NCBI RefSeq assembly: GCF_001586275.1
Contig: NZ_CP014545.1
Span: 1,390,501-1,454,500 of the forward strand
Direction of reading: 5' to 3'
Source of the DNA: Sphingorhabdus sp. M41
Lineage (GTDB): Bacteria; Pseudomonadota; Alphaproteobacteria; Sphingomonadales; Sphingomonadaceae
Length of the DNA stretch: 64,000 nt
The translations under genes and the position numbers were made by a program. Positions 1 through 64,000 of the stretch are shown here, piece after piece (positions within the stretch are counted from its first letter, which is position 1; every line of letters starts with the position of its first letter). The notes under the pieces were generated by a model. The model was not told the DNA's origin and did not search any database. It saw only the letters and a list, made by a program, of their open reading frames with translations.

Positions 1-165
1 GACCTGCTGATATTTGCGCGGATGGGCCCGATGGAAACCAGCATCATACCGACATTGCTGGTCTGGCCTTTCTATTATTTCGGTCAGTTCATGATCGCGA
101 CGGGAATTGTCAGAACACTAAGGCACGAAATGGCAGCGGACAGCGCCGACCCGGTTCACGCCTGA
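1..165 (+). CDS. C-terminal end of a membrane protein, lysoplasmalogenase (YhhN)-like
   Basis: The window opens inside this gene; frame 1 is open to the TGA at 163-165. The visible 54 residues contain one hydrophobic helix with a Tyr-Tyr-Phe-Gly-Gln motif and a short charged tail. The family usually ends with a helix of the type YxxxQxLIA, so a YhhN/TMEM86 lysoplasmalogenase (vinyl-ether lysolipid hydrolase of the inner membrane) is the best guess. Too little is present to be sure. It converges with and overlaps the following dioxygenase gene by 10 bases. Confidence 0.45.
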   Translation, partial: DLLIFARMGPMETSIIPTLLVWPFYYFGQFMIATGIVRTLRHEMAADSADPVHA

Positions 166-992
166 TAAGCGGCTATAGTGGTCCGGTGAAGCAACCGGTC
201 ATGCCCGTCATAGCCGCCGGTCGCGCAATGCAGGACAGAACGATTGTCCCACATGACCAGCATATTCGGCTGCCATTGGTGGCGATAGACAAATTCGTCG
301 CGGCTTTGCCAGGCATATAGTTGCTGCAGCAGGGGCAGGGCCTCTTCCTGCGCCATGCCTTCAAAGCCTATTATATAGCCGAGGCAGCTGAACAGTCCGG
401 GGCGTCCGGTTTCCGGATGTTCGCGGATCAGCGGATGGGTCTGGGTCTCGCGGGCGGACTCATCGGGACGGATCGCCATGCTGCGCCCCTCGTCCTTTTC
501 GCCATAGGCGCCGTCGGGAGCGTAGGCCATTTGCGCGCTGTGAATCGCGACAAGGCCTTCATATTTTTCCCGCATTTCCGGCGGCATCGCATCGAGCGCT
601 GCATGTTGATTGGCGAATAATGTGTCGCCGCCGACAGGGGGAATGGTGATGCCCAGCAGACAGGTTCCCGCTGGCGGACGGGCCTGAAAGCTCCAGTCGC
701 TGTGCCAGTTCTCGGCGAACAACGGCGATTTCTCGTCTGCATCGCGCCGGATGGCTGCAATATGCTGACGGCCCTCAATCGGATCGAAAAACGGGTCAAG
801 GCCGAAGGCGCCGAAATATTGGGTAAACCGCTCCAGATCGTCATCATTCATGGCCTGGTCCGGGAAGGACAGCACATGATGTTGCAGCCAGGCAGAGCGG
901 ATTTGGCCAATATCGTCAGCGGAAAGCGGCTGTGTCAGGTCGATACCCGTCACCTCGGCTCCGCAGGCTTGCCCGGATGGTGTGACCTTCAT
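156..992 (-). CDS. TauD/TfdA-family 2-oxoglutarate-dependent dioxygenase
   Basis: This 278-residue cytoplasmic enzyme has the full set of non-haem Fe(II) and 2-oxoglutarate ligands: HxD at His97/Asp99, the distal His255 in VLHCATGG, and Arg266/Arg270 near the C-terminus. Length and ligand spacing are almost those of E. coli TauD. The family hydroxylates substrates such as taurine, alkylsulfates or aryloxyalkanoates. No sulfonate transporter or other sulfur gene lies nearby, so the substrate cannot be named. It stands alone, with a REPIN-like element between its start and gyrA. Confidence 0.9.
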   Translation of the reverse strand: MKVTPSGQACGAEVTGIDLTQPLSADDIGQIRSAWLQHHVLSFPDQAMNDDDLERFTQYFGAFGLDPFFDPIEGRQHIAAIRRDADEKSPLFAENWHSDWSFQARPPAGTCLLGITIPPVGGDTLFANQHAALDAMPPEMREKYEGLVAIHSAQMAYAPDGAYGEKDEGRSMAIRPDESARETQTHPLIREHPETGRPGLFSCLGYIIGFEGMAQEEALPLLQQLYAWQSRDEFVYRHQWQPNMLVMWDNRSVLHCATGGYDGHDRLLHRTTIAAYQA

Positions 993-1015
993 CAGCTTTC
1001 CCCTCGATATTATTC

Positions 1016-1087
1016 TCGTTCGTGCGGAGCCTGTCGACGCACCTCTTTCTGGTGGGAGGCGTCCTTCGACAAGCTCAGGACGAACGG
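1016..1087. repeat. REPIN-like inverted pair of REP sequences
   Basis: Two copies of a short element face each other. The minus-strand copy at 1017-1042 has stem GTGCG/CGCAC around the loop TCGACAGGCTC. The plus-strand copy at 1061-1087 has stem GTCCT/AGGAC around TCGACAAGCTC. Each is followed outward by GAACG. The same arrangement, almost the same length (71 bp), recurs at 55833-55903. Stem bases differ between copies but remain paired. This matches REP/REPIN elements mobilised by RAYT (TnpA-REP) transposases in other bacteria; no RAYT gene is in the window. Confidence 0.8.
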
Positions 1088-1094
1088 TATTGGA

Positions 1095-3845
1095 TCATTC
1101 GGCTGAATCGTCCGGTTCATCCGTTATTGCCACATCGCCGTCCGAAACGCCCTGATCGACCATTTCCTCGACCACGGCTTCTTCGGCTTCGTTTTCCGGC
1201 TCTTCTTCCTCGTCAATCTTGGCAGCGCCGACGACATGTTCGCCCTTGGCGACGTCGAACAATTTGACGCCCGAGCTGTTCCGTCCAATCACCCGCATAT
1301 CCGCTACTTTCATGCGGATCAGCTTTGCCTGGTCGGTGACCAGCATGACCTGCTCGTCGTCCGATGCCCGGAAGCTGGCAACGACCGTGCCATTGCGCTT
1401 GATATTGTCGATGTTGAGAATGCCCTGACCGCCGCGGCCCGACTGGCGATATTCATAAGCGCTCGAGCGCTTGCCATAGCCATTGGCGCAGACGGTGAGG
1501 ATGAAATCCTCGGTCTCGCTGAATTCGGCCATGCGTTCGGCGGACAGTTCGGGAGCGTTCTCATTGTCCTTCCACGGAGCGGCCTTGAGATACTGGTCGC
1601 GTTCCTCGGTCGAAGCTTCGAAACCGCGCAGGACCGACAGCGAGATGACTTCGTCATCGCCCTTCAGCGCAATACCGCGGACACCGGTGGATGTCCGGCT
1701 CTGGAAAGAGCGCACGGCATCACCGGCGAAGCGGATGGCCTTGCCGTTCTTGGTTGCGAGCAGGACATCGTCATTGTCGGTCAGCAATTCGACGCCGATC
1801 AGGCGATCATCGCTGCCTTCGTCAAATTTCATCGCGAATTTGCCATTGGAAGGCACGTTGGTGAAACTGTCCATGCTGTTGCGCCGGACGCCGCCTTTGG
1901 CAGTGGCGAACATCACGTGCAGCGCCGCCCATTCCGCCTCGTCTTCGGGCAATGGCAAGACCGTCGAAATTACTTCCCCGTCCGCCAGCGGCAGCAGGTT
2001 GATCATCGGACGGCCTTTGGTTTGTGGACCGCCTTCCGGCAGTTTCCAGACCTTGAGCCGGTAGACCTTGCCGTGGGTGGAAAAGAACAATACCGGCGTG
2101 TGCGTCGACGTCACGAACAATTCGGTGATCGCGTCTTCGTCCTTGGTCGCCATGCCAGCGCGGCCCTTGCCGCCGCGACGCTGGGCGCGGAAGGTGTCGA
2201 GCGGAGTGCGCTTGATATAGCCACCGTGGGTGACGGTCACGACCATTTCGGAGCGTTCCATCAGGTCTTCGTCTTCGAGACCGTCCCATGCTGCGGTGAT
2301 TTCGGAGAGGCGCGGCGTCGCAAATTCGTCGCGCACTTCTTCAAGCTCTTCGCGCATCACGGCATAAAGCTTTTCGCGGTCGGCGAGAATGGCGAGATAT
2401 TCCTCGATCGCGGCAGCCAGTTCCTTCAGCTCGTCACCAATTTCTTCGCGGCCGAGCGCGGTCAGTTTCTGCAGGCGCAGATCGAGAATCGCCTTCACCT
2501 GAACCTGGGACAGCTTATAGGTATCGCCCTCGACCTCGGTTTCGGTCGCTTCGACGAGCTTGATATAGCCAGCAATCTCGGCAATCGGCCATTCGCGCCG
2601 CAACAATGATTCACGGGCCTCTGCTGGGGTTGAGGAACCGCGGATGATCCGGACCACTTCGTCCATATTGGTGACCGCAACCACCAGGCCGAGCAAGATA
2701 TGCGCCCGTTCGCGCGCCTTGTTCAGTTCGAACTTGGTGCGGCGGGTGATGACTTCTTCGCGGAATTTGACGAAGGATTCGATGATGTCGCGCAGCGTCA
2801 GCACTTCCGGCCGGCCGCCGCGAATGGCGAGCATATTGGCCGGGAAGCTGGACTGGGCAGGGGTGAAGCGCCAGATCTGGTTGAGCACTACGTCGGCGGT
2901 CGCGTCGCGCTTCAGCTCGATCACCACGCGGACACCGGCGCGGCTGGATTCATCACGAATGTCGGAGACGCCCTCGATCCGCTTGTCCTTGGCGGCTTCG
3001 GCGATTTTCTCGACCAGACCGGACTTGCCGACCTGAAACGGAATCGATGTCAGGACGATCGAGCGTTTGTCGCCGCGCCCTTCCTCGATCACGTGGCGCG
3101 CGCGCATCATGATTGATCCGCGACCGTCCTTATAGGCTGCGCGGGCGCCGGACTGGCCCAGAATCAGCGGTGCGGTCGGGAAATCCGGACCGGGAACAAT
3201 TTCGATCAGCTCGTCAATGGTGATCCCGGGATTTTCGATATAGGCGAGGCTGGCGTTGATCACTTCGCCGAGATTGTGCGGCGGAATATTGGTGGCCATG
3301 CCGACGGCGATGCCGCCAGCGCCATTGACCAGCAGATTCGGGAAGCGGGCAGGGAGGACATTCGGTTCCTGCCGGCTGCCGTCATAATTGGGGATGAAGT
3401 CGACAGTATCCTTGTCGAGATCGTTGAGCAGGAAATTGGCGACCTTGTTCAGTCGCGCTTCGGTATAACGCATCGATGCCGGCATATCCGGATCCATCGA
3501 ACCGAAATTTCCCTGACCGTCGATCAGCGGCACGCGCATCGACCAGTCCTGGGTCATGCGGGCCAGCGCCATGTAGATCGCGCTGTCGCCATGGGGGTGA
3601 TAGTTGCCCATCACGTCACCGACGATTTTTGCGCATTTGCGATAAGGGCGTCCGGCGACCATGCCACCTTCCTGCGCCGCGAATAATATGCGGCGATGGA
3701 CCGGCTTCAGACCATCGCGCACATCAGGCAATGCGCGGCTGACGATGACCGACATGGCATAATCCATGTAGCTGGTTTTCATCTCATCGACGATGTCTAT
3801 CGGTTCGATATTGGACGGTGACGGTGGAGTGGTTTGTTCGTTCAC
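1095..3845 (-). CDS. gyrA: DNA gyrase subunit A
   Basis: This 916-residue protein is the breakage-reunion and wrapping subunit of DNA gyrase, which introduces negative supercoils with GyrB. The active-site tyrosine is Tyr127 in [10 protein letters not shown]. The quinolone region reads [15 protein letters not shown], so the E. coli Ser83 equivalent (Ser88) is kept but the Asp87 equivalent is Met92. The GyrA box QRRGGKG is present and separates it from ParC. The C-terminal beta-pinwheel follows and ends in a very acidic tail. The start is GTG at 3843-3845 with a weak AGG upstream. Confidence 0.98.
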
Positions 3846-3951
3846 AAACGGGCCTTTTTCATGGGTTTTTTCTTGTCGGTTCTTCTAGGCGAACGGGCTG
3901 GCAAAAGCCAGCCTTTCGGGCCAGTTTTACAATAATGTTACCGGGTGGATA

Positions 3952-4656
3952 TCAGGGTTGGATTTCTGTTCCGTCCCACGCAAATATTTTGCCGCTGTCG
4001 GCGGGTTTCAGCGCATCGAGAACGGCGAGAAGCTGGCGAGCGGCGCGCCCGGAATCGAACAATTTTTCGGGCGCAACATTGCCCTGAAATGGGACGCTCA
4101 GCCTCGTGTCGACGGTGCCGGGGTGCAGAGCCACGATGATTGATTTGTCGTTCTTGCGCGACCATTCGATCGAGAGGTTGCGGATCATCATGTTGAGCGC
4201 GGCTTTGGAGGCCCGGTAGCCGTACCAGCCGCCAAGCCGATTGTCCGAAATGCTGCCGACACGGGCTGACAGGGCGGCGAATCTCAGAATGTCTTTGCGG
4301 TCCATCAGCGGCAGGAAATATTTGGCGACCATGGCGGGGCCAATCGCATTGACCTGATAATTTTTCATCAGCCAGTCGGCGTCGAGATGCCGGAGGCTTT
4401 TTTCCGGGCCTTTGATTTCATCATGCAGAAGTCCGGTTGCGACAAAAACCAGCGAGGGCGAAAGCCCGTGGTCCTGCAGCCAGTCCGCCGCATCCCTGAT
4501 GCTTGCTTCGGATGTCAGGTCAACGGTGACGGGGCTGTTATCGGCTCGGGAGAAGCGGATAATATGGTCAAACCGGCTGTCGGCTTCCAGACTATCGGCA
4601 ATTGCCGAGCCGATTCCGCCGGTTGCGCCAAAGATGACGGCTGTCCTTCCAGTCAC
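3952..4656 (-). CDS. SDR-family oxidoreductase, C-factor-like
   Basis: This 234-residue short-chain dehydrogenase/reductase has the glycine-rich nucleotide site GATGGIG (residues 10-16) and the catalytic YxxxK in YGYRASKAALN. The serine three positions before the LSARVGS stretch fits the third catalytic residue. It resembles the CsgA/C-factor subgroup, whose substrates are mostly unknown. Its start overlaps the stop of yaaA by four bases (ATGA), so the two genes are translationally coupled and yaaA is translated first. Confidence 0.88.
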   Translation of the reverse strand: MTGRTAVIFGATGGIGSAIADSLEADSRFDHIIRFSRADNSPVTVDLTSEASIRDAADWLQDHGLSPSLVFVATGLLHDEIKGPEKSLRHLDADWLMKNYQVNAIGPAMVAKYFLPLMDRKDILRFAALSARVGSISDNRLGGWYGYRASKAALNMMIRNLSIEWSRKNDKSIIVALHPGTVDTRLSVPFQGNVAPEKLFDSGRAARQLLAVLDALKPADSGKIFAWDGTEIQP

Positions 4657-5411
4657 GTGCGAAGGAAGCGGAGGCTGCTTTCTGTGCTGCCTTCGCCATC
4701 ATAGCGGTAACCGTCATAGTCGAAACCCTTCAGCGCCGCGGGGTCGGTCAGATGGTTCTCGCAGATATAGCGCGCCATCATGCCGCGCGCGCGCTTGGCT
4801 TCGAAACTGATGAACTTGGGACCGTCGGGACTGTCCTTGCGAAAATCCACTTCGATGATCCGTCCGGGCAATTTTGCGACATGGGGTTTGACTGATGCCC
4901 AATATTCGTTGCTCGCGAGGTTGACGATGGTTTGGCTTTCAATCTGCGCCAGATCATCTGCCAGCGCATCGGCAATCTTGTCTTTCCAGAAGTCGGTCAG
5001 CTTGCTGTAGCGCGGTGCCCATTTCGTGCCCATTTCCAGACGGTGCGGGCGAATCGGATCGAGTGGACGGAGCAGCCCGTAGAGACCGGAGAGGATACGC
5101 AAATGACCCTGGGCAAAGGTCATGGCTTCGTCGCTAAGGCTGCTGGCTTCGAACCCGGTATAGACATCACCATTATAGGCATAGATCGCAGGCCGCTCGG
5201 GCTGATCGAAAAATTCGCTGTAACGCTTCCGGTTGAGGGCAATCAGATTATCGGAAACCGGCATGATCGCTTTCAGCTTCTTTACTGTCAGATTTCCGAT
5301 CGCATTCGCCAGCTTTTCCGTTTCGTCGGGAAAGCGATTTGCGGATGGCGGGGTTGCGGGAATAGCGGATTCAAAATCCAGAGATTTGGCGGGGGATATG
5401 ATTGCAAGCAC
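4653..5411 (-). CDS. yaaA: Peroxide stress protein YaaA (DUF328)
   Basis: This 252-residue protein covers the whole YaaA family and opens with the family signature MLAIISPAKSLDFE. In E. coli YaaA is an OxyR-regulated DNA-binding protein that limits intracellular iron during H2O2 stress. The KRYSEFF and EMGTKWAPRY stretches are typical of the family. It is the first gene of a two-gene unit with the SDR. A 10-bp palindrome and a GNRA hairpin lie just upstream of its start. Confidence 0.95.
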   Translation of the reverse strand: MLAIISPAKSLDFESAIPATPPSANRFPDETEKLANAIGNLTVKKLKAIMPVSDNLIALNRKRYSEFFDQPERPAIYAYNGDVYTGFEASSLSDEAMTFAQGHLRILSGLYGLLRPLDPIRPHRLEMGTKWAPRYSKLTDFWKDKIADALADDLAQIESQTIVNLASNEYWASVKPHVAKLPGRIIEVDFRKDSPDGPKFISFEAKRARGMMARYICENHLTDPAALKGFDYDGYRYDGEGSTESSLRFLRT

Positions 5412-5436
5412 GCGATTTTACCTCATTATACTCTAT

Positions 5437-5464
5437 GGAGCGCTCCACGCCGTTGCGAAACGGC
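5437..5464. promoter_or_regulatory. Palindrome and small hairpin upstream of yaaA
   Basis: GGAGCGCTCC at 5437-5446 is a perfect 10-bp palindrome. It is followed at 5449-5464 by GCCGTT-GCGA-AACGGC, a 6-bp stem closed by a GNRA-type tetraloop. The site lies 25 bp upstream of yaaA and 135 bp upstream of the TPR gene, in the only shared control region of these divergent genes. A role as operator or leader hairpin is a guess. Confidence 0.3.
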
Positions 5465-5598
5465 AGCCGTTCAACCTCTATTCAGCGGATTCACTCTAGG
5501 AAAGCTAAGAAAGCTTGGTAATAAGGCCAAGAGTGTATGGTGCAACCATATTCCGGGGAACCCGTTTCTCCCAAATAATAATCATCCGGAGGATATTC

Positions 5599-6894
5599 AT
5601 GCGTTTTTTATCTCATTTTTCCATGGCCGTTGCGTTGGCTGCTGTCGGCACGCTGGCAGTAACAGCGTTGCCGCAGGAAGCTCAGGCAGCGAAAAAGAAA
5701 AAGGAAAAGGATTCCGGGGTTCAGATTAGCAAGGAAGTCAGACCAAAAGTGGCTGCTATTCAGGCCGCAATGGCAACCGAAACACCTGCGACTGCGAAGC
5801 CGCTGGTAGAAGCTCTGCTGGCCGAAACCCTTGCGCCCGATGATCGTTTCATAGCTGGCCAGCTGGCCATTCAACTTGGTGGCAAGCTCACCGATACCGG
5901 ATTGCAGGAAAGAGGCATTATTGCCTCGCTCGATAGCGGCCGGACCGGACCGGAACAGTTGCCGGCGTTCAACTTTTTTGCCGGCAATTTTGCTTATGGC
6001 GCGGAACGCTGGGCCGACGCTGCCCAGAGGTTCCAGGCAGCCTATGATCTTGGTTATCGCGAGAATAACATCGAACCGCTGCTGGCCGAGAGCTATTTCA
6101 AACGGAATATGTTTCCCGAAGGCCTGGCAAAGTGGGACGAAATTCTGAACAACGCCAATGCGTCGCAAACCAAAGCCCCCGAATCATGGTACCGACTGGC
6201 ACGTGATCGCGCGCTGGCCAGTGGCAACAAGGGCCTATATTCAACCTGGGCAGCGAAATGGGCCTCGGCTTATCCTTCCGGGGATTCTTGGGGTGATGCC
6301 ATCGCAGCGAGCCGCTGGACGTCTCAATCCGATAGCGTTCAGAATCTTGAGGTTCTGCGTTTCATGAAAGCCACTGACGCTCTCAAGACAACCCGTGACT
6401 ACAAGGAGTTTGCGGAAGAGGCGCAGCGCAAGAATCTATTTGGTGAAGTGGTCGCTGTCCTGGAAGAAGGAAAAAAGAAAGGCATCGTCAGCTCTACCAG
6501 CCCACTGATCGCCGAGCTACTCGAGCCGGCAAAACGCGAGGCGTCGTCTGACAAAGCATCGCTGCCTAGCCAGCCATCCGGGGTGCGAGGCTCCGGAAGC
6601 AGTTCGGTGATGATGAATTTTGCCGATGTCTGGCTTGGTTACAAAGATTATGGCAAGGCTGTAGCCTTTTATGAAGCGGGTCTTTCGAAGCCCGGAGCCG
6701 ATGTGAATCGCGGCTATGTCGGGATCGGTACGGCCCATGCTTTTGCTGGCGACTTGGCAGCAGCCAAGCAGGCCTTTGCGAAGGTTTCCGGAACCCGCGC
6801 GCCACTAGCCACGATGTGGCAGACCTGGATCGCGCAACAGGCTGCGCCGGCAACCCCGGTGGCAACTCCGGCAGCGGCTGAACCGACAAGCTAG
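5599..6894 (+). CDS. Periplasmic tetratricopeptide-like repeat protein
   Basis: The start at 5599 is chosen because CCGGAGGA lies seven bases upstream and a clean signal peptide begins there: basic N-terminus, Ala/Val-rich core and an AQA cleavage site near residue 30, followed by a lysine cluster. An in-frame ATG 28 codons upstream lacks such a site. The mature part is helical with TPR-like units, for example the FFAGNFAYGAERWADAAQRF and VWLGYKDYGKAVAFYEAGL stretches. It ends in an Ala/Pro/Thr-rich tail. The family is widespread in sphingomonads with unknown role; a scaffold or envelope function is inference. Confidence 0.75.
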   Translation: MRFLSHFSMAVALAAVGTLAVTALPQEAQAAKKKKEKDSGVQISKEVRPKVAAIQAAMATETPATAKPLVEALLAETLAPDDRFIAGQLAIQLGGKLTDTGLQERGIIASLDSGRTGPEQLPAFNFFAGNFAYGAERWADAAQRFQAAYDLGYRENNIEPLLAESYFKRNMFPEGLAKWDEILNNANASQTKAPESWYRLARDRALASGNKGLYSTWAAKWASAYPSGDSWGDAIAASRWTSQSDSVQNLEVLRFMKATDALKTTRDYKEFAEEAQRKNLFGEVVAVLEEGKKKGIVSSTSPLIAELLEPAKREASSDKASLPSQPSGVRGSGSSSVMMNFADVWLGYKDYGKAVAFYEAGLSKPGADVNRGYVGIGTAHAFAGDLAAAKQAFAKVSGTRAPLATMWQTWIAQQAAPATPVATPAAAEPTS

Positions 6895-6919
6895 TCGAGT
6901 CTTTTATGTGATTTGAAGA

Positions 6920-6945
6920 AGGGCGCCATTGGCGCCCTTTTTTAT
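6920..6945. terminator. Bidirectional rho-independent terminator
   Basis: GGGCGCC-ATT-GGCGCCC followed by a T run, with an A-rich stretch on the other side. It sits between the convergent TPR and Lrp genes and can serve both. Confidence 0.85.
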
Positions 6946-7415
6946 TCCTGGATCGGAACGCCCGGCAAATGCTTGGCCGACCGGATGGTCAGTGATGTCT
7001 TGACGCTGGCGACATTGGGGGCGGCGGTTAGCTGGCTGGTCAAAAAGCTTTGAAATTGTTGAAGGTCCTTGGCGACGACCTTCAGTATAAAATCGATTTC
7101 GCCGTTCAGCATATAGCATTCCCGTACTTCGGGGAGCTTTTGCACATGTTCTTCAAAGGCCTGCAAATCGGTTTCTGCCTGACTTTTTAGGCTGACCATT
7201 GCGAATACCGTGATCGTGTAGCCCATTTTGGCCGGATCGATCGCAGCGTGATAGGAGTTGATCACTCCTTCATCTTCCAATGCCCGCATGCGACGGAGGC
7301 AGGGGGGAGCCGTCAAACCGACGCTGTTGGCAAGTTCTACATTGGTAATGCGGCCATCATCCTGTAGCCGCTGCAAAATTTTCAGGTCGATTTCGTCCAA
7401 ATTTGTGTCAGCCAT
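6942..7415 (-). CDS. Lrp/AsnC-family transcriptional regulator
   Basis: This 157-residue protein is a full-length Lrp-type regulator. The N-terminal winged helix-turn-helix (about residues 5-60) contains LKILQRLQDDGRITNVELA and CLRRMRALEDEGVI. The C-terminal RAM ligand-binding domain contains the EVRECYMLNGEIDFILKV stretch. Such proteins form octamers and respond to amino acids. The gene is alone; the 179 bp upstream is AT-rich and contains a TATAAT box, consistent with a promoter used in either direction. The target genes cannot be told from context. Confidence 0.93.
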   Translation of the reverse strand: MADTNLDEIDLKILQRLQDDGRITNVELANSVGLTAPPCLRRMRALEDEGVINSYHAAIDPAKMGYTITVFAMVSLKSQAETDLQAFEEHVQKLPEVRECYMLNGEIDFILKVVAKDLQQFQSFLTSQLTAAPNVASVKTSLTIRSAKHLPGVPIQE

Positions 7416-7594
7416 AGAAATGTAATATCCGTTCGCGAATCATTTGATCGTTATAATATAATAAGCAAACCAAGCAACGCTTTCTCCCATGTCCCACATT
7501 GTGACGAGAAATATTCATTGCTTCCAGTAAGGCGGCGGAAGAGTTATCACCCACTTAATAATCGGATACACCAACGCTTTTCGGGATCTTCATA

Positions 7595-9268
7595 TTGCGC
7601 TTCGATGACCGTCTGACCACCGTGCTCAAGGGGAGCCTGCCGGAAGGCCCAGGAGCAGCCACGCAATGGCGCCAGGTGACCGATCTGTTGGCGCAGAAAC
7701 CCGGGGATTTGGCGAACCATGATGTCCAGGCCGGATTGACCCGGCTGCGTGATCTGCACGACAGAGTCTCCGAACAGGATCGTGTGGCCGCCGTGCAATC
7801 GCTGAGCGGCCGATTGCGGTCCGCGCCGCTGCTGGTCTATTTGACCGCCGATACTGATGCTGTCTGCGATGCTGCCATGATGTCTGCTGACCTGCCACCG
7901 GAAAGCTGTGCGGATGCTTTCCCGAGGCTTTCGCCCCGCGCGCAGGCGAGATTGCAATCACAGGGTTTCGTGTTCGCTGATGAGAAACAAGAAGAGCCTG
8001 CTCCGCAAATTGTGGAAGAAGAGCTGGCTCCCGTCGCCAGTTCGGATACAGGACCTGCGATCGAATCGCCGTCAGACCGATCAGGGGATCCCGCTGGCCA
8101 GCTGGCTGAATCCCAAATCAGCGCGCTGGTCGAAAAGATCGCGGATTACCAAAAGAAGCGCCCGACCGAAATGCAGCGCCCACTGGTCGGTGAAGATGGC
8201 GGCAAAAGCTTCTTTGTCGAATCGCTTGAGGCCATCCGGTTTGAAACGGACGAGACCGGCACGATTAACTGGACCGAGGGGCCGCCGAAAGGCGCCATAG
8301 TCGGTGTCAGCATCGCTCAGCCCGCCTTTGATGAAGGCCCCGGTCCCGATGCTTATGGTGCGGCAGCATTCCGTCAGCGCATGCCCATGGAAAATGCGCG
8401 TATGCGACTCTGCGGCGCGTCCATTGTCGCCGGCGACTGGCGAATGAGCGCAATACCTTATTTTAGCGAGGAAACGGGACGCTTTGAAGGTTATCGCGGA
8501 CTGATGCGGCGGCCCAATATGGCGGAAGATGCCGCTCATAGCGGTGTCAATGTCGAACGTCGCGAACAGCTCCAGCAATTGATCCACGAACTGCGGACGC
8601 CGCTCAATGCTGTGATCGGCTTTAGCGAGATTATCGATCAGCAGCTTTTCGGACCGGCCTCGCGTGAATATCGGTCGCTGGCGCGCAACATCATGGATGA
8701 AGCGAGACGATTGCTGGCTGGTTTTGAAGATCTGGATGTTGCCGTGAAAGTCGATTCCGGGCAATTGCCGGAATCCAGCGGAAGCACGAAAGCCGACTGG
8801 CTGTTTGAGCGGATGACTCAGCGTCTGCAAGGGCTTACCCAGAGCAAGGTGGTCGATCTCAACATCAGCAAGGCAGAGCCGGTTCGGCCGTTTGCGCTGG
8901 ATGGCGAATCGGTCGAACGGATTTTTGCCCGCTTGTTGTCGGCTGCGATTATTTCCTGCGAAAATGGCGAGACGCTCAAGGGTGAATTGCGGACCTGCAT
9001 AGGCGTGCAGCCGATCAACCAGTTCACTCTGTCACGTCCCTCGCGGATCAAGGATGTTGCAGAAAGCATATTGCTTGACCCGTCACAGGGCATCGATGGT
9101 GATGTCGGAGAATCCTCGCTGCTGGGTCTGGGTTTCTCGCTGCGCCTGGTGCGGAATCTCGCGCAGTCCGCCGGTGGTTCGCTCACCATAACCGAGGATA
9201 ACATTGCCTTGACCCTGCCAGCAGCGACGACTAGCAAAATCAAAATTCGGGAAACGGAATCGGAATAG
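7595..9268 (+). CDS. HisKA-domain sensor protein with degraded ATPase domain
   Basis: The start is TTG at 7595, since an in-frame stop lies 12 codons upstream with no ATG or GTG between. Of its 557 residues the first 170 match nothing I know. About 200-310 look PAS-like. A HisKA helix follows with phospho-acceptor His331 in LIHELRTPLNAVIGFSEII. The ATP-binding domain keeps a G2-like GLGFSLRLVRN. The N-box Asn is replaced (LLSAAI instead of LLSNAI) and no DxGxG G1 box is visible. No membrane segment or response regulator is adjacent. It may be a phosphotransfer or scaffold protein rather than an active kinase. Confidence 0.8.
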   Translation: MRFDDRLTTVLKGSLPEGPGAATQWRQVTDLLAQKPGDLANHDVQAGLTRLRDLHDRVSEQDRVAAVQSLSGRLRSAPLLVYLTADTDAVCDAAMMSADLPPESCADAFPRLSPRAQARLQSQGFVFADEKQEEPAPQIVEEELAPVASSDTGPAIESPSDRSGDPAGQLAESQISALVEKIADYQKKRPTEMQRPLVGEDGGKSFFVESLEAIRFETDETGTINWTEGPPKGAIVGVSIAQPAFDEGPGPDAYGAAAFRQRMPMENARMRLCGASIVAGDWRMSAIPYFSEETGRFEGYRGLMRRPNMAEDAAHSGVNVERREQLQQLIHELRTPLNAVIGFSEIIDQQLFGPASREYRSLARNIMDEARRLLAGFEDLDVAVKVDSGQLPESSGSTKADWLFERMTQRLQGLTQSKVVDLNISKAEPVRPFALDGESVERIFARLLSAAIISCENGETLKGELRTCIGVQPINQFTLSRPSRIKDVAESILLDPSQGIDGDVGESSLLGLGFSLRLVRNLAQSAGGSLTITEDNIALTLPAATTSKIKIRETESE

Positions 9269-9316
9269 CCAGTCTGTTCATGGTCCGGTTTTTCGGAAAA
9301 TACGGACCAACTGGAG

Positions 9317-10336
9317 GTGACAGAAATTTCTGCACAGGATCATCAGCCGATGAAAATCCGGAGGCCGAATCGCCACGTCCATTGGCCGGAAAAATTCGGC
9401 AGACGCTTTCTCATCTCGGTAGATACGGAAGAAGAGTTTGACTGGGATGCCCCGTTTCAGCGCGAGGGCCATACCACCGCATCTGTTCCCCAGCTGCAGG
9501 AATTTCAGGAGTTCATAGAGGCTCACGGAGTTCAGCCGGTCTATTTTATCGATTATGCGATCATTGAAAATGACGCAGCTGCAGCCTTTCTCAGGACCGT
9601 TGCAGAGCAAGGAAGAGCGACGGTTGGCGTTCATTTACATCCCTGGATCAATCCGCCTTTCGACGAGCAGGTAAATATCTACAACAGTTTTGCAGGCAAT
9701 CTGCCGAAAGAGCTGGAGGAGGAGAAGCTCGTCACATTGCGCGATGCCATTCGTGACAAAATTGGAATCACGCCGACGATTTTTCGCGCCGGTCGCTATG
9801 GCATTGGGCCGAACACGACAGAGCTGTTGATCAAACATGGCTTTGAGATGGACAGCAGTATTCGTCCGCGATTCGACTATAGCGGGCAGGGCGGTCCGGA
9901 TTTTCTGGCGGTTGGTTCGGAACCCTATTGGTGGAATGGGGAGGCCAAGCTTCTCGAAGTGCCCCTGACGACCGTCTATTCAGGGCTTTTGCGCAAGCAA
10001 GCCGGTTTTGTGGCCGGGATCATGGAAAAATATCCGCTGGTCAATGCGCTATTCTCCCGGAGCAAGATGATCGAGCGCATTCCGCTCACGCCCGAAGGCA
10101 TTTCCGCGCGCGAAACGAAGGAGGCAATCGACGTCGCGCTGGATGATGAATTGCGATTGCTGGTCTTCTCCTTCCACTCTCCTTCACTGTCTCCCGGCCA
10201 TACGCCTTATGTTCGCAGCCAAGCCGATCTCGAGGGTTTTTACGATTGGTGGCGGGAGGTTCTGGACCATCTTGCAACACGCAATGTAAAACCTGTCGAT
10301 ATCAGCGAATTGATGCGGGTTGCGAAGGACAGCTAG
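9317..10336 (+). CDS. NodB-like polysaccharide deacetylase (WalW-type)
   Basis: This 339-residue protein has a polysaccharide-deacetylase fold: LISVDTEEEFDWD with the catalytic and metal Asp near residue 35, TVGVHLHPW with the metal-binding histidines, FRAGRYGIG, and a C-terminal FSFHSPSL. It has no signal peptide. GTG at 9317 is the predicted start; AGG directly abuts it, and the ATG at 9350 has no better ribosome site, so the start is uncertain. It lies 48 bases after the HisKA gene and may be cotranscribed. It is distinct from the XrtA deacetylase at 42.7 kb. Confidence 0.85.
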   Translation: MTEISAQDHQPMKIRRPNRHVHWPEKFGRRFLISVDTEEEFDWDAPFQREGHTTASVPQLQEFQEFIEAHGVQPVYFIDYAIIENDAAAAFLRTVAEQGRATVGVHLHPWINPPFDEQVNIYNSFAGNLPKELEEEKLVTLRDAIRDKIGITPTIFRAGRYGIGPNTTELLIKHGFEMDSSIRPRFDYSGQGGPDFLAVGSEPYWWNGEAKLLEVPLTTVYSGLLRKQAGFVAGIMEKYPLVNALFSRSKMIERIPLTPEGISARETKEAIDVALDDELRLLVFSFHSPSLSPGHTPYVRSQADLEGFYDWWREVLDHLATRNVKPVDISELMRVAKDS

Positions 10337-10446
10337 CATCTCATTTCTGTCAATCTGACAAATTGCGATGATCGTTCTTGCCAAGTCGTCATAGCTTCCG
10401 CTATCGCACCCTCCCATTGAGATCTGCCTGAAAAAGCTGCTCATAT

Positions 10447-10523
10447 GGGCCTGTAGCTCAGTTGGTTAGAGCTGGCCGCTCATAACGGCTAGGTCGGGGG
10501 TTCGAATCCCTCCGGGCCCACCA
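10447..10523 (+). tRNA. tRNA-Ile2 (anticodon CAT, lysidine-modified)
   Basis: A 77-nt cloverleaf with encoded CCA: acceptor GGGCCTG/CGGGCCC, D-arm TAGCTCAGTTGGTTAGAGC, anticodon loop CTCATAA and T-arm GGGGGTTCGAATCCC. The acceptor stem resembles alphaproteobacterial tRNA-Ile(GAT). The window's other CAT tRNA, at 22070, has the elongator-Met type body, so this one is best read as AUA-decoding Ile2. Elongator Met is the alternative. Confidence 0.85.
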
Positions 10524-10628
10524 TATTTATTTCAATTGCCGTGAATCGGTCTCCTTCCGAGCCGCGGCAAAAAGAAGCGTAAAAACCCTTTGCTTTTCCG
10601 AAAAGCACCGCCTAGGGGAAGCGCGCGT

Positions 10629-10705
10629 CGGGGAGTGGCGCAGCCTGGTAGCGCACCTGTTTTGGGTACAGGGGGTCGCAGGTTCAAATCCTGTCTCCCC
10701 GACCA
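10629..10705 (+). tRNA. tRNA-Pro (anticodon TGG)
   Basis: A 77-nt cloverleaf with encoded CCA: acceptor CGGGGAG/CTCCCCG, D-arm TGGCGCAGCCTGGTAGCGC, anticodon loop TTTTGGG and T-arm CAGGTTCAAATCCTG. The C1-G72 start is the usual tRNA-Pro identity feature. Confidence 0.95.
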
Positions 10706-10761
10706 TTTTTCCCTCTGTATCTTGCGCTCCATATTCGGCCTGGCCGCAGCCAGGCTCTTGG

Positions 10762-11349
10762 CTAGCTGCCGCTGGAAACCATTTTCCGCCAAAGCTTGAA
10801 GCCTTTGTAGACCAGAAAAATGCACAGGATCAGCATGAGCGATGCAATGATCAGCGCGGCAACCGGATTGGCAAAGGCAAGGAAAAGCAGGCCGCCGGTC
10901 GCAATATCCTCGCCGGTCGAGACGACGGCGTTGCTGACCGGTTCCGGACTGGTGTTGACGAGGGCGCGAGCGCCGGTTTTTGCGCCATGGCTCATCAGCG
11001 CTGCGCTGCCTCCCAGAAGAAACACCACAAGCTGCCACACCGGATCGCTGGCGTCGACAACCGCCAGAGCAAGAAGCGCGCCGCCCAGCGGCCGGATCGC
11101 GGTATGAATGGTGTCCCAGATCGAATCGAGCCAGAGAATCTTGTCGGCGAAAAATTCCGCCAGCGCTCCGAGCGCGCTGATTGCCAGAACCCAGGGATTG
11201 GCAAAGGCGTCGAGGACCTGCAGGTTTTCGGGAAGACTGACCCATCCGAGACGCATCGCCAGACCGGTGACAAAGACGGTGAGATAAAGCCGCCAGCCCG
11301 ATATCAGGCTGACGCTACCGGCCAATCCCAATAGCTCGACAATTCCCAT
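10762..11349 (-). CDS. DUF4126 membrane protein
   Basis: This 195-residue integral membrane protein matches the DUF4126 family in length and pattern. It has hydrophobic helices near residues 1-30 and 45-65, a glycine-rich pair at about 88-115, and a last pair at about 150-185. It ends in a basic tail. The SGWRLYLTVFVTGL and MSHGAKTGARALVNTSPEP stretches are typical. The function of the family is unknown. It lies between a tRNA and the divergent Nudix gene and shares a 104-bp upstream region with it. Confidence 0.85.
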   Translation of the reverse strand: MGIVELLGLAGSVSLISGWRLYLTVFVTGLAMRLGWVSLPENLQVLDAFANPWVLAISALGALAEFFADKILWLDSIWDTIHTAIRPLGGALLALAVVDASDPVWQLVVFLLGGSAALMSHGAKTGARALVNTSPEPVSNAVVSTGEDIATGGLLFLAFANPVAALIIASLMLILCIFLVYKGFKLWRKMVSSGS

Positions 11350-11453
11350 GTCATGATCCTGCCACGCCGTTCGGTTTTTGGCAAATCCGACTGCCCGAGC
11401 CGGTGAGAATCAAAAGACTTGGCAAAGCCGCCGCTTGCTGTTCATATGAAAGA

Positions 11454-12278
11454 ATGAACAAACCAGAGACCGACAGCAGAGCGCCAGCGATGGATGCGAT
11501 CACAGGCAAGCCGATGCCCAAACCGATTCCCGCGTCCACGCTGGTGATATTCCGGGATCAGCCCGGGAGCAATGCGCCGGATCTGCTGATGGTGGAGCGC
11601 TCGGCTAAAATGGTCTTTGCCGCCGGTGCCGCGGTATTTCCCGGTGGCCGGATTGATGACGCGGATTTCGAATTTGCCAGAGCGCTCGGTCATGACGATT
11701 TTGAAGAATATGGTGCACGCATTGCGGCGGTCAGGGAATCGATCGAGGAAACCGGGATTGCGGTCGCCGTCGAGGGGGATCTCGATCCCCGGCGTGTCCT
11801 GGAGGCCAGGGATGCGCTGCACAAGGGCACGGTGCTGGCCGATATCTGCAACCAGTTTGACTGGCAGCTGGAGCTGGAGAAGCTGATACCCTTCTCGCGC
11901 TGGTGCCCGCCTTTTGCGGAAAAGCGGGTGTTCGACACGCGATTCTACATGATCTCGCATGACGATCACAAGGCACAGGCAACGGTCGATGAAACCGAGA
12001 ATTACAATCTGTTCTGGGGCAATGCCCAATCAGTGCTTGATCGCGCCGAAGCGGGCGAGGTCAAGATCATCTTCCCGACCAAGCGCAATCTAGAGCGGCT
12101 GGCGCAATTCGGATCGTTTGATGAGGCGGTCGCGCATGTGAAGGACCACCCGTCGGTGATGGTCTCTCCCAATATCGAGAAGCGGGGCGAGGAAGTCCAT
12201 CTGTGCATACCGGAAGGCATCGGCTATCCGATCACTTCCGAACCGATGGAAGCTGTCCAGCGCGGTTTCAAGAAATAG
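11454..12278 (+). CDS. Nudix hydrolase, NUDT19-like
   Basis: From the ATG at 11454 the protein has 274 residues; an in-frame GTG at 11403 would add 17 that look unrelated to the family. The Nudix helix is visible as RESIEETGIAV with its two catalytic glutamates, preceded by the FPGGRIDDADF stretch. A long insertion between the glycine and the REUxEE segment is typical of the NUDT7/NUDT19 branch, which cleaves CoA or acyl-CoA pyrophosphate bonds. The exact substrate is inference. It runs almost directly into the convergent tRNA-Arg gene. Confidence 0.85.
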   Translation: MNKPETDSRAPAMDAITGKPMPKPIPASTLVIFRDQPGSNAPDLLMVERSAKMVFAAGAAVFPGGRIDDADFEFARALGHDDFEEYGARIAAVRESIEETGIAVAVEGDLDPRRVLEARDALHKGTVLADICNQFDWQLELEKLIPFSRWCPPFAEKRVFDTRFYMISHDDHKAQATVDETENYNLFWGNAQSVLDRAEAGEVKIIFPTKRNLERLAQFGSFDEAVAHVKDHPSVMVSPNIEKRGEEVHLCIPEGIGYPITSEPMEAVQRGFKK

Positions 12279-12284
12279 GGAAAA

Positions 12285-12361
12285 TGGTGCGCCCGGCAGG
12301 ACTCGAACCTGCTGCCTCAAGATTAGAAGTCTCGCGCTCTATCCAGATGAGCTACGGGCGC
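12285..12361 (-). tRNA. tRNA-Arg (anticodon TCT)
   Basis: A 77-nt cloverleaf on the minus strand with encoded CCA: acceptor GCGCCCG/CGGGCGC, D-arm TAGCTCATCTGGATAGAGC, anticodon loop CTTCTAA and T-arm GCAGGTTCGAGTCCTGC. The 230 bp upstream, up to the tetR stop, holds an A/T-rich stretch and small hairpins but no gene I can support. Confidence 0.95.
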
Positions 12362-12591
12362 CATTTGCAAAAAACCGCAGATTTTTGCGGCTTTGCGCCT
12401 AGTTTCATTTTTCAAACTTGTCAATAAGGAAGGTTTTTTCCTCCTCAGGGTGCGGCGGAGCGTCCGCATGCGCGACTGGGGCTGTTTGACCAGATCCGTT
12501 CAAAGACAAGGGTTTTTCACAAAAATGGCAAAAATGCTGAGCGAATTGGTCGTTCCAAACCGGGTGCATATCGACGGCGACCGCAGAGCAA

Positions 12592-13230
12592 TTAAACGGA
12601 CGGCCCGGAATCGAGGAGCGCAAACAGCATGAACCCGGTATCTTTCAACGTGGCATCGACATCCAAGTCCGGATTGTCGATCAGCATCTCCAGAACCGCA
12701 TATCCCGTTTCCACGATGATCTGATAGCGTCGTTCGATTTCCTGAACATCGGTGCCCGGTTTTTCGCTCACGCGTAAATCGACAAATCTTTTGACCATTT
12801 CGCCATGGGACGAGCGCCGAACATCGGCGAGCTGCGGTGTCGCGTGCAGCGCGCGCATGATCCATGGGCCACCTTCCTGGGCCATGGTCACATCATATTG
12901 TCCGCGCAGTTGATCGGCAATATTCTGGGCCGTTGGCAATATCCCGGTCTCGTCGAGCGTGTCATAGAGCGCATCATTCTGAACCCGCATCAGACGTTCG
13001 CCCAAGGCTTTCAATACCGCATATTTGTTCGGGAAATAGCGATAAAGCGCTGGCGGGGTCAGGCCGGCGCGCTTGCAGATGAGGTTGGTGTTCAGCTTGT
13101 CAAAGCCCAGTTCCTCCAACAGCTCTGCCGAGGCTTCCAATATCCGGTCAATCGTGTCTTCGCCCCGCTGTTGTCGCGGACGCCGGCGCGGCTCGACCGC
13201 CTTGTCGGATATGTTCGCTTTCGTAGGCAT
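12592..13230 (-). CDS. TetR/AcrR-family transcriptional regulator
   Basis: This 212-residue regulator has an N-terminal TetR helix-turn-helix at about residues 22-70, with the ILEASAELLEELGFDKLNTN and AGLTPPALYRYFPNKYAVL stretches. A ligand-binding helical domain follows. It is divergent from the cytochrome c gene, and a perfect 24-bp palindrome lies between the two starts. By analogy with other TetR proteins it should bind there, repressing itself and the neighbouring operon until a ligand is bound. The ligand is unknown. Confidence 0.93.
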   Translation of the reverse strand: MPTKANISDKAVEPRRRPRQQRGEDTIDRILEASAELLEELGFDKLNTNLICKRAGLTPPALYRYFPNKYAVLKALGERLMRVQNDALYDTLDETGILPTAQNIADQLRGQYDVTMAQEGGPWIMRALHATPQLADVRRSSHGEMVKRFVDLRVSEKPGTDVQEIERRYQIIVETGYAVLEMLIDNPDLDVDATLKDTGFMLFALLDSGPSV

Positions 13231-13257
13231 GTCCGTCCTCTTGACACTATGAATATT

Positions 13258-13281
13258 GAAAGATAGTAATTACTATCTTTC
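13258..13281. promoter_or_regulatory. 24-bp perfect palindrome, probable TetR operator
   Basis: The half-site GAAAGATAGTAA at 13258-13269 is followed without a spacer by its exact reverse complement at 13270-13281. It sits 27 bp upstream of the tetR start and 22 bp upstream of the cytochrome start. A TTGACA at 13241-13246 is 17 bp from TAGTAA at 13264-13269, so the palindrome would cover the -10 region of the rightward promoter. That the neighbouring TetR binds it is inference. Confidence 0.75.
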
Positions 13282-13303
13282 TGGCAAAAGGCAAGATTGG
13301 GAT

Positions 13304-13699
13304 ATGAAAAGACTGGTCGCAGCATCGATGGTTTTGCTCGCCGCATGCGGGGAAGGCAGTGCCGACCAGAATGGCGAAACCGGCGATTCGATGGTTGCCG
13401 CGATTTCGCCTACAGGTTCCGACATCCAGCTTGCCGCTGACCTCACTCCCGATGATGCGAAGCTCGCGGCCAAATATGACCGGAGTTGCAGAGCCTGTCA
13501 CTCGGCCGTCGACGCCGCAGCGCCATTGACCGGACATAAAGCCGCATGGGCCGTTCGATATGACGCCAGGGGCGCAGCAGGCTTGCTGGCCCGTACCAAG
13601 ACCGGTCTCAACGCCATGCCGCCGATGGGATTGTGCAGTGATTGTTCGGATGAAGAACTGGAAAAATTGATCGCCTTCATGGCCGGAAGGACAAGCTGA
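13304..13699 (+). CDS. Cytochrome c5-like lipoprotein
   Basis: Starting at the ATG at 13304, the protein has 131 residues and begins with a lipoprotein signal (MKRLVAASMVLLAAC, lipid Cys15). A shorter in-frame reading upstream would spoil it. The haem site is CRACH. The axial methionine is probably in NAMPPMGLC, and the second Cys pair in GLCSDCSDEEL is typical of cytochrome c5/c555 proteins. It should be anchored in the periplasm and carry electrons. Its stop overlaps the next start by one base (TGATG), suggesting it accepts electrons from that flavoprotein. Confidence 0.9.
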   Translation: MKRLVAASMVLLAACGEGSADQNGETGDSMVAAISPTGSDIQLAADLTPDDAKLAAKYDRSCRACHSAVDAAAPLTGHKAAWAVRYDARGAAGLLARTKTGLNAMPPMGLCSDCSDEELEKLIAFMAGRTS

Positions 13700-15111
13700 T
13701 GGCCCTTTCTCGCAGGAAATTGTTATTGGGGGGTGCCGCTGTTGCAGTCGCCATTCCGGTGGGGAGCCAGGCCTGGTGGTCTTCAAAGAATTTTGTCCGC
13801 GACGGCTTTGATCCCGATCTGCCCAAAGCCCCGACCGGTGAACGCGCCTGGGTGAACTGGTCCGGCATCGAAAAAGCGACGCCAAAGATATTGGCAGCTC
13901 CCACCAGCACCGAAGAAGTTGTGGCGCTGGTCCAAAACAGCCCGACACCCATTCGCCCGGCGGGAAGCGGCCACAGCTTTACCGCTTTATGTCCGTCCGA
14001 AGGGACAATGGTGGACATAGGTGCGTTGTCAGGAATCATCAGCCATGATCCAGTAACAAATATCGCGACGCTGGGAGCCGGTACCAAGCTGCAACAAGCC
14101 GCGCGCCTGCTCCATGAACAGGGCCTCGCTTTGGCCAATTTGCCCGATATCGACGTGCAGACGCTCGCGGGCGGTTTCAGCACTGCTACCCATGGCACCG
14201 GGCGCAACCTGACCGCGATTCACGATTATGTGCGGGGCTTTGAACTGGTCACCCCGTCGGGCGATATTGTACAAGCAAGCGCCGAGCAAAATGCGGACCT
14301 GTTCCAGGCGGGCAAGGTATCGCTTGGTGCGCTGGGAATCATCACCCGCTATGATCTGCAAGTCGAACCGGCCTTTGATCTGCACCGCCGCGTGAAACTG
14401 GTCAAGACCGAAGATATCCTCGACCAATATATGGGCCTCTCCGAACAGCACCGGAATTTTGAAGCGGTATTCTTCCCCAACACGGGTCATGGCGCCACCT
14501 TTACCCATGACAAATATGAAGGGTCTCTGTCAGGAGAGCAGCCAAGCGAAGATGATAATTTCCTTCAGGATCTAAAACAGTTGCGGGATACATTCGGCTG
14601 GTCATCGTGGCTCAGGCGCAAGATATTTGCAGCGTCGGTTGATCCTGAGGCCGGAGAAGATACCACCGATGCGGGCTGGAAATTGCTCGCGACCAGCCGT
14701 CCTTCCAAATTCAACGAAATGGAATATCATATTCCGCTGGAAAACGGACTGGAGACATTGCGCACGGTGATCGCCAAGATGGAAAGCAGAAATGATGCCT
14801 TCTATCCCATTGAGGCACGGGTCACCGCACCGGACGATGCCTGGCTCAGCCCGTTCAACGATGGCCACCGGCTTTCGATCGCCATTCATGCTGATTCTTC
14901 GGAAAACTTCCAATATTTCTTCACGGAATTCGAACCAATATTCCGCGCCGCCGGCGGGCGCCCGCACTGGGGCAAATTGCACAGTCTTGGCGCGAAGGAA
15001 TTGTCGGCACTTTATCCAAAATTTGCCGCTTTCAATCAGCTGCGCAGGGAGCTTGATCCGACAGGAAAACTTGTAAATCCCTATCTCTCCAAAATCTGGG
15101 GAGAAGCCTAG
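13699..15111 (+). CDS. Tat-exported flavin oxidoreductase of the aldonolactone oxidase (ALO) family
   Basis: This 470-residue protein starts with a twin-arginine signal (SRRKLLLGG). It has a VAO-type FAD domain with GSGHSFT, in which His92 matches the residue that carries covalent FAD in related oxidases, and ATHGTGRN. The C-terminal ALO domain ends with RPHWGKLHSL and LRRELDPTGKLVNPYL, both diagnostic. The family oxidises sugar lactones or alditols. Here cytochrome c upstream could be the acceptor instead of oxygen. It is second in a TetR-controlled operon. The substrate is unknown. Confidence 0.88.
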   Translation: MALSRRKLLLGGAAVAVAIPVGSQAWWSSKNFVRDGFDPDLPKAPTGERAWVNWSGIEKATPKILAAPTSTEEVVALVQNSPTPIRPAGSGHSFTALCPSEGTMVDIGALSGIISHDPVTNIATLGAGTKLQQAARLLHEQGLALANLPDIDVQTLAGGFSTATHGTGRNLTAIHDYVRGFELVTPSGDIVQASAEQNADLFQAGKVSLGALGIITRYDLQVEPAFDLHRRVKLVKTEDILDQYMGLSEQHRNFEAVFFPNTGHGATFTHDKYEGSLSGEQPSEDDNFLQDLKQLRDTFGWSSWLRRKIFAASVDPEAGEDTTDAGWKLLATSRPSKFNEMEYHIPLENGLETLRTVIAKMESRNDAFYPIEARVTAPDDAWLSPFNDGHRLSIAIHADSSENFQYFFTEFEPIFRAAGGRPHWGKLHSLGAKELSALYPKFAAFNQLRRELDPTGKLVNPYLSKIWGEA

Positions 15112-15112
15112 C

Positions 15113-16396
15113 ATGGCAAAATTGAGCCGTAGAAAAATGCTGGTTGGCGGAGCGGTGATAGCGGGAGGAATGGCTGTGGCATTGGGACGAGAATCAGACA
15201 AGAGCGGACCGCGCAGCCCCTATTTTCTGGCCATGCAGAAGGCATTGCGCGACGCGAAAATTGCGCAGCCCACCTTGGTGATCGACCGGGCGCGGCTGAA
15301 TGCGAATATTGATCAACTCATGTCTGATTTGCCGGACGGCATGGGATACCGGATCGTCGCCAAATCACTGCCTTCGCTCGACCTGATTGGTCATATTCGG
15401 AAACGCGCCCACACCGACCGGCTGATGACATTCAACCTGCCAATGCTGATCGCGCTGAGCAAAGCCATGCCGGACGCGAACCAGCTGATCGGCAAGCCGA
15501 TGCCGGCGCAGGCCGTGAAAAATTATTTCGCCGCGCTGCCGCAGGATAAAGCGGAAGCGGCCAGCAAGGTTCAATGGTTGGCGGATACACCAGAGCGGCT
15601 CGATCAATATGCCGCCATTGCTGACGCGCAAGGCGCTGATATGGCGATCAATATTGAATTGGACGTAGGTCTGCACCGTGGCGGGATGGAGCCCGGCGAT
15701 GCGCTGACCGGCATGATGGAAAAAATCCGCCAGTCAAACCGCCTGAAATTTTCCGGTCTGATGGGTTACGAGCCGCACTTGTCGAAAATTCCTACGACAT
15801 TGGGCTGGCGGGACCGGGCCAAAAACGGTGCGTGGGAAATTTATGGTTCGGCCTTGGGCTCAGCAAAGCACGTCTTTGGAGAGGCCGAGGTCACAGCCGC
15901 GACCCGCAACGCGGCCGGCAGCCCGACTTATCGGCTCTATAAGAATACCGATATTGCCAACGAAATCTCGGTCGGTTCGGCGCTGGTCAAGCCAACGGAC
16001 TTCGACACCGGTTTACTGGAACCGTTCGCGCCCGCCGCTTTCATCGCCACGCCTGCTCTCAAGGTGCTTGATGAAACGCGGTTGCCGGTGATGGAATTTG
16101 CCGACGGCGCAAAACGGGCGCTCAATCCCAATCTCGACAAGACGGTCTTCATCTATGGTGGCAAGTGGATGGCGCATCCCGAAGATCCTCCCGGACTGCG
16201 CTATAACAGTACATTCGCTCGCTCCAGCAACCAGGAAATGCTGAATGGTGGCCCGGGCACCGACATCCGGCCCGATGATTTTGTCTTCCTGCGTCCGACA
16301 CAAAGCGAAGCCGTGTTCCTGCAATTCGGAGATATCGCGATCTATGACGATGGTGCGATAATCGATAGCTGGCCGGTGTTCCCATCGAGCGCTTGA
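15113..16396 (+). CDS. Tat-exported alanine-racemase-fold PLP protein (D-threonine aldolase/D-serine dehydratase-like)
   Basis: This 427-residue protein begins one base after the flavoprotein stop and also has a twin-arginine signal (SRRKMLVGG). The TIM-barrel N-domain has PLP lysine in YRIVAKSLPS and family motifs NIELDVGLHRGG and GLMGYEPHL. In D-serine dehydratase and D-threonine aldolase a C-terminal His-x-Cys or His/Asp site binds metal. Here the corresponding stretch reads RPTQSEAVFLQF with no such pair. Reaction and substrate are therefore open. PLP binding in an exported protein fits Tat export of a folded holoenzyme. Confidence 0.82.
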   Translation: MAKLSRRKMLVGGAVIAGGMAVALGRESDKSGPRSPYFLAMQKALRDAKIAQPTLVIDRARLNANIDQLMSDLPDGMGYRIVAKSLPSLDLIGHIRKRAHTDRLMTFNLPMLIALSKAMPDANQLIGKPMPAQAVKNYFAALPQDKAEAASKVQWLADTPERLDQYAAIADAQGADMAINIELDVGLHRGGMEPGDALTGMMEKIRQSNRLKFSGLMGYEPHLSKIPTTLGWRDRAKNGAWEIYGSALGSAKHVFGEAEVTAATRNAAGSPTYRLYKNTDIANEISVGSALVKPTDFDTGLLEPFAPAAFIATPALKVLDETRLPVMEFADGAKRALNPNLDKTVFIYGGKWMAHPEDPPGLRYNSTFARSSNQEMLNGGPGTDIRPDDFVFLRPTQSEAVFLQFGDIAIYDDGAIIDSWPVFPSSA

Positions 16397-16590
16397 GACA
16401 CATTTTGCCGAGATAGAGAAAATTGATCTTTAAAAAGTCACTTTGATCAAGCCACGGTTTTGCCAGCAAATTTATCCCATCAGTCTTGCATGAGAACGGC
16501 CGCTCACTGCGTGATTTAGAGGCATTTCCACTGGGGTGTGAGCAGGTCCCGCAGAAGAAACAGGTTGACTGAATTCGATATATACATCTT

Positions 16591-16610
16591 ATTGTACAAT
16601 AGATTGTATA
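16591..16610. promoter_or_regulatory. ATTGTACAAT palindrome, possible MarR operator
   Basis: A perfect 10-bp palindrome, ATTGTACAAT, at 16591-16600 is followed by a degenerate copy (AGATTGTATA). It lies 16 bp before the marR start in an AT-rich stretch. MarR proteins usually bind such sites in their own promoters; binding here is inference. Confidence 0.5.
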
Positions 16611-16625
16611 AATTTATCGGAGTCT

Positions 16626-17111
16626 GTGTCTGTGGAAAGTTACGTCGATAGCCATCCGTTGCGAGGCGCTTTTATCGCCAATCAGTTGGTTCGCTTAGCG
16701 GATTTGATCTCTGATCAGGGTGAATTGCTCCTGCAGGACGCGGGTATCGAGTTTCCCGCACGAGCTGTGTCCTATATTTTGTTAATTGGTGAGCGGCGCG
16801 AAATATCCACCGCTGACATTGCTAAGCTTCTTCGGCAGCCCCATCAGGTGGCAACGCAACGCGTCGAACTACTCATCACATCAGCTATCGTCGAGCGGTT
16901 CGCAGATCCCCAGGACGGACGGCGGAAAATTCTGCGGCTGACACCCAGCGGCATAGAGCAATTCGGGCGTTTGCAGGCATGTCTGGAAAAAGCCGCTCGT
17001 GCTTTCGCCGGCCTGTTCGAGGAAATCGAATGTGACATGCCGGCGATCACGCGGCGCGCGACAGAGGCGCTTGAGCAAAAATCAGTCCTGGAGCGGGTTC
17101 GGGCGCTCTGA
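16626..17111 (+). CDS. MarR-family transcriptional regulator
   Basis: This 161-residue protein starts at GTG 16626, with GGAG a few bases upstream; a second GTG two codons later is possible. The winged helix-turn-helix at about residues 55-115 contains ISTADIAKLLRQPHQVATQR and VERFADPQDGRRKILRLTPSG, the recognition helix and wing of MarR proteins. It is followed after 66 bp by a CPBP protease gene on the same strand, and the two may form a unit. Ligand and targets are unknown. Confidence 0.9.
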   Translation: MSVESYVDSHPLRGAFIANQLVRLADLISDQGELLLQDAGIEFPARAVSYILLIGERREISTADIAKLLRQPHQVATQRVELLITSAIVERFADPQDGRRKILRLTPSGIEQFGRLQACLEKAARAFAGLFEEIECDMPAITRRATEALEQKSVLERVRAL

Positions 17112-17177
17112 AAGGCCCGCATCATCCTCAATCCCGCAAATCCGAGCGCAACGCATTATCAGTGAACAGGAATATTC

Positions 17178-17906
17178 ATGACAAACCCAGATCACAGCAA
17201 TCCCGGTCGATGGACAGCATTTCGCGATCTACTGCTTATCATCTTTACGCTTTTGACAAGCAAATATCTGCTGCTGCAAATTGACGCGATCTGGACTCTT
17301 GCTGGACCGATTTCGCTTCTTCTCGCTTTGGGGGTTGCAACAATCTGTCTTCGCCAAAATGATCAAAGCTGGAGCAGTGTTGGGCTGAAGCGCCCCGAGA
17401 ATATGAAGCTGCTGGCCATGTGGACTATCATTGCGTTGGTCGTGACCATCGGTGTTGGCATATTCGCTGAGTCTTTCATCGTCAGCCTTTTTAGCGCGCC
17501 CGACGAGGCCACTCGTGCCATAGATGCAAGATATCAGGGGCGGTTCGACAATCTTCAGGGCAATTTTCCTGTCTTTCTTTTCTGGCTGATGCTCGCTTGG
17601 CTCATCGGAGCGTTCGCCGAGGAGATGCTATTCCGCGGAGCTTTATTTTCGCGTTTTGAGTATTTGTTCACGGGCATACCATTTTCGGCATTTCTTGCCA
17701 TTGTCTGTCAGGCGATCCTGTTTGGGCAAGCTCACTTCTATTATCAGGGTATGGCCGGATGGGTGGCGACCGGAGCCATCGCCATTGCATCCGGACTTCT
17801 GTATCTGGCTTTCAGACGAAACCTGTGGCCGCTCATGCTTTCTCACGGTCTCAGCAATACCATTGGCCTAACCCTGCTATATCTTGGAGTGATGCAGCAA
17901 AACTAA
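17178..17906 (+). CDS. CPBP-family intramembrane metalloprotease (CAAX/Abi)
   Basis: This 242-residue protein has about seven hydrophobic segments. It carries the CPBP catalytic motifs: EExxxR in AEEMLFRGALFSRFEYLF, the FxxxH-type GQAHFYYQG, and HxxxN in LSHGLSNTIG. These form the intramembrane glutamate and histidine site of Rce1-like enzymes. In bacteria such proteins process peptides or confer bacteriocin self-immunity. AGGAA precedes the start at good spacing. The substrate is not evident; the MarR gene upstream is the only context. Confidence 0.9.
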   Translation: MTNPDHSNPGRWTAFRDLLLIIFTLLTSKYLLLQIDAIWTLAGPISLLLALGVATICLRQNDQSWSSVGLKRPENMKLLAMWTIIALVVTIGVGIFAESFIVSLFSAPDEATRAIDARYQGRFDNLQGNFPVFLFWLMLAWLIGAFAEEMLFRGALFSRFEYLFTGIPFSAFLAIVCQAILFGQAHFYYQGMAGWVATGAIAIASGLLYLAFRRNLWPLMLSHGLSNTIGLTLLYLGVMQQN

Positions 17907-18055
17907 CGCACCATATGGTCGCCGCTTTGTGACAAGCCGAATGAGCCCAGTATCTCGAAACCCAAAAAGGCGCGCGGACTATGCGCACTTGGCGATTGCA
18001 GAATCGAAGAAGATTCCAACGCAGAAATCGCGCCTATTATCCATATGTTGAATTG

Positions 18056-18072
18056 TCTCCCGGCTGAGCTAA
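18056..18072 (-). other. tRNA D-arm-like fragment before the queuosine-precursor transporter gene
   Basis: On the minus strand this reads TTAGCTCAGCCGGGAGA, which matches the 5' part and D-arm of many bacterial tRNAs over 17 bases. The rest does not fold into a cloverleaf: no T-arm and no anticodon stem. It ends 9 bp before the start of yhhQ on the other strand. A tRNA relic or chance match are both possible. The remaining 175-bp intergenic region shows nothing else I can name. Confidence 0.35.
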
Positions 18073-18081
18073 GGTCAGCCC

Positions 18082-18813
18082 ATGACCGATAATCCCATAG
18101 TCCGTACTTCCGCTTCCAGCCAGACCGGCCACCGGTTCCGCTATTATGATTTCGTGATGGCGGCTTTCGTGACGGTGCTGCTGCTGTCCAATGTCATTGG
18201 CGCGGCCAAGCCGACTTTCATCATGATCAGCGGTGAGCAGTGGATCTATGGTGCGGGCATATTATTCTTCCCGCTTGGCTATGTGATCGGCGACGTGCTG
18301 ACCGAAGTCTATGGTTATGCGCGGGCACGGCGGGTGATCTGGGCCGGCTTTGCCGCGCTGCTGTTCATGGCCTTCATGAGCTGGGTGGTGGTGTCGCTGC
18401 CGCCGGCCGAGGGCTGGGAAGGGCAGGCCGCCTATGAAAGCGTGTTCGGCCAGGTCCCGCGCATCGTGGCTGCATCGATAGTCGCCTTCTGGGCCGGTGA
18501 ATTTGTGAACAGCTATGTGATGGCGCGAATGAAGGTCTGGACGCAGGGCAAGGCCTTGTGGAGCCGCACCATCGGTTCGACGGTTGTCGGGCAGGGCGTC
18601 GACAGCCTGATCTTCTATCCACTGGCATTCTGGGGGCTGTGGGAGGCTTCGGTGGTGTTTACCGTGATGGTGACAAACTGGGGCCTGAAAGTGCTCTGGG
18701 AGGCTGTGCTGACGCCGGTGACATATCTAGTGGTCGGATGGCTCAAACGGCGCGAAGGTGTCGATATCTATGATGAAGATACCGATTTCACCCCGTTCAG
18801 CACGTCTGCCTAG
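18082..18813 (+). CDS. yhhQ: Queuosine precursor transporter (YhhQ/DUF165)
   Basis: This 243-residue inner-membrane protein has the six-helix pattern of the DUF165/YhhQ family. Diagnostic stretches are LLLSNVIGAAKP, FFPLGYVIGDVLTEVYGYA and the SRTIGSTVVGQGVDSLIFY segment. In E. coli YhhQ imports preQ0/preQ1, precursors of the queuosine base in tRNA anticodons. AAGG lies ten bases before the ATG. The gene is single and overlaps the convergent next gene by four bases. Confidence 0.92.
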   Translation: MTDNPIVRTSASSQTGHRFRYYDFVMAAFVTVLLLSNVIGAAKPTFIMISGEQWIYGAGILFFPLGYVIGDVLTEVYGYARARRVIWAGFAALLFMAFMSWVVVSLPPAEGWEGQAAYESVFGQVPRIVAASIVAFWAGEFVNSYVMARMKVWTQGKALWSRTIGSTVVGQGVDSLIFYPLAFWGLWEASVVFTVMVTNWGLKVLWEAVLTPVTYLVVGWLKRREGVDIYDEDTDFTPFSTSA

Positions 18814-19241
18814 GTGAGAATGCCGTCTTGTTCCGCCTTGCGGGCGTAGAAATATAGCCCGACTGCGCAAATGGGAACCAGAAGGGGCATCACCCACTCG
18901 CCGCCGATCAGGGCATCCGCATATCCGAAAGCCAGAAACAGGCCGCCAAACTGGATCAGCACGGCGACCATCGACAGGAGATATAGTCTGACGGCGAGGC
19001 GCTTTCGCGCTAGCAGCATGATTGAGCCGACAAAGCCGGCGAAGACCGCGATGGCGAATGCGGCGGTCAGCCAGAATGGCTGGCTGAAGAGCAATTCCTG
19101 CTGTTCCGGACGGAGCCCCGCGAAATCCTCTGCGCTCATCATATATTGCTGGAAATAGGCGCCAAGGCCCATGGCGTTCCAGACCAGCGCGACAATGCCG
19201 ATGATCCAGAACCAGACCGGTATTTTCGTTTCTTCCGTCAT
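18810..19241 (-). CDS. Four-helix membrane protein of unknown function
   Basis: This 143-residue protein has four predicted membrane helices, near residues 8-28, 54-77, 84-106 and 114-133. A loop containing MSAEDFAGLRPEQQELL joins the first two. Proteins of this pattern are frequent in sphingomonads and carry no assigned function. It converges with yhhQ and diverges from the peroxiredoxin gene. I cannot assign a role. Confidence 0.75.
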   Translation of the reverse strand: MTEETKIPVWFWIIGIVALVWNAMGLGAYFQQYMMSAEDFAGLRPEQQELLFSQPFWLTAAFAIAVFAGFVGSIMLLARKRLAVRLYLLSMVAVLIQFGGLFLAFGYADALIGGEWVMPLLVPICAVGLYFYARKAEQDGILT

Positions 19242-19360
19242 TTCATCCTCCCCGTGGTTGCGGGATAGTGCAACTCGCGCGGTTCCCGATCAAGAAGAAT
19301 GTCGAACCGGAGCGTGGGGCGGGTTTTCAGTGCTGCAATTTTCTGGAAGCGTCGTGTGAA

Positions 19361-19399
19361 TTCCGCGTGATGCGGAAAATGCCATGCACCAAAGGCATT
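19361..19399. other. Two adjacent 6-bp hairpins in the membrane-protein/peroxiredoxin intergenic region
   Basis: TTCCGC-GTGAT-GCGGAA (19361-19377) is followed directly by AATGCC-N10-GGCATT (19378-19399). They lie in the 271-bp region between the divergent membrane-protein gene and the peroxiredoxin gene. No clear OxyR site was recognised. A possible -10, TAATAA, lies around 19445. Confidence 0.3.
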
Positions 19400-19512
19400 T
19401 GCAGCCGCACAGACTTTGAGTGATTATGTCAATCAGTGGAGTGTAATAAATCAATTTAGCCTATCAATCTTTCGATGCTAGGCGGCCCTCATTCAAACCA
19501 ATGGAGCCCATG

Positions 19513-20064
19513 ATGATCGGTAGAAATATCCCTGAAGTTACCCTGAAAACCCGCGTTCGCGACGAATCGGTCGACGGCGAAAATCCCTTCCGCTGGGAAG
19601 ACGTGAATACCAAAGACCTGTTTTCCGGGAAACGCATTGCTGTTTTCTCCCTGCCGGGCGCATTTACCCCCACCTGCTCGAACGAGCAGTGCCCGGCCTA
19701 CGAACGTCTCTATGAAGAATTCCAGGCGCGCGGCGTTGAAGAAGTCTATTGCATTTCGGTCAATGACGCATTCGTGATGTACCAGTGGGGCAAGTCCCTC
19801 GGTCTGGAAAAAGTGAAGCTGCTGCCGGACGGATCGGGCGACTTTACCCGGCGTATGGGCATGCTGATCAAGAAAAACCATCTCGGTTTTGGTGATCGCA
19901 GCTGGCGCTATTCGATGATTGCCGATGATGGCGTCGTCAGCGCATGGTTCGAAGAGCCCGGTATCAATGACGATGGTGTCGACAACGATCCCTATGTCGA
20001 ATCGACCCCCGAAAAGCTGCTCGAATGGCTGGACAGCGAGGAAGCATCGCGCAAGGCGGCCTAA
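19513..20064 (+). CDS. Peroxiredoxin, Prx5-type
   Basis: The start at 19513 is chosen because GGAG lies six bases upstream; ATGs at 19501 and 19510 are in frame but badly spaced. The 183-residue thioredoxin-fold protein has the peroxidatic site PGAFTPTCSNEQCPAYERL of the Prx5 family. It reduces H2O2 and organic peroxides in the cytoplasm using thiols. A second Cys six residues after the first might act in resolution. It is a monocistron closed by a strong terminator. The trxB gene at 29.8 kb could supply reducing power. Confidence 0.93.
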   Translation: MIGRNIPEVTLKTRVRDESVDGENPFRWEDVNTKDLFSGKRIAVFSLPGAFTPTCSNEQCPAYERLYEEFQARGVEEVYCISVNDAFVMYQWGKSLGLEKVKLLPDGSGDFTRRMGMLIKKNHLGFGDRSWRYSMIADDGVVSAWFEEPGINDDGVDNDPYVESTPEKLLEWLDSEEASRKAA

Positions 20065-20089
20065 GTCCGACGCACAACCCGAGAAAATG

Positions 20090-20119
20090 AACCGCGAGCG
20101 AGAAATTGCTCGCGGTTTT
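20090..20119 (+). terminator. Rho-independent terminator of the peroxiredoxin gene
   Basis: A perfect 10-bp stem, AACCGCGAGC/GCTCGCGGTT, with an 8-nt loop, followed by TTTA. Confidence 0.85.
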
Positions 20120-20142
20120 ACATTGTGCGATAGCATCGGCGC

Positions 20143-20661
20143 ATGGAGCGCCTTAACAAACCAATCATCATGACGGCGGAAATGGGCAAGGCGGACTTCG
20201 CCTGGGCCGATGGCCTCCGCAGACGTCATTTTCCGCCGGAGCGCAATCTGGTGAGAGCCCATATCACATTGTTCCATCATCTGCCGCCGCAGGCACTGGA
20301 TGAAATCAGGTCTGCCGTGATATCACTGACCAGCAGCTTGCCGAAGCCAGAAGCCCGATTATCCGGGCTGATCCATCTTGGACGCGGCGTGGCCTATCAA
20401 CTGCATGCGCCGGAATTGCTGTCCCTGCGGATGGAACTGGCGGACCGGTTCGCCGGATTGCTGGTGGCGCAGGATCAGCAGACGCCCCGGCTGCATGTCA
20501 CGGTGCAGAACAAGGTGATTCCCGGAGAGGCGCAGCGCCTGTTGGAGGAGCTTTCCGACGAATTCGAGCCGCGACCCTTCGCCATCCACGGGATCGGGCT
20601 GCATTATTATCTTGATGGCCCCTGGCAGGACATCGGCAGCTGGCCCTTTCGCGGGCGTTAG
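20143..20661 (+). CDS. 2H phosphoesterase (2'-5' RNA ligase/LigT-like)
   Basis: This 172-residue protein has the two HxT/S motifs that define the 2H family, HITLFHHLP and HVTVQNKV, set about 80 residues apart. Members open cyclic phosphodiesters or join 2'-5' RNA ends. The length is short for ThpR but typical of the sphingomonad branch. Its stop overlaps the stop of the convergent FAD reductase by four bases. The natural substrate is not known. Confidence 0.88.
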   Translation: MERLNKPIIMTAEMGKADFAWADGLRRRHFPPERNLVRAHITLFHHLPPQALDEIRSAVISLTSSLPKPEARLSGLIHLGRGVAYQLHAPELLSLRMELADRFAGLLVAQDQQTPRLHVTVQNKVIPGEAQRLLEELSDEFEPRPFAIHGIGLHYYLDGPWQDIGSWPFRGR

Positions 20662-21893
20662 CGGACTCCGACTTCCTTTATCGGAATCTCCGTATTGACC
20701 AGGTCGTTCTTGTCGAGATTCAATCCCTCGACGACGGCCTTGCGGCCCTGCACATAATCCTTGGTGGCGTTGACGCAATCGAGCGCCACAACCTTGCCGT
20801 CGCGATAATAGATCACCGAAAAACTGCGCGACTCCGGATCGCCGCGAACAACATAGCTGTCATGGCCGGTCGAGAGGCCCACCGTTTGCAGCCTGAGATC
20901 ATATTGGTTCGACCAGAACCACGGCACGGTATCATATTCGGTTTCCTCGCCAAGGATGTCGAGCGCGGCCACTTTCGCCTGGTCATTGGCGTTCTGGACC
21001 GACTCCAGCCGAATCATCGCGCCATCGGCATAGGCATTGCTGTGCGCAGCGCAGTCACCGATCGCATAAACATCTTCCAGACTGGTGCGGCAATGCTGAT
21101 CGACGTCAACGCCATTGCCGGTCGCTGCGCCTGCCGCCACGAGGGGGCCCGTTTCCGGAATAATCCCGATGCCGACCACGAACATGTCCGCCTCCAGCGT
21201 CCGTCCGTCGGTAAGCGTAACGGCGGTGGCAATGCCATCTTCACCAGTTTCAAATCCCGCGACAGTGGCGCCCAATTCAATGGTGACTCCATGACTGCGG
21301 TGCTCGGCTTCAAAGAATCGGGAGAGCGCTTCGCCTGCCACACGGGACAAGACCCGGTCGAGCGATTCGACAATGGTGATCTGCTTGCCCAATTTGGTCA
21401 GAACCGCAGCTGCTTCCAGTCCGATATAGCCGCCGCCGACGACAACGACCTTTTTGACGGTCGGCAGAGCGGCCATGATCTTGTCGACATCGGCGCGGGA
21501 TCGGACAGCGTGAATATTGCGCGCCTGGCTTCCCGGACAATCGAGCATCCGCGGAGAACCGCCTGTTGCCCAGATCAGCTTGCCATAACCAATTTCATCG
21601 TCGGAAGCCAAAATCACTTTCTTGCCGATCGGATCAAGTTTCGACACCCGGCGACCGGTGAGCAAATCAATTTCGCGTTCGACCCAGAAGCTCTCGGGCC
21701 GCAGCAAGATCCGTTCAAACGGCTTTTCCCCGGCGAGATATTCCTTGGACAGCGGGGGCCGTTCGTAGGGTGGATATTTTTCGTTTCCGACCAGGCCGAT
21801 CGAGCCTTCAAACTTTTTCTGACGCAATGCGATGGCCGCTTGCGCGCCCGCATGGCCAGCGCCAACAATCAATATGTCATAAAATGCGTTCAT
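20658..21893 (-). CDS. FAD-dependent NAD(P)H:ferredoxin/rubredoxin reductase-like oxidoreductase
   Basis: The start is placed at 21893, where AAGGGGCAGAT precedes the ATG; an upstream in-frame ATG would add seven residues. The 411-residue protein has an FAD-binding ILIVGAGHAGAQAA near the N-terminus and an NAD-binding VVVGGGYIGLEAA near residue 150. TLEADMFVVGIGIIPET and VYAIGDCAAH complete the FAD site, and the C-terminal reductase domain follows. Enzymes of this branch reduce ferredoxins of oxygenase systems such as P450s. No ferredoxin or P450 gene is nearby, so the partner is unknown. Confidence 0.9.
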   Translation of the reverse strand: MNAFYDILIVGAGHAGAQAAIALRQKKFEGSIGLVGNEKYPPYERPPLSKEYLAGEKPFERILLRPESFWVEREIDLLTGRRVSKLDPIGKKVILASDDEIGYGKLIWATGGSPRMLDCPGSQARNIHAVRSRADVDKIMAALPTVKKVVVVGGGYIGLEAAAVLTKLGKQITIVESLDRVLSRVAGEALSRFFEAEHRSHGVTIELGATVAGFETGEDGIATAVTLTDGRTLEADMFVVGIGIIPETGPLVAAGAATGNGVDVDQHCRTSLEDVYAIGDCAAHSNAYADGAMIRLESVQNANDQAKVAALDILGEETEYDTVPWFWSNQYDLRLQTVGLSTGHDSYVVRGDPESRSFSVIYYRDGKVVALDCVNATKDYVQGRKAVVEGLNLDKNDLVNTEIPIKEVGVR

Positions 21894-22069
21894 ATCTGCC
21901 CCTTGGTGCCACATATCGGCCCGAAAAGCGCTGTTAGCGCGGATCGTATTGGCCGTGCAAGTTTTAGCGTATTTCTCGCTTCAGCTTGTTGACCAGACCG
22001 AAGGCTATGACTATAGCGCCGCCGTCCAGAGAGAGTTTCGTGGCGATTAAATAATCGCCGGGACCCGAT

Positions 22070-22146
22070 GGCGGAGTAGCTCAGGTGGTTAGAGCAGTGG
22101 AATCATAATCCATGTGTCGGGGGTTCGAGTCCCTCCTCCGCTACCA
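22070..22146 (+). tRNA. tRNA-Met, elongator (anticodon CAT)
   Basis: A 77-nt cloverleaf with encoded CCA: acceptor GGCGGAG/CTCCGCT, D-arm TAGCTCAGGTGGTTAGAGC, anticodon loop ATCATAA and T-arm GGGGGTTCGAGTCCC. The GG start with a paired first position argues against an initiator tRNA, and the body differs from the Ile2-type tRNA at 10447. Confidence 0.93.
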
Positions 22147-22537
22147 AAACATTGTTTTGAATGTAGCAATCGAATCGACAAAAATTAACGATTATAAACG
22201 CAGGTCAGCTGCGTTAAATTCGTTAGGGGTTTCCTGCCGATCACCGGTTTTTCAGGGCCTGTGTGGTGTGGATCACAGCGCCTGCTCAGACTCGATATAT
22301 TGATGCCGGATTATTTCTTGATCCTAGATCCCATTTTGGGGTGATGCACCGGGATGAGAGTTGGAATGTAAAAAAAGGTCTGGCCGATCAATTCTTGCAG
22401 GCATATTGTCGCAAGCATGCCGGAGGGATAGTTGGTGGAAGAGGTCAAAGGAAAGTTGAAGTAATTTAGATTTGGCTGGCCACATCGGCTAGAGCTCTGG
22501 GTCTCGGTTCGTCATGGGCATGAAACAGGAGGAATAT
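22147..22537. other. 391-bp non-coding stretch before the first haem-protein gene
   Basis: The tRNA is followed by a weak 6-bp hairpin (CAAAAC-ATT-GTTTTG, 22145-22159) that could stop transcription. Short open frames here lack ribosome sites and family resemblance. The last 15 bases hold the ribosome site AGGAGG (22527-22532) that supports a TTG start at 22538. I see no recognisable regulator site. Confidence 0.5.
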
Positions 22538-23977
22538 TTGAGCAAGGTTCAAACAGCGCTTGCTGTGACTGCCGTTGGAACGATGACTGCAATCGCGATT
22601 GGTGCGTTCGTCATCCACCCAAGTCCGGTCGAAGCCAATGTGGCTTTTGCCAGAAGCACCGGTGCTTCCTGCTCCGAGTGCCATTCCGATGCTTCGGATC
22701 CCATAACGAACGGACTGACCAGTGTCGGTATCGCGTATAGCCAGTGCATCTATAGCTCATCGTCAAGCCAGGGGGATTGCAACAGTCAGGTCCAAAACAG
22801 CCAGCGACCGGGAGGGGTGGCCACTCCGCAGTCGGTACCACTTCCATCATCAGCATATGGAAGTGCTCCGGTGAATGATGATCCGGCGGTATCTCTACCG
22901 AACCCGGACAGTGATGCCGCAAATGGCTCGGGAGGATTTTCCGGTCCCGGTCAGTCGCAAAACCCGCCCCAACCGCCACAAGAACCTGCCGGTACCGGCA
23001 ATCCAGAAGGATCACCTGTTCAGGCAGCGGAAGACAAGGCCTATGTGCCGCCATCGCGAGTAGAACCGCCTTTGCCGCAGTTACCGCCAACCCCGGTTCT
23101 CCTGCAGCAGGATTATCCGGATTGTCGCGAAGATCATCTGCATCTTCCCGACCCTCACGACAAAGCGAAGAATATCAATCAATGTACGACGCGGCTGGAT
23201 AATTATTACAGCAGCGTTTTGACCGACTATCGAAAACGCATGAATCAATATCAGGATGAAATTTCCCGGATTTATACGGATAAAGTGGCAGGAAAAATGG
23301 AATATTCTGCTGCCAGCAGAGACCGGTTCTACAAGGAGATGCGGCAGGAGCATGCAAACTCAGATCCGGACGGAAAAAATATGGCGATCTATCGGGCTGC
23401 AGAGCAACTCTATCATTTGGATCGCAATTACCTGAGCGATCGATATTGCTACAATACCGGATGTGGTGGCTATCCGGTCCCCTCCAATTACGGTTTCCTG
23501 AACATGGAAGGAGGCAGCGGCAACTCCGGCAAACAGGGCAAAACCTCCGGTAAGTCAGGAGGCGACAAGTCCTGTAAAAAATCCAGGGGCCGTGGCCAAT
23601 TGTTGGGCGGCATTTTTGGTGGAGTGGTCGGAGCCGTGGCCGGCCTTGACGATGTCGGCGTGTTGGTCGCCGGTGCCGTCGGTGCGGCGCTTGTTGGTGA
23701 AATCGCCTGCAAGTTGAGTCAGGATGAACAGAAGAAAGCCTCTGAAGCAACTTATGCTGTTGTCCAGCAGGAGACCGTCGGAGCAGTAGCCAATTGGAAA
23801 AGTCCGACCCGTGGCGGTGTGTCAGGGTCTTCTACCGTCACTGCGCTGAACACCGAGCCCAATGGTCGCAAATGCCTCACCATTACCGATGTTGCGATTA
23901 TCGATGGCGAAGAGACGCGCGTTTCCAAGCAAATGTGCCGCGGTGCTGGTCAATCTCAATATTCGATTACGGCTTGA
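22538..23977 (+). CDS. Exported single-haem protein fused to a 17-kDa-surface-antigen-like domain (haem-module paralogue 1)
   Basis: TTG at 22538 is chosen: AGGAGG lies five bases upstream, and from here the Cys/His positions equal those of paralogue 3 exactly. The 479 residues comprise a signal sequence ending VEANVAFA, the haem site CSECH (Cys45, Cys48, His49) and Cys70/Cys81 after a GxxYxxC motif. A Pro/Gln-rich linker runs over about 85-190, and a Tyr-rich helical region over about 190-310. A glycine zipper (GGIFGGVVGAVAG, about 354-390) and a C-terminal domain ending in CLTITDVAIIDGEET and KQMCRG follow; both resemble rickettsial 17-kDa antigen-type lipoproteins. No such fusion is known to me. 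Electron transfer or haem handling at the outer membrane is inference. Confidence 0.8.
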   Translation: MSKVQTALAVTAVGTMTAIAIGAFVIHPSPVEANVAFARSTGASCSECHSDASDPITNGLTSVGIAYSQCIYSSSSSQGDCNSQVQNSQRPGGVATPQSVPLPSSAYGSAPVNDDPAVSLPNPDSDAANGSGGFSGPGQSQNPPQPPQEPAGTGNPEGSPVQAAEDKAYVPPSRVEPPLPQLPPTPVLLQQDYPDCREDHLHLPDPHDKAKNINQCTTRLDNYYSSVLTDYRKRMNQYQDEISRIYTDKVAGKMEYSAASRDRFYKEMRQEHANSDPDGKNMAIYRAAEQLYHLDRNYLSDRYCYNTGCGGYPVPSNYGFLNMEGGSGNSGKQGKTSGKSGGDKSCKKSRGRGQLLGGIFGGVVGAVAGLDDVGVLVAGAVGAALVGEIACKLSQDEQKKASEATYAVVQQETVGAVANWKSPTRGGVSGSSTVTALNTEPNGRKCLTITDVAIIDGEETRVSKQMCRGAGQSQYSITA

Positions 23978-24323
23978 ACATGAAGTTGATCGCGAAACAT
24001 CAAGCTAGTCGGTGTTGGCGGGAAGACTATCGACTTGGTCTGTGAAAGATGTTCTGGCTGATCGCCTCGATCTGAAACGCAACATAATTCGCGCTGTACA
24101 TTATCAGTATCGGTGAAGACTGGATGAGCAGCTTTTGCTTTCAAACGGGACAAGGCATTTGACTTTTGCCTTCATGCTTATAGGCTGAAACCGTTGTTGA
24201 TTATTGATTGTAGAATCAACCGGAGTGGGGGCTCCCGATAAAACTCATCATATAGATGGGACAAAAACCCTGGATCGTAAGGCCTTTTTCGAAAGGTTAC
24301 CAAACGTCTCGGGGGGAACCGGA
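23978..24323. other. 346-bp spacer between haem-module paralogues 1 and 2
   Basis: There is no supported gene. TTGACT near 24158 followed by TATAGG could be part of a promoter for paralogue 2, but the spacing is poor. The in-frame extension of paralogue 2 upstream to 24204 has no signal-peptide character. It is treated as leader. Confidence 0.4.
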
Positions 24324-24950
24324 ATGAAGTTCGGACATAAATTAGCGACGTCCGTCGTAATGAGTTTTTTCGCAATCGCGATTGCCATCAACTATTTCCA
24401 ACCATCCGCGGTCAACGCCACGCCAGCCTATGCGACCGCTACCAGTTCGGGATGTGGAGCGTGTCATGTGGCAGGGGTCACCGCAAGCCGGTCTTCGGTC
24501 AATGGCTTCGGCCAGAGATATGCTCAATGCGGATATCAACTGAACTGTGCTCGGTCTCCGCAACCTCCTCAGGTCGTCCAACGACAAAACCCCTACAGTC
24601 CTCCACCGGGCAATTATGTACCGCCAAACGCTTCCGCGGGTTTCCAGCCTGGAAAAATCTGGCTGGTACAATTGCGCGAGAGCACTGGAAAATCTGCTGA
24701 CGTGATCTGGAAGTTCCGTCCCAATACAAATGTGGTTGATGCCACGATGTATATTGATGGCAAACATCTCGATGATATTTTGACTTATGAAGGATATCGA
24801 AACGGGGCCGTAAGTTTTTTCAGCGCCAAATTGCAGATGCGATATACCGGTATTCCTTCAGCCGACACTAATCACATATTTAACGGAACCGTTGCCGGTG
24901 CCAATTTCGGCCAAGGCGATAGCTGGACCGCATCGATCTGGGAAGATTGA
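24324..24950 (+). CDS. Exported single-haem protein with a conserved C-terminal beta domain (haem-module paralogue 2)
   Basis: The start at 24324 begins a signal sequence like those of its neighbours; the 40 codons upstream do not. The 208 residues have haem site CGACH (Cys44, Cys47, His48) and the GxxYxxC motif GQRYAQC (Cys69), with Cys75 beyond. A short Pro-rich linker (about 78-102) leads to a C-terminal domain of about 100 residues. That domain shares W, RPxTN, DA, Y and YRNG landmarks with paralogue 3. Only one haem site and no clear Met ligand are visible. The function is unknown. Confidence 0.8.
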   Translation: MKFGHKLATSVVMSFFAIAIAINYFQPSAVNATPAYATATSSGCGACHVAGVTASRSSVNGFGQRYAQCGYQLNCARSPQPPQVVQRQNPYSPPPGNYVPPNASAGFQPGKIWLVQLRESTGKSADVIWKFRPNTNVVDATMYIDGKHLDDILTYEGYRNGAVSFFSAKLQMRYTGIPSADTNHIFNGTVAGANFGQGDSWTASIWED

Positions 24951-24992
24951 GCGATGGACCGGAAAATAAGTTTAAGGGAACGGGGAGCGGGC

Positions 24993-25907
24993 ATGAAAAA
25001 ATCAACGAAACCATTAGCAATCGCAACAGCAGGATCAATTCTGACTCTTGCCTATGGCGCAAGTTTTCTGATGCCGGCACCAGTTGAAGCGAATATAGGT
25101 TTCGCTAGGAGTTCCGGCCTGTCTTGTTCGGAATGTCACGCCACGCCTTCCAATCCCACGAAACAGGCGCTGACGCTGACTGGCCGCCGTTTCAAAAACT
25201 GCGTATATAGTCCGAATCCCGGAACCGTGGATTGCAACACTCAGGCCGTTTCCGGTTCGAATAATGCCAAGGGTACAGGCAATAATGCGGTCTACGGACA
25301 GCCTGTTGCTGCGCCTTATCCTGTCGCCAATCCGGGATACCAGCAACCAGTGAATCCCGGCTACCTGCAACCTGGCAATCCGGGCTATGTTCAAACACCC
25401 CAAGGGGGATATCCCGGTGGTACGCGACCGGTGACCGCACCGCCAGCGCCGCAAAAGAAAAGCAATGGCGTCCGTGATTTCCTGTTGGGGCTATTGGGAG
25501 CACCTGCCGCCACAACCCAAAATCCTTCTACGCCTGGATACCGGCCGCCAACAAATTATGTTCAGCCGAGACCCAACTACACCGCACCGGCGGGAGGCTA
25601 TGATCCAGGTCAGAGATGGATCATTGTTGAGCGACTGGGCAATGGACGGGTATTGGATTCCACCTGGCGCAGACGTCCCGGCACCAATTATTTTGATGCC
25701 GTCTTCATGGATAGTCTCAATGGATCCCAGAGCAATGACGTGGTCATTTATGAACAGTTTCGCAACGGCCAGATCAATTTTCGGCGTCAGAGCACTGGAA
25801 CCGTTTACAAGGGCAATCTGACTCCGGATGGCAGGATGGTCCTTGGTGGAACAACCAATAAAAATGCTGCTTATCTGACCTGGACCGGCACGCAGTTCGA
25901 TAGATAA
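24993..25907 (+). CDS. Exported single-haem protein with NPGY-repeat linker and conserved C-terminal beta domain (haem-module paralogue 3)
   Basis: ATG at 24993 follows GGGGAGCGGGC and is preferred over the ATG at 24954. The 304 residues have a signal sequence ending VEANIGFA, haem site CSECH (Cys45, Cys48, His49), GRRFKNC (Cys70) and Cys81. A linker carries three NPGYxQP repeats (residues 113-136) and further Pro/Gly/Tyr-rich sequence to about 200. The last 100 residues match the C-terminal domain of paralogue 2. It starts 42 bp after paralogue 2 ends and is probably cotranscribed with it. The role is unknown; a surface-exposed redox or haem-binding protein is inference. Confidence 0.8.
   Translation: MKKSTKPLAIATAGSILTLAYGASFLMPAPVEANIGFARSSGLSCSECHATPSNPTKQALTLTGRRFKNCVYSPNPGTVDCNTQAVSGSNNAKGTGNNAVYGQPVAAPYPVANPGYQQPVNPGYLQPGNPGYVQTPQGGYPGGTRPVTAPPAPQKKSNGVRDFLLGLLGAPAATTQNPSTPGYRPPTNYVQPRPNYTAPAGGYDPGQRWIIVERLGNGRVLDSTWRRRPGTNYFDAVFMDSLNGSQSNDVVIYEQFRNGQINFRRQSTGTVYKGNLTPDGRMVLGGTTNKNAAYLTWTGTQFDR
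25329..25400 (+). repeat. Three tandem 24-bp coding repeats (NPGYxQPx)
   Basis: Codons 113-136 of paralogue 3 encode three consecutive octapeptides, NPGYQQPV, NPGYLQPG and NPGYVQTP. The DNA copies have diverged at third positions, so the repeat is held at protein level and is not a recent slippage product. Confidence 0.85.
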
Positions 25908-26126
25908 TATCGACCGCAGCTGGTGGACCGCACATAGCGAGACTGATCAGTTGTGCCTCACCGTGCCACGGAACGAAGCAAGGGGTGGGTGAAGCACAGG
26001 ATATAGCTGGCATGAGACTTATGACAGGTGGCATAATGTGCCATCTGTTTTTCTTCTGCGACCAGACCGCTCGCTTCGCTCTCATCATCTGGACAGGCAA
26101 CCGGTTGTCGTGGGCTGGCAGAAGGT

Positions 26127-26166
26127 AAAAAAAGGGAGGAGAAAAGCCCTGTTCTTTCCCCCTCCC
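26127..26166 (-). terminator. Rho-independent terminator of the TonB receptor gene
   Basis: On the minus strand a 13-bp stem (11 Watson-Crick and 2 G-U pairs, beginning GGGAGGGG and closing CTCCTCCC) is followed by seven T. It lies 27 bp after the receptor stop. Confidence 0.85.
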
Positions 26167-26192
26167 GTTGTGATTATCGCATGAGCCAGTCT

Positions 26193-28808
26193 TTAGAAGT
26201 CTTTCTTCAGCGTCAAGGCCCAGGTCCGGGGCAAGCCGGGTGCTCCCGAAATGGTGCCGGGGCTGCCAAACTGCTCGTACAGAGAAGTGAAATAATATTT
26301 ATCGAACAGGTTTTGCACTTCCAGACTGACTGACCAAGGGCTGTCGCTATCCTGTTTCCAGGTCAGGCGAGCATTGCTTAGAAATTGTGCATCAATCCGG
26401 TTGGTAGCGATAACATTCGGTAGTGCCCCTCCACCAGCGGGAGCCGATACGCCGGGGACGAACGGGGTGGTGGCTGGCGGAACACCTGCAGGTGATGTAG
26501 CGACAGAAACCGCATCATAGTTCAGGGCTTCGGTATAGACGTGGCTCTGATACGATCCGTCGACGCGGGCTGACAATGTACCGCCAGCGACATCTTCGAA
26601 GTCATATTGGACGCCAAAGCTCCATTTCCATTTGGGCGTATAGGGTGTGACCATATCGAGTGTGACGGCCGTCCCAGCACCCAGTTCCTTATATTTAAAG
26701 TCAAGATAGCTCAACGCGCCGTCAATCGAGAGGCCGTGAACCGGGGTCAGCAGGGTTTCAATTTCGAAACCTTTGACCTCGGCCTTGCCGACATTATTGG
26801 GTTGCAGGCACGGAGATCCCGGACAAGCTGATAATGTCAGAATGATATTCTTGTAATCGTTGAAAAAAGCCGCCGCGTTGATCCGGACATCACCGCCAGC
26901 AAAGTCAGACTTGAAGCCGATTTCATAGGCAACCAGCTCTTCCGGTTGGAATTGCTTGATCTGGTTACATGGTGCAATGACACCCGGCGGGAGATCCTCG
27001 CACTCGCCGGCGGACGGACCGAAAAAGGGCCGCGGGTTAAATCCACCAGCACGATAGCCAGTCGAGACCTGACCATAGAATAACAGTTCGTCGGAAAAGC
27101 GGTAATCAAGAGCCACGCGCCAATCGATACGGTTATCCTTGAAAGTTGGCGGAGTGACATCGTTGAGACCCAGCAACAGACAATTTGGTTCATTGCCAAT
27201 GCCGACCGGCCCTGCTGTCGGTGCACCAAGGAAGAACGCACAGGGGGCCGGTCCCGGAACCGTCAAGTCGGGATTGCGACGGAAGAACGTATAGCTCTTC
27301 TCATCCCATGATTGCCGAATGCCCGCAGTGATATTGAAGGCGTCACTGACCTGGAAGGTGCCATTGGCGAACAATGCATAATTTTTCGCAGGCGTCGGGT
27401 CAGGTCCGTGAATGAAATCCAGGCCGGCATAGTTAAGGTCGACCCGGGCCGTCAGAGTGCCGTCGCGTTCGAAATAAAAGCCGCCGACGGTGAAATCGAG
27501 CAAGTCATTGAACGCCGTACCCGACAGGCGCAATTCTGTGCTCCACTGTTCGTTCTTCAGTTCCTGCTGTAGCTGCTGGTTTGAAACCGGTGTATTGTCG
27601 ACATCCTGTGACCAGTCAGATGTATATTCGCGCCAGGCGTTGATCGATTTGAGCGCCAATGTATCGGACAGTTCGATGTCGATGGTTGCCGAGATGCCGT
27701 AATTGTCGAGATGCGAATGCGGATCGAAAATTACCGGCTTATATGGTGCCTGTGTCGTTGGTGTCCGGACATCGGCGAAGGTTGCGTAGGAGACATATCT
27801 TGGATCATAGCCGGTCAGATTGTCACAGCTGTTCACGCCCGAGGGTACGAAAGCGCAATTGATCGGAATGGCAGCGCCGGTGTTGGTATTGGCAAGCCAG
27901 GGTATCCCGTCCGACGTTGTCGCTGCATGATTGCCGTATATCAATACGGATGCCCCGGCTTCGGAGCGATCACGGGAATAGTCGCCCGCGATATTCACTT
28001 CAACACGATCGCTTGGCACCCAGCGCAGCGCGAGCTTGCCGGCTGCATAGCTGGTGCCGCCCAAGGTGCCGAGTTCGGCGTCAGGGCCAACCGACTGGCT
28101 GGGGACGCCTGACCCGGGATGGGTAATTCCGTAATCGAGCCGTTTTACATGGCCGTCACGATTCTTGGTTGCACCGGAAATGCGGGCAAACAGATTGTCG
28201 CTAATGGCAAAGTCGGCAAAACCCCGAACATCAATCCGATTGAACGAGCCATAAGTGGCCGAGATCGAACCGCGGCCATCACCTTTCGGCTTGGTGGAGA
28301 AAAGCTTGATCGCTCCGCCGATTGAATTGCGACCAGCGAGCGTGCCTTGCGGACCGCGCAGAACTTCGATGCGATCGAGATCCATCAGGTCGAGCAAGGA
28401 ACCGGTCAGCGTCGGAATATAGACGTCGTCGACATAGATGCCGACGCCCGGTTCTAGGGCAAAGTTGAAATCGGTCTGACCAACGCCGCGGATAAAGGCG
28501 ATAAGGCCGTTACCATTTTGCTGCCCTTGCGGGGTTAGCGTTACATTTGGTGCCTGTTTCGCAACATCTTCGACCCCGGTCTGGCCGCGGGCTTCCAGCA
28601 TATCAGAATTTATGGCTGTAATCGCAAGCGGCGTATCCTGCAGATTCTGCTCGCGAAATTGCGCTGTCACGACGATTATATTATTGCCATTTTCGCCATC
28701 GGCCTGCTCGCCAGATGATGATTGATCCTGCGCATATGCAGGTGTTGCTGCGGCCAAGATTGCCCAAATACTGGCACTGGCCAAGCTCGATTTTATAAGA
28801 TTGTTCAC
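26193..28808 (-). CDS. TonB-dependent outer-membrane receptor
   Basis: This 871-residue protein starts at GTG 28806-28808, preceded by GGGAGGGA. It has a signal peptide ending ATPAYAQD, a TonB box in NIIVVTAQFREQ, a plug domain with DRIEVLRGPQGTLAGRNSIG and a 22-strand barrel. It closes with the usual aromatic end ALTLKKDF. The type is the large sphingomonad group often tied to uptake of plant or aromatic compounds. No substrate enzymes flank it, so the ligand is unknown. It has its own strong terminator and a 428-bp upstream region. Confidence 0.95.
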   Translation of the reverse strand: MNNLIKSSLASASIWAILAAATPAYAQDQSSSGEQADGENGNNIIVVTAQFREQNLQDTPLAITAINSDMLEARGQTGVEDVAKQAPNVTLTPQGQQNGNGLIAFIRGVGQTDFNFALEPGVGIYVDDVYIPTLTGSLLDLMDLDRIEVLRGPQGTLAGRNSIGGAIKLFSTKPKGDGRGSISATYGSFNRIDVRGFADFAISDNLFARISGATKNRDGHVKRLDYGITHPGSGVPSQSVGPDAELGTLGGTSYAAGKLALRWVPSDRVEVNIAGDYSRDRSEAGASVLIYGNHAATTSDGIPWLANTNTGAAIPINCAFVPSGVNSCDNLTGYDPRYVSYATFADVRTPTTQAPYKPVIFDPHSHLDNYGISATIDIELSDTLALKSINAWREYTSDWSQDVDNTPVSNQQLQQELKNEQWSTELRLSGTAFNDLLDFTVGGFYFERDGTLTARVDLNYAGLDFIHGPDPTPAKNYALFANGTFQVSDAFNITAGIRQSWDEKSYTFFRRNPDLTVPGPAPCAFFLGAPTAGPVGIGNEPNCLLLGLNDVTPPTFKDNRIDWRVALDYRFSDELLFYGQVSTGYRAGGFNPRPFFGPSAGECEDLPPGVIAPCNQIKQFQPEELVAYEIGFKSDFAGGDVRINAAAFFNDYKNIILTLSACPGSPCLQPNNVGKAEVKGFEIETLLTPVHGLSIDGALSYLDFKYKELGAGTAVTLDMVTPYTPKWKWSFGVQYDFEDVAGGTLSARVDGSYQSHVYTEALNYDAVSVATSPAGVPPATTPFVPGVSAPAGGGALPNVIATNRIDAQFLSNARLTWKQDSDSPWSVSLEVQNLFDKYYFTSLYEQFGSPGTISGAPGLPRTWALTLKKDF

Positions 28809-29236
28809 GACATCCCTCCCAAATGATTCATACTTATGTAGAATTCATGCAGTGACAAAGCATAGAGCAATTGATATGCAAAGCATACTATTATTTCACG
28901 CAATCTGTCGCCCTGTTGAAGTGTCATCAGAGCATTTCCGGAGAATCATTCCGGTTTGGGTAGGCTGTTGCAAGGGCAGGGAGAGGACAATTTTATCTTA
29001 TTTCGCAAGGGCAAATGAAATGCAATCAGGGCGGTTGATCGCGGAACTCAGTCCGTCAATTGCCATCAGTTCAGCTGGGTAATTTTCAGTAAACGCGATA
29101 TAGTTCTAGCTGAAAATTCCAGTGCATGAATGTCTGAAGATAATGGGTGAGATTAACAACTTGCCGGTTCTTCAGAATGCCAAACTCATACGATATCCAA
29201 CACCAAAAAATCCAACACCGAAAAGGATCATATACC
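28809..29236. other. 428-bp intergenic control region between TonB receptor and VOC genes
   Basis: There is no supported gene. It contains the receptor's ribosome site (GGGAGGG on the minus strand) and a small inverted repeat ATGC-AAA-GCAT near 28877. A 9-bp perfect inverted repeat, AATTTTCAG (29081-29089) and CTGAAAATT (29110-29118), has a 20-base interval. Either repeat could be a regulator site; no Fur box was recognised. Confidence 0.4.
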
Positions 29237-29617
29237 ATGTTTACCCATATTTGTATCAGTGCAGATAATCTCGAAGATTCTAAAAAATTCTACGATGCCA
29301 CGTTGGCACCGCTAGGCGTACAAAGCGTTGGTCAGGTTAACGACCGCACTTGTGTCTATGCTACCGAAACAGGGAAATTGCTGGTGATGACACCTTATGA
29401 CGAGGGTGCCGCCAGCTTTGCCAATGGGGGTACCATCAGTTTTGCAGCCGCGAGCAAAGACGCTGTCGACAGTTTCCATGCTGCAGGCCTTGCGCATGGT
29501 GGGCGTGATGAAGGTGCACCGGGACCGCGGCCGAACGCGCCGGGCAATGCTTATGGTGCCTATCTCCGCGATCCGGTCGGCAACAAGATCTGCGCTTTCG
29601 CTCAACTTCCTGAATAA
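29237..29617 (+). CDS. VOC-family (glyoxalase/bleomycin-resistance-like) protein
   Basis: The start at 29237 follows AAAAGGATC and gives a 126-residue single VOC domain. The 30 codons upstream look unstructured. Family landmarks are HICISADNLEDSKKFYDATL at the start, the GGTISFAAASKDAVDSFHAA middle and YGAYLRDPVGNKICAF at the end. The N-terminal His and C-terminal region fit the metal-binding paired beta-alpha-beta units. Members include glyoxalases and dioxygenases; no specific substrate can be named. Confidence 0.88.
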   Translation: MFTHICISADNLEDSKKFYDATLAPLGVQSVGQVNDRTCVYATETGKLLVMTPYDEGAASFANGGTISFAAASKDAVDSFHAAGLAHGGRDEGAPGPRPNAPGNAYGAYLRDPVGNKICAFAQLPE

Positions 29618-29667
29618 GACGACATATCATAATCTGTTCCAGATTTTGACTCTGGGGCTGGCGGACG

Positions 29668-29703
29668 TTCGGGTTATATTTCTCTGGAATATAACCCGAA
29701 TTT
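29668..29703 (+). terminator. Long perfect hairpin, probable terminator after the VOC gene
   Basis: TTCGGGTTATATT (29668-29680) and AATATAACCCGAA (29688-29700) pair over 13 bp around a 7-nt loop, followed by only TTT. The short T tract makes termination likely but not certain. Confidence 0.65.
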
Positions 29704-29832
29704 GCTAGTCGCCAATGGGTACTATCACCGGCCAAAAATATTCTACGCCTGTTTTGACGGTGATAGGTCTTGCCTACCGGCGTCGGGCATCCCTATTTGC
29801 AACCAACAGAATCATCACCACAGGAATGGATT

Positions 29833-30798
29833 ATGGCTGAAACGCATCGCACGAAAATGCTCATTCTGGGCTCGGGACCTGCCGGATTGTCGGCCGCTAT
29901 CTATGGTGCCCGCGCCGGACTGGAACCGATCGTGGTTCAGGGCCTTCAGCCAGGTGGTCAGTTGACCATCACTACTGATGTCGAAAACTACCCCGGCTTT
30001 CGCGATGTAATCCAGGGGCCGTGGCTGATGGAAGAGATGCAGGCGCAGGCTGAAAAAGTCGGTACACGCACGATTTTCGATACGATTGTCGACGTCGATT
30101 TCTCCCAGCGCCCGTTCCGGATGACCGGCGATGGCGGCGATATCTATGAAGGTGATACATTGGTGATTGCAACCGGTGCGCAGGCCAAATGGCTGGGCCT
30201 ACCCGGTGAAGAAGAATTGTCAGGGAAGGGCGTTTCGGCCTGCGCAACCTGCGACGGATTTTTCTATCGCGGCAAGAAGGTAGCGGTGATCGGAGGCGGC
30301 AATACCGCGGTCGAGGAAGCGCTCTACATGACCAACCATAGCGATGATGTGACGCTAATCCATCGCCGCGACAGCCTGCGGGCGGAGAAGATCCTGCAGG
30401 ATCGGCTCTTTGCCAATCCCAAGATTTCCGTGTTGTGGAACACCAATGTCGAACGCTTTGTCGGCGGCGGCGAGCCTGTCGGGCTGGTCGGACTGGACTT
30501 GGTCGATACGCAGACTGGCGAGAAGAGCCACCTTGCTCTCGACGGCGCGTTCGTTGCGATCGGACACGCGCCTGCAACCGAGATTTTCAAGGGCCATCTC
30601 GATCTGATCGACGGCGGATACATCCAGGTTGAACCGGGTACGCCGAAAACCAAGATTCCGGGCCTGTTTGCCTGTGGCGATGTCATGGATCATGTCTATC
30701 GGCAGGCGGTGACTGCAGCAGGAACGGGCTGCATGGCGGCGCTTGATGCCGAGCGTTTTCTGGCCGAACAGGAATTTGAGCTGATCGCCGCCGAATAG
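29833..30798 (+). CDS. trxB: Thioredoxin reductase
   Basis: The start at 29833 follows CACAGGAATGG; the 21 codons upstream are unlike the family. The 321-residue FAD enzyme has GSGPAGLSAAIYGARAG, the redox-active CATC in SACATCDGFF, the NADPH site VIGGGNTAVEEALY with HRRDSLRAEK, and a closing LFACGDVMDHVYRQAVTAAG. It reduces thioredoxin with NADPH and so supports peroxiredoxins and methionine sulfoxide reductases. It stands directly before the convergent XrtA arm and is not part of that locus by function. Confidence 0.97.
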   Translation: MAETHRTKMLILGSGPAGLSAAIYGARAGLEPIVVQGLQPGGQLTITTDVENYPGFRDVIQGPWLMEEMQAQAEKVGTRTIFDTIVDVDFSQRPFRMTGDGGDIYEGDTLVIATGAQAKWLGLPGEEELSGKGVSACATCDGFFYRGKKVAVIGGGNTAVEEALYMTNHSDDVTLIHRRDSLRAEKILQDRLFANPKISVLWNTNVERFVGGGEPVGLVGLDLVDTQTGEKSHLALDGAFVAIGHAPATEIFKGHLDLIDGGYIQVEPGTPKTKIPGLFACGDVMDHVYRQAVTAAGTGCMAALDAERFLAEQEFELIAAE

Positions 30799-31620
30799 TC
30801 AGGCGGCGCGCAGCGCTTCCAGCAATTTTTCGGTGAGCCATTCTCTGGCCGCTTTATCTGCGAAACTATGTGATGCACTGTCGAGGGGCTCGACGGTTAT
30901 TGTGACTTTGTCTCTCACTTGCGCAAAATCTGCGCTGTTCCAGGCGGCGAGAAATGCGCGTGCGGTGGTATCGCGCTTTGCCAACAAAATACGGGTATTC
31001 GCTTCCAGTCCCGACAGAGCCTTGCGCAACTGCAATGAAAGCGCGCTATTTTCTTCTGATCGGGTGGCCTGTTTCAGGCCTTTCAGCAATTTCCCGAAAT
31101 CGATTTTTCCGGAGAGCAGATCGACAATCGTGCGCGGATTCTTTATCCGGTCCCAGTAGCGGGAGCGGATCGCTGCTGAGGACATTGTCGGTTGTGTTTC
31201 GTCCGGTACGACTCTGCTCTCGATCACCCAGGGATTGGCCAGAATATAGCCATTGATTCCGGCATCCGGTCCGAACAGAGCCAAAGCGGTCGCCGCATCG
31301 CAATTGCCGAAGGCGACGACCGACGTTATCTGCGGCTGTTCCTGCCGGAGAAATTCTGCGGCTGCCGCAATTTCATCCGCGCTACCCAGAAATCCTTGGT
31401 TGTCGCCACTGCTTTCGCCAATTCCGCGCCGGTCGTAACGAAGCACCGGAAAGCCCTGTTCCGAAATCCGCAGCGCCAATCCTGCCATTCCACTATGGGC
31501 GCCCGAGCGGATTTCATTGCCGCCGCTGACGATGAGCAAGGCGGTCGTGCCTGTTGCGGAATCCAGCGTCGCCGCGAGCTTGTCGCTCTTACAGGCTATA
31601 TGGTGAAAGCTCCGCGTCAT
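30799..31620 (-). CDS. Hydrolase 1, exosortase A system-associated (TIGR03100-type)
   Basis: ATG at 31620 is chosen because it overlaps the stop of hydrolase 2 (ATGA). The 273-residue alpha/beta hydrolase has RYDRRGIGESSG and a nucleophile elbow with cysteine, AFGNCDAATAL (Cys107), as usual in this subfamily. The gene is found almost only in XrtA/PEP-CTERM loci. Its reaction is unknown; with hydrolase 2, the carrier protein and the ligase it is thought to handle a thioester-linked precursor. It is last in the leftward arm. Confidence 0.92.
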   Translation of the reverse strand: MTRSFHHIACKSDKLAATLDSATGTTALLIVSGGNEIRSGAHSGMAGLALRISEQGFPVLRYDRRGIGESSGDNQGFLGSADEIAAAAEFLRQEQPQITSVVAFGNCDAATALALFGPDAGINGYILANPWVIESRVVPDETQPTMSSAAIRSRYWDRIKNPRTIVDLLSGKIDFGKLLKGLKQATRSEENSALSLQLRKALSGLEANTRILLAKRDTTARAFLAAWNSADFAQVRDKVTITVEPLDSASHSFADKAAREWLTEKLLEALRAA

Positions 31621-32324
31621 TGGCCCATCCACGCGGCGATATCCTGCGCGATAGCGGAGGACATCACTGGATCATCATCCGGTTCGGCGCGGAGCCAGAG
31701 GGCGGAGCCGGGGATTTGTACATCGTGGGGCTTGTCGTCGGAATCGAGTCGCACGATCCGCTGACTTTTCAGTTCCGCTATCTGTGCAGCCTCGAGTTGC
31801 GCAAACAACCCGGAACCGATGATGTTTCCAGCCAGTTCCAGCGGTCCGGTCCTGGCCAGTTCGGCCAGTGCGGCGAGGCTCGTGTTCTGTCCAGCCTCGC
31901 GGTCAGCCGCAACCCTGGTCCGCATCATCGTCCGCAGGATGGTCGCGCCTTTTACCGGGCTGAGAATCCAGTGATCGGCCCTTTGCATTTCCGCAACGGC
32001 CAAAGCGCCGCCGCGGAACGAGGCAATATGAGAGATTTGATGCTGTTGTGCGCAGGCCTGAACGGCTTTCTGCCAGTCGGATAGCGTGATCTCTTCCAGC
32101 GCGGCCAGGCTTTCATTGGTGCCGGGAAGATCAGGGAGGAAACTGCTGATTTCAAGGGCATGCAGCGACCGCATGACATCGACCAGCATCTTGCGCATCC
32201 GGTTCATCTCGTCGAACAGGGGAGGGACGAGCATGACGCGGCGGGCAGACCGGACTGCAAGGGACAAACATAATTCTTTGCGATCCGCAAATTCGTAGGA
32301 GACGAATGCGGGGATGAGCGTCAC
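31617..32324 (-). CDS. Hydrolase 2, exosortase A system-associated (TIGR03101-type)
   Basis: This 235-residue protein of alpha/beta-hydrolase ancestry has no clear GxSxG; the elbow region reads IASFRGGALAVAEM. Such loss is usual in this XrtA-associated subfamily, so a non-hydrolytic or thioester-binding role is possible. Its start overlaps the carrier-protein stop and its stop overlaps the hydrolase 1 start, each by four bases. The three are clearly one translational unit. The physiological substrate is unknown. Confidence 0.88.
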   Translation of the reverse strand: MTLIPAFVSYEFADRKELCLSLAVRSARRVMLVPPLFDEMNRMRKMLVDVMRSLHALEISSFLPDLPGTNESLAALEEITLSDWQKAVQACAQQHQISHIASFRGGALAVAEMQRADHWILSPVKGATILRTMMRTRVAADREAGQNTSLAALAELARTGPLELAGNIIGSGLFAQLEAAQIAELKSQRIVRLDSDDKPHDVQIPGSALWLRAEPDDDPVMSSAIAQDIAAWMGQ

Positions 32325-32593
32325 TCGGTGACTTTCATCTCGGCAAATGCAACCAGATTGCCAAAGGTTTCAAAAAGTTCGCCGTCCACTTCATCATCGT
32401 CGATCATGATATTCAGACGATCTTCCAGTTCGGTGAGCAGCCCGGCAACAGCCATGCTGTCCAATTCGGGAAGGGCACCGAAAAGTTCGGTCTCCGCCGT
32501 AAATTCCGCGACCTGTTCCTCGCTTAGCCCCAGAATGTCCCGCATCACTGCGCGCACGGCGGCTTCCGGCATTAACTCGACCTTATTCTGCAT
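32321..32593 (-). CDS. Acyl carrier protein, XrtA-associated
   Basis: The start at 32593 yields a normal 90-residue carrier protein. The 63 upstream codons of the open frame overlap the acyltransferase gene and look non-coding. The phosphopantetheine site is Ser46 in PELDSMAVAGL. The LGLSEEQVAEFTAETELF and DDDEVDGELFETFGNL helices fit the four-helix fold. It should carry the acyl or amino-acyl group activated by the divergent ligase at 33.7 kb. It forms a unit with hydrolases 2 and 1. Confidence 0.92.
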   Translation of the reverse strand: MQNKVELMPEAAVRAVMRDILGLSEEQVAEFTAETELFGALPELDSMAVAGLLTELEDRLNIMIDDDEVDGELFETFGNLVAFAEMKVTE

Positions 32594-32627
32594 CAAAAAC
32601 CCCCGAATCCCGGATATCGGCGTTTCC

Positions 32628-33656
32628 CTAAAGCGATGTGCGCTTTCCGGCAAGGCCCGAGGCATAGTGTCGCAAAATAGGTAGCCAGGACAAGGGATTG
32701 TTCGGCCAGTAAAATTCCAGCCGGTAGCGGTCCCGGACCTCTTCCATCCACTCGCGCTTGTAGCCGTCATTACCGGTGCCAAAGTCGATCAGATCGACAT
32801 GATCGATGTCGATCGCGTGCTGGAACATGGCAACAGACAGCAGCGTTCCGGGAGATGTTTTTGTCGCGTCTTCAATATGTGCCAGCTTGTGGATCAGTGC
32901 TTCGCCATTTTCGACTGTCCAGAATTGTGCGGCGACCGGCTCTCCGTCGATATAGGCCAGACCCAGGCGCATGCAGCCTGCTGCCGCTTCGTGTTGGGCC
33001 AGCTTTTTCAGAAAATCGGGATTGCCCTCTTCCGGTTTCCAGCTGCGCTCATAAACCGACACATAATCATCCCAATCCTCATCGGAAAATTGCGTTTCAA
33101 TCCGGACCGATACAAGATTTTTCTTCGCTTTGCGGCGTACCGTGTTGCGCAGCTGACCGGGGCGATCGGCCCAATATTGGTCGAAGGTACGCCCCTTGAC
33201 GTTGAGAATATGATTGTCATCCGCCTTTGACCGGAAGACGATCCAGCCCGCTTGCTCGAACGCACGTTCGGTCAGGCTGGCAGCGGAATCTTCGTCCGGA
33301 ACCGGCGTGATTTCAATATGATGAGAGCTCGATTTGAGCTGTGTTGCGAGTTTGGCGAGCAATGCCAATTTGGTCACTTCGTCATAATCACCCAGAAAAA
33401 TCGGGCGAAAGGTGAAATTATACCAGTTGGCCAGTGCTGCATGGCGGCCGAGGCCGGTTTTCATCAGGAACATCCACGCTTCGGCTTCGCCTTCGGTGCT
33501 GTGGACAATCAATGGTGATTTGTCCGGCAGGCACAGCTCGTGCAGCGGCTTCAGCCATTCGATCCGGTCGAACAGCGACTTCTGGACTGATCGGCCCAGT
33601 TTTTCTCCCGCAATGGCTTGCACGGACTGAAAATTGCTATGATATTCACTGGTCAT
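32628..33656 (-). CDS. GNAT/FemAB-like acyltransferase of the XrtA locus
   Basis: The start at 33656 (MTSEYHSNF) is chosen because the longer frame would run into the divergent ligase start. The 342-residue protein has the double-GNAT FemAB/BioF2-like fold: WADRPGQLRNTVRRKAKKN, VYERSWKPEEGNPDFL, then LAYIDGEPVAAQFWTVENGE and IDFGTGNDGYKREWM. Such proteins transfer acyl or aminoacyl groups to sugars or peptides. A second, only distantly similar FemAB protein lies at 43.6 kb. It heads the leftward arm and may modify the repeat unit; this is inference. Confidence 0.85.
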   Translation of the reverse strand: MTSEYHSNFQSVQAIAGEKLGRSVQKSLFDRIEWLKPLHELCLPDKSPLIVHSTEGEAEAWMFLMKTGLGRHAALANWYNFTFRPIFLGDYDEVTKLALLAKLATQLKSSSHHIEITPVPDEDSAASLTERAFEQAGWIVFRSKADDNHILNVKGRTFDQYWADRPGQLRNTVRRKAKKNLVSVRIETQFSDEDWDDYVSVYERSWKPEEGNPDFLKKLAQHEAAAGCMRLGLAYIDGEPVAAQFWTVENGEALIHKLAHIEDATKTSPGTLLSVAMFQHAIDIDHVDLIDFGTGNDGYKREWMEEVRDRYRLEFYWPNNPLSWLPILRHYASGLAGKRTSL

Positions 33657-33707
33657 GGCTAAGGTCGTATCTGTCACAAATCTGCTCTTTTTCCCATAGG
33701 TCAAAAA

Positions 33708-35249
33708 TTGAACATCACTCCCGAAACCGCCGCATTCCCGCTCGACCATCTGGCGATAGGCAAGAATCCGGATGCAAGCGCTCTCGTCACGCGTTCGGGG
33801 ACTCTTAGCTACAAGATGTTAAATCATCGTGTCGGCTTGCTGGCGGCATGGCTGCAAGGGCAGGGCTTGGCCAGGGGTGACAGGATAGCGACATGGCTGT
33901 CCAAGACCGAACTGGCTTGCGTCATGCCGCTGGCGGCGGCCCGGGCAGGCCTGGTCCACGTGCCGGTCAATCCCTTGCTCAAGCAGGCGCAGGTTGCGCA
34001 TATTATGGCCGATAGCGGCGCCAAACTGCTGATCAGCAATTCCGGGCGTCTGAAAACTCTCGAAGACAGCCGCAAACAGGATTGTGAATTGTTCGAGGAC
34101 AAGGCTGTTGAGACTTTTCTGGAATCCGTCAAAATATCAATGGAGCCCAGTGCGGAATCCACCGACACCAATGATCTGGCCGCAATCCTGTACACCAGCG
34201 GGTCTACGGGCCGCCCGAAAGGGGTCATGCTCAGCCATGCCAATCTGACGCTGGGCGCGCTCAGCGTGGCCGAATATCTGAAGCTTTCAGCCAACGACCG
34301 CACGATATGCGTGTTGCCGTTGAGCTTTGACTATGGCCAGAACCAGTTGCTCTCGACATGGGCTGTTGGCGGATGCGCAGTGCCGATGGATTATCTTACT
34401 CCGCGGGATGTCCTGAAGGCCTGCGCTCGCGAACAGATCACAACTTTAGCGGCGGTACCACCACTGTGGGTGCAACTGGTGGAGCATGAATGGCCGGAAG
34501 AAGCGGTCGCCTCGATGCGGCGGCTGACCAACAGCGGTGGTGCACTGACCCCGACATTGGTCAAGCAGTTGCGGGGAATATTCGGTTCCGGAACCGACAT
34601 CTATGCAATGTACGGCCTGACCGAGGCTTTCCGTTCAACCTATCTTGATCCCGCTCTGATCGATGATAATCCGACCAGCATGGGGACCGCAATCCCTTAT
34701 GCCGAAATATTGGTGGTGGATGAAACGGGGACTGTCGCCGGGGCGGATCAACCCGGAGAACTGGTCCATTGCGGGCCGCTCGTTGCGCAGGGTTACTGGA
34801 ATGATCCCGAGCGGACTGCGCAGAGATTCAAAAGTGCCCCGGAAGCGTCAAGATATGCTGGAACCGCTGTTTTCTCCGGCGATACGGTGAAGCGCGGCGA
34901 TGACGGTCTGCTCTATTTCGTCGGTCGAGACGATGCGATGATCAAGAGCTCTGGCAACCGGATCAGTCCGACCGAGATTGAGGAAATAGCAGTGGAATCG
35001 GGGATGGTAGCGGAAGCGGTTGCCCTGGGCGTCCCTGATGAACGACTGGGCCATGCCATCAGATTGTTTGTCCGACCGGTTGAACAGGGGGCGGAAACTT
35101 CAGCGGTTGCAGAGCAGCTGGCAAAATATCTAAAGCAGAATTTACCGAATTTTATGCACCCGCGGGATATCATTCTGCTTTCGGAATTTCCCAAAAACCC
35201 CAATGGAAAGCTGGACCGCACCGCATTGGCCAGCATGGATATCGAATGA
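33708..35249 (+). CDS. Acyl-CoA ligase (AMP-forming), exosortase A system-associated (TIGR03098-type)
   Basis: The start is TTG at 33708, since ATAGG lies nearby and no ATG fits the family start. The 513-residue adenylating enzyme has the P-loop LYTSGSTGRPKGVMLSHANL (161-180), MYGLTEAFRSTY, the hinge KSSGNRISPTEIEE and the catalytic lysine Lys501 in NPNGKLDRT. It should activate an unknown acid and load it on the carrier protein encoded across the 51-bp divergent gap. Its stop overlaps the decarboxylase start by four bases (ATGA). Confidence 0.93.
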   Translation: MNITPETAAFPLDHLAIGKNPDASALVTRSGTLSYKMLNHRVGLLAAWLQGQGLARGDRIATWLSKTELACVMPLAAARAGLVHVPVNPLLKQAQVAHIMADSGAKLLISNSGRLKTLEDSRKQDCELFEDKAVETFLESVKISMEPSAESTDTNDLAAILYTSGSTGRPKGVMLSHANLTLGALSVAEYLKLSANDRTICVLPLSFDYGQNQLLSTWAVGGCAVPMDYLTPRDVLKACAREQITTLAAVPPLWVQLVEHEWPEEAVASMRRLTNSGGALTPTLVKQLRGIFGSGTDIYAMYGLTEAFRSTYLDPALIDDNPTSMGTAIPYAEILVVDETGTVAGADQPGELVHCGPLVAQGYWNDPERTAQRFKSAPEASRYAGTAVFSGDTVKRGDDGLLYFVGRDDAMIKSSGNRISPTEIEEIAVESGMVAEAVALGVPDERLGHAIRLFVRPVEQGAETSAVAEQLAKYLKQNLPNFMHPRDIILLSEFPKNPNGKLDRTALASMDIE

Positions 35250-36481
35250 TCAAGACCAAGGCCACAGGGCCGATCCCTTCCGGATATCATGCCACCGACG
35301 GCGAACTGGCCCTTGGTGGACAGAAAGTCAGCGCGCTGGTTGCGGAACACGGCTCGCCGCTTTTCGTCTATTCCAGCAACCTGCTGGACAACCGGATGGC
35401 GCAATTGCGGACGGCAATGCCCGATCGCCTTGATCTGCATTATGCGATGAAAGCCAATCCCTTTCCGCCGCTGCTCCGCCATATGGTAGGACTGGCCGAC
35501 GGTATCGATATCGCTTCAGGTGGTGAATTGCGGATGGCGCTGGAAGCGGGAGCGGCGCCGGAGCACATCAGTTTTGCCGGACCGGGCAAGCGGGACGAGG
35601 AGCTTGAAAAAGCGATCCAGGCCGGTGTCACGATCAATATCGAATCGCCCGGTGAGTGCGAACGGGCGCTGAAAATCGGTGCCCGGTTGGACAGAAAAAC
35701 CCGTCTGGCGGTTCGCGTCAATCCGGACTTCGACCTTAAAGGGTCGGGCATGAAAATGGGTGGTGGTGCGAAGCCGTTCGGGATGGATATCGAACTGGTT
35801 GCCCCGGTGGTGAAGCGGATATTGGATGCCGGAGCGGATTGGCGGGGTTTTCATATTTTCGCCGGTTCGCAGGCGCTCAGCGCGGATGCGATTATCGAGA
35901 CACAGGCGCAAACGCTGGAACTTGCCGCTCGTCTTGCGACGGAGATCGGCAAATCGCCGGCTCATGTCAATCTGGGCGGCGGCTTCGGTATTCCCTATTT
36001 TCCGGGTGACGAACAGCTGGATATTGCCAAGGTCGGCGAGGCTCTGGCAGGCCAGTTCGAGCGGCTGCCGGAGATATTGGCATCAACGCAATTCGCCATC
36101 GAACTGGGGCGCTATCTGGTCGGCGAGGCGGGCGTCTATCTGACCCGGATAGTGGATCGTAAGCAAAGCCAGGGCCACACCTTTCTGGTCACCGACGGTG
36201 GTCTGCATCACCAGCTCGCCGCGAGCGGCAATTTCGGCACGGTCGTCAGACGCAATTATCCTGCTGCCATCGCCAGCAGGTTTGAAGAGGAAACCGCAGA
36301 AACGGTTTCGATAGTCGGCTGCCTCTGCACGCCGCTGGACCGTTTGAGCGACAGTGCCGCAATGCCCAGAGCTGACGTTGGGGACATTGTCGCGATCTTC
36401 TGCGCCGGCGCTTACGGGGCCACTGCAAGTCCCGCCAGCTTTCTGGGTCAGGGGCCGGCCAAGGAACTGTTGGTCGACTAG
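35246..36481 (+). CDS. PLP-dependent decarboxylase, exosortase A system-associated (TIGR03099-type)
   Basis: This 411-residue fold-III PLP enzyme is related to diaminopimelate and ornithine decarboxylases. The PLP lysine is Lys69 in HYAMKANPFPPLL. HVNLGGGFGIPYFPGDEQL forms the phosphate-binding glycine loop. VGCLCTPLDRL supplies the active-site cysteine from the partner subunit, and CAGAYGATASP closes the site. It is coupled to the ligase by overlap. It probably decarboxylates a product or amino-acid substrate of the adjacent ligase/carrier system; the true substrate is unknown. Confidence 0.93.
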   Translation: MIKTKATGPIPSGYHATDGELALGGQKVSALVAEHGSPLFVYSSNLLDNRMAQLRTAMPDRLDLHYAMKANPFPPLLRHMVGLADGIDIASGGELRMALEAGAAPEHISFAGPGKRDEELEKAIQAGVTINIESPGECERALKIGARLDRKTRLAVRVNPDFDLKGSGMKMGGGAKPFGMDIELVAPVVKRILDAGADWRGFHIFAGSQALSADAIIETQAQTLELAARLATEIGKSPAHVNLGGGFGIPYFPGDEQLDIAKVGEALAGQFERLPEILASTQFAIELGRYLVGEAGVYLTRIVDRKQSQGHTFLVTDGGLHHQLAASGNFGTVVRRNYPAAIASRFEEETAETVSIVGCLCTPLDRLSDSAAMPRADVGDIVAIFCAGAYGATASPASFLGQGPAKELLVD

Positions 36482-36523
36482 CCCTGACGGTCCGGGCTGC
36501 TGTCAAAGCGCGGGTGTCGTTAA

Positions 36524-36554
36524 TTGCAAATTCAGCTAATCCTAACGCTATATT
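36524..36554 (+). promoter_or_regulatory. Possible promoter of the export/assembly genes
   Basis: TTGCAA at 36524-36529 and TATATT at 36549-36554 are 19 bp apart in the 172-bp gap after the decarboxylase gene. The spacing is longer than ideal. This is the largest gap in the rightward arm, so a second promoter is plausible here. Confidence 0.35.
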
Positions 36555-36653
36555 CACTATTTTCCAGCATAGCCGCCTCGTAACTTTGCGTGAATTGCCC
36601 GTTTTCTCTTGGAATTCGGCCATTCACCAGATGGTTTATACGAGGTGGTAAAA

Positions 36654-37310
36654 ATGCGTTCTGCTATAAAAAACAATCACTTGGCTAAGCTGATGGTCGG
36701 CGCTGGCATGGCGTCACTTGCCGTCGCCGGTTGCTCCGGCAATTCCAGCGGGCCGCAACTGCCGCCGGCATCCTTTGTGTCTATGCAGGAAGGCCCCGGA
36801 GAAGAATATGTCATCGGCCCGCTCGACGAACTGACCATCTTCGTCTGGCGAAATCCCGAGCTGGGCGCAAAGGTACAGGTCAGGCCTGATGGACGGATCA
36901 CAACACCTTTGATCACCGATATGCCCGCCGTGGGCAAGACGCCCGCGATGCTGGCACAGGATCTGACGCTGCAGCTGTCGCAATATATCAACGAGCCGCT
37001 TGTCTCGGTCATCGTCAATAATTTTTCCGGCACATTTTCCCAGCAAATCCGTGTCGTGGGTGCCACTGAAAAGCCAGCATCGATTCCGTATCGCGCCAAT
37101 ATGACTCTGCTCGATGCGATGATCGCTGTCGGCGGCATGTCTGAATTTGCCTCCGGTAATCGCGCCCGGTTGATCCGGTTCGACCGTGGCACTGGCAAGC
37201 AACAGGAATTTGCGTTGCGGATCGACGATTTGATGAAGAAAGGCGAAACCCGCGCCAATGTCATGCTGCGTCCCGGTGACGTGATCATCATTCCGGAGAG
37301 TATGTTTTAA
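36654..37310 (+). CDS. XrtA-system exopolysaccharide export lipoprotein (Wza-like, TIGR03027-type)
   Basis: ATG at 36654 follows GAGGTGG and begins a lipoprotein signal ending LAVAGC. The 218 residues hold a polysaccharide export (Poly_export) domain, YVIGPLDELTIFVWRNPEL to PDGRITTPLI, and a SLBB-type domain, IRVVGATEKPASIPY to VMLRPGDVIIIPESMF. It is shorter than Wza and lacks the C-terminal outer-membrane helix. The barrel encoded at 39.8 kb may supply the pore. It acts with the chain-length protein and kinase downstream. Confidence 0.93.
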   Translation: MRSAIKNNHLAKLMVGAGMASLAVAGCSGNSSGPQLPPASFVSMQEGPGEEYVIGPLDELTIFVWRNPELGAKVQVRPDGRITTPLITDMPAVGKTPAMLAQDLTLQLSQYINEPLVSVIVNNFSGTFSQQIRVVGATEKPASIPYRANMTLLDAMIAVGGMSEFASGNRARLIRFDRGTGKQQEFALRIDDLMKKGETRANVMLRPGDVIIIPESMF

Positions 37311-37349
37311 GCTGTTTTTAGCTCCCTATGACAGGAATTGAATAGACAC

Positions 37350-38891
37350 ATGAACGGTCTTTACGATGAATTTAAAATTGCGGTGCACAGCGTCTGGAAT
37401 CGGCGCTGGCTTGCGCTGGCTGTCGCCTGGGGACTTTGCCTTCTAGGGTGGCTTGTCGTCGCACTGATCCCCAACAGCTATGAATCGCAGGCGCGCATTT
37501 CCGTCGAAATGCAGTCAATCCTGTCCGACAAGGTTGGTGTTGATGCGCGTGAGCGCAAGAAAAATATGGAGCGCGTCCAGGAAACACTCGCTTCGACTAT
37601 CAATCTCGAAAAGGTCGTTCGTGGAACCGCTCTGAACCGGTCAGTTTCCACGGATCGTGAACTGTCTGCCAAAGTGGAGATGCTGCGCAAGAGCATCAAA
37701 ATCAAATCGGAAAAAGACAATCTGTTCGAAATTACCGCAAATTCCTCCGCGAGCAATTTCTCGGATGCCGAGAATGCCGTTTTGGCCCGCGATATCGTGC
37801 AGAAAATGATAGATATTTTTGTCGAAGAGAATTTGTCCGGGGATCGCACCGAAACCAGCCAGACGATCAAGTTTCTTGACGCCCAACTCGCTCAACGGGA
37901 GAAAGAGCTTCAGGAAGTCGAGCAGAAGCAGGCGCAATTCGAGACGGAAAATCTGGGTCTGCTGCCAGGAGTTGGATCGATCAGCCAACGGATGGAGGCA
38001 GCCCGGGCTGAACTTGGACAGATAGACTCGCAACTGAGCCAGGCTTCGGCTTCGCTAGCCGCCTTGAATGGACAGCTCTCCGGCACGCCTGCGTCTATCG
38101 CTACGCCCGGATTTGGCGGCGCCAGTGATGGCAGTGCCCGTGGCCAACTGGCTCAAGCGGAGGCACAGCTGGCTTCGGCGCGGGCCCGTGGCTGGACCGA
38201 TGGCCATCCCGATGTCGTTGCCATGAAAGCTGAAATAGCCGCATTACGAAAACAGGCAAGCAAGGAACCGGCTGGTGGCGGTGGCTATCGCACACCAAAT
38301 CCTGCTTATAGCTCGCTGCAAAGCATGCGGGCTGAACGGCAGGCAAGCGTTGCCGCTTTGCAGGCCCGGAAAAATGTATTGCAGGCCGATATGGCCCAAA
38401 TGGCTTCGAAACAATCGCTAGAACCCGGAGTTGCTGCCGAAATGTCGCGGATCAATCGCGATCATGAGGTGCTGAAAGCCCAGTATGACAAGCTGCTTAC
38501 CGACCGGGAGCAAATTAAATTGCGTGGTCAGGTGGAGTCCGAAACCGACTCCGTCAAGTTCCGCGTTATCGATCCACCATCCAGCCCGCGGTCCCCGGCC
38601 GCTCCAAACCGGCCTTTGTTGCTGGCCATGGTTCTGATTGCCGGCATCGGTGGCGGCGTCGGCTCGGCTTTCGCGATGGGCCATTTGCAAACCAGCTACC
38701 CGACTGCGGACAAGTTGGAAAAAGCCAGCGGCCTTCCGGTAATCGGATCGGTTTCCCAAGTTCTGACCAGCGCTCAGCGCGAGATCAAAAAGAAGAAAAT
38801 GCGATTTTTTTACGGCACAAGTGGTGCGCTATTCGGCGTCTTTGGCATGCTGATGATCGTTGAATTTATCCAGCGCGGCATGGTGGCCTGA
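37350..38891 (+). CDS. XrtA-system polysaccharide chain-length determinant (Wzz/PCP, TIGR03007-type)
   Basis: The start at 37350 (MNGLYDEF) matches the usual family start; an in-frame TTG four codons upstream has AGGAA too close. The 513-residue inner-membrane protein has helices at about residues 22-46 and 425-445, plus a short one near the C-terminus. Between them lies a long periplasmic coiled coil rich in Gln and Glu (about 165-240 and 320-380). The proline-rich RVIDPPSSPRSPAAPNRP precedes the second helix, as in other Wzz proteins. It should set polymer length together with the kinase encoded 10 bp downstream. Confidence 0.93.
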   Translation: MNGLYDEFKIAVHSVWNRRWLALAVAWGLCLLGWLVVALIPNSYESQARISVEMQSILSDKVGVDARERKKNMERVQETLASTINLEKVVRGTALNRSVSTDRELSAKVEMLRKSIKIKSEKDNLFEITANSSASNFSDAENAVLARDIVQKMIDIFVEENLSGDRTETSQTIKFLDAQLAQREKELQEVEQKQAQFETENLGLLPGVGSISQRMEAARAELGQIDSQLSQASASLAALNGQLSGTPASIATPGFGGASDGSARGQLAQAEAQLASARARGWTDGHPDVVAMKAEIAALRKQASKEPAGGGGYRTPNPAYSSLQSMRAERQASVAALQARKNVLQADMAQMASKQSLEPGVAAEMSRINRDHEVLKAQYDKLLTDREQIKLRGQVESETDSVKFRVIDPPSSPRSPAAPNRPLLLAMVLIAGIGGGVGSAFAMGHLQTSYPTADKLEKASGLPVIGSVSQVLTSAQREIKKKKMRFFYGTSGALFGVFGMLMIVEFIQRGMVA

Positions 38892-38901
38892 GGGTGCAGA
38901 T

Positions 38902-39819
38902 ATGAACGAATATACACGTCCCAAAAAAGCTGCTTCTTTGCTCGAAAGGGCAGGGGAAATTTATGATTATATTCCCGCAGTCCGGACAGTTGACCGGCGT
39001 GCTCCGGCTTCGGAAAATTTGCCGCCGGAAACTCCGGTCCGTCAAGTCACTCCAGTCAAGCGCCGGCCGGCCGAGCCCTATGATGGCCCGCGTGTCATTG
39101 TCGATCGTGACAAGTTGCAGGAAGCCGGTTTCATCGTTCCCGATGGACCGGTAACCGGTATTTCGGAAGAGTTCAGAATCATCAAGCGCCAATTGCTGCT
39201 TGCCGCCAAGGGCAGTCAGAAAGCTGCTCGGGTGCCGCATGGCGAACGGATTTTGATATGTTCCGCGCATCCGAACGAAGGCAAGACATTCTGTGCCCTG
39301 AACCTCGCACTTTCGATCGCAGCGGAGAAGGACAATGAAGTCCTGCTCGTCGATGCTGATTTCGCCAAGCCAAGCATATTGTCCAGTCTTGGTCTGGAAG
39401 GGAGCAAAGGGCTAATGGACGCGTTGGCCGATCCACAATTGCCGGTTGAAGATTGCATCATTCATACAGATATTCCCGGGCTGGCAATCTTGCCGGCCGG
39501 TGATCAGACCAATGCTGATACAGAATATCTGGCATCGGCGCGAACCGAGCAGGTGCTTAATCTGCTGACCGAGAATAATCCGCAACGCATCGTGATTTTC
39601 GATTCACCCCCGGCTTTGTCAGCATCTCCAGCTTCGGTTCTGGCGACGCATGTTGGTCAGGTCCTGATGGTGGTCAAAGCAGATGAGACAACCGAAACCG
39701 CCTTGCGCGACGCGCTGAGTTTGATGGGCGGATGTGAACATATCCAACTCCTTCTGAACGGCACGAAATTCTCGCCGACGGGAAGGCGCTTTGGATCTTA
39801 TTATGGATATGGAGAATAA
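38902..39819 (+). CDS. XrtA-associated tyrosine autokinase (BY-kinase, TIGR03018-type)
   Basis: ATG at 38902 follows GAGGGTGCAGAT. The 305-residue cytoplasmic kinase has Walker A SAHPNEGKTF (121-130), Walker A' LLVDADFAKPS (148-158), a Walker B-like IVIFDSPP and a C-terminal tyrosine cluster SYYGYGE for autophosphorylation. BY-kinases pair with the Wzz-type protein, here encoded 10 bp upstream, and their phosphorylation cycle controls polymer export. The first 85 residues are a linker rich in Arg and Pro. Confidence 0.93.
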   Translation: MNEYTRPKKAASLLERAGEIYDYIPAVRTVDRRAPASENLPPETPVRQVTPVKRRPAEPYDGPRVIVDRDKLQEAGFIVPDGPVTGISEEFRIIKRQLLLAAKGSQKAARVPHGERILICSAHPNEGKTFCALNLALSIAAEKDNEVLLVDADFAKPSILSSLGLEGSKGLMDALADPQLPVEDCIIHTDIPGLAILPAGDQTNADTEYLASARTEQVLNLLTENNPQRIVIFDSPPALSASPASVLATHVGQVLMVVKADETTETALRDALSLMGGCEHIQLLLNGTKFSPTGRRFGSYYGYGE

Positions 39820-39822
39820 GGC

Positions 39823-41445
39823 ATGACCTCGCAAACGACGAGAAATGTCCTGAAATATGGGGCAGCTATTCTACCTGTGCTGGGACTGGGCGCGCCCGTT
39901 GTTGATGCACGCGAACGCAAAGCTGATGCAGCGCCCTATATCGAGATCCAGCAAATATTGGTTGCCGATCTCAAAGACGGCAGCGATGTGCTGACCTATA
40001 GTTCGGTTGCAGCCGGCATAGACAGCTCGATCCAGACGCGCTCTGCCGAGGCGCAGCTGAACCTGCGCTACGAACGGAGATTCTATTATCAGGATAATAT
40101 CGGCGACGATGATGTGATTTCCGGGCTGGCTCGGGGTAATGTGCAATTAATTCCCAATATTTTGTCGCTGGAAGCTGGCGCTATTGCAACCCGCAGCCGG
40201 ATTGATTTGCGCGGGGAAGCGCCATCCAACACAGTTGGCAATGTGGACAATGTCACGCAGGTCTATTCGGTCTATGCCGGTCCAAATCTGTCGACCCGGG
40301 TGGGGGCAATGGATGTAACTGCCGGTTACCGGATCGGATATACCAAGGTCGAAGATCAGGCGACCGGGGCCTTGCCTCCGGGGCAGCTTCCGATTGACGT
40401 GTTCGACGATAGCGTGAGCCATTCGGCCAGCGCCAGTGTTGGCATGCAGCCGGGCGATCTTCCCTTTGGCTGGTCCGTTGGTGCTGGCTGGGAACGTGAG
40501 GATGGCAGTCAGCTTGATCAGCGTTTCGAAGCAAAACAGGTGCGCGCAGATGTAACCGTGCCGGTGTCGCCAACTCTGGCACTGGTTGGCGGTGTTGGCT
40601 ATGAAGATATCGAGATTTCGGAACGGGACGCTGTCCGTGATGCCAATGGCATCCCAGTCATCGGCGATGACGGCCGCCTCGTCACCGACGAAACCTCGCC
40701 CCGATTACTATCATATGATCAGGATGGTATCTATTGGGATGCCGGTGTGCTCTGGCGACCAAGTCGCCGTACTTCTCTCGAGGCGCGTGTCGGTCAGCGT
40801 TACGGCAGTGAAACCTATTTCGGCAGCTTTGCCTACCAGCCGAACCAGAATACAGCCCTGAATATTTCGGTTTATGACACCGTTTCCGGTTTCGGCAATT
40901 TGCTTAACGACAATCTGGCAAATCTGGGCCCCGACTTTACCAGTTCGCGCAATCCTCTGAGCGGGGAGCTGAACGGTTGTGCCTTCGGTCAAGCGAGCAG
41001 CCTTTGCTTCAATGATATACTGCAATCTGCAGCCGCATCCTCATTCCGCGCGCGGGGCGTCAATGGGCAACTCACCTATAATTACGGCGGATGGAATACC
41101 GGACTGGGCGTAGGATATGCGCGCCGCCGGTTCTTTGCTTCGCAATTGGGCGCAGTATCTGCAACCGACGGTCTGGTTGACCAGAATTACTATGCTAATC
41201 TGACGATCGGACGAGAGCTCGATACCTATTCCAGTTTTGATGCGAATGTTTACGCGAATCTGCTGGATAGCGGTTTTGCCGCGGCACCCAATGTTCTGGG
41301 GCTCGGTGCCAACGCTGCCTATTATCGCCAGATTTTGCCCGGGCTGCAGGGTACGGCTGCCGTTGGCTTGGACAGTTTCCAGCAAGATGGTTTCGACAGC
41401 GAGATCACGGCTTCCGCATTATTGGGGCTTCGATATGATTTTTAA
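39823..41445 (+). CDS. Outer-membrane beta-barrel protein, XrtA-associated (TIGR03016-like)
   Basis: This 540-residue exported protein has an N-terminal signal ending near APVVDARE. It is followed by alternating amphipathic strands throughout, rich in Tyr, Gly and Ala, and ends in an aromatic residue (LLGLRYDF), the usual barrel signature. It occupies the place of the TIGR03016 PEP-CTERM-associated outer-membrane proteins in other XrtA loci. A pore or secretin-like role for the polymer is likely but unproven. It starts three bases after the kinase stop. Confidence 0.88.
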   Translation: MTSQTTRNVLKYGAAILPVLGLGAPVVDARERKADAAPYIEIQQILVADLKDGSDVLTYSSVAAGIDSSIQTRSAEAQLNLRYERRFYYQDNIGDDDVISGLARGNVQLIPNILSLEAGAIATRSRIDLRGEAPSNTVGNVDNVTQVYSVYAGPNLSTRVGAMDVTAGYRIGYTKVEDQATGALPPGQLPIDVFDDSVSHSASASVGMQPGDLPFGWSVGAGWEREDGSQLDQRFEAKQVRADVTVPVSPTLALVGGVGYEDIEISERDAVRDANGIPVIGDDGRLVTDETSPRLLSYDQDGIYWDAGVLWRPSRRTSLEARVGQRYGSETYFGSFAYQPNQNTALNISVYDTVSGFGNLLNDNLANLGPDFTSSRNPLSGELNGCAFGQASSLCFNDILQSAAASSFRARGVNGQLTYNYGGWNTGLGVGYARRRFFASQLGAVSATDGLVDQNYYANLTIGRELDTYSSFDANVYANLLDSGFAAAPNVLGLGANAAYYRQILPGLQGTAAVGLDSFQQDGFDSEITASALLGLRYDF

Positions 41446-41480
41446 GAGCATCGTCACCGCTGATGATCGGAGATACGCGC

Positions 41481-42758
41481 ATGTATGATATATTTTATGG
41501 ATTGAATGGCCGACCCTTTCAGCTGACTCCCGATCCACATTTTTATTTCGAGAGCCTGACGCACCGCAAGGCGCTGTCCTATCTGGGCTATGGTCTGGCA
41601 CAGGGTGAAGGGTTTATCGTCATTACCGGTGATGTTGGCGCGGGCAAGACCACTTTGGTCAGCCATCTGATGGCGACAATTGACAAGGCGCGTCTGACGG
41701 CGGCCAATATCGTCACGACCAAGCTGGACAGTGAGGATATTGTGCGCGTGGCTGCCAATCATTTTGGTATCGACACCTACAATATGGACAAGGCTCAATT
41801 GCTGAGCGCGATTGAAGATTTTTTGCACGCCGAAGCGAGGGCCGGTCGGCGCTGTTTGCTGATCGTGGACGAATCGCAGAACCTCCCCGCGGGTGCTCTG
41901 GAAGAATTGCGGATGCTGTCAAACTTCCAGCTTGGTGGACAGGCTTTGCTGCAGATATTCCTGCTCGGTCAGCCGGAGTTTCGTGATATGCTGCAGAACT
42001 CCAATCAGCTCGAACAATTGCGCCAGCGGGTCATCGCGCACCATCATCTCGATCCGATGGATCCTGAAGAAATAGAACCTTATATAACCCATCGCCTATC
42101 CAAAAGCGGTTGGTCGGGGCGGCCGAAGATCACTTCCGGTGTTTTCCGGTTGCTTTATGCTGAAACCAGCGGTGTGCCTCGCAAAATCAACGCGCTGATG
42201 AGCCGGATATTGTTGATGGGGTCAATCGAACATGCCGAGACGATCGACCAGCCGATGGTTGAACGGGTGCTTGCCGATCTGAATGGCGAGGATGTCGAAA
42301 TTGCTGCTCCGCCCACCGCGTCATCGGCAACAAAAAATCCGCTGTGGGAAAAGCCCAAACGGGATAGTGCTCCTGCAGTTGAACAGGCGGCGGCAATCGA
42401 GACCCCAACGTCGGACAAGGCCGAGTCGTCTGAGGCGAAAGTGGAACCGGTATCGGCACCTGAGCATGAAGTGGTCAATTTGCGGACACCAGAAGCACCG
42501 GCGCAGCCGGTGGCGAAGTCGGGCGAACCCCAGGGTGGCGGCAAGACGGAGACGATGACGAATGTTGCGCCGGCGCCAGCCGCCGACAAAGCGACTGCGC
42601 AGCGGATCGATATAATGTCCAAGCGACTGTCCCTTCTGGAAAACCGCGTGAATGGTCAGGAAGAAAACCTGCACCGCGTCTTGACGATGCTCGTGGAATG
42701 GGTGGAAAGCGATGTCCGGAGCAAGGAAAATTATGCCAATGCGGGACGTGCAGCCTGA
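41481..42758 (+). CDS. XrtA-associated AAA ATPase (TIGR03015-type, ExeA-like)
   Basis: ATG at 41481 is preferred over 41463: GGAGA lies seven bases upstream and MYDIFYGLNGRPFQLTPDP is the family's start. The 425-residue protein has Walker A GDVGAGKTTL (50-59), Walker B CLLIVDESQNL and a sensor region with LLGQPEF and QLRQRV, as in ExeA-like ATPases. After about residue 275 a low-complexity Ala/Pro/Glu linker leads to a short C-terminal coiled coil. It probably powers or organises secretion at the inner membrane. It overlaps the next gene by 26 bases. Confidence 0.92.
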   Translation: MYDIFYGLNGRPFQLTPDPHFYFESLTHRKALSYLGYGLAQGEGFIVITGDVGAGKTTLVSHLMATIDKARLTAANIVTTKLDSEDIVRVAANHFGIDTYNMDKAQLLSAIEDFLHAEARAGRRCLLIVDESQNLPAGALEELRMLSNFQLGGQALLQIFLLGQPEFRDMLQNSNQLEQLRQRVIAHHHLDPMDPEEIEPYITHRLSKSGWSGRPKITSGVFRLLYAETSGVPRKINALMSRILLMGSIEHAETIDQPMVERVLADLNGEDVEIAAPPTASSATKNPLWEKPKRDSAPAVEQAAAIETPTSDKAESSEAKVEPVSAPEHEVVNLRTPEAPAQPVAKSGEPQGGGKTETMTNVAPAPAADKATAQRIDIMSKRLSLLENRVNGQEENLHRVLTMLVEWVESDVRSKENYANAGRAA

Positions 42759-43632
42759 AACTTTCGCCACGGCGGGAAAAGCGGATGCTTTGCTCAACGC
42801 CATGTCGGTCGATATCGAGGACTGGTTTCAGGTGGGAGCCTTTGAGACGGTCATTGATCGTGCCGACTGGGATCAGCTCGAACATCGGGTAGAGCGCAAC
42901 ACCCATGCGGTGCTCGAGCTGTTTGATGAAGCGCAAATCAAGGCGACATTTTTCATTCTGGGCTGGGTCGCCGAACGCTATCCGGCGCTGATGCAGCAAA
43001 TCGCCGATGCAGGACATGAAATCGCCAATCACGGCTATGACCATGCCCGTGTATTCACATTGTCACCCGACCAGTTCCGGGCAGATCTTGATCGCAGCCG
43101 GAAGATCATCGAAGATACATCCGGCCAGCAGGTCATCGGCTACCGGGCACCCAGTTTTTCGATCGATCACAGAACCCCGTGGGCGCATGAAATATTGGCC
43201 GAACAAGGCTATATTTACTCATCAAGCGTCGCGCCTATCAACCATGACCATTATGGCTGGGCGGGGTCCCCGCGCTTTGCATGGAAGCCCATAGAAGGAT
43301 CTGATCTCATTGAACTGCCGGTAACCACGGTAAAACTCGGCAATCGGACGCTTGCCGCTGGTGGAGGCGGGTTTTTCCGGCTGCTGCCTTATGCTTTGTA
43401 CGATCGGGCCATAAGGAAAATGCAACGCGACGACGGGCACGGGGCGATATTCTATTTTCACCCCTGGGAAATCGATCCGGGTCAACCGCGGGTCGGCAAC
43501 GCGCCGACAAAATCGAAGCTTCGCCATTATACCAATTTGAAAGGCATGCGAGCGAAGCTCTTGCGCGCGGGGCAGGACTTCAAATGGGGCAGGGTGGACG
43601 AGCTTGCCGCATTGGAAGCGGGGCTGATGTGA
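42733..43632 (+). CDS. XrtA-system polysaccharide deacetylase (TIGR03006-type)
   Basis: ATG at 42733 has AAGGAAAATT upstream; the ATG at 42712 lies deeper in the ATPase gene. The 299-residue NodB-type deacetylase has AMSVDIEDWFQVG with the catalytic Asp, NHGYDHARV with the metal histidines, YRAPSFSID and a C-terminal FYFHPWEID. No signal peptide is present, so it should deacetylate the precursor or polymer in the cytoplasm. Its stop shares a base with the FemAB start (TGATG). Confidence 0.93.
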   Translation: MPMRDVQPETFATAGKADALLNAMSVDIEDWFQVGAFETVIDRADWDQLEHRVERNTHAVLELFDEAQIKATFFILGWVAERYPALMQQIADAGHEIANHGYDHARVFTLSPDQFRADLDRSRKIIEDTSGQQVIGYRAPSFSIDHRTPWAHEILAEQGYIYSSSVAPINHDHYGWAGSPRFAWKPIEGSDLIELPVTTVKLGNRTLAAGGGGFFRLLPYALYDRAIRKMQRDDGHGAIFYFHPWEIDPGQPRVGNAPTKSKLRHYTNLKGMRAKLLRAGQDFKWGRVDELAALEAGLM

Positions 43633-44705
43633 TGAACATGGCATTCAAGCCAGGTTCGTTGTCGGTCCGTGTTCTGGAGCATCCTGACACAGAGGAACTG
43701 GCCCGGATCGAGGCATTTGTTGCCGCCTCTCCGGAAGGTACCGCTTTTCATCGGCCTGCATGGTTGCTGTCGGTCAGCAAAGCCTGCGGTCATGAATGGC
43801 GATATCTCCTTGCCGAAGATGGCGACGGGCTGCTGCATGGCATTCTGCCGCTTAACCTGATTCATTCCGCATTGTTCGGCCGGGCATTGGTTTCTTCGGG
43901 TTTTGCCGTCGGCGGCGGTATCCTCGCGGACAGTGATCGGGCGGTCCAGTTGCTAGCTGAAGAAGCGTGGCGTTTTGCCGAGGGTAACAGTTTCCCCACC
44001 GTCGAATTGCGCGGCGGACCTGTCCCTGATGCACGCTGGCAGTGCAAACAGGACGTCTATGCGGGTTTTGTGACTGCCCTGGCAGAGGATGCGGAAAGCC
44101 AGCTACTCGCCATTCCGCGAAAACAGCGCGCTGAAATCCGCAAGGGACTCAAAAACGATCTGACCGTGCGCATAGGGACGACGCAACAGGACCGGACAGA
44201 TCACTATACCGTCTATGCAGAAAGTGTCCGCAATCTCGGGACGCCGGTGTTTCCCAAAGCACTGTTCGAGCAAGTCCTCGACGCATTTGGCGAGGATGCC
44301 GATATCCTCACCGTGCTCAGCGATGGCCTGCCGGTAGCCAGCGTCCTCAGTCTTTATCATCAGCAAACGGTAATGCCTTACTGGGGCGGTGGAACATGGG
44401 ATGCGCGGCGTTTCCGCGCCAACGATATCATGTATTATGAACTGATGAACCACGCTCGCAAGCGCGGATGTAGATCGTTTGATTTCGGTCGATCCAAATA
44501 TGGCACCGGCGCTTTTTCCTTCAAGAAAAACTGGGGATTCGAGCCTCGGCCGCTTTCCTATGCAACGCGCACTGCCGATGGCGAAGACGCGCGCGATGTC
44601 AATCCGATGAGCGCGAAATACCGGTTGCAGGTGGCGCTGTGGCAGCGATTGCCCCTGTCGGTTGCAAACCGGCTAGGGCCGATGATAGCCAAGGGTCTCG
44701 GCTGA
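43632..44705 (+). CDS. FemAB-family protein, PEP-CTERM/XrtA system-associated (TIGR03019-type)
   Basis: ATG at 43632 overlaps the deacetylase stop by one base. The 357-residue protein has the FemAB double-GNAT fold: TAFHRPAWLLSVSKACGHEW, IPRKQRAEIRKGLKN, YWGGGTWDARRFRANDIMYY and FDFGRSKYGTGAFSFKKNWG, all typical of the TIGR03019 group. It may add an aminoacyl or acyl group to the nascent polymer or carrier-linked repeat. Its stop again overlaps the next start (TGATG). Confidence 0.93.
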   Translation: MNMAFKPGSLSVRVLEHPDTEELARIEAFVAASPEGTAFHRPAWLLSVSKACGHEWRYLLAEDGDGLLHGILPLNLIHSALFGRALVSSGFAVGGGILADSDRAVQLLAEEAWRFAEGNSFPTVELRGGPVPDARWQCKQDVYAGFVTALAEDAESQLLAIPRKQRAEIRKGLKNDLTVRIGTTQQDRTDHYTVYAESVRNLGTPVFPKALFEQVLDAFGEDADILTVLSDGLPVASVLSLYHQQTVMPYWGGGTWDARRFRANDIMYYELMNHARKRGCRSFDFGRSKYGTGAFSFKKNWGFEPRPLSYATRTADGEDARDVNPMSAKYRLQVALWQRLPLSVANRLGPMIAKGLG

Positions 44706-45928
44706 TGGGGGAAATCCTTTTTCTGGCGCACCGTGTTCCGTGGCCGCCCAATCGGGGCGACAAGATCCGTTCGCACCATTTTCTCCAAAAGCTGATGGAA
44801 TGCGCGTCCGTACATGTTGCCTGTTTCGCCGATGACGAGAGCGAAAGGCAGGAAGAGTGGGAGCGCAAATCGGAGCTGGCGTCCTGCGAAATCGTGGTTC
44901 GGAAAAAGCCCAAGTGGCTGGGCGGGATGGAAGCGATACTAACCGGCAAGCCGGTTTCGCTGACATGTTTCGACAGTCCCGAAATCCGCGCCCATGTTGC
45001 GCGGGTCATCGCCACGCAACCGATTGATTGTATCTTTGTATTTTCCGGGCAGATGGCCCAGTTCATCCCGGCAGATTTCGGCGGTCGCGTGGTGATGGAC
45101 TTTGGCGACGTGGATAGCGCAAAATTCGAAAGCTATGCAGATGATGGTTCGGGTCCGATGGCCTGGGTCAATCGCCGGGAAGGGCGACTGCTGCGAGCTT
45201 TCGAGCAAGAAGTCGCCGAACGGGCCGACCATAGCCTGTTTGTCAGTGATGCCGAGGCGCAGTTGTTCCGTCAGCGCTCCGGGCTGCCCCACGGCCGCGT
45301 GAAGGCGGTGGGCAACGGGATCGATCTGGACTTTTATGGCGCACCGAATGTGCAGCCCGCGGGCTTCGAAGATAGCGGACCGATGATCCTGTTTACCGGC
45401 CAGATGGACTATCAGCCGAACGTTCAGGCTGTGCAGAGCTTCAGCACTCAGGTCATGCCGGCGATTCTCGCGCGTTTTCCTGACGCCTGTTTTGCAATCG
45501 TCGGGCGGTCACCCACCGACAGGGTGAAGCAACTCGACGGCAGGAATGGAACGGTTGTGGTTGGTGCTGTCGATGATATTCGCAGCTGGATCATGGCTGC
45601 CGATATTGTGGTTGCGCCGCTGAGGATTGCCAGAGGTATCCAGAACAAGGTGCTTGAGGCGATGGCGATGGCCAAGCCGGTGGTAGCATCGGGCTGCGCA
45701 GCGGAGGGCATTGGGGCGATCGACGGCGAGCATTTTCTGATCGCGCAGTCTGTCAATAACGAAGCGCAACTGGTGTGCGAATTGCTCGAGAATCCTGAGC
45801 GGGCCAGGCAACTGGGAAAGCAGGCGAAGCAGCTCATTCATGCGCAATATTCTTGGGAAAGGCAGCTCGCTGGCCTGCCGGACTTGTGCGGGATAATCGA
45901 TGCTGTGGTTGTCGAGGCTGCTGCATGA
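44705..45928 (+). CDS. XrtA-system glycosyltransferase (TIGR03087-type, GT4-like)
   Basis: ATG at 44705 overlaps the FemAB stop. The 407-residue GT-B enzyme opens with LFLAHRVPWPPNRGDKIRSH, a signature of this family. It has the linker region KAVGNGIDLDFY and the donor-site AGMAMAKP-like stretch KVLEAMAMAKPVVAS typical of GT4. It should add one sugar to the lipid-linked repeat unit at the inner membrane. Donor and acceptor are unknown. Its stop overlaps the exosortase start by four bases (ATGA). Confidence 0.94.
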   Translation: MGEILFLAHRVPWPPNRGDKIRSHHFLQKLMECASVHVACFADDESERQEEWERKSELASCEIVVRKKPKWLGGMEAILTGKPVSLTCFDSPEIRAHVARVIATQPIDCIFVFSGQMAQFIPADFGGRVVMDFGDVDSAKFESYADDGSGPMAWVNRREGRLLRAFEQEVAERADHSLFVSDAEAQLFRQRSGLPHGRVKAVGNGIDLDFYGAPNVQPAGFEDSGPMILFTGQMDYQPNVQAVQSFSTQVMPAILARFPDACFAIVGRSPTDRVKQLDGRNGTVVVGAVDDIRSWIMAADIVVAPLRIARGIQNKVLEAMAMAKPVVASGCAAEGIGAIDGEHFLIAQSVNNEAQLVCELLENPERARQLGKQAKQLIHAQYSWERQLAGLPDLCGIIDAVVVEAAA

Positions 45929-47478
45929 CGAGCGCTACTACCGATCGGACTTCGACCAGCGACCAACCTGCTATTCCGGCCTCGCTCTGGTCGACGCATC
46001 TGAAATTACTGGCGATTGCCACATTGGCAATATTGGGGATTTTCTGGCGGGACGGCGCGGACATGGTCCGGACCTGGTGGTCGATCTCTACTTACAATCA
46101 CTGCCTCGTGATTTTGCCGATCCTCTATTGGCTGGTGCAGCAGCGGCAGAACGAACTGGCAAGGCTGGTGCCGGAAATCTGGTTGCCGGGTCTGTTCCTG
46201 ACCGGCGTTGCTGCATTCGGATGGCTGCTGGGTGAAGCGGCCGGCGTTTCCCTTGCGCGCCATCTCGGGTTGCTGATGATGTTGCAAGGTGCGGTTGTCA
46301 CATTGCTCGGGCCAACCGTAGCGCGCGGACTGATATTCCCGCTTGGCTTCAGTTTTTTCCTCGTTCCCTTTGGTGAAGAATTTGTGCCTTTCCTGCAGAT
46401 GGTCACCGCCAAATTGTCGATGATCTTTCTCGGCTGGGCCAATATCCCCGCCTTTATCGACGGGATTTTCATATCGACACCGACCGGTTATTTCAAGGTT
46501 GCCGAGGCCTGTTCCGGCATCAAGTTTCTGATCGCGATGCTCGCTTATGGCACGCTGGTAGCCAATGTCTGTTTCCAGAGCTGGAACCGGCGGATATTGT
46601 TCATGATCGCTGCGGTCATTGTCCCGATCCTTGCCAATGGTGTCCGCGCATTCGGCACCATCTATATCGCCCATCATACGTCTCTCGATTTCGCAGTCGG
46701 ATTCGATCATATTTTTTACGGCTGGTTCTTTTTCGCCTTTGTCCTGATCTTGCTCATGGCGATCGGCTGGCCATTTTTTGATCGCCAGATCGACGATCCG
46801 ATGATCGATGGAAATGCTTTGCGCCAAAGCCAGCCTGCACGGGCGACCGCGCAAAAGCCCGTGACGGTCATGGCCGCGATGGCGGCTATCGTTCTGATCC
46901 CGGTGCTCTGGACTTCGATCCTTGCTGCACAGGAATCGCCAGTTCCGGATAAGATTGCGCTGCCGGAAATAGCCGGTTGGGAGCGGGTGGATTACCAGCC
47001 GCTTTACCCTTGGCAACCGCAGTTTGACGGCGCCAGCCACCAGCTGCTCGGACGCTATCGGAACAGCTCCACCGGCTTGCAAGTCGATATGTCGGTCGCC
47101 GTTTACGACCGTCAGGAAGAAGGGCGCGAGATTGTCGGCTACGGACAGGGCGCTCTTGTCCCGGATACGCAATGGTCCCGAAACCGGGCTCTGGAAGCAC
47201 CGGAAGGGGCGGTCGCGGTCGAACTGATCGCGCCGGGACCGGTGGTACGCGATGTTCTCTCCTTTTACCGCATCGGCGGCAAGCTCACCGGCAGTGGCTC
47301 GGTGGTGAAGCTGGAGACGCTGAAGAGCAAGCTGCTGGGCGGGCCGCAACAGGCCGTGGCGATCCTGGTCTCCTCCGAGACGAAGCGCGATGAATCGCCC
47401 CGGATTGCAATCGATGCCTTTCTGGCTGATCTGGGGCCGGTCGACAAATTGGCTGACGCGATGGCCGGGCTGCGCTAG
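45925..47478 (+). CDS. xrtA: Exosortase A fused to an EpsI domain
   Basis: The start at 45925 overlaps the glycosyltransferase stop. The 517-residue membrane protein has about eight helices in the first 300 residues. The exosortase triad is Cys196 in EACSGIKFL, Arg241 in NGVRAFGTIYIAH and His262 in FDHIFYGWFFF. After a final helix (about 318-335) the periplasmic part (about 345-517) is an EpsI-type domain (GWERVDYQPLYPW, SVAVYDRQEEGREIVGY). XrtA cleaves and re-attaches PEP-CTERM proteins. No substrate with a PEP-CTERM tail is in the window. Confidence 0.95.
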   Translation: MTSATTDRTSTSDQPAIPASLWSTHLKLLAIATLAILGIFWRDGADMVRTWWSISTYNHCLVILPILYWLVQQRQNELARLVPEIWLPGLFLTGVAAFGWLLGEAAGVSLARHLGLLMMLQGAVVTLLGPTVARGLIFPLGFSFFLVPFGEEFVPFLQMVTAKLSMIFLGWANIPAFIDGIFISTPTGYFKVAEACSGIKFLIAMLAYGTLVANVCFQSWNRRILFMIAAVIVPILANGVRAFGTIYIAHHTSLDFAVGFDHIFYGWFFFAFVLILLMAIGWPFFDRQIDDPMIDGNALRQSQPARATAQKPVTVMAAMAAIVLIPVLWTSILAAQESPVPDKIALPEIAGWERVDYQPLYPWQPQFDGASHQLLGRYRNSSTGLQVDMSVAVYDRQEEGREIVGYGQGALVPDTQWSRNRALEAPEGAVAVELIAPGPVVRDVLSFYRIGGKLTGSGSVVKLETLKSKLLGGPQQAVAILVSSETKRDESPRIAIDAFLADLGPVDKLADAMAGLR

Positions 47479-47487
47479 GGCGCACCT

Positions 47488-49383
47488 ATGTGCGGAATTG
47501 CAGGTATCTTTCATTTGGAGACGGCCAAGCCGGTTGATCCCGAGCGGCTGCGCAAGATGACCGACAGCCTGTCCCACCGCGGACCCGACGGATCGGGCAT
47601 CTGGACCGCGCCGGGTGTCGGGCTTGGCCATCGGCGGCTTTCGATCATCGATCTGGAGGGCGGCGCCCAGCCGATGCTGACACCCGATGAAGCGCAGGTC
47701 CTCAGTTTCAACGGCGAAATCTATAATTTCCGCGAAGTGCGTGCGGAACTGGAAAGTCTTGGCCACCAGTTTAAGACCAGCAGCGACAGCGAAGTCATTC
47801 TCTATGCCTGGCGGCAATGGGGGGTAGAGTGTCTGAAACGACTGAACGGTATGTTTGCGTTCGCTCTCTATGATCAGCGCACCCGGAAGTTGTTTCTGGC
47901 CCGCGACCGGCTGGGCGTGAAGCCGCTGTTTTATGCGCGCGTTTCCGACGGCAGCATATTGTTCGGTTCGGAACTGAAAGCGCTGCTGGCCAATCCGTTG
48001 TTGCGCCGGGAACCCAATTTGCGGGCGGTCGATGACTATCTCGCCTTTGGTTATGTGCCGGATCAGACATCGCTACTCAGGGGCGTCAGGAAGCTGGCGG
48101 CTGGCCATTATCTGCTGCTCGAACAGGGCAAGCCGGAGTCCGCGCCGGTCCGATATTGGGATATGGATTTCAGCCAGCGGCACAAGGCTTCGGCGGGGGC
48201 CCTGGAAGAAGAGTTGGTCGATCTGCTGAAACAGGCTGTCGGTTCGCGGATGATCGCGGATGTGCCCTTGGGCGCGTTTCTCTCCGGTGGCGTCGACAGC
48301 AGCGCTGTGGTTGCCCTTATGGCCGAGCAAAGCCGTCGTCCGGTCAAGACCTGTTCGATCGGTTTCGACCAGCAGTCGCTCGACGAGACCGGCTATGCCC
48401 GGCAGGTCGCGGAACGGTTTCAGACCGACCACCGCGAACGGATCGTGGCTGCGGATGATTTTGGCCTGATCGATACGCTCGCGGATCATTTTGATGAACC
48501 GTTTGCCGATGCCTCTGCCTTGCCGACCTATCGGGTGGCCGAGCTGGCCCGTGAGACCGTCACGGTGGCTCTGTCCGGAGACGGCGCCGACGAAGCAATG
48601 GCGGGCTATCGCCGCCATGTCTTCCACCATGCCGAAGAACGGGTGCGGGGCCTTCTGCCGCAATCCTTGCGCGGACCGGCATTCGGCTGGTTGGGATCGG
48701 TCTATCCCAAGGCAGACTGGGCACCGCGTCCGTTTCGCGCCAAGTCGACCTTGCTCTCGCTCGCCCGCACCGGACCGGAAGGCTATGCCGAAGCAGTCGG
48801 GGTGACAACGCCAGCAGGGCGCCAGCAAATCTATTCGGACCGTATGCGCAGCGATCTGGGCGATTATCAGGCGGAGCAGCGGATGATCGACCTGATGGAC
48901 AATGCGCCGGCGCGCAACGGTCTCGATCAGGCGCAATATGCGGATATGAAAATGTGGCTGCCGGGCGATATTTTGACCAAGGTGGATCGAACCAGTATGG
49001 CTGTGGGTCTCGAGGCGCGCGAGCCGTTGCTGGACTACAAGCTGATGGAATTTGCCGCGAAGCTGCCGACCAATTTGCGGGTGCATAAGGGGCAGGGGAA
49101 ATATCTCCTCAAGAAATCGATGGAACAGTATCTCCCCGATGATATTCTCTACCGCCCAAAAATGGGCTTCGTTACGCCGATCGCGCAATGGTTCCGCGGG
49201 CCGCTTGCCGACACTGCGCGGGATATTGCCAGCGGCGGCAATTTGGCGCGGACCGGCTGGTTTGACAGCAAGGCAATGCGGAAGGTTGCGGACGACCACA
49301 TCGCCGGGCGCTCCGACAACAGCCGCTTGCTGTGGCAGCTGCTGCTGCTCGACAAATCGTTGTCGCGGTTGTTCGGGCTCTAG
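47488..49383 (+). CDS. Amidotransferase 1, exosortase A system-associated (asparagine synthase-like, TIGR03108-type)
   Basis: This 631-residue protein has the class-II glutaminase domain beginning MCGIAGIF, with catalytic Cys2 and SHRGPDGSG. The synthetase domain has PPi loop FLSGGVDSSAVVALM and GDGADEAMAGYRRH. Unlike AsnB for free asparagine, this subgroup is confined to XrtA loci, where it probably amidates a carboxyl group of the polymer precursor. It is the last gene of the rightward arm, nine bases after xrtA. An inverted repeat follows it. Confidence 0.93.
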   Translation: MCGIAGIFHLETAKPVDPERLRKMTDSLSHRGPDGSGIWTAPGVGLGHRRLSIIDLEGGAQPMLTPDEAQVLSFNGEIYNFREVRAELESLGHQFKTSSDSEVILYAWRQWGVECLKRLNGMFAFALYDQRTRKLFLARDRLGVKPLFYARVSDGSILFGSELKALLANPLLRREPNLRAVDDYLAFGYVPDQTSLLRGVRKLAAGHYLLLEQGKPESAPVRYWDMDFSQRHKASAGALEEELVDLLKQAVGSRMIADVPLGAFLSGGVDSSAVVALMAEQSRRPVKTCSIGFDQQSLDETGYARQVAERFQTDHRERIVAADDFGLIDTLADHFDEPFADASALPTYRVAELARETVTVALSGDGADEAMAGYRRHVFHHAEERVRGLLPQSLRGPAFGWLGSVYPKADWAPRPFRAKSTLLSLARTGPEGYAEAVGVTTPAGRQQIYSDRMRSDLGDYQAEQRMIDLMDNAPARNGLDQAQYADMKMWLPGDILTKVDRTSMAVGLEAREPLLDYKLMEFAAKLPTNLRVHKGQGKYLLKKSMEQYLPDDILYRPKMGFVTPIAQWFRGPLADTARDIASGGNLARTGWFDSKAMRKVADDHIAGRSDNSRLLWQLLLLDKSLSRLFGL

Positions 49384-49385
49384 TC

Positions 49386-49448
49386 CCCGGCGAAGGCTGG
49401 AGCCTAGCCGAAGGTGTACCAACATTTTGGGTCCCGGCCTTCGCCGGG
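49386..49448. repeat. Inverted intergenic repeat of a second family
   Basis: CCCGGCGAAGGC (49386-49397) and GCCTTCGCCGGG (49437-49448) are perfect inverted 12-mers, 39 bp apart. They resemble the CCCCGCGAAGGCGGGG-type intergenic repeats common in sphingomonads. The element fills the whole gap between the convergent amidotransferase and truA genes and may also stop transcription. Confidence 0.7.
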
Positions 49449-49454
49449 CCCTGG

Positions 49455-50198
49455 TCAATCCGGATAGATGGCTTCGACAAAATAGAGACCGTCCGGCGGG
49501 GCGTTGAAGCCGAGGGCGTTGCGATCCTTTGCCGCCAGTGCGTTTTTGAGATCCACTTTCGTCCATTTGCCGGTGCCGACCAGTTTCAGGCAGCCGACGA
49601 TCGAGCGGACCTGATGGTGGAGGAAAGAGCGGGCGGCCACCTCCACTTCAATCTCCTCGCCAAAGCGGCTGACCGAAATGCTGTCGAGCGTCTTGATCGG
49701 GCTTTGCGCTTGGCAATGGGCCGAACGAAAGGTGGTAAAATCATGCTGGCCGGTGAGCGCCTGCGCCGCATTATGCATCGCTTCGGCGTCAAGGCTGGGC
49801 GCAATCTGCCAGCTTAGCCCGCGGTCGAAGGTCAGGGGCGCGCGGCGATTGGTGATCTTGTAAAGATAGCGCCGCCCCTCGCAGGCAAAGCGGGCGTGCC
49901 ATTCCTCGTCGACAATGTCGCAGGCCAGCACCGCGACCGGATGGGGACGCAGTCCGGCATTGATACCCTCGCTCAAGCGGAAGGGTGTCAGCTTCGTCTC
50001 GAGATCGAAATGCGCGCGCATTGCCAGCGCGTGGACACCGGCGTCGGTTCTACCCGCCGCAAAAACACGCACGTCCTGGCCGGTGATCTTGTGGATCGCC
50101 TGTTCTACCGCCTGCTGGACGCTGGGGCCGTGATCCTGATGCTGCCAGCCCATGAACGGGCGGCCATCATATTCCAGAGTGAGGGCAAAGCGGGTCAT
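49455..50198 (-). CDS. truA: tRNA pseudouridine(38-40) synthase
   Basis: This 247-residue protein has the TruA catalytic motif [11 protein letters not shown] with nucleophile Asp52. It has the family start [18 protein letters not shown] and the C-terminal [20 protein letters not shown]. It makes pseudouridine at positions 38-40 of the anticodon arm of several tRNAs. Its start overlaps the fmt stop by four bases, so fmt-truA is one unit read leftward. Confidence 0.97.
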
Positions 50199-51121
50199 TG
50201 CAGGACGGTTCCGATCGGAATTTTGGTGCCGTTGAGAAAGGACTTGAGGTTCATTGCGGGCTTGCCTGCCTTCTGAATGGTTTGAGGCTGGATCGACCCT
50301 GTCCCGCAGCCGATGAGCAAATGGTCGTCCAGAATTTTGCCAGCCTCATCGTTGGTGTCGCTGACCTGCGCTTCGAGAATCTTATATCGATTATTGCCAA
50401 ATTCGAAAAAGGCACCGGGGACAGGGGTGAAGGCCCGTATTTGCCGTTCCACCTGTTCGGCAGGTTTGCTGAAATCCAGGCGCGCCTCCTGTTTTTCGAT
50501 TTTTTTCGCATAGGTGGCTAGCGTGTCATCTTGTGCTTCGGCGGGATATTCTGATGGCGTGGCCAGATATTGCACCATCAGCTCCGCACCCGCCTTGGCC
50601 AGTTCATCGGTCAGTTCGCCAGCGGTCTTCCCGTCAATCGGGGTCGTCGATTTCAATAGCATCGGTCCGGTATCCAGTCCCGCTTCCATTTGCATGATGG
50701 TGATGCCGGTTTCTGTATCGCCGGCCAGTATCGCGCGCTGTACCGGTGCCGCACCGCGCCAGCGCGGGAGCAGCGAGCCGTGGATATTCAGGCAACCCAT
50801 CCGGGGCGCATCCAATATTGCCTGCGGCAGGATCAGCCCATAAGCCGCGACTATCGCTACATCCAGATCGAGCGCTGCAAAGGACGCCTGTTCGGCTTCA
50901 TCCTTTAGGGAAAACGGCGTGCGCACTTCTATGCCGAGCGTCTCCGCCAGGCGTTGCACAGGCGAGGGAGCGAGCTTTTTTCCCCGACCAGCCCGACGTG
51001 GTGGCTGTGAATAGACCGCTACGATGTCATGTCCGGCCGCGTGCAGCGCTTGCAGCGCCGGGACCGCAAAGTCCGGGGTTCCCATGAAGGCAATGCGCAG
51101 AGATTTCGTGCCGGACGTCAT
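50195..51121 (-). CDS. fmt: Methionyl-tRNA formyltransferase
   Basis: This 308-residue enzyme formylates Met-tRNA(fMet) with 10-formyl-THF. The N-terminal Rossmann domain begins [18 protein letters not shown]. Catalytic residues are Asn112, His114 and Asp150 in [18 protein letters not shown] and [11 protein letters not shown]. The C-terminal OB domain includes [14 protein letters not shown]-type sequence. The usual partner gene def is not adjacent but 4.1 kb away on the other strand, beyond recR and a TonB receptor. The 208 bp upstream, shared with recR, hold nothing I recognise. Confidence 0.97.
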
Positions 51122-51329
51122 AAATAATCTTTCTTCGGGTCACACGGGTCACACCCCCTAATCGGGAATCTGATTTCCCGGATCAGCGCCATCGCGTTAC
51201 AGAATTCTGCTTTTGCCTTCAAATATTTGATCAGCCTCTGGCATGATCGGGACGATAAATATTCGCGTTCATGTAGGACAGGCATTTTCTGCTTGGCAGG
51301 TTTGTGCGGCTGCTCCTAATGACTAAGCC

Positions 51330-51932
51330 ATGGCATCGCAAGAGATCGAAAATCTGGTTCAGGCCCTCGCCAAGCTTCCCGGCCTCGGCCCGCGTTCGGC
51401 GCGGAGGGCGGTTTTATACCTGCTGAAACGTCCGGAGACGGCGATGAAACCGATATTGGCGGCGATGGAACGCGTAGACGAGCGGCTCGTGACCTGCGGT
51501 GTCTGCGGCAATGTCGATACGCAGGATCCTTGCCAGATTTGCACCGATCCCCGACGCGATGAAAAATCGCTGTGCGTCGTTGAGGAAGTTTCCGACCTCT
51601 GGGCACTGGATAAATCGCGGCTGTTTCCCGGCAAATTTCATGTGCTGGGCGGAAAATTGTCGGCGCTGGACGGCGTTCGTCCGGAGGACATCGGCATCGA
51701 TACGTTGATCAGACGGGTTGAGGCAGGCGGCATTGACGAAGTGGTGCTGGCGATGAATGCGACGCTCGAAGGCCAGACCACTGCCCATTATATTGCCGAA
51801 CGTCTGGAAAATTATCCGATAAGGCTGAGTCAATTGTCTCATGGCATACCTGTGGGTGGGGAACTGGATTATCTCGATGAAGGCACGCTGGCGCAGGCGC
51901 TGCGCTCTCGAAGGCCGATTCACAGCGAGTAA
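51330..51932 (+). CDS. recR: Recombination mediator protein RecR
   Basis: This 200-residue protein has the N-terminal helix-hairpin-helix [20 protein letters not shown] and a Cys4 zinc finger (Cys56, Cys59, Cys68, Cys71). A Toprim domain beginning [13 protein letters not shown] follows, then the C-terminal [14 protein letters not shown]. With RecF/RecO it loads RecA at gaps. It ends 319 bp before the TonB receptor start; in that gap only a probable terminator hairpin stands out. Confidence 0.98.
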
Positions 51933-52082
51933 ACGGGTTTTTGACCGCGTTTGCCTTTTTAGTGGTGATAAAGCTGAGTTTTTGCTGCGCCGACAAGTGG
52001 ACATTTCGATAACGCCCAGAAAAGGCCGTTATTTCAAGTCATTACCCTGGGTTTATTCGTCTGCCAGTCGGCAGGACCAGTA

Positions 52083-52111
52083 AAGGAAATGAAATACAGC
52101 TTCATTTCTTT
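52083..52111 (+). terminator. Probable terminator after recR
   Basis: An 11-bp stem with one G-U pair, AAGGAAATGAA (52083-52093) and TTCATTTCTTT (52101-52111), closes on a 7-nt loop. T residues are inside and just after the stem. It lies 150 bp past recR, which is far, so it could also be a leader hairpin of the receptor gene. Confidence 0.5.
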
Positions 52112-52251
52112 ATATCAGGTCCTTCCATATATTGACAATAAAGCCACAGTTCCAAGAAAATTGGCGCAATGATCTGCGATTTGGCTATCAAATGCAAACT
52201 GTCAGGCTATCATTGGTGGCAATAAAAAAGAAAATTTCAGGAGAGCATGTT

Positions 52252-55020
52252 ATGAAACTAGCATTGAATCTGTCTGCCTGCGCAATCGCACTAGCAGCAA
52301 TCGCCACCGCTCCCGTCTATGCACAGACACAATCCGATGCAGCTGACCAGGCTAGCGGAAATGATGAGGGCAATTACGATGACAATGTGATCGTCGTGAC
52401 CGCACAGGGCAGGGCGCAGGTTCTGTCCGATGTGCCTATTGCCGTTTCGGCTATTGGCGCGGAGCAATTGCAGCAGAGCGGAACCAGCGATATTCGCGAG
52501 CTCAATCAGCTGGCACCTTCATTGCTTGTGTCTTCGACCGGCAACGAAGCCAACGGCTCGGCCCGTATACGCGGTATTGGTACCGTGGGGGACAACCCCG
52601 GCCTGGAAAGCTCCGTGGCCGTGTTCATCGATGGTGTCTACCGGTCGCGCAGTGGTAATGCGCTCAGCGAACTGGGCCCGATTGACCGGATTGAAGTTCT
52701 GCGCGGTCCGCAAGGAACACTGGGCGGACGCAATTCTTCTGCGGGTATGATCAACATCACCACGGCAGCACCGGAATTTGTCTTTTCCGGACATGCTTCT
52801 GCAACCTATGGCAATTATGACCTGCTTCGTCTGGAAGCGGGCATCAACGGACCGCTGAGCGATAACATCGCTGCGCGTATCGATGGGGTCTATCTGAAAC
52901 GCGACGGTTTCTACAATGATGTGGTAAACGGGACCGACGTCAATAACAAAGACCGGTTCCTGGTTCGCGGTCAGCTGTTGTTTGAACCCAGCGACACGCT
53001 GAGCATTCGTGTGGTCGGTGACTATTCGAAGAAAGACGAATCCTGCTGCGCGGCGACTTTCGTCCAGCCGGAATTTGCACAGCAGGCGCGGGTAAGTCCC
53101 GGACTTGATCCTTTCGCCCTCCCACAACCTGGTTCGCCTGCTCTAACAGACCCGGCCAACCCGATCATTCCGGTGCTGTTGGCACTAGGTCAAAACAGCA
53201 ACGCGCTGACCCAAAGTACGTTCAACCGGAATATTTACGTCACTCCCGGTCGTTCCTATGCTGGCGAGACGGAGGATTTTGGCGCTTCGGTTGAGATCAA
53301 TGCCGAACTGGGCAATCTGAACCTGACGTCGATTACCGGCTATCGCGAATATTCCAACTTCCAGGCATCGGATACGGATTATACGCAGGTCGACATTCTC
53401 TATCGCGCACCAACCGAAAATGCTGGTGCCCGGGAATTTAAAACCTTCACGCAGGAATTGCGGCTGCAGGGTGCGGCTTTTGATGATAAGCTGGATTGGT
53501 TGATCGGCGGTTTTTACGCGAATGAAAAACTCGAAACCCGCGATAACATCCGCTTTGGTTCGCAATATGGAGCGTTCGCGCCATGCCGGATCGTCAATGC
53601 TGTCAATCCGGCTCTGGCATCTCCGACCAGCACAGGCTGTCTGAGCGCTGGCGGCAGAGCTGCATTGCAGGCTGCAAATGGCGGAGCCGGCGCATTTGGC
53701 GCTGCCACACCACTGATTTTTGCAGGGCTGGATAATCTGGCCCAGATCAATGACCGGGGAACGGTTCTTGACCGGTATAATCAGACGAGCGAAAATTTCG
53801 CGTTCTTCACTCACAATATCTTCCATGTGACCGACAAGCTCGATCTCACATTGGGCCTGCGCTATACCAATGAAACGAAGGATTTCCGGGCGGCGTTCAC
53901 CAACGACAATACGATGTGCCCGATCCAGCGCGCTGCATTTACGCCGCTGCTTGCCCCATCTGTCGATACTGACGGTGATGGTATTTTGGATTTCGCGCCT
54001 CTGGGTGCTTTGTCGGCCGGCCTCATCGGTCTCGCGTGTCAGGGTAATTCGACATCCGAACTGGACGGCGTAACCCTGGCTGATAGCCGGAGCGAGAGTG
54101 AGTTCACCGGCACTGCCATATTGTCCTACAAGCCGACCGACGATCTGATGCTTTATGGCAGCTTCTCGCGCGGTTACAAGGCCGGCGGTTTCAACCTTGA
54201 CCGGTCTGCATTGACCAGTTCGACGCTGGCCAATCCGGCATTGACGGGTGACACCGCCAATCTCCAGTTCGACCAGGAAACGGTGGATGCGTTTGAAATC
54301 GGTGCAAAATACTCGTCTCGGGAATTTTCGCTGAGCGTTGCCGCTTTCCGTCAGCAGTTTGACAATTTCCAGCTCAACACATTCAATGGCTCCGTTTTCC
54401 TGGTGCAGAATATCAACGCCTGTAGCACTGATCTGAACGGCGCGGACAAGGATGCCGACGGAACCACCGGCAACTGTGCTCCGGATGATGTCAAATATGG
54501 CGTGGTTGCACAGGGTGTCGAACTGGAAGCATCGATCAATCCGATCAGGCACGTAAATTTCACCATGGGTCTCACCTATACCGATACCAGCTATGAAAAT
54601 GATCTGGTTGGGCGTGATAACGGCACGGCGCTTGATCCAGCTCTGCGTTTGCTGCCAGGCGACAATCTGTCGAACGCTCCTGAAATCACAGCGACTGCGT
54701 CGGTGTCTTATACCCCGCCAATCGGAAATAGCGGGCTGACCGGACTATTCTATGTGAACGCCCGGACGACCAGCGACTATAACACCGGCTCGGATCTGCT
54801 CTATGGCAAGGAGCAGGACGGCTTCACACTGGTCAATGCGCGTATCGGTATCCGTGGCCCAGACGACAAATGGGCGATCGAAGGCTGGGCACAAAATCTG
54901 TTCAATGTGAATTATTCGCAGGTCGCGTTCAACACGCCATTTGTAGCATCGCAGCAGACCTATTCGGCTTTCCTTGCAGAACCAAGAACCTACGGCATCA
55001 CGGTGCGTGGGCAGTTCTAA
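52252..55020 (+). CDS. TonB-dependent outer-membrane receptor
   Basis: ATG at 52252 follows CAGGAGAG and begins a signal peptide ending APVYAQTQ; the 40 codons upstream are leader. The 922-residue receptor has TonB box DNVIVVTAQGR, plug motif DRIEVLRGPQGTLGGRNSSA, a long barrel and the final aromatic residue of TYGITVRGQF. It belongs to the same broad sphingomonad group as the receptor at 26.2 kb. It sits between recR and def, which are usually close in this order, and has its own terminator. The ligand is unknown. Confidence 0.95.
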   Translation: MKLALNLSACAIALAAIATAPVYAQTQSDAADQASGNDEGNYDDNVIVVTAQGRAQVLSDVPIAVSAIGAEQLQQSGTSDIRELNQLAPSLLVSSTGNEANGSARIRGIGTVGDNPGLESSVAVFIDGVYRSRSGNALSELGPIDRIEVLRGPQGTLGGRNSSAGMINITTAAPEFVFSGHASATYGNYDLLRLEAGINGPLSDNIAARIDGVYLKRDGFYNDVVNGTDVNNKDRFLVRGQLLFEPSDTLSIRVVGDYSKKDESCCAATFVQPEFAQQARVSPGLDPFALPQPGSPALTDPANPIIPVLLALGQNSNALTQSTFNRNIYVTPGRSYAGETEDFGASVEINAELGNLNLTSITGYREYSNFQASDTDYTQVDILYRAPTENAGAREFKTFTQELRLQGAAFDDKLDWLIGGFYANEKLETRDNIRFGSQYGAFAPCRIVNAVNPALASPTSTGCLSAGGRAALQAANGGAGAFGAATPLIFAGLDNLAQINDRGTVLDRYNQTSENFAFFTHNIFHVTDKLDLTLGLRYTNETKDFRAAFTNDNTMCPIQRAAFTPLLAPSVDTDGDGILDFAPLGALSAGLIGLACQGNSTSELDGVTLADSRSESEFTGTAILSYKPTDDLMLYGSFSRGYKAGGFNLDRSALTSSTLANPALTGDTANLQFDQETVDAFEIGAKYSSREFSLSVAAFRQQFDNFQLNTFNGSVFLVQNINACSTDLNGADKDADGTTGNCAPDDVKYGVVAQGVELEASINPIRHVNFTMGLTYTDTSYENDLVGRDNGTALDPALRLLPGDNLSNAPEITATASVSYTPPIGNSGLTGLFYVNARTTSDYNTGSDLLYGKEQDGFTLVNARIGIRGPDDKWAIEGWAQNLFNVNYSQVAFNTPFVASQQTYSAFLAEPRTYGITVRGQF

Positions 55021-55047
55021 ACCAAGCCTGCAAAGCTGATTAAAACA

Positions 55048-55084
55048 AGGCGTGCGGTTCCACCAATGAACCGCACGCCTTTTT
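55048..55084 (+). terminator. Rho-independent terminator of the TonB receptor gene
   Basis: A perfect 13-bp stem, AGGCGTGCGGTTC/GAACCGCACGCCT, with a 7-nt loop, followed by TTTT. Confidence 0.92.
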
Positions 55085-55235
55085 ATTTGCTCCGCCGCTG
55101 CCGAGCCTCTGGTTGGCTATTGTGGCTGTATCCGCCCATTCGGCTCGTTTTGATATCGTCTGAATATACAAGTCGCCGCTGGAGCGCTGTTCCGCGCCGC
55201 TTGACGAATCCCGGCACAATCCCTAAATTTGCACC

Positions 55236-55802
55236 ATGGCTATATTACCGATCCTAGAGGTGCCTGATCCGCGCCTGAAAATTGTGTCCGAACCCGTAAC
55301 CGTGTTTGATGACGAATTGAAAACGCTGATCAAGGACATGTTTGAAACCATGTATGACGCGCCGGGCATTGGCCTGGCCGCGATTCAGGTCGGTGTACCC
55401 AAACGCGTGCTGGTGATCGATCTGCAGGAACCGGTGCCGCACGAGCATGAACATGGCGAGCATTGCGACCATGACCATGGCGTGATCAACGATCCGCGCG
55501 TGTTCATCAATCCCGAGATTCTCGATCCATCCGAAGACATGAACCTGTACAGCGAAGGCTGTCTGTCGGTGCCCGATCAATATGCTGACGTGGAACGCCC
55601 CGCGGCGATCACAGCGCGCTGGCAAGATGTTGACGGCAAGCAATATGAAGAGCAGATCGACGGCTTGCTGGCGACCTGTCTGCAGCACGAGATGGACCAT
55701 CTCGAAGGGATATTGTTCATCGACCATCTGTCGCGGCTGAAACGGCAAATGGTACTGAAGAAGCTTGCTAAGCTGCGCAAGGAACATGGCATAGCGGCCT
55801 GA
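55236..55802 (+). CDS. def: Peptide deformylase with a His-rich loop
   Basis: This 188-residue enzyme removes the formyl group from nascent proteins. All three motifs are present: GIGLAAIQVG (44-53), EGCLS (107-111, Cys109) and QHEMDH (150-155, His151, Glu152, His155). It is longer than E. coli Def (about 168). A loop at residues 66-82 contains six His and one Cys in 13 residues, inserted before the INDPRVFINPE strand. The loop might bind metal; this is inference. It is read toward rmuC, with a REPIN between. Confidence 0.96.
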   Translation: MAILPILEVPDPRLKIVSEPVTVFDDELKTLIKDMFETMYDAPGIGLAAIQVGVPKRVLVIDLQEPVPHEHEHGEHCDHDHGVINDPRVFINPEILDPSEDMNLYSEGCLSVPDQYADVERPAAITARWQDVDGKQYEEQIDGLLATCLQHEMDHLEGILFIDHLSRLKRQMVLKKLAKLRKEHGIAA

Positions 55803-55832
55803 TGGTCAGATCATTTCACAGCTCATAAGACC

Positions 55833-55903
55833 CCGTTCGCACTGAGCTTGTCAAAGTGCACCTATCGGCTTGAACTGTCCTTCGACAGGCTCAGGACGAA
55901 CGG
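55833..55903. repeat. REPIN-like inverted pair of REP sequences
   Basis: The minus-strand copy at 55833-55859 has stem GCACT/AGTGC around the loop TTGACAAGCTC. The plus-strand copy at 55877-55903 has stem GTCCT/AGGAC around TCGACAGGCTC. Both end outward in GAACGG. This is the second member of the family seen at 1016-1087, with the same orientation and nearly the same total length. Confidence 0.85.
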
Positions 55904-56013
55904 CAGCTAGCGAATGCACCGCTCTGAATTGTCTTTCCCGGATTGACGTGTATTGCCTATTCCGGAAAACGCTCCTAGGTTCTCTTTTCGTTCTTATCGG
56001 AAAGAGAGTTAAT

Positions 56014-57393
56014 TTGGACCCCATCATTGTCATTTTCGCAATCGTCGTCGCTCTTCTGGGCGGGCTGGCGCTGGGCTGGTATATCGGCGGTAAGCCGGCC
56101 AAGGACGCCGCTCAGGCGGCCAGAGATGCGGTGCAGGCGGCCAAGGACGCGGCGCAGGCCACCGATGCCTTGCGGATCACGCTCGACGGTGTCCGCGATG
56201 AGCGTGATGCGGCGAGAACCGAACTGGCGGCGCTACAGGCCGATGCCCGCAATCATGAAAAGCAGATGCAGCAGCTGATCGAAGCGAAAGAGGCTCTGTC
56301 GGCGCAATTTTCCGAAATTGGCGCGAAGATGCTGGAAACGGCGCAAAGGCAGTTTCTCGAGCGGGCCGACCAGCGCTTTGACCAGGCGAATGAAAAGGGC
56401 GGCGAAAAAATCGCCAAGCTGTTGCAGCCGGTGCACGAACGTCTGGCGACCTACGAAGCCTCGATCACCAAGATCGAAAAAGAGCGGACCGAATCCTATG
56501 CCGGGATCAGCGCTACCATTGAACAGGTCAGGCAAGGGCAGGACAGGGTGCAGCAGGAAGCGGCGCGCCTCGTCAACAGTCTTCGCAATGCGCCCAAATC
56601 GCGCGGCCGCTGGGGCGAGCAACAACTCAAGAATGTCCTCGAAACCTGCGGGCTATCCGAACATACCGATTTTGTCACCGAGCAGAGCATCGACACCGAC
56701 GAGGGGCGTCTGCGTCCCGATGCGGTGATCAATGTGCCCGGTGGTCGCAAGCTGGTGATCGATGCCAAGGTCTCGCTCAACGACTATCAGGATGCGTTTG
56801 AGGCGGAAGATGAGGCTGCGCGCAGCTTTGCCATGGCGCGCCACTGCAACAGCATGAAGGCGCATATCGATGGCCTGTCGAAGAAAGCCTATTGGGACCA
56901 GTTCGAGGATGCGCCGGATTATGTGATCATGTTTGTGCCGGGCGAGCATTTTCTGGCCGCCGCGCTGGAACATGAACCGACATTATGGGACCATGCCTTC
57001 GAGAAGAAGGTGCTGCTGGCCACACCGACCAATCTGGTGGCCATCGCCCGGACCGTAGCCGGTGTCTGGCGTCAGGAAAAAATGGCCGCAGAAGCGAAGC
57101 AGATAGGCCAGCTTGGCAAGGAAATGTACGACCGTCTGGCGGTGGCGGGGGAACATCTGAAACGCATGGGCTCCGGCCTTGGCAGCGCGGTCGGCAATTA
57201 TAATAAATTTGTCGGCAGCTTCGAGCGCAATATCATGGCGACCGGGCGCAAATTTGCCGAGCTGCAGATTGAAACCGGCAAGAAGGATCTCGAGCCCGTG
57301 CCCGAAATCGAGGCTTTGCCCCGCTATAGTGACTCGGTCGCCGAAAAACTGATCGAAGAGGATCGGCAGATCAGCGACCGTGCAGCAGAATAG
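56014..57393 (+). CDS. rmuC: DNA recombination protein RmuC
   Basis: TTG at 56014 is chosen: AGAGAG lies just upstream and the membrane anchor (residues 4-24) begins here. The longer frame would cross the REPIN repeat. The 459-residue protein has a coiled coil rich in Ala, Gln and Arg (about 28-160). The RmuC nuclease-like domain follows, with SRGRWGEQQLKNVLETCGL, RPDAVINVPGGRKLVIDAKV and FVPGEHFLAAALEHEP. RmuC limits DNA inversions at short inverted repeats. It ends three bases before a convergent lipoprotein gene. Confidence 0.95.
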   Translation: MDPIIVIFAIVVALLGGLALGWYIGGKPAKDAAQAARDAVQAAKDAAQATDALRITLDGVRDERDAARTELAALQADARNHEKQMQQLIEAKEALSAQFSEIGAKMLETAQRQFLERADQRFDQANEKGGEKIAKLLQPVHERLATYEASITKIEKERTESYAGISATIEQVRQGQDRVQQEAARLVNSLRNAPKSRGRWGEQQLKNVLETCGLSEHTDFVTEQSIDTDEGRLRPDAVINVPGGRKLVIDAKVSLNDYQDAFEAEDEAARSFAMARHCNSMKAHIDGLSKKAYWDQFEDAPDYVIMFVPGEHFLAAALEHEPTLWDHAFEKKVLLATPTNLVAIARTVAGVWRQEKMAAEAKQIGQLGKEMYDRLAVAGEHLKRMGSGLGSAVGNYNKFVGSFERNIMATGRKFAELQIETGKKDLEPVPEIEALPRYSDSVAEKLIEEDRQISDRAAE

Positions 57394-57396
57394 TGC

Positions 57397-57807
57397 CTAG
57401 GCCGACCCGTCCAGCCCTTCGGTAAAGCTGCCGCCGCAACCGTTTAAAACGCCACTGTCGCTCGCTTCTATCTTGACCGTATCGGCATAGGTACGATCGC
57501 TCATGCCATCGTTACATTCTTCGCCGCTGGTGATGTAGACGTTGATATTATCGGTGCCGGAAAAGCCTCTGAGCTCCCATCCGCCATCGGTTTTCTTTGT
57601 CCGGTCAATCGGCAAGGTGAAATCCTTGCCGTTCTGCGCAGTAAAGGCGATTTTCTCGTCCTTGATATCGACGGCCCATCCGGGCTCGGTGCCGATGGCG
57701 CTATAGTTGCCCAGTTGCTCCTCGACGACCGGTGGTTCTTCCGCAGGCGCTCCGCAGGCCGTGAGCGCCAGTGTTGCCAGCGATGACAATATTATTATGT
57801 TTTTCAT
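57397..57807 (-). CDS. Lipoprotein with a COG3650-like domain
   Basis: ATG at 57807 begins a lipoprotein signal ending LALTAC; an upstream in-frame ATG adds seven residues without signal character. The 136-residue protein has SAIGTEPGWAVDI, CNDGMSDRTYADTV and a final LNGCGGSF, motifs of the uncharacterised COG3650-like domain. The two later Cys may form a disulfide. No function is known. It lies between rmuC (convergent) and the methyltransferase gene. Confidence 0.78.
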   Translation of the reverse strand: MKNIIILSSLATLALTACGAPAEEPPVVEEQLGNYSAIGTEPGWAVDIKDEKIAFTAQNGKDFTLPIDRTKKTDGGWELRGFSGTDNINVYITSGEECNDGMSDRTYADTVKIEASDSGVLNGCGGSFTEGLDGSA

Positions 57808-57857
57808 ATTTTCCCCCTCCGTCATCAAGCTAACATAGAGAGGGCAGGAACGCCAAA

Positions 57858-58661
57858 CTATCTCTGGCGGGTCTGATTCAGCACTTCATAGGCCATGACC
57901 GAGGCGGCGACAGCCGCGTTGAGACTGTCAGCCTTGCCCATCATCGGCATCTTCACCAGCGTGTCGCAGGCCGCTTCATAATCGTCCGGCAATCCCTGCG
58001 CTTCGTTGCCAATCAGCAGAAATGTTGGCGTCTTGTAACGGACCGACTGATAGTCATTTTCCGTGTTGAGACTGGTTCCGACCAGTTCGCCCGGACCATT
58101 GCGGAGCCATGTCAGGAATTCCGGCCATCGTGCCTGCACGACCTGCTGGGTAAAAATGGCGCCCATGCTGGCGCGCACCGCCTCGACCGAGAAAGGATCG
58201 ACGCAGTCGTCGATCAGGATCAGACCCCCGGCGCCAACAGCATCGCCGGTCCGCAAAATCGTCCCGAGATTACCAGGATCGCGAAGCGCCTGTGCGACCA
58301 GCCAGATATTGGAACTCGATCGATCCAGCTCTTCGAGCGGAACAGGATGATCGGGATAGATACCGATGATCGATTGCGGATTGGATTTGCCGGAGAGCTT
58401 GGCAATGATTGCTTCGCTGGTTTCGATAACATCGCCGCCGGCGGCCACTGTCGCTGCCTCGATTTTCTGGGCGAGCGGATGCAGCTCGGTGTCTTCAACG
58501 ACTACCAATATCTTGGGAGTTCTGCCGCTGTCGAGCGCTTCGGCTAGAATCCGGAGTCCTTCTGCGAGAAACAGGCCCTCGCGTTTGCGATGCTTTTTCT
58601 CGCGCAGGCTTCTGAGCCGCTTGATCGTCGGATTGGAGAAGCCGGTAATCTGGTGGCGCAT
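57858..58661 (-). CDS. TrmH/SpoU-family RNA 2'-O-methyltransferase
   Basis: ATG at 58661 is preferred over a TTG at 58688 that would overlap the HPr gene. The 267-residue protein has an N-terminal substrate-binding domain (NPTIKRLRSLREKKHRKREG). The SPOUT knot motifs are ALRDPGNLGTILRTGDAVG, FLLIGNEAQGL and SLNAAVAASVMAYEVL. It transfers methyl from SAM to ribose 2'-OH in rRNA or tRNA. The target nucleotide cannot be read from the sequence. It follows the HPr gene by four bases. Confidence 0.92.
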   Translation of the reverse strand: MRHQITGFSNPTIKRLRSLREKKHRKREGLFLAEGLRILAEALDSGRTPKILVVVEDTELHPLAQKIEAATVAAGGDVIETSEAIIAKLSGKSNPQSIIGIYPDHPVPLEELDRSSSNIWLVAQALRDPGNLGTILRTGDAVGAGGLILIDDCVDPFSVEAVRASMGAIFTQQVVQARWPEFLTWLRNGPGELVGTSLNTENDYQSVRYKTPTFLLIGNEAQGLPDDYEAACDTLVKMPMMGKADSLNAAVAASVMAYEVLNQTRQR

Positions 58662-58665
58662 GGGT

Positions 58666-58944
58666 TCAGTCTTCGCCGAAACCGTCAAAGACCAGGCCCG
58701 TCAGCTTTTCCAGCGCGCTTTCTGCCTGATCGCCGGAGACAATGATCTCGATATTATCGCCCTTTGCTGCGCCCAGCATCATCAGCCCCATGATCGATGT
58801 TCCTGTCACTTCCGACCCGTCTTTCGCCACCCTGACTTCCAGTCCGTCGGGCAATTTGCTGACATAGGTGACAAATTTCGCGCTCGCGCGCGCGTGCAGG
58901 CCGCGGCTATTTGTAATCTCGACGGTTTTGCGAAATTCGCTCAC
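58666..58944 (-). CDS. ptsH: HPr-family phosphocarrier protein
   Basis: GTG at 58944 overlaps the EIIA stop (GTGA). The 92-residue protein has the EI-phosphorylated His17 in GLHARASAKFV and the HprK target Ser50 in TGTSIMGLMML. In alphaproteobacteria this HPr serves a regulatory PTS without sugar transport. It passes phosphate to the EIIA encoded upstream and is controlled by the HprK encoded in the same cluster. No ptsP/EI gene is in the window. Confidence 0.94.
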   Translation of the reverse strand: MSEFRKTVEITNSRGLHARASAKFVTYVSKLPDGLEVRVAKDGSEVTGTSIMGLMMLGAAKGDNIEIIVSGDQAESALEKLTGLVFDGFGED

Positions 58945-59345
58945 GCATCGGTTCCCAATATTTCCGAAGCGACGCTGATATATTTTATACCCGCTTCCTT
59001 CGCGGCGGCGATAGCGGATGTGATATCCATGCATTTGCGGGCGCCGTCCAGACGGATGAGCATCGGCAGGTTTACACCGGCGATAACTTCAACCTTGCCT
59101 TTTTCCATCAGGGAAATGGCAAGATTCGAAGGCGTACCCCCAAACAGGTCGGTCAAAATAATGACGCCCTCGCCGGAATCGACTTTTGCAACACTATCCG
59201 CGATTTCCTTGCGGCGCTCTTCCATATCATCGCGCGCACCGATGCCGATCGCGGCGATCGCCTTTTGCGCGCCGACGACATGTTCCATGGCAATGACAAA
59301 CTCGGTTGCCAGATGCCCGTGTGTCACGAGAACCAATCCAATCAC
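58941..59345 (-). CDS. PTS EIIA, mannose/fructose family (ManX-type)
   Basis: GTG at 59345 has AGGGGAA upstream and lies four bases after the rapZ stop. The 134-residue EIIA has phospho-acceptor His9 in GLVLVTHGHLATEF and the family stretch GVIILTDLFGGTPSNLAISL. No EIIB or EIIC transport gene accompanies it. It is thus a regulatory output protein of the incomplete alphaproteobacterial PTS; its partner here is inferred. Confidence 0.93.
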   Translation of the reverse strand: MIGLVLVTHGHLATEFVIAMEHVVGAQKAIAAIGIGARDDMEERRKEIADSVAKVDSGEGVIILTDLFGGTPSNLAISLMEKGKVEVIAGVNLPMLIRLDGARKCMDITSAIAAAKEAGIKYISVASEILGTDA

Positions 59346-59349
59346 CTGA

Positions 59350-60285
59350 TTAAATTCCCCTGTTCCCGTTCGATTTCTGCATAGATTCCAGCGCTTCCAT
59401 TGGCCTTGACGCCAAATTGCGATGCAGGACATTGGGCGAAAAGCCGGCCGCGTGCAAGTCTTTGCTCAGACGCTCCGCTACATGTACCGATCTGTGACGC
59501 CCGCCAGTGCAACCGATGCCAATATTGACATAGGCCTTGCCGGCCTCCTGATAGCGCGGAAGCAGGAATTTGAGCATGTCGACAAATCTTTCTATCGCTT
59601 CGACATAAGCGGGATCCCTGCCGATATATTCTGCCACCTCGGTGTCGAGTCCGGTCATCAGCTTGAGCTCCGAATTCCAGAACGGGTTGGCCAGAAAACG
59701 GACATCAAACAGCAGATCAATATTATTGGGTATGCCCCGGGAGAAGCCGAAGCTGGTGAGCGTGATCGTCGTCACCGCATCCTTGTCCAGCGTGAACTGT
59801 TGCCTGATTTCGCGCTGCAGGTCGTTGGCGGTCAGATCGGTGGTGTCGATCACGTGGTCCGCCCAGCTTCGGAATGGTGCCAACATGGTTCGCTCCAGCG
59901 CGATACCCTGTTTTGCCGGGCGGTCCAGAGCCAGCGGATGCCTGCGCCTGGTTTCGCTATAGCGCCGTTCCAGTTCACCGCCCGCACAATCCAGATAAAG
60001 TGTGGAAATTTGATAATCCTGTTTCTTCTGCAGACGCTTTACGCCCTTGATCAGCTTGTCCGGCTCAAATCCTCTGGTCCGGCTGTCAAAACCAATTGCC
60101 AGCGGCGGGTCGCTGTCGCCCCGGGAAGTTGATGGCGGTGTTTTCAGCAAGCGCTCCACCAGTCGAAACGGGAAATTGTCGATCGTTTCCCAGCCGATAT
60201 CTTCCAGCGTTTTCAACGCCGTTGATTTTCCAGCCCCGGATAGGCCGGTGACCAGCAGGACCGGTTTGACAAGTTTTTCGCTCAT
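59350..60285 (-). CDS. rapZ: RapZ family P-loop protein (RNase adapter/nucleotide-binding YvcJ)
   Basis: ATG at 60285 overlaps the hprK stop (ATGA). The 311-residue protein has Walker A GLSGAGKST (14-22), the SFGFSRGIPNNIDLLFDVRF stretch and the conserved C-terminal GCTGGRHRSVHVAERL. In E. coli RapZ guides RNase E to GlmZ and senses glucosamine-6-phosphate. In alphaproteobacteria the exact role is less known, but its place beside hprK and EIIA is conserved. Confidence 0.95.
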   Translation of the reverse strand: MSEKLVKPVLLVTGLSGAGKSTALKTLEDIGWETIDNFPFRLVERLLKTPPSTSRGDSDPPLAIGFDSRTRGFEPDKLIKGVKRLQKKQDYQISTLYLDCAGGELERRYSETRRRHPLALDRPAKQGIALERTMLAPFRSWADHVIDTTDLTANDLQREIRQQFTLDKDAVTTITLTSFGFSRGIPNNIDLLFDVRFLANPFWNSELKLMTGLDTEVAEYIGRDPAYVEAIERFVDMLKFLLPRYQEAGKAYVNIGIGCTGGRHRSVHVAERLSKDLHAAGFSPNVLHRNLASRPMEALESMQKSNGNRGI

Positions 60286-60737
60286 GATTCTGTCGCGCCC
60301 TGCATTATCCGGTGCAAAGCCCATTCTGCCTTGATTGCTGCGCTCGCTTCCATAGCGTTCAATGTACAGGATGGGACCTTTATTCCCAGCAAAAACATGC
60401 TTTGTCGATCCATCGGGAAGCGATCGGGATGTTCTTTCAGGTCGATGATCAATTTTAGCGCTACGTCGGAAACATGGTCACACTCGCAAATGCCGAGCGC
60501 GCGAACCTCCAGCTTGCCGGCAAGGCTGGTCGGCGGGCTGAGCAGCAAATTCTGGCCCTCGCGCCTGATGTCTACCTGATCATCGCTGACCAGCGTGGCA
60601 CCGCGGTCGACAAGACGCAAGGCAAGATCCGATTTGCCCAATCCGGACTTTCCGCGAATCAGCAGGCCGGCACCAGCAATAGCGACGGCAGTTGCGTGAA
60701 TCGTTGCCCGGTCATCGTCTCCGGTCTTGCTGGTCAT
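60282..60737 (-). CDS. hprK: HPr kinase/phosphorylase, short alphaproteobacterial form
   Basis: This 151-residue protein corresponds only to the C-terminal catalytic domain of Firmicute HprK; the short form is normal for this class. It has IHATAVAIAG at the start, P-loop GKSGLGKSD (29-37) and the signature LEVRALGICE. It phosphorylates HPr on the SIMG serine. It overlaps chvG upstream and rapZ downstream by four bases each, linking two-component and PTS control in one transcript. Confidence 0.94.
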   Translation of the reverse strand: MTSKTGDDDRATIHATAVAIAGAGLLIRGKSGLGKSDLALRLVDRGATLVSDDQVDIRREGQNLLLSPPTSLAGKLEVRALGICECDHVSDVALKLIIDLKEHPDRFPMDRQSMFLLGIKVPSCTLNAMEASAAIKAEWALHRIMQGATES

Positions 60738-62320
60738 TCTGGTGCCTTTGGCAGGCGAATTTCAAAACAGGCGCCCGATTGTCCGCCAGGTCGATCCAAA
60801 ATCTTGATCGTCCCCTGATGACCTTCGACGATCGTTTTCGCGATCGCCAGCCCCAGTCCGCTATGCTTTCCAAAGGCTTCGCCATCTGGCCGGTCGGAAT
60901 GGAAGCGCTGAAAGACCTGTTCTCGCTGTTCCGGCTGAACGCCTGGTCCCTCATCCGCAACATGGATGACAATCTCATCACCATCCGGGGTTGCCAATAT
61001 TTCCACCAGACCACCTTCGGGTGAAAAAGAGACGGCATTGTCCAGAAGATTGCTGAAAACCCGTTCCAGCCGTCCGCCATCGCCCATTACCTTGGCAACA
61101 TCCCTGGCCGGTCGCGCGAAGGCGATATGAACGCCCAGATTGGAGGCCCGTTGTTCCCGTGCCGCGAGCAGTTGCTCCAGCATATTGCCGATATCAATGG
61201 GGTCAAATCTGGCCCGGGCCAGCTCGGCATCGACTCGAGATGCATCGGAAATATCGTTGATCAGCCGATCGATACGACGGACATCGTCGTTGGCAACATC
61301 GAGAAGCTGCCTTTGCAGGTCCGGATCATCGACCCGTTCCAGCCCCTCGAGCGCTGATCTGAGCGAGGCGAGGGGGTTTTTGATTTCATGGCTGACGTCG
61401 GCAGCAAAGGCCTCGGTGGCGTTGATACGATGGCGCAGGGCAGCGCTCATGTCGGACAACGCCCGACTCAGCTGGCCGATTTCATCGCGTCGTCCCGGCA
61501 TTCTGGGAATCGCGATTTCATCTGATCTTCCCATGCGAACGCGGACTGCGGCGCGGGCCAGTTTTCTGATCGGTCTGACAATGGTGCGGGCGAGAAATAA
61601 CGAGAGCAAGATCGATACGGTCGCGGCAACCAATATCACGAGAAGCACACTGGATCGTTCCGCTCTCACGATGCGCGTTATATCGCGGGCGTTGGCAGTG
61701 AGAAGGATTGAACCGGTCCCGTCGGGCAGCGCTTTGCCAGCGGTAATCACTGGAGTCCGGTCTGGCGCAAAGCTGACGGAACTGATCGCTTGCGGTTCGG
61801 TTCCGGCCGCGACAAGCTCCGGCCAGTTGCGCGCTATATCATCGGACGGTTCGCTGAAATCCGGAATAGGAGCGCTGAATACGACGCTTTCAATTGTCCT
61901 GTCCAATATGCGGGCGATATCCTTTCGTAAGGGTTCCCTATCCGGATCGACAAATTCATATGTCGGCTTGGCCAGCGCGAAACTGTCGGTGATTTTCGTT
62001 CCGTCGGGAGTGTAAAGACGGAGCCTGGCGCCCAAATGGCTGGAAAATTGACGGACGAGAGCATTTCTGTGTTCAGCATTTTCTGCGGACAAGGCATCAG
62101 CGATAATGGTCAGCTGCATTCGGGCTTGAGTCAAACGCTCTTCGGTCAGCCTGTCCCGATAATTGTTGAGATAGAACAGACCGCCGGCCAGCAATGCAAT
62201 GGCCAGGACATTGACGACCAAGATGCGTGTTGTGAGAGACAGCCTGGCTGACCAGCGGAGGGACAGTCCACTTTCCTCATCCTGTCCGCCTTCATTCCGT
62301 GTAGCGATATCCGGCTCCAT
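60734..62320 (-). CDS. chvG: Sensor histidine kinase ChvG/ExoS-type
   Basis: This 528-residue inner-membrane kinase has helices at about 32-52 and 224-246 flanking a periplasmic stimulus-sensing domain. HAMP ([20 protein letters not shown]), HisKA with His311 in [18 protein letters not shown], and a complete ATPase domain ([24 protein letters not shown]) follow. ChvG homologues sense acid or envelope stress and control exopolysaccharide and central carbon genes. The predicted start overlaps chvI by 29 bases; no better start was seen. Confidence 0.94.
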
Positions 62321-62996
62321 ATAGCGTATCTATTGCATCAAATTCAGAATCGACTTCGCGGAATTTCCGCCGCAATCGCTTGATATGACTGTCGATCGTC
62401 CGGTCGTCGACATAGACATCATCCTGATAGGCTGCGTCCATCAACTGGTTCCGGCTTTTCACGACACCCGGCCGATGGGCCAAAGTCTCGAGAATCATGA
62501 ATTCCGTGACGGTCAGGGTTACGTTTACATCTTTCCACCGCACCAGATGGCGCGCCGGATCCATTTCGAGACTTCCGCGAACAAGTGGTTCTGCAGCTTC
62601 CTCGTCCTGCCCCTCGTCGACGGATTTTATGAATTCCGTGCGGCGCAATATGGACCGGACGCGTGCGATCAGCAACCGCTGCGAGAACGGTTTCTTGATA
62701 TAATCATCAGCGCCCATTGCAAGGCCGAGTGCCTCGTCCAGCTCTTCATCCTTCGAGGTCAGGAAGATCACCGGCACATTGGATTTTTCGCGGACTCTTC
62801 TGAGCAGTTCCAGCCCGTCCATCTTCGGCATTTTAATATCGAACACTGCAAGGTCCGGCGGATTCTCCAATATCGCATGAAGCGCCGCCTCGCTGTCCGA
62901 ATATACACGGGTGACAAAGCCTTCGGCCTGCAAAGCGATCGACACGGAGGTCAATATATTGCGGTCGTCATCGACAAGAGCAATATTGGCTGCCAT
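62292..62996 (-). CDS. chvI: Response regulator ChvI
   Basis: This 234-residue OmpR-type regulator has the receiver acidic triplet VDDDRN, phospho-acceptor Asp53 in [12 protein letters not shown] and Lys in YIKKPFS. Its winged-helix DNA-binding domain has [15 protein letters not shown] and [19 protein letters not shown]. It is first in the leftward operon and diverges from pckA. In Agrobacterium and Sinorhizobium the same pair adjoins pckA and controls succinoglycan and acid response. A link to the XrtA polymer here is conjecture. Confidence 0.95.
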
Positions 62997-63234
62997 TATT
63001 TTTGCGTTCCTTTGCCGCTTGCGCTGGATGTGATCTAGGGGATGGGCTAATATGTTACAAGATAGCTTGTCGGTGACGGTTTTGACAAACGAAGTCGCGA
63101 ATTGTCTGGGAAACTACAATTTTGCCAGTGCGTGGGGAAGAAATTTGACCGACTCGACAGGGTTCAGTAAGCGCCAATTCAAATTCGCCGGGTCGGCGTG
63201 ACCTCAACCTGTTCCAAGCCATAGGGGATTATCA
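62997..63234. promoter_or_regulatory. chvI/pckA divergent control region
   Basis: This 238-bp gap must hold both promoters. TTGACA at 63082-63087 begins an inverted repeat, GACAA (63084-63088) with TTGTC (63102-63106), that could bind a dimeric regulator. TACAAT at 63115-63120 could be a -10, but no -35 is at proper distance. AGGGGATT at 63223-63230 is the pckA ribosome site. Confidence 0.5.
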
Positions 63235-64000
63235 GTGCCAAAAGTTTCGTCTGTAACGTTAAATGATCAAGGTTTTACCAATTCAGGCGAACAGCACTGG
63301 AATCTCGGTGCGCCCGCTCTGGTCGAAGCCGCTGTCTCCCGGGGCGAAGGTCATCTGGCCAAGGACGGTCCCCTGGTTGTCGAAACCGGTAAACACACCG
63401 GACGTTCCGCCAATGACAAGTTCATCGTGCGTGACGGCGAAACCGAAGACAGTGTCTGGTGGGGCAAAACCAATGTCGGGATGACGCCGGATCATTTTGC
63501 CGCGCTGAAGGAAGACTTTCTTGCTGCTTTGGCCGAGAAGGATACGTTGTTCGTGCAGGACCTTTTTGGTGGTTCGCAACCGGAACATCGGGTCAATGTC
63601 CGCATCATCAACGAACTGGCCTGGCACAATCTGTTCATCCGCACGATGCTGGTACGGCCGAGTTCAGACGAACTGGCGGCTTTCGATCCGGAATATACGA
63701 TCATCGATCTGCCCAGCTTCAAGGCTGATCCAGCGCGTCATGGCACGCGCAGCGAAACCGTCGTCGCGGTCAATCTGACCGAGAAGCTGATCCTGATTGG
63801 CGGCACCGCTTATGCCGGTGAAATGAAGAAATCGGTTTTCGGTCTGCTCAACTATCTGCTGCCGCTCGATTCGGTCATGCCGATGCATTGCTCGGCCAAT
63901 ATCGGTCCGGAAGGCGATACCGCGATTTTCTTCGGCCTCTCGGGAACCGGCAAGACCACATTATCCGCTGATGCCAGCCGGGTGCTGATCGGCGATGACG
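63235..64000 (+). CDS. pckA: Phosphoenolpyruvate carboxykinase (ATP), N-terminal part
   Basis: GTG at 63235 follows AGGGGATT; the gene runs off the window after 255 codons. Seen are [18 protein letters not shown] with the substrate-binding Arg, [46 protein letters not shown] and the P-loop [11 protein letters not shown]. The usual length is about 535 residues. It makes PEP from oxaloacetate and ATP, the first step of gluconeogenesis. It diverges from chvI, a conserved arrangement. Confidence 0.96.

Follow-up and report, generated by a model that had tools for sequence, protein, structure and literature searches.

Do three neighbouring genes, each encoding an exported protein with a single CxxCH motif, form one conserved haem system, or do they carry a common module on otherwise different proteins? 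The genes P1, P2 and P3 discussed here all lie on the plus strand of a 64,000-nucleotide stretch of the Sphingorhabdus sp. M41 genome, which we call the window. An initial annotation had described them as a tandem set built on the same single-haem module, fused to three different C-terminal parts.

The haem module of P1, P2 and P3

P1 (479 aa, 22538..23977) is read from a TTG start, which lies 5 bases behind an AGGAGG ribosome-binding-like site (22527..22532), and consists of a leader, the haem module, a Pro/Ser-rich linker and a conserved C-part. A KQE-type reading directly 5' of this start is also seen in orthologues, as is expected with a conserved SD and TTG start. The haem-binding motif predicted from the sequence is CSECH at residues 45–49 (22670..22684), and alignment places the Cys pair of the module at C70 and C81, with Tyr72 between them (22745..22780). 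P2 (208 aa, ORF at 24324..24950, with a relative in the congener G203) follows after 346 bases and combines a leader, a module with the predicted motif CGACH at residues 44–48 (24453..24467) and the aligned Cys pair C69 and C75 (24528..24548), a short linker and a barrel domain. Another 42 bases further on lies P3 (304 aa, ORF at 24993..25907), in which the leader, the module (predicted motif CSECH, residues 45–49, 25125..25139; aligned Cys pair C70 and C81, 25200..25235) and a Pro/Asn/Gly-rich linker again precede a barrel domain. For P3 an in-frame ATG is also present upstream, at 24954. Among the stop-to-stop frames of at least 150 aa in the window, these three are the sole plus-strand ones with CxxCH; the motif also occurs in two minus-strand open frames of that size.

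All three proteins show a signal-like N-terminus (signal peptides were assigned by eye), one CxxCH, a Cys 21 residues past the haem His and one further Cys, exactly at the residues first noted. The module spans about 55 residues. P2 has no cysteines other than 44, 47, 69 and 75 and P3 none other than 45, 48, 70 and 81, while P1 has 45, 48, 70 and 81 plus eight more in its C-part. Local alignment of the mature modules gave scores of 143 for P1 with P3 and 65 for P1 with P2, reached by 0 of 2000 shuffles in either case, and 56 for P2 with P3, reached by 2 of 2000; the three N-termini are thus one family beyond chance, as had been proposed. CxxCH and both extra cysteines are kept in all 11 intact porin-free modules, at identities to P1 down to 30%. 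For the module, dS exceeds dN roughly tenfold in the two closest intact pairs (dN 0.10 vs dS 1.05 and dN 0.11 vs dS 1.07), with dS near saturation in many pairs and dN below dS in the linker as well. In the congener G256 the module retains CxxCH, but its GxxY is without the Gly and the Tyr (LDRAHGEC). The module has no conserved distal His or Met, and it was modelled poorly (block pLDDT 30–37 in P3 and 26–40 in P1).

Among 32 genomes of the genus, the porin-free module is intact in 7, decayed in 4 and not found in 21, and among all genomes searched this form is confined to the one genus. In the contig scan with the module alignment A2, 16 of 113 stretches were confirmed and L118, a 17-residue frame, was left out; the scan with P3 gave no relative, and the plasmid collection held no match to P3. 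The conservation of CxxCH in orthologues held in part: six of the ten P1 orthologues of the haem clade keep the motif and four have lost it. The four decayed orthologues have each lost the His of CxxCH together with the two extra cysteines, and their C-part has kept about 80% identity with the P1 C-part. By the tree, which covers 30 of the 32 genomes (G250 and G258, for which there was no full locus, were left out; midpoint root for drawing only), the haem module would have been lost from P1 at least three times, and therefore appears dispensable in P1. P2–P3 occur in 2 of the 32 genomes, at different places, and in the seven P1 loci of congeners that were compared they never stand beside P1; we thus rejected a conserved three-gene system, and the adjacent set did not hold up as such.

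Relation to Cyc2-like cytochrome-porins

The likeness to cytochromes with a FARQTGxxCxxCH...LTPFGRxFK pattern, pointed out at the outset, proved real: these are the Cyc2-like cytochrome-porins. The profile A1 gave eight family matches outside the genus at E <= 3e-5 (397 genomes) and eight matches in the class at E <= 1e-3 (289 genomes), and all of them start like Cyc2. Cyc2-like ORFs were recognised by start and length and their barrels by eye (L066 by its module only), and the comparison includes no proven Cyc2. When the genus module was aligned by hhalign with the Cyc2-like module family (the 16 of 18 Cyc2-like loci that fit the search pattern), the score was 51.1 at 97%, compared with a mean of 22.6 (sd 2.3, max 36.4) for 200 column shuffles that preserved CxxCH, one of which reached 93.6%. 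Additionally, a single Cyc2-like protein used as query retrieved P2 in this genome (E 6e-5). The kinship of the module with the Cyc2-like cytochrome unit thus extends past CxxCH alone. A Tyr shortly after L(T/N)xxGxx(F/Y) is present in 29 of 30 Cyc2-like sequences and in 11 of 11 genus modules. The extra Cys pair after CxxCH, in contrast, is found in 11 of 11 porin-free modules and in 0 of 30 Cyc2-like sequences, rows that are not independent.

P1, P2 and P3 are nevertheless not Cyc2. They do have the single CXXCH of an exported protein, with the leader judged by eye. The signature AXPXFAR[Q/K][T/Y], which a passage of PMC8406198 places upstream of CXXCH, is absent in its full form: P1 reads ANVAFARST, P2 ATPAYATAT and P3 ANIGFARSS, at the same spacing as in the Cyc2-like ORFs, and the Pro of AXP is kept in P2 and missing from P1 and P3. 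None of the three has PXL four residues after CXXCH. A 16-stranded porin (365 aa or more) is not found in P2 or P3, with their 208 and 304 aa; in the model of P3 there is a single eight-stranded domain of about 100 residues and no porin, and the P1 C-part is likewise non-porin at low confidence. With no porin and incomplete signatures, we rejected an assignment to Cyc2. One Cyc2-like query found no porin form in this genome.

Against the PDB, the module profile drew c-type cytochromes weakly. The matches were a c555 trimer (1.4e-6, added up from three weak segments) and the beginning of the multihaem cytochrome 6qvm (3.5e-5, SPVLATEQYAKDTGKNCSYCH), and therefore the context of the module may be wider than Cyc2. 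Eleven genomes at E 0.002–0.01 in the family search were dropped as not Cyc2-like, with CxxCH frames seen at L077, L078 and L081; L078 resembles an ordinary small c-type cytochrome. L093 and L094 were dropped on the same ground. A second weak match in G134, L085, has a Cyc2-like start in a frame of 83 aa.

Partner domains and genome context

The C-terminal parts are of two kinds and not three as first described, since P2 (24642..24947) and P3 share their last 100 or so residues (36% identity, E 2.7e-13). In P3 a structure model predicts an eight-stranded meander barrel for residues 203–304 (25599..25904), with ten-residue block pLDDT values of 75–89 and, in the last blocks, 66 and 60; the whole P3 model has a mean pLDDT of 50.9 and a pTM of 0.39. 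Foldseek listed designed barrels first, and these were the sole matches reaching E <= 1e-3. Further down the list of folds stand calycins that bind haem (nitrobindin at rank 21, nitrophorin at rank 36, E 0.05–0.09). By sequence, neither the barrel profile nor P3 gave a convincing relation in the PDB, the viral fold library held no match at E <= 1e-3, and Pfam and NCBIfam scans of P1, P2 and P3 gave zero matches over the curated cut-offs.

For the P1 C-part (residues 166–479, 23033..23974), congener matches and a model of low confidence point to helices, a Gly-rich stretch and a beta-rich end with few strands. All 32 genomes have a match to it (that in G258 covers the last part only), and within the genus it is preceded by a caspase-like domain, by the haem module or, in 14 of 30 genomes, by a plain leader. 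The caspase version was assigned by Pfam for L038 alone and by eye for L035, L051, L052 and L054; in L035 a Ser replaces the Cys after LDA. P1-type proteins are also present in eight of 11 loci read outside the genus (L141, L142 and L161 are outside the eight). The expectation that variable C-termini recur was confirmed by fusions in a congener, in which the module is joined to hemopexin repeats (G203, hemopexin 1.5e-33) or to SH3 and a ricin lectin (RicinB 1e-25, SH3 4.9e-7).

As already remarked in the initial annotation, no oxidase or maturation gene is adjacent: none was seen among the ORFs at 17–31 kb or the eight neighbours scanned, and a conserved redox partner gene did not emerge either. 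About 0.29 Mb away (genome positions 1121542–1122069 and 1123093–1123713), two PF01578 genes for cytochrome c assembly score over the cut-off; their frames of 289 and 651 aa agree in length with CcmC and CcmF. The genome thus combines CxxCH with a maturation system, as is usual for c-type cytochromes. A TonB-dependent receptor (26193–28808) adjoins P3; in NCBIfam it scores best with siderophore and hemin receptor families, neither of which reaches the cut-off. In G089, G254, G256, G260 and G262, the loci compared have no such receptor next to P1. The promoter scan found 3 sites vs 4.2 expected, and P2–P3 do not stand out as a sharp island in the GC profile.

Readings of the module and known systems

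We give an about even chance to the reading that a disulfide-stapled, swappable haem-c module provides envelope proteins with a redox-active or ligand-binding haem. For haem attachment, disulfide, location and role we infer the following scheme. P1, P2 and P3 would be exported carriers of one c-type haem module that shares its ancestry with the Cyc2-like N-terminal unit. Ccm would attach the haem in the periplasm, and the two extra cysteines are probably joined in a disulfide, which would stabilise the module as the barrel does in Cyc2. Pro/Gly/Asn-rich linkers would join the module to binding or envelope domains, namely a calycin-like barrel (P2, P3), the P1 C-part or, in a congener, hemopexin repeats or SH3 with a ricin lectin, and the C-terminal domain would then bring the haem to a target in the envelope or outside the cell. 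Because no distal His or Met is conserved, the haem could pass single electrons there or bind a small ligand such as NO or peroxide. A broader and more tentative proposal, which we regard as possible but doubtful, is that the Cyc2-type module became a free-standing, disulfide-stapled cassette on unrelated envelope-binding domains in this one genus, with an open-coordination haem placed wherever its partner binds. Among the matches listed, the open-licence literature showed neither a counterpart of such modular haem targeting nor a description of these fusions.

The repeated loss of CxxCH from P1, in four of ten haem-clade orthologues and at least three lineages with a C-part still about 80% identical, could also mean that the module is a vestigial or lineage-specific leader, a domain-swap remnant that now serves mainly as export leader and linker with a weakly constrained haem site. 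The plain leader before the C-part in 14 of 30 genomes and the G256 module without the Gly and Tyr of GxxY fit such a remnant. All 11 intact copies, however, keep CxxCH and both extra cysteines at identities down to 30%, and in two close intact pairs the module shows a roughly tenfold excess of dS over dN, so that we consider this rather unlikely. Still less probable is a role in haem handling or iron acquisition, in which P1, P2 and P3 would capture, store or present haem or iron together with the TonB receptor and hemopexin or calycin-like domains. The receptor next to P3 with its siderophore and hemin families, the hemopexin repeats of G203 and the nitrobindin and nitrophorin fold matches speak for it, but the receptor is missing beside P1 in five congener loci, the covalent haem implied by CxxCH is ill suited to release, and hemopexin repeats need not bind haem.

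That the four cysteines instead form two disulfides or a metal site, with CxxCH a coincidence, is very improbable: the poor modelling of the module is compatible with it and nothing speaks for it directly, whereas cytochrome c assembly genes are present in the genome and, according to a passage of PMC8406198, relatives that share this CxxCH context are cytochromes. A surface oxidase of Fe(II) or other metals, that is, a Cyc2 that works without its porin, would agree with the module homology, but it would have no porin for electron passage across the outer membrane, and the incomplete signatures and the lack of a porin form in the genome (one query) also make it highly unlikely. Cyc2 is proposed as an iron oxidation marker in PMC8406198; the porin-free modules caution that a Cyc2-like haem context by itself does not mean iron oxidation.

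Known systems resemble these proteins in parts. To our knowledge, the haem domain of the fungal hybrid B peroxidases has no relation to the P1, P2 and P3 module. The C-part of P1 relatives has a Gly-rich stretch that recalls glycine-zipper or 17 kDa surface-antigen-like proteins, all below the Pfam cut-offs (Gly-zipper_Omp 7e-4, Rick_17kDa_Anti 0.03), and P1 itself gave no Pfam match at E <= 1. The predicted P3 meander is like calycin-like small barrels (lipocalins, nitrobindin, the NHBA C-terminal domain, the Cap15 barrel) with a Foldseek TM by target length of about 0.3–0.55, from which we claim a likeness of fold alone. Through its caspase, haem and plain forms, P1 offers a traceable replacement of an N-terminal domain, followed by decay. 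As described in PMC5571214, fungal hybrid B haem peroxidases likewise join a haem unit and a carbohydrate-binding module in one protein, but they are fungal and use a peroxidase-catalase haem domain. The Cyc2-like proteins share with P1, P2 and P3 the leader, one CxxCH in an Axxx(F/Y)AxxTGxxCxxCH-like context and L(T/N)xxGxx(F/Y), whereas P1, P2 and P3 lack the 16-stranded porin and have other C-terminal domains and the extra Cys pair. According to a passage of PMC8406198, expressing the Cyc2 cytochrome unit by itself did not yield it; a natural porin-free module that carries an extra Cys pair would reveal how a Cyc2-type unit can stand alone, and would offer a small model for Cyc2 haem chemistry.

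A family of haem-module proteins

Three forward-strand reading frames, P1 (22538-23977), P2 (24324-24950) and P3 (24993-25907), encode putatively exported proteins that share an N-terminal haem module with a single CxxCH. All three frames, their starts and every cysteine position listed in the initial annotation are present in the window. P1 starts with TTG, preceded by AGGAGG five bases upstream, and its orthologues show a like start. The proposal that the three N-termini form one family was borne out by BLAST over 90 residues (E values calculated for a nominal 1-million-letter database: P1-P3 4e-23, P1-P2 2e-5, P2-P3 3e-4) and by shuffling, in which 0, 0 and 2 of 2000 shuffles, respectively, reached the module scores. 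The description of three different C-termini had to be corrected, since P2 and P3 have a C-terminal domain in common (36%, E 2.7e-13). The module proteins are a real and coherent family with a putative function; among the genomes covered, their spread is limited.

Among 32 genomes of the source genus, we found intact modules in 7 (11 copies) and P1 with a decayed module in 4; no haem module was found in the remaining 21, some assemblies being incomplete. Six of the best 24 assemblies gave a module match, intact or decayed. Recurrence of tandem module genes, a question raised by the initial annotation, was seen in Sphingomonadales bacterium EhC05 (G203), where P2-like and P3-like genes are adjacent as in the source genome; it did not extend to P1, which P2-P3 adjoin in the source genome and in 0 of 7 congener loci (L024, L055-L060). 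In G203 the P3-like protein bears hemopexin repeats (PF00045 at 1.5e-33); at a separate locus, a third module protein combines an SH3 domain (4.9e-7) with a ricin-type lectin domain (1e-25). PMC4945805, in which the strain name EhC05 occurs, describes isolates obtained from a culture of Emiliania huxleyi. A single bacterial protein (L006, 1498-3108) combines the haem module with both a barrel and hemopexin repeats.

The P2/P3 barrel domain was detected in 1 of 199 family genomes, the source genome, a sample in which G203, which also possesses it, has no row. The predicted P3 barrel has eight strands (block mean pLDDT mostly 75-89; module and linker 27-48; whole model 50.9). In the Foldseek ranking, designed barrels came ahead of the Cap15 barrel, lipocalins and others; for the modelled domain this supports no more than a likeness of fold.

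The P1 locus and its neighbours

P1 is matched in all 32 genus genomes, in G258 only over parts of the last 160 residues. A search of 249 family genomes for its C-part (residues 166-479) gave matches at E <= 1e-10 in 45, including five genus members; the non-genus matches are mostly short and lie towards the C-part end. What stands before the C-part varies across 30 genus genomes: 14 have a plain leader and 1 a linker remnant, 5 a caspase-like domain, and 10 a haem module, which is intact in 6 and decayed in 4. In the C-part tree, ten haem-type sequences cluster with support of 87/83, below the starred level, and adjoin the versions with a linker remnant or a caspase-like domain. Three changes are needed to account for the decayed label; we read them as losses because leader and module remnants persist. 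Outside the genus, 8 of 11 loci tried gave readable P1-type proteins, and none of these proteins has CxxCH or a caspase-like domain ahead of the C-part.

In congener L038 (1495-3663) the domain before the C-part matches Peptidase_C14 (Pfam, 1e-32); in L035, L051, L052 and L054 it was judged caspase-like by eye, and L035 has Ser after LDA vs Cys in the others. The order ferredoxin-reductase-like gene, tRNA-Met, P1, trxB recurs in six congener loci (L024, L055-L059), with other genes inserted at places; in L060 only P1 and trxB are seen. The tRNA-Met/P1 gap is a variable site, holding by eye a GGDEF-like gene in L056 (3407-6600) and an old-yellow-enzyme-like gene in L059 (7450-10200), and measuring only ~0.8 kb in L058. 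A TonB-dependent receptor (26193-28808) adjoins P3; one also lies beside P1 in L055 and L056, and none is present in the compared loci of genomes G089, G254, G256, G260 and G262. The gene at 33708-35249 encodes an acyl-CoA ligase of the type found with exosortase A systems, scoring 639 bits with TIGR03098 (cut-off 592). Judging from this one gene, the run after it could represent an exopolysaccharide locus of the exosortase A kind.

Cyc2-like counterparts and the cysteine pair

No Pfam or NCBIfam family covers the module. In profile A1, built from the 11 modules, Cys45, Cys48, His49, Cys70 and Tyr72 are invariant. Searched against 397 family genomes, A1 gave matches in 22 (E <= 0.01), including 3 from the genus. 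Eight others (E <= 3e-5) have 453-551 aa frames with the start of Cyc2, a fused cytochrome-porin; such frames are called Cyc2-like by start and length and are not proven Cyc2, and one (L066) was recognised only by its module. The 11 genomes at E 0.002-0.01 were not Cyc2-like as far as read. At E <= 0.001, 12 of 296 order genomes matched. Two belong to the genus; eight hold Cyc2-like frames, of which one is 175 aa long and three come from genomes already in the family search; the last two (L093, L094) were dropped as not Cyc2-like. Among 289 class genomes, 9 matched, namely the source genome and 8 Cyc2-like. A genome-contig scan confirmed 16 loci: 6 module genes of this group, 9 Rhodanobacteraceae Cyc2-like frames and L118, which was dropped; as it used two short patterns, absence elsewhere does not follow. 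The nine (L109-L117) come from Luteibacter, Dyella, Rhodanobacter and another Rhodanobacteraceae genome, hosts that we take to be heterotrophs.

Comparing the module family with 16 Cyc2-like modules, profile against profile, gave 97% and a score of 51.1; 200 CxxCH-preserving column shuffles peaked at 36.4, although one reached 93.6%. A single Cyc2-like query retrieved P2 from the source genome (E 6e-5) and no porin form there. Two further A1 matches speak against an exclusive Cyc2 tie: one to the beginning of a multihaem cytochrome (6qvm, 3.5e-5), the other, with a score summed from weak pieces, to a c555 trimer.

Two cysteines follow CxxCH in 11 of 11 genus modules (+21/+32 or +21/+27), vs none within 45 residues in 30 Cyc2-like modules; the rows are not independent, as 7 genomes supply all 11 genus modules and Rhodanobacteraceae account for 9 of the 30. 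Judged from these alignments, the pair is a new feature relative to Cyc2-like modules. The Tyr of GY or CxY occurs in 11/11 and 29/30, respectively. No downstream His or Met is common to the whole of either set; the 9 Rhodanobacteraceae modules share one Met. Since the four module cysteines are the only ones in P2 and P3, a disulfide between the extra two would be the simple reading.

Proposed role and comparison with Cyc2

The source genome contains cytochrome c assembly genes, so that haem is likely attached to the module in the periplasm. The module would then exist as a monohaem unit, either soluble or tethered, with a probable disulfide in place of the absent porin. Flexible linkers and binding-type domains suggest its delivery to the envelope or an external target, where the haem might serve electron relay or small-ligand chemistry; either would fit the missing conserved distal ligand. 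A competing view is that the module is now chiefly an export leader or linker with its haem site under weak constraint. Its repeated decay in P1 speaks against an essential role and keeps this view in play. The presumed conservation of CxxCH holds for the 11 intact modules and fails in 4 P1 orthologues, which have lost the His and lack both extra cysteines too.

Keffer and co-workers (PMC8406198) define Cyc2 by AXPXFAR[Q/K][T/Y], CXXCH, PXL and a 16-stranded porin, give 208 mV for Mariprofundus Cyc2 and report that expression of the cytochrome part on its own gave no product; PMC10654088 served as background only. Unlike Cyc2, P1-P3 have neither porin nor PXL, and none fully fits the upstream signature, P2 (ATPAYATAT) being nearest. 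On these grounds, we place P1-P3 as relatives of the Cyc2-type cytochrome unit that stand outside Cyc2 itself.
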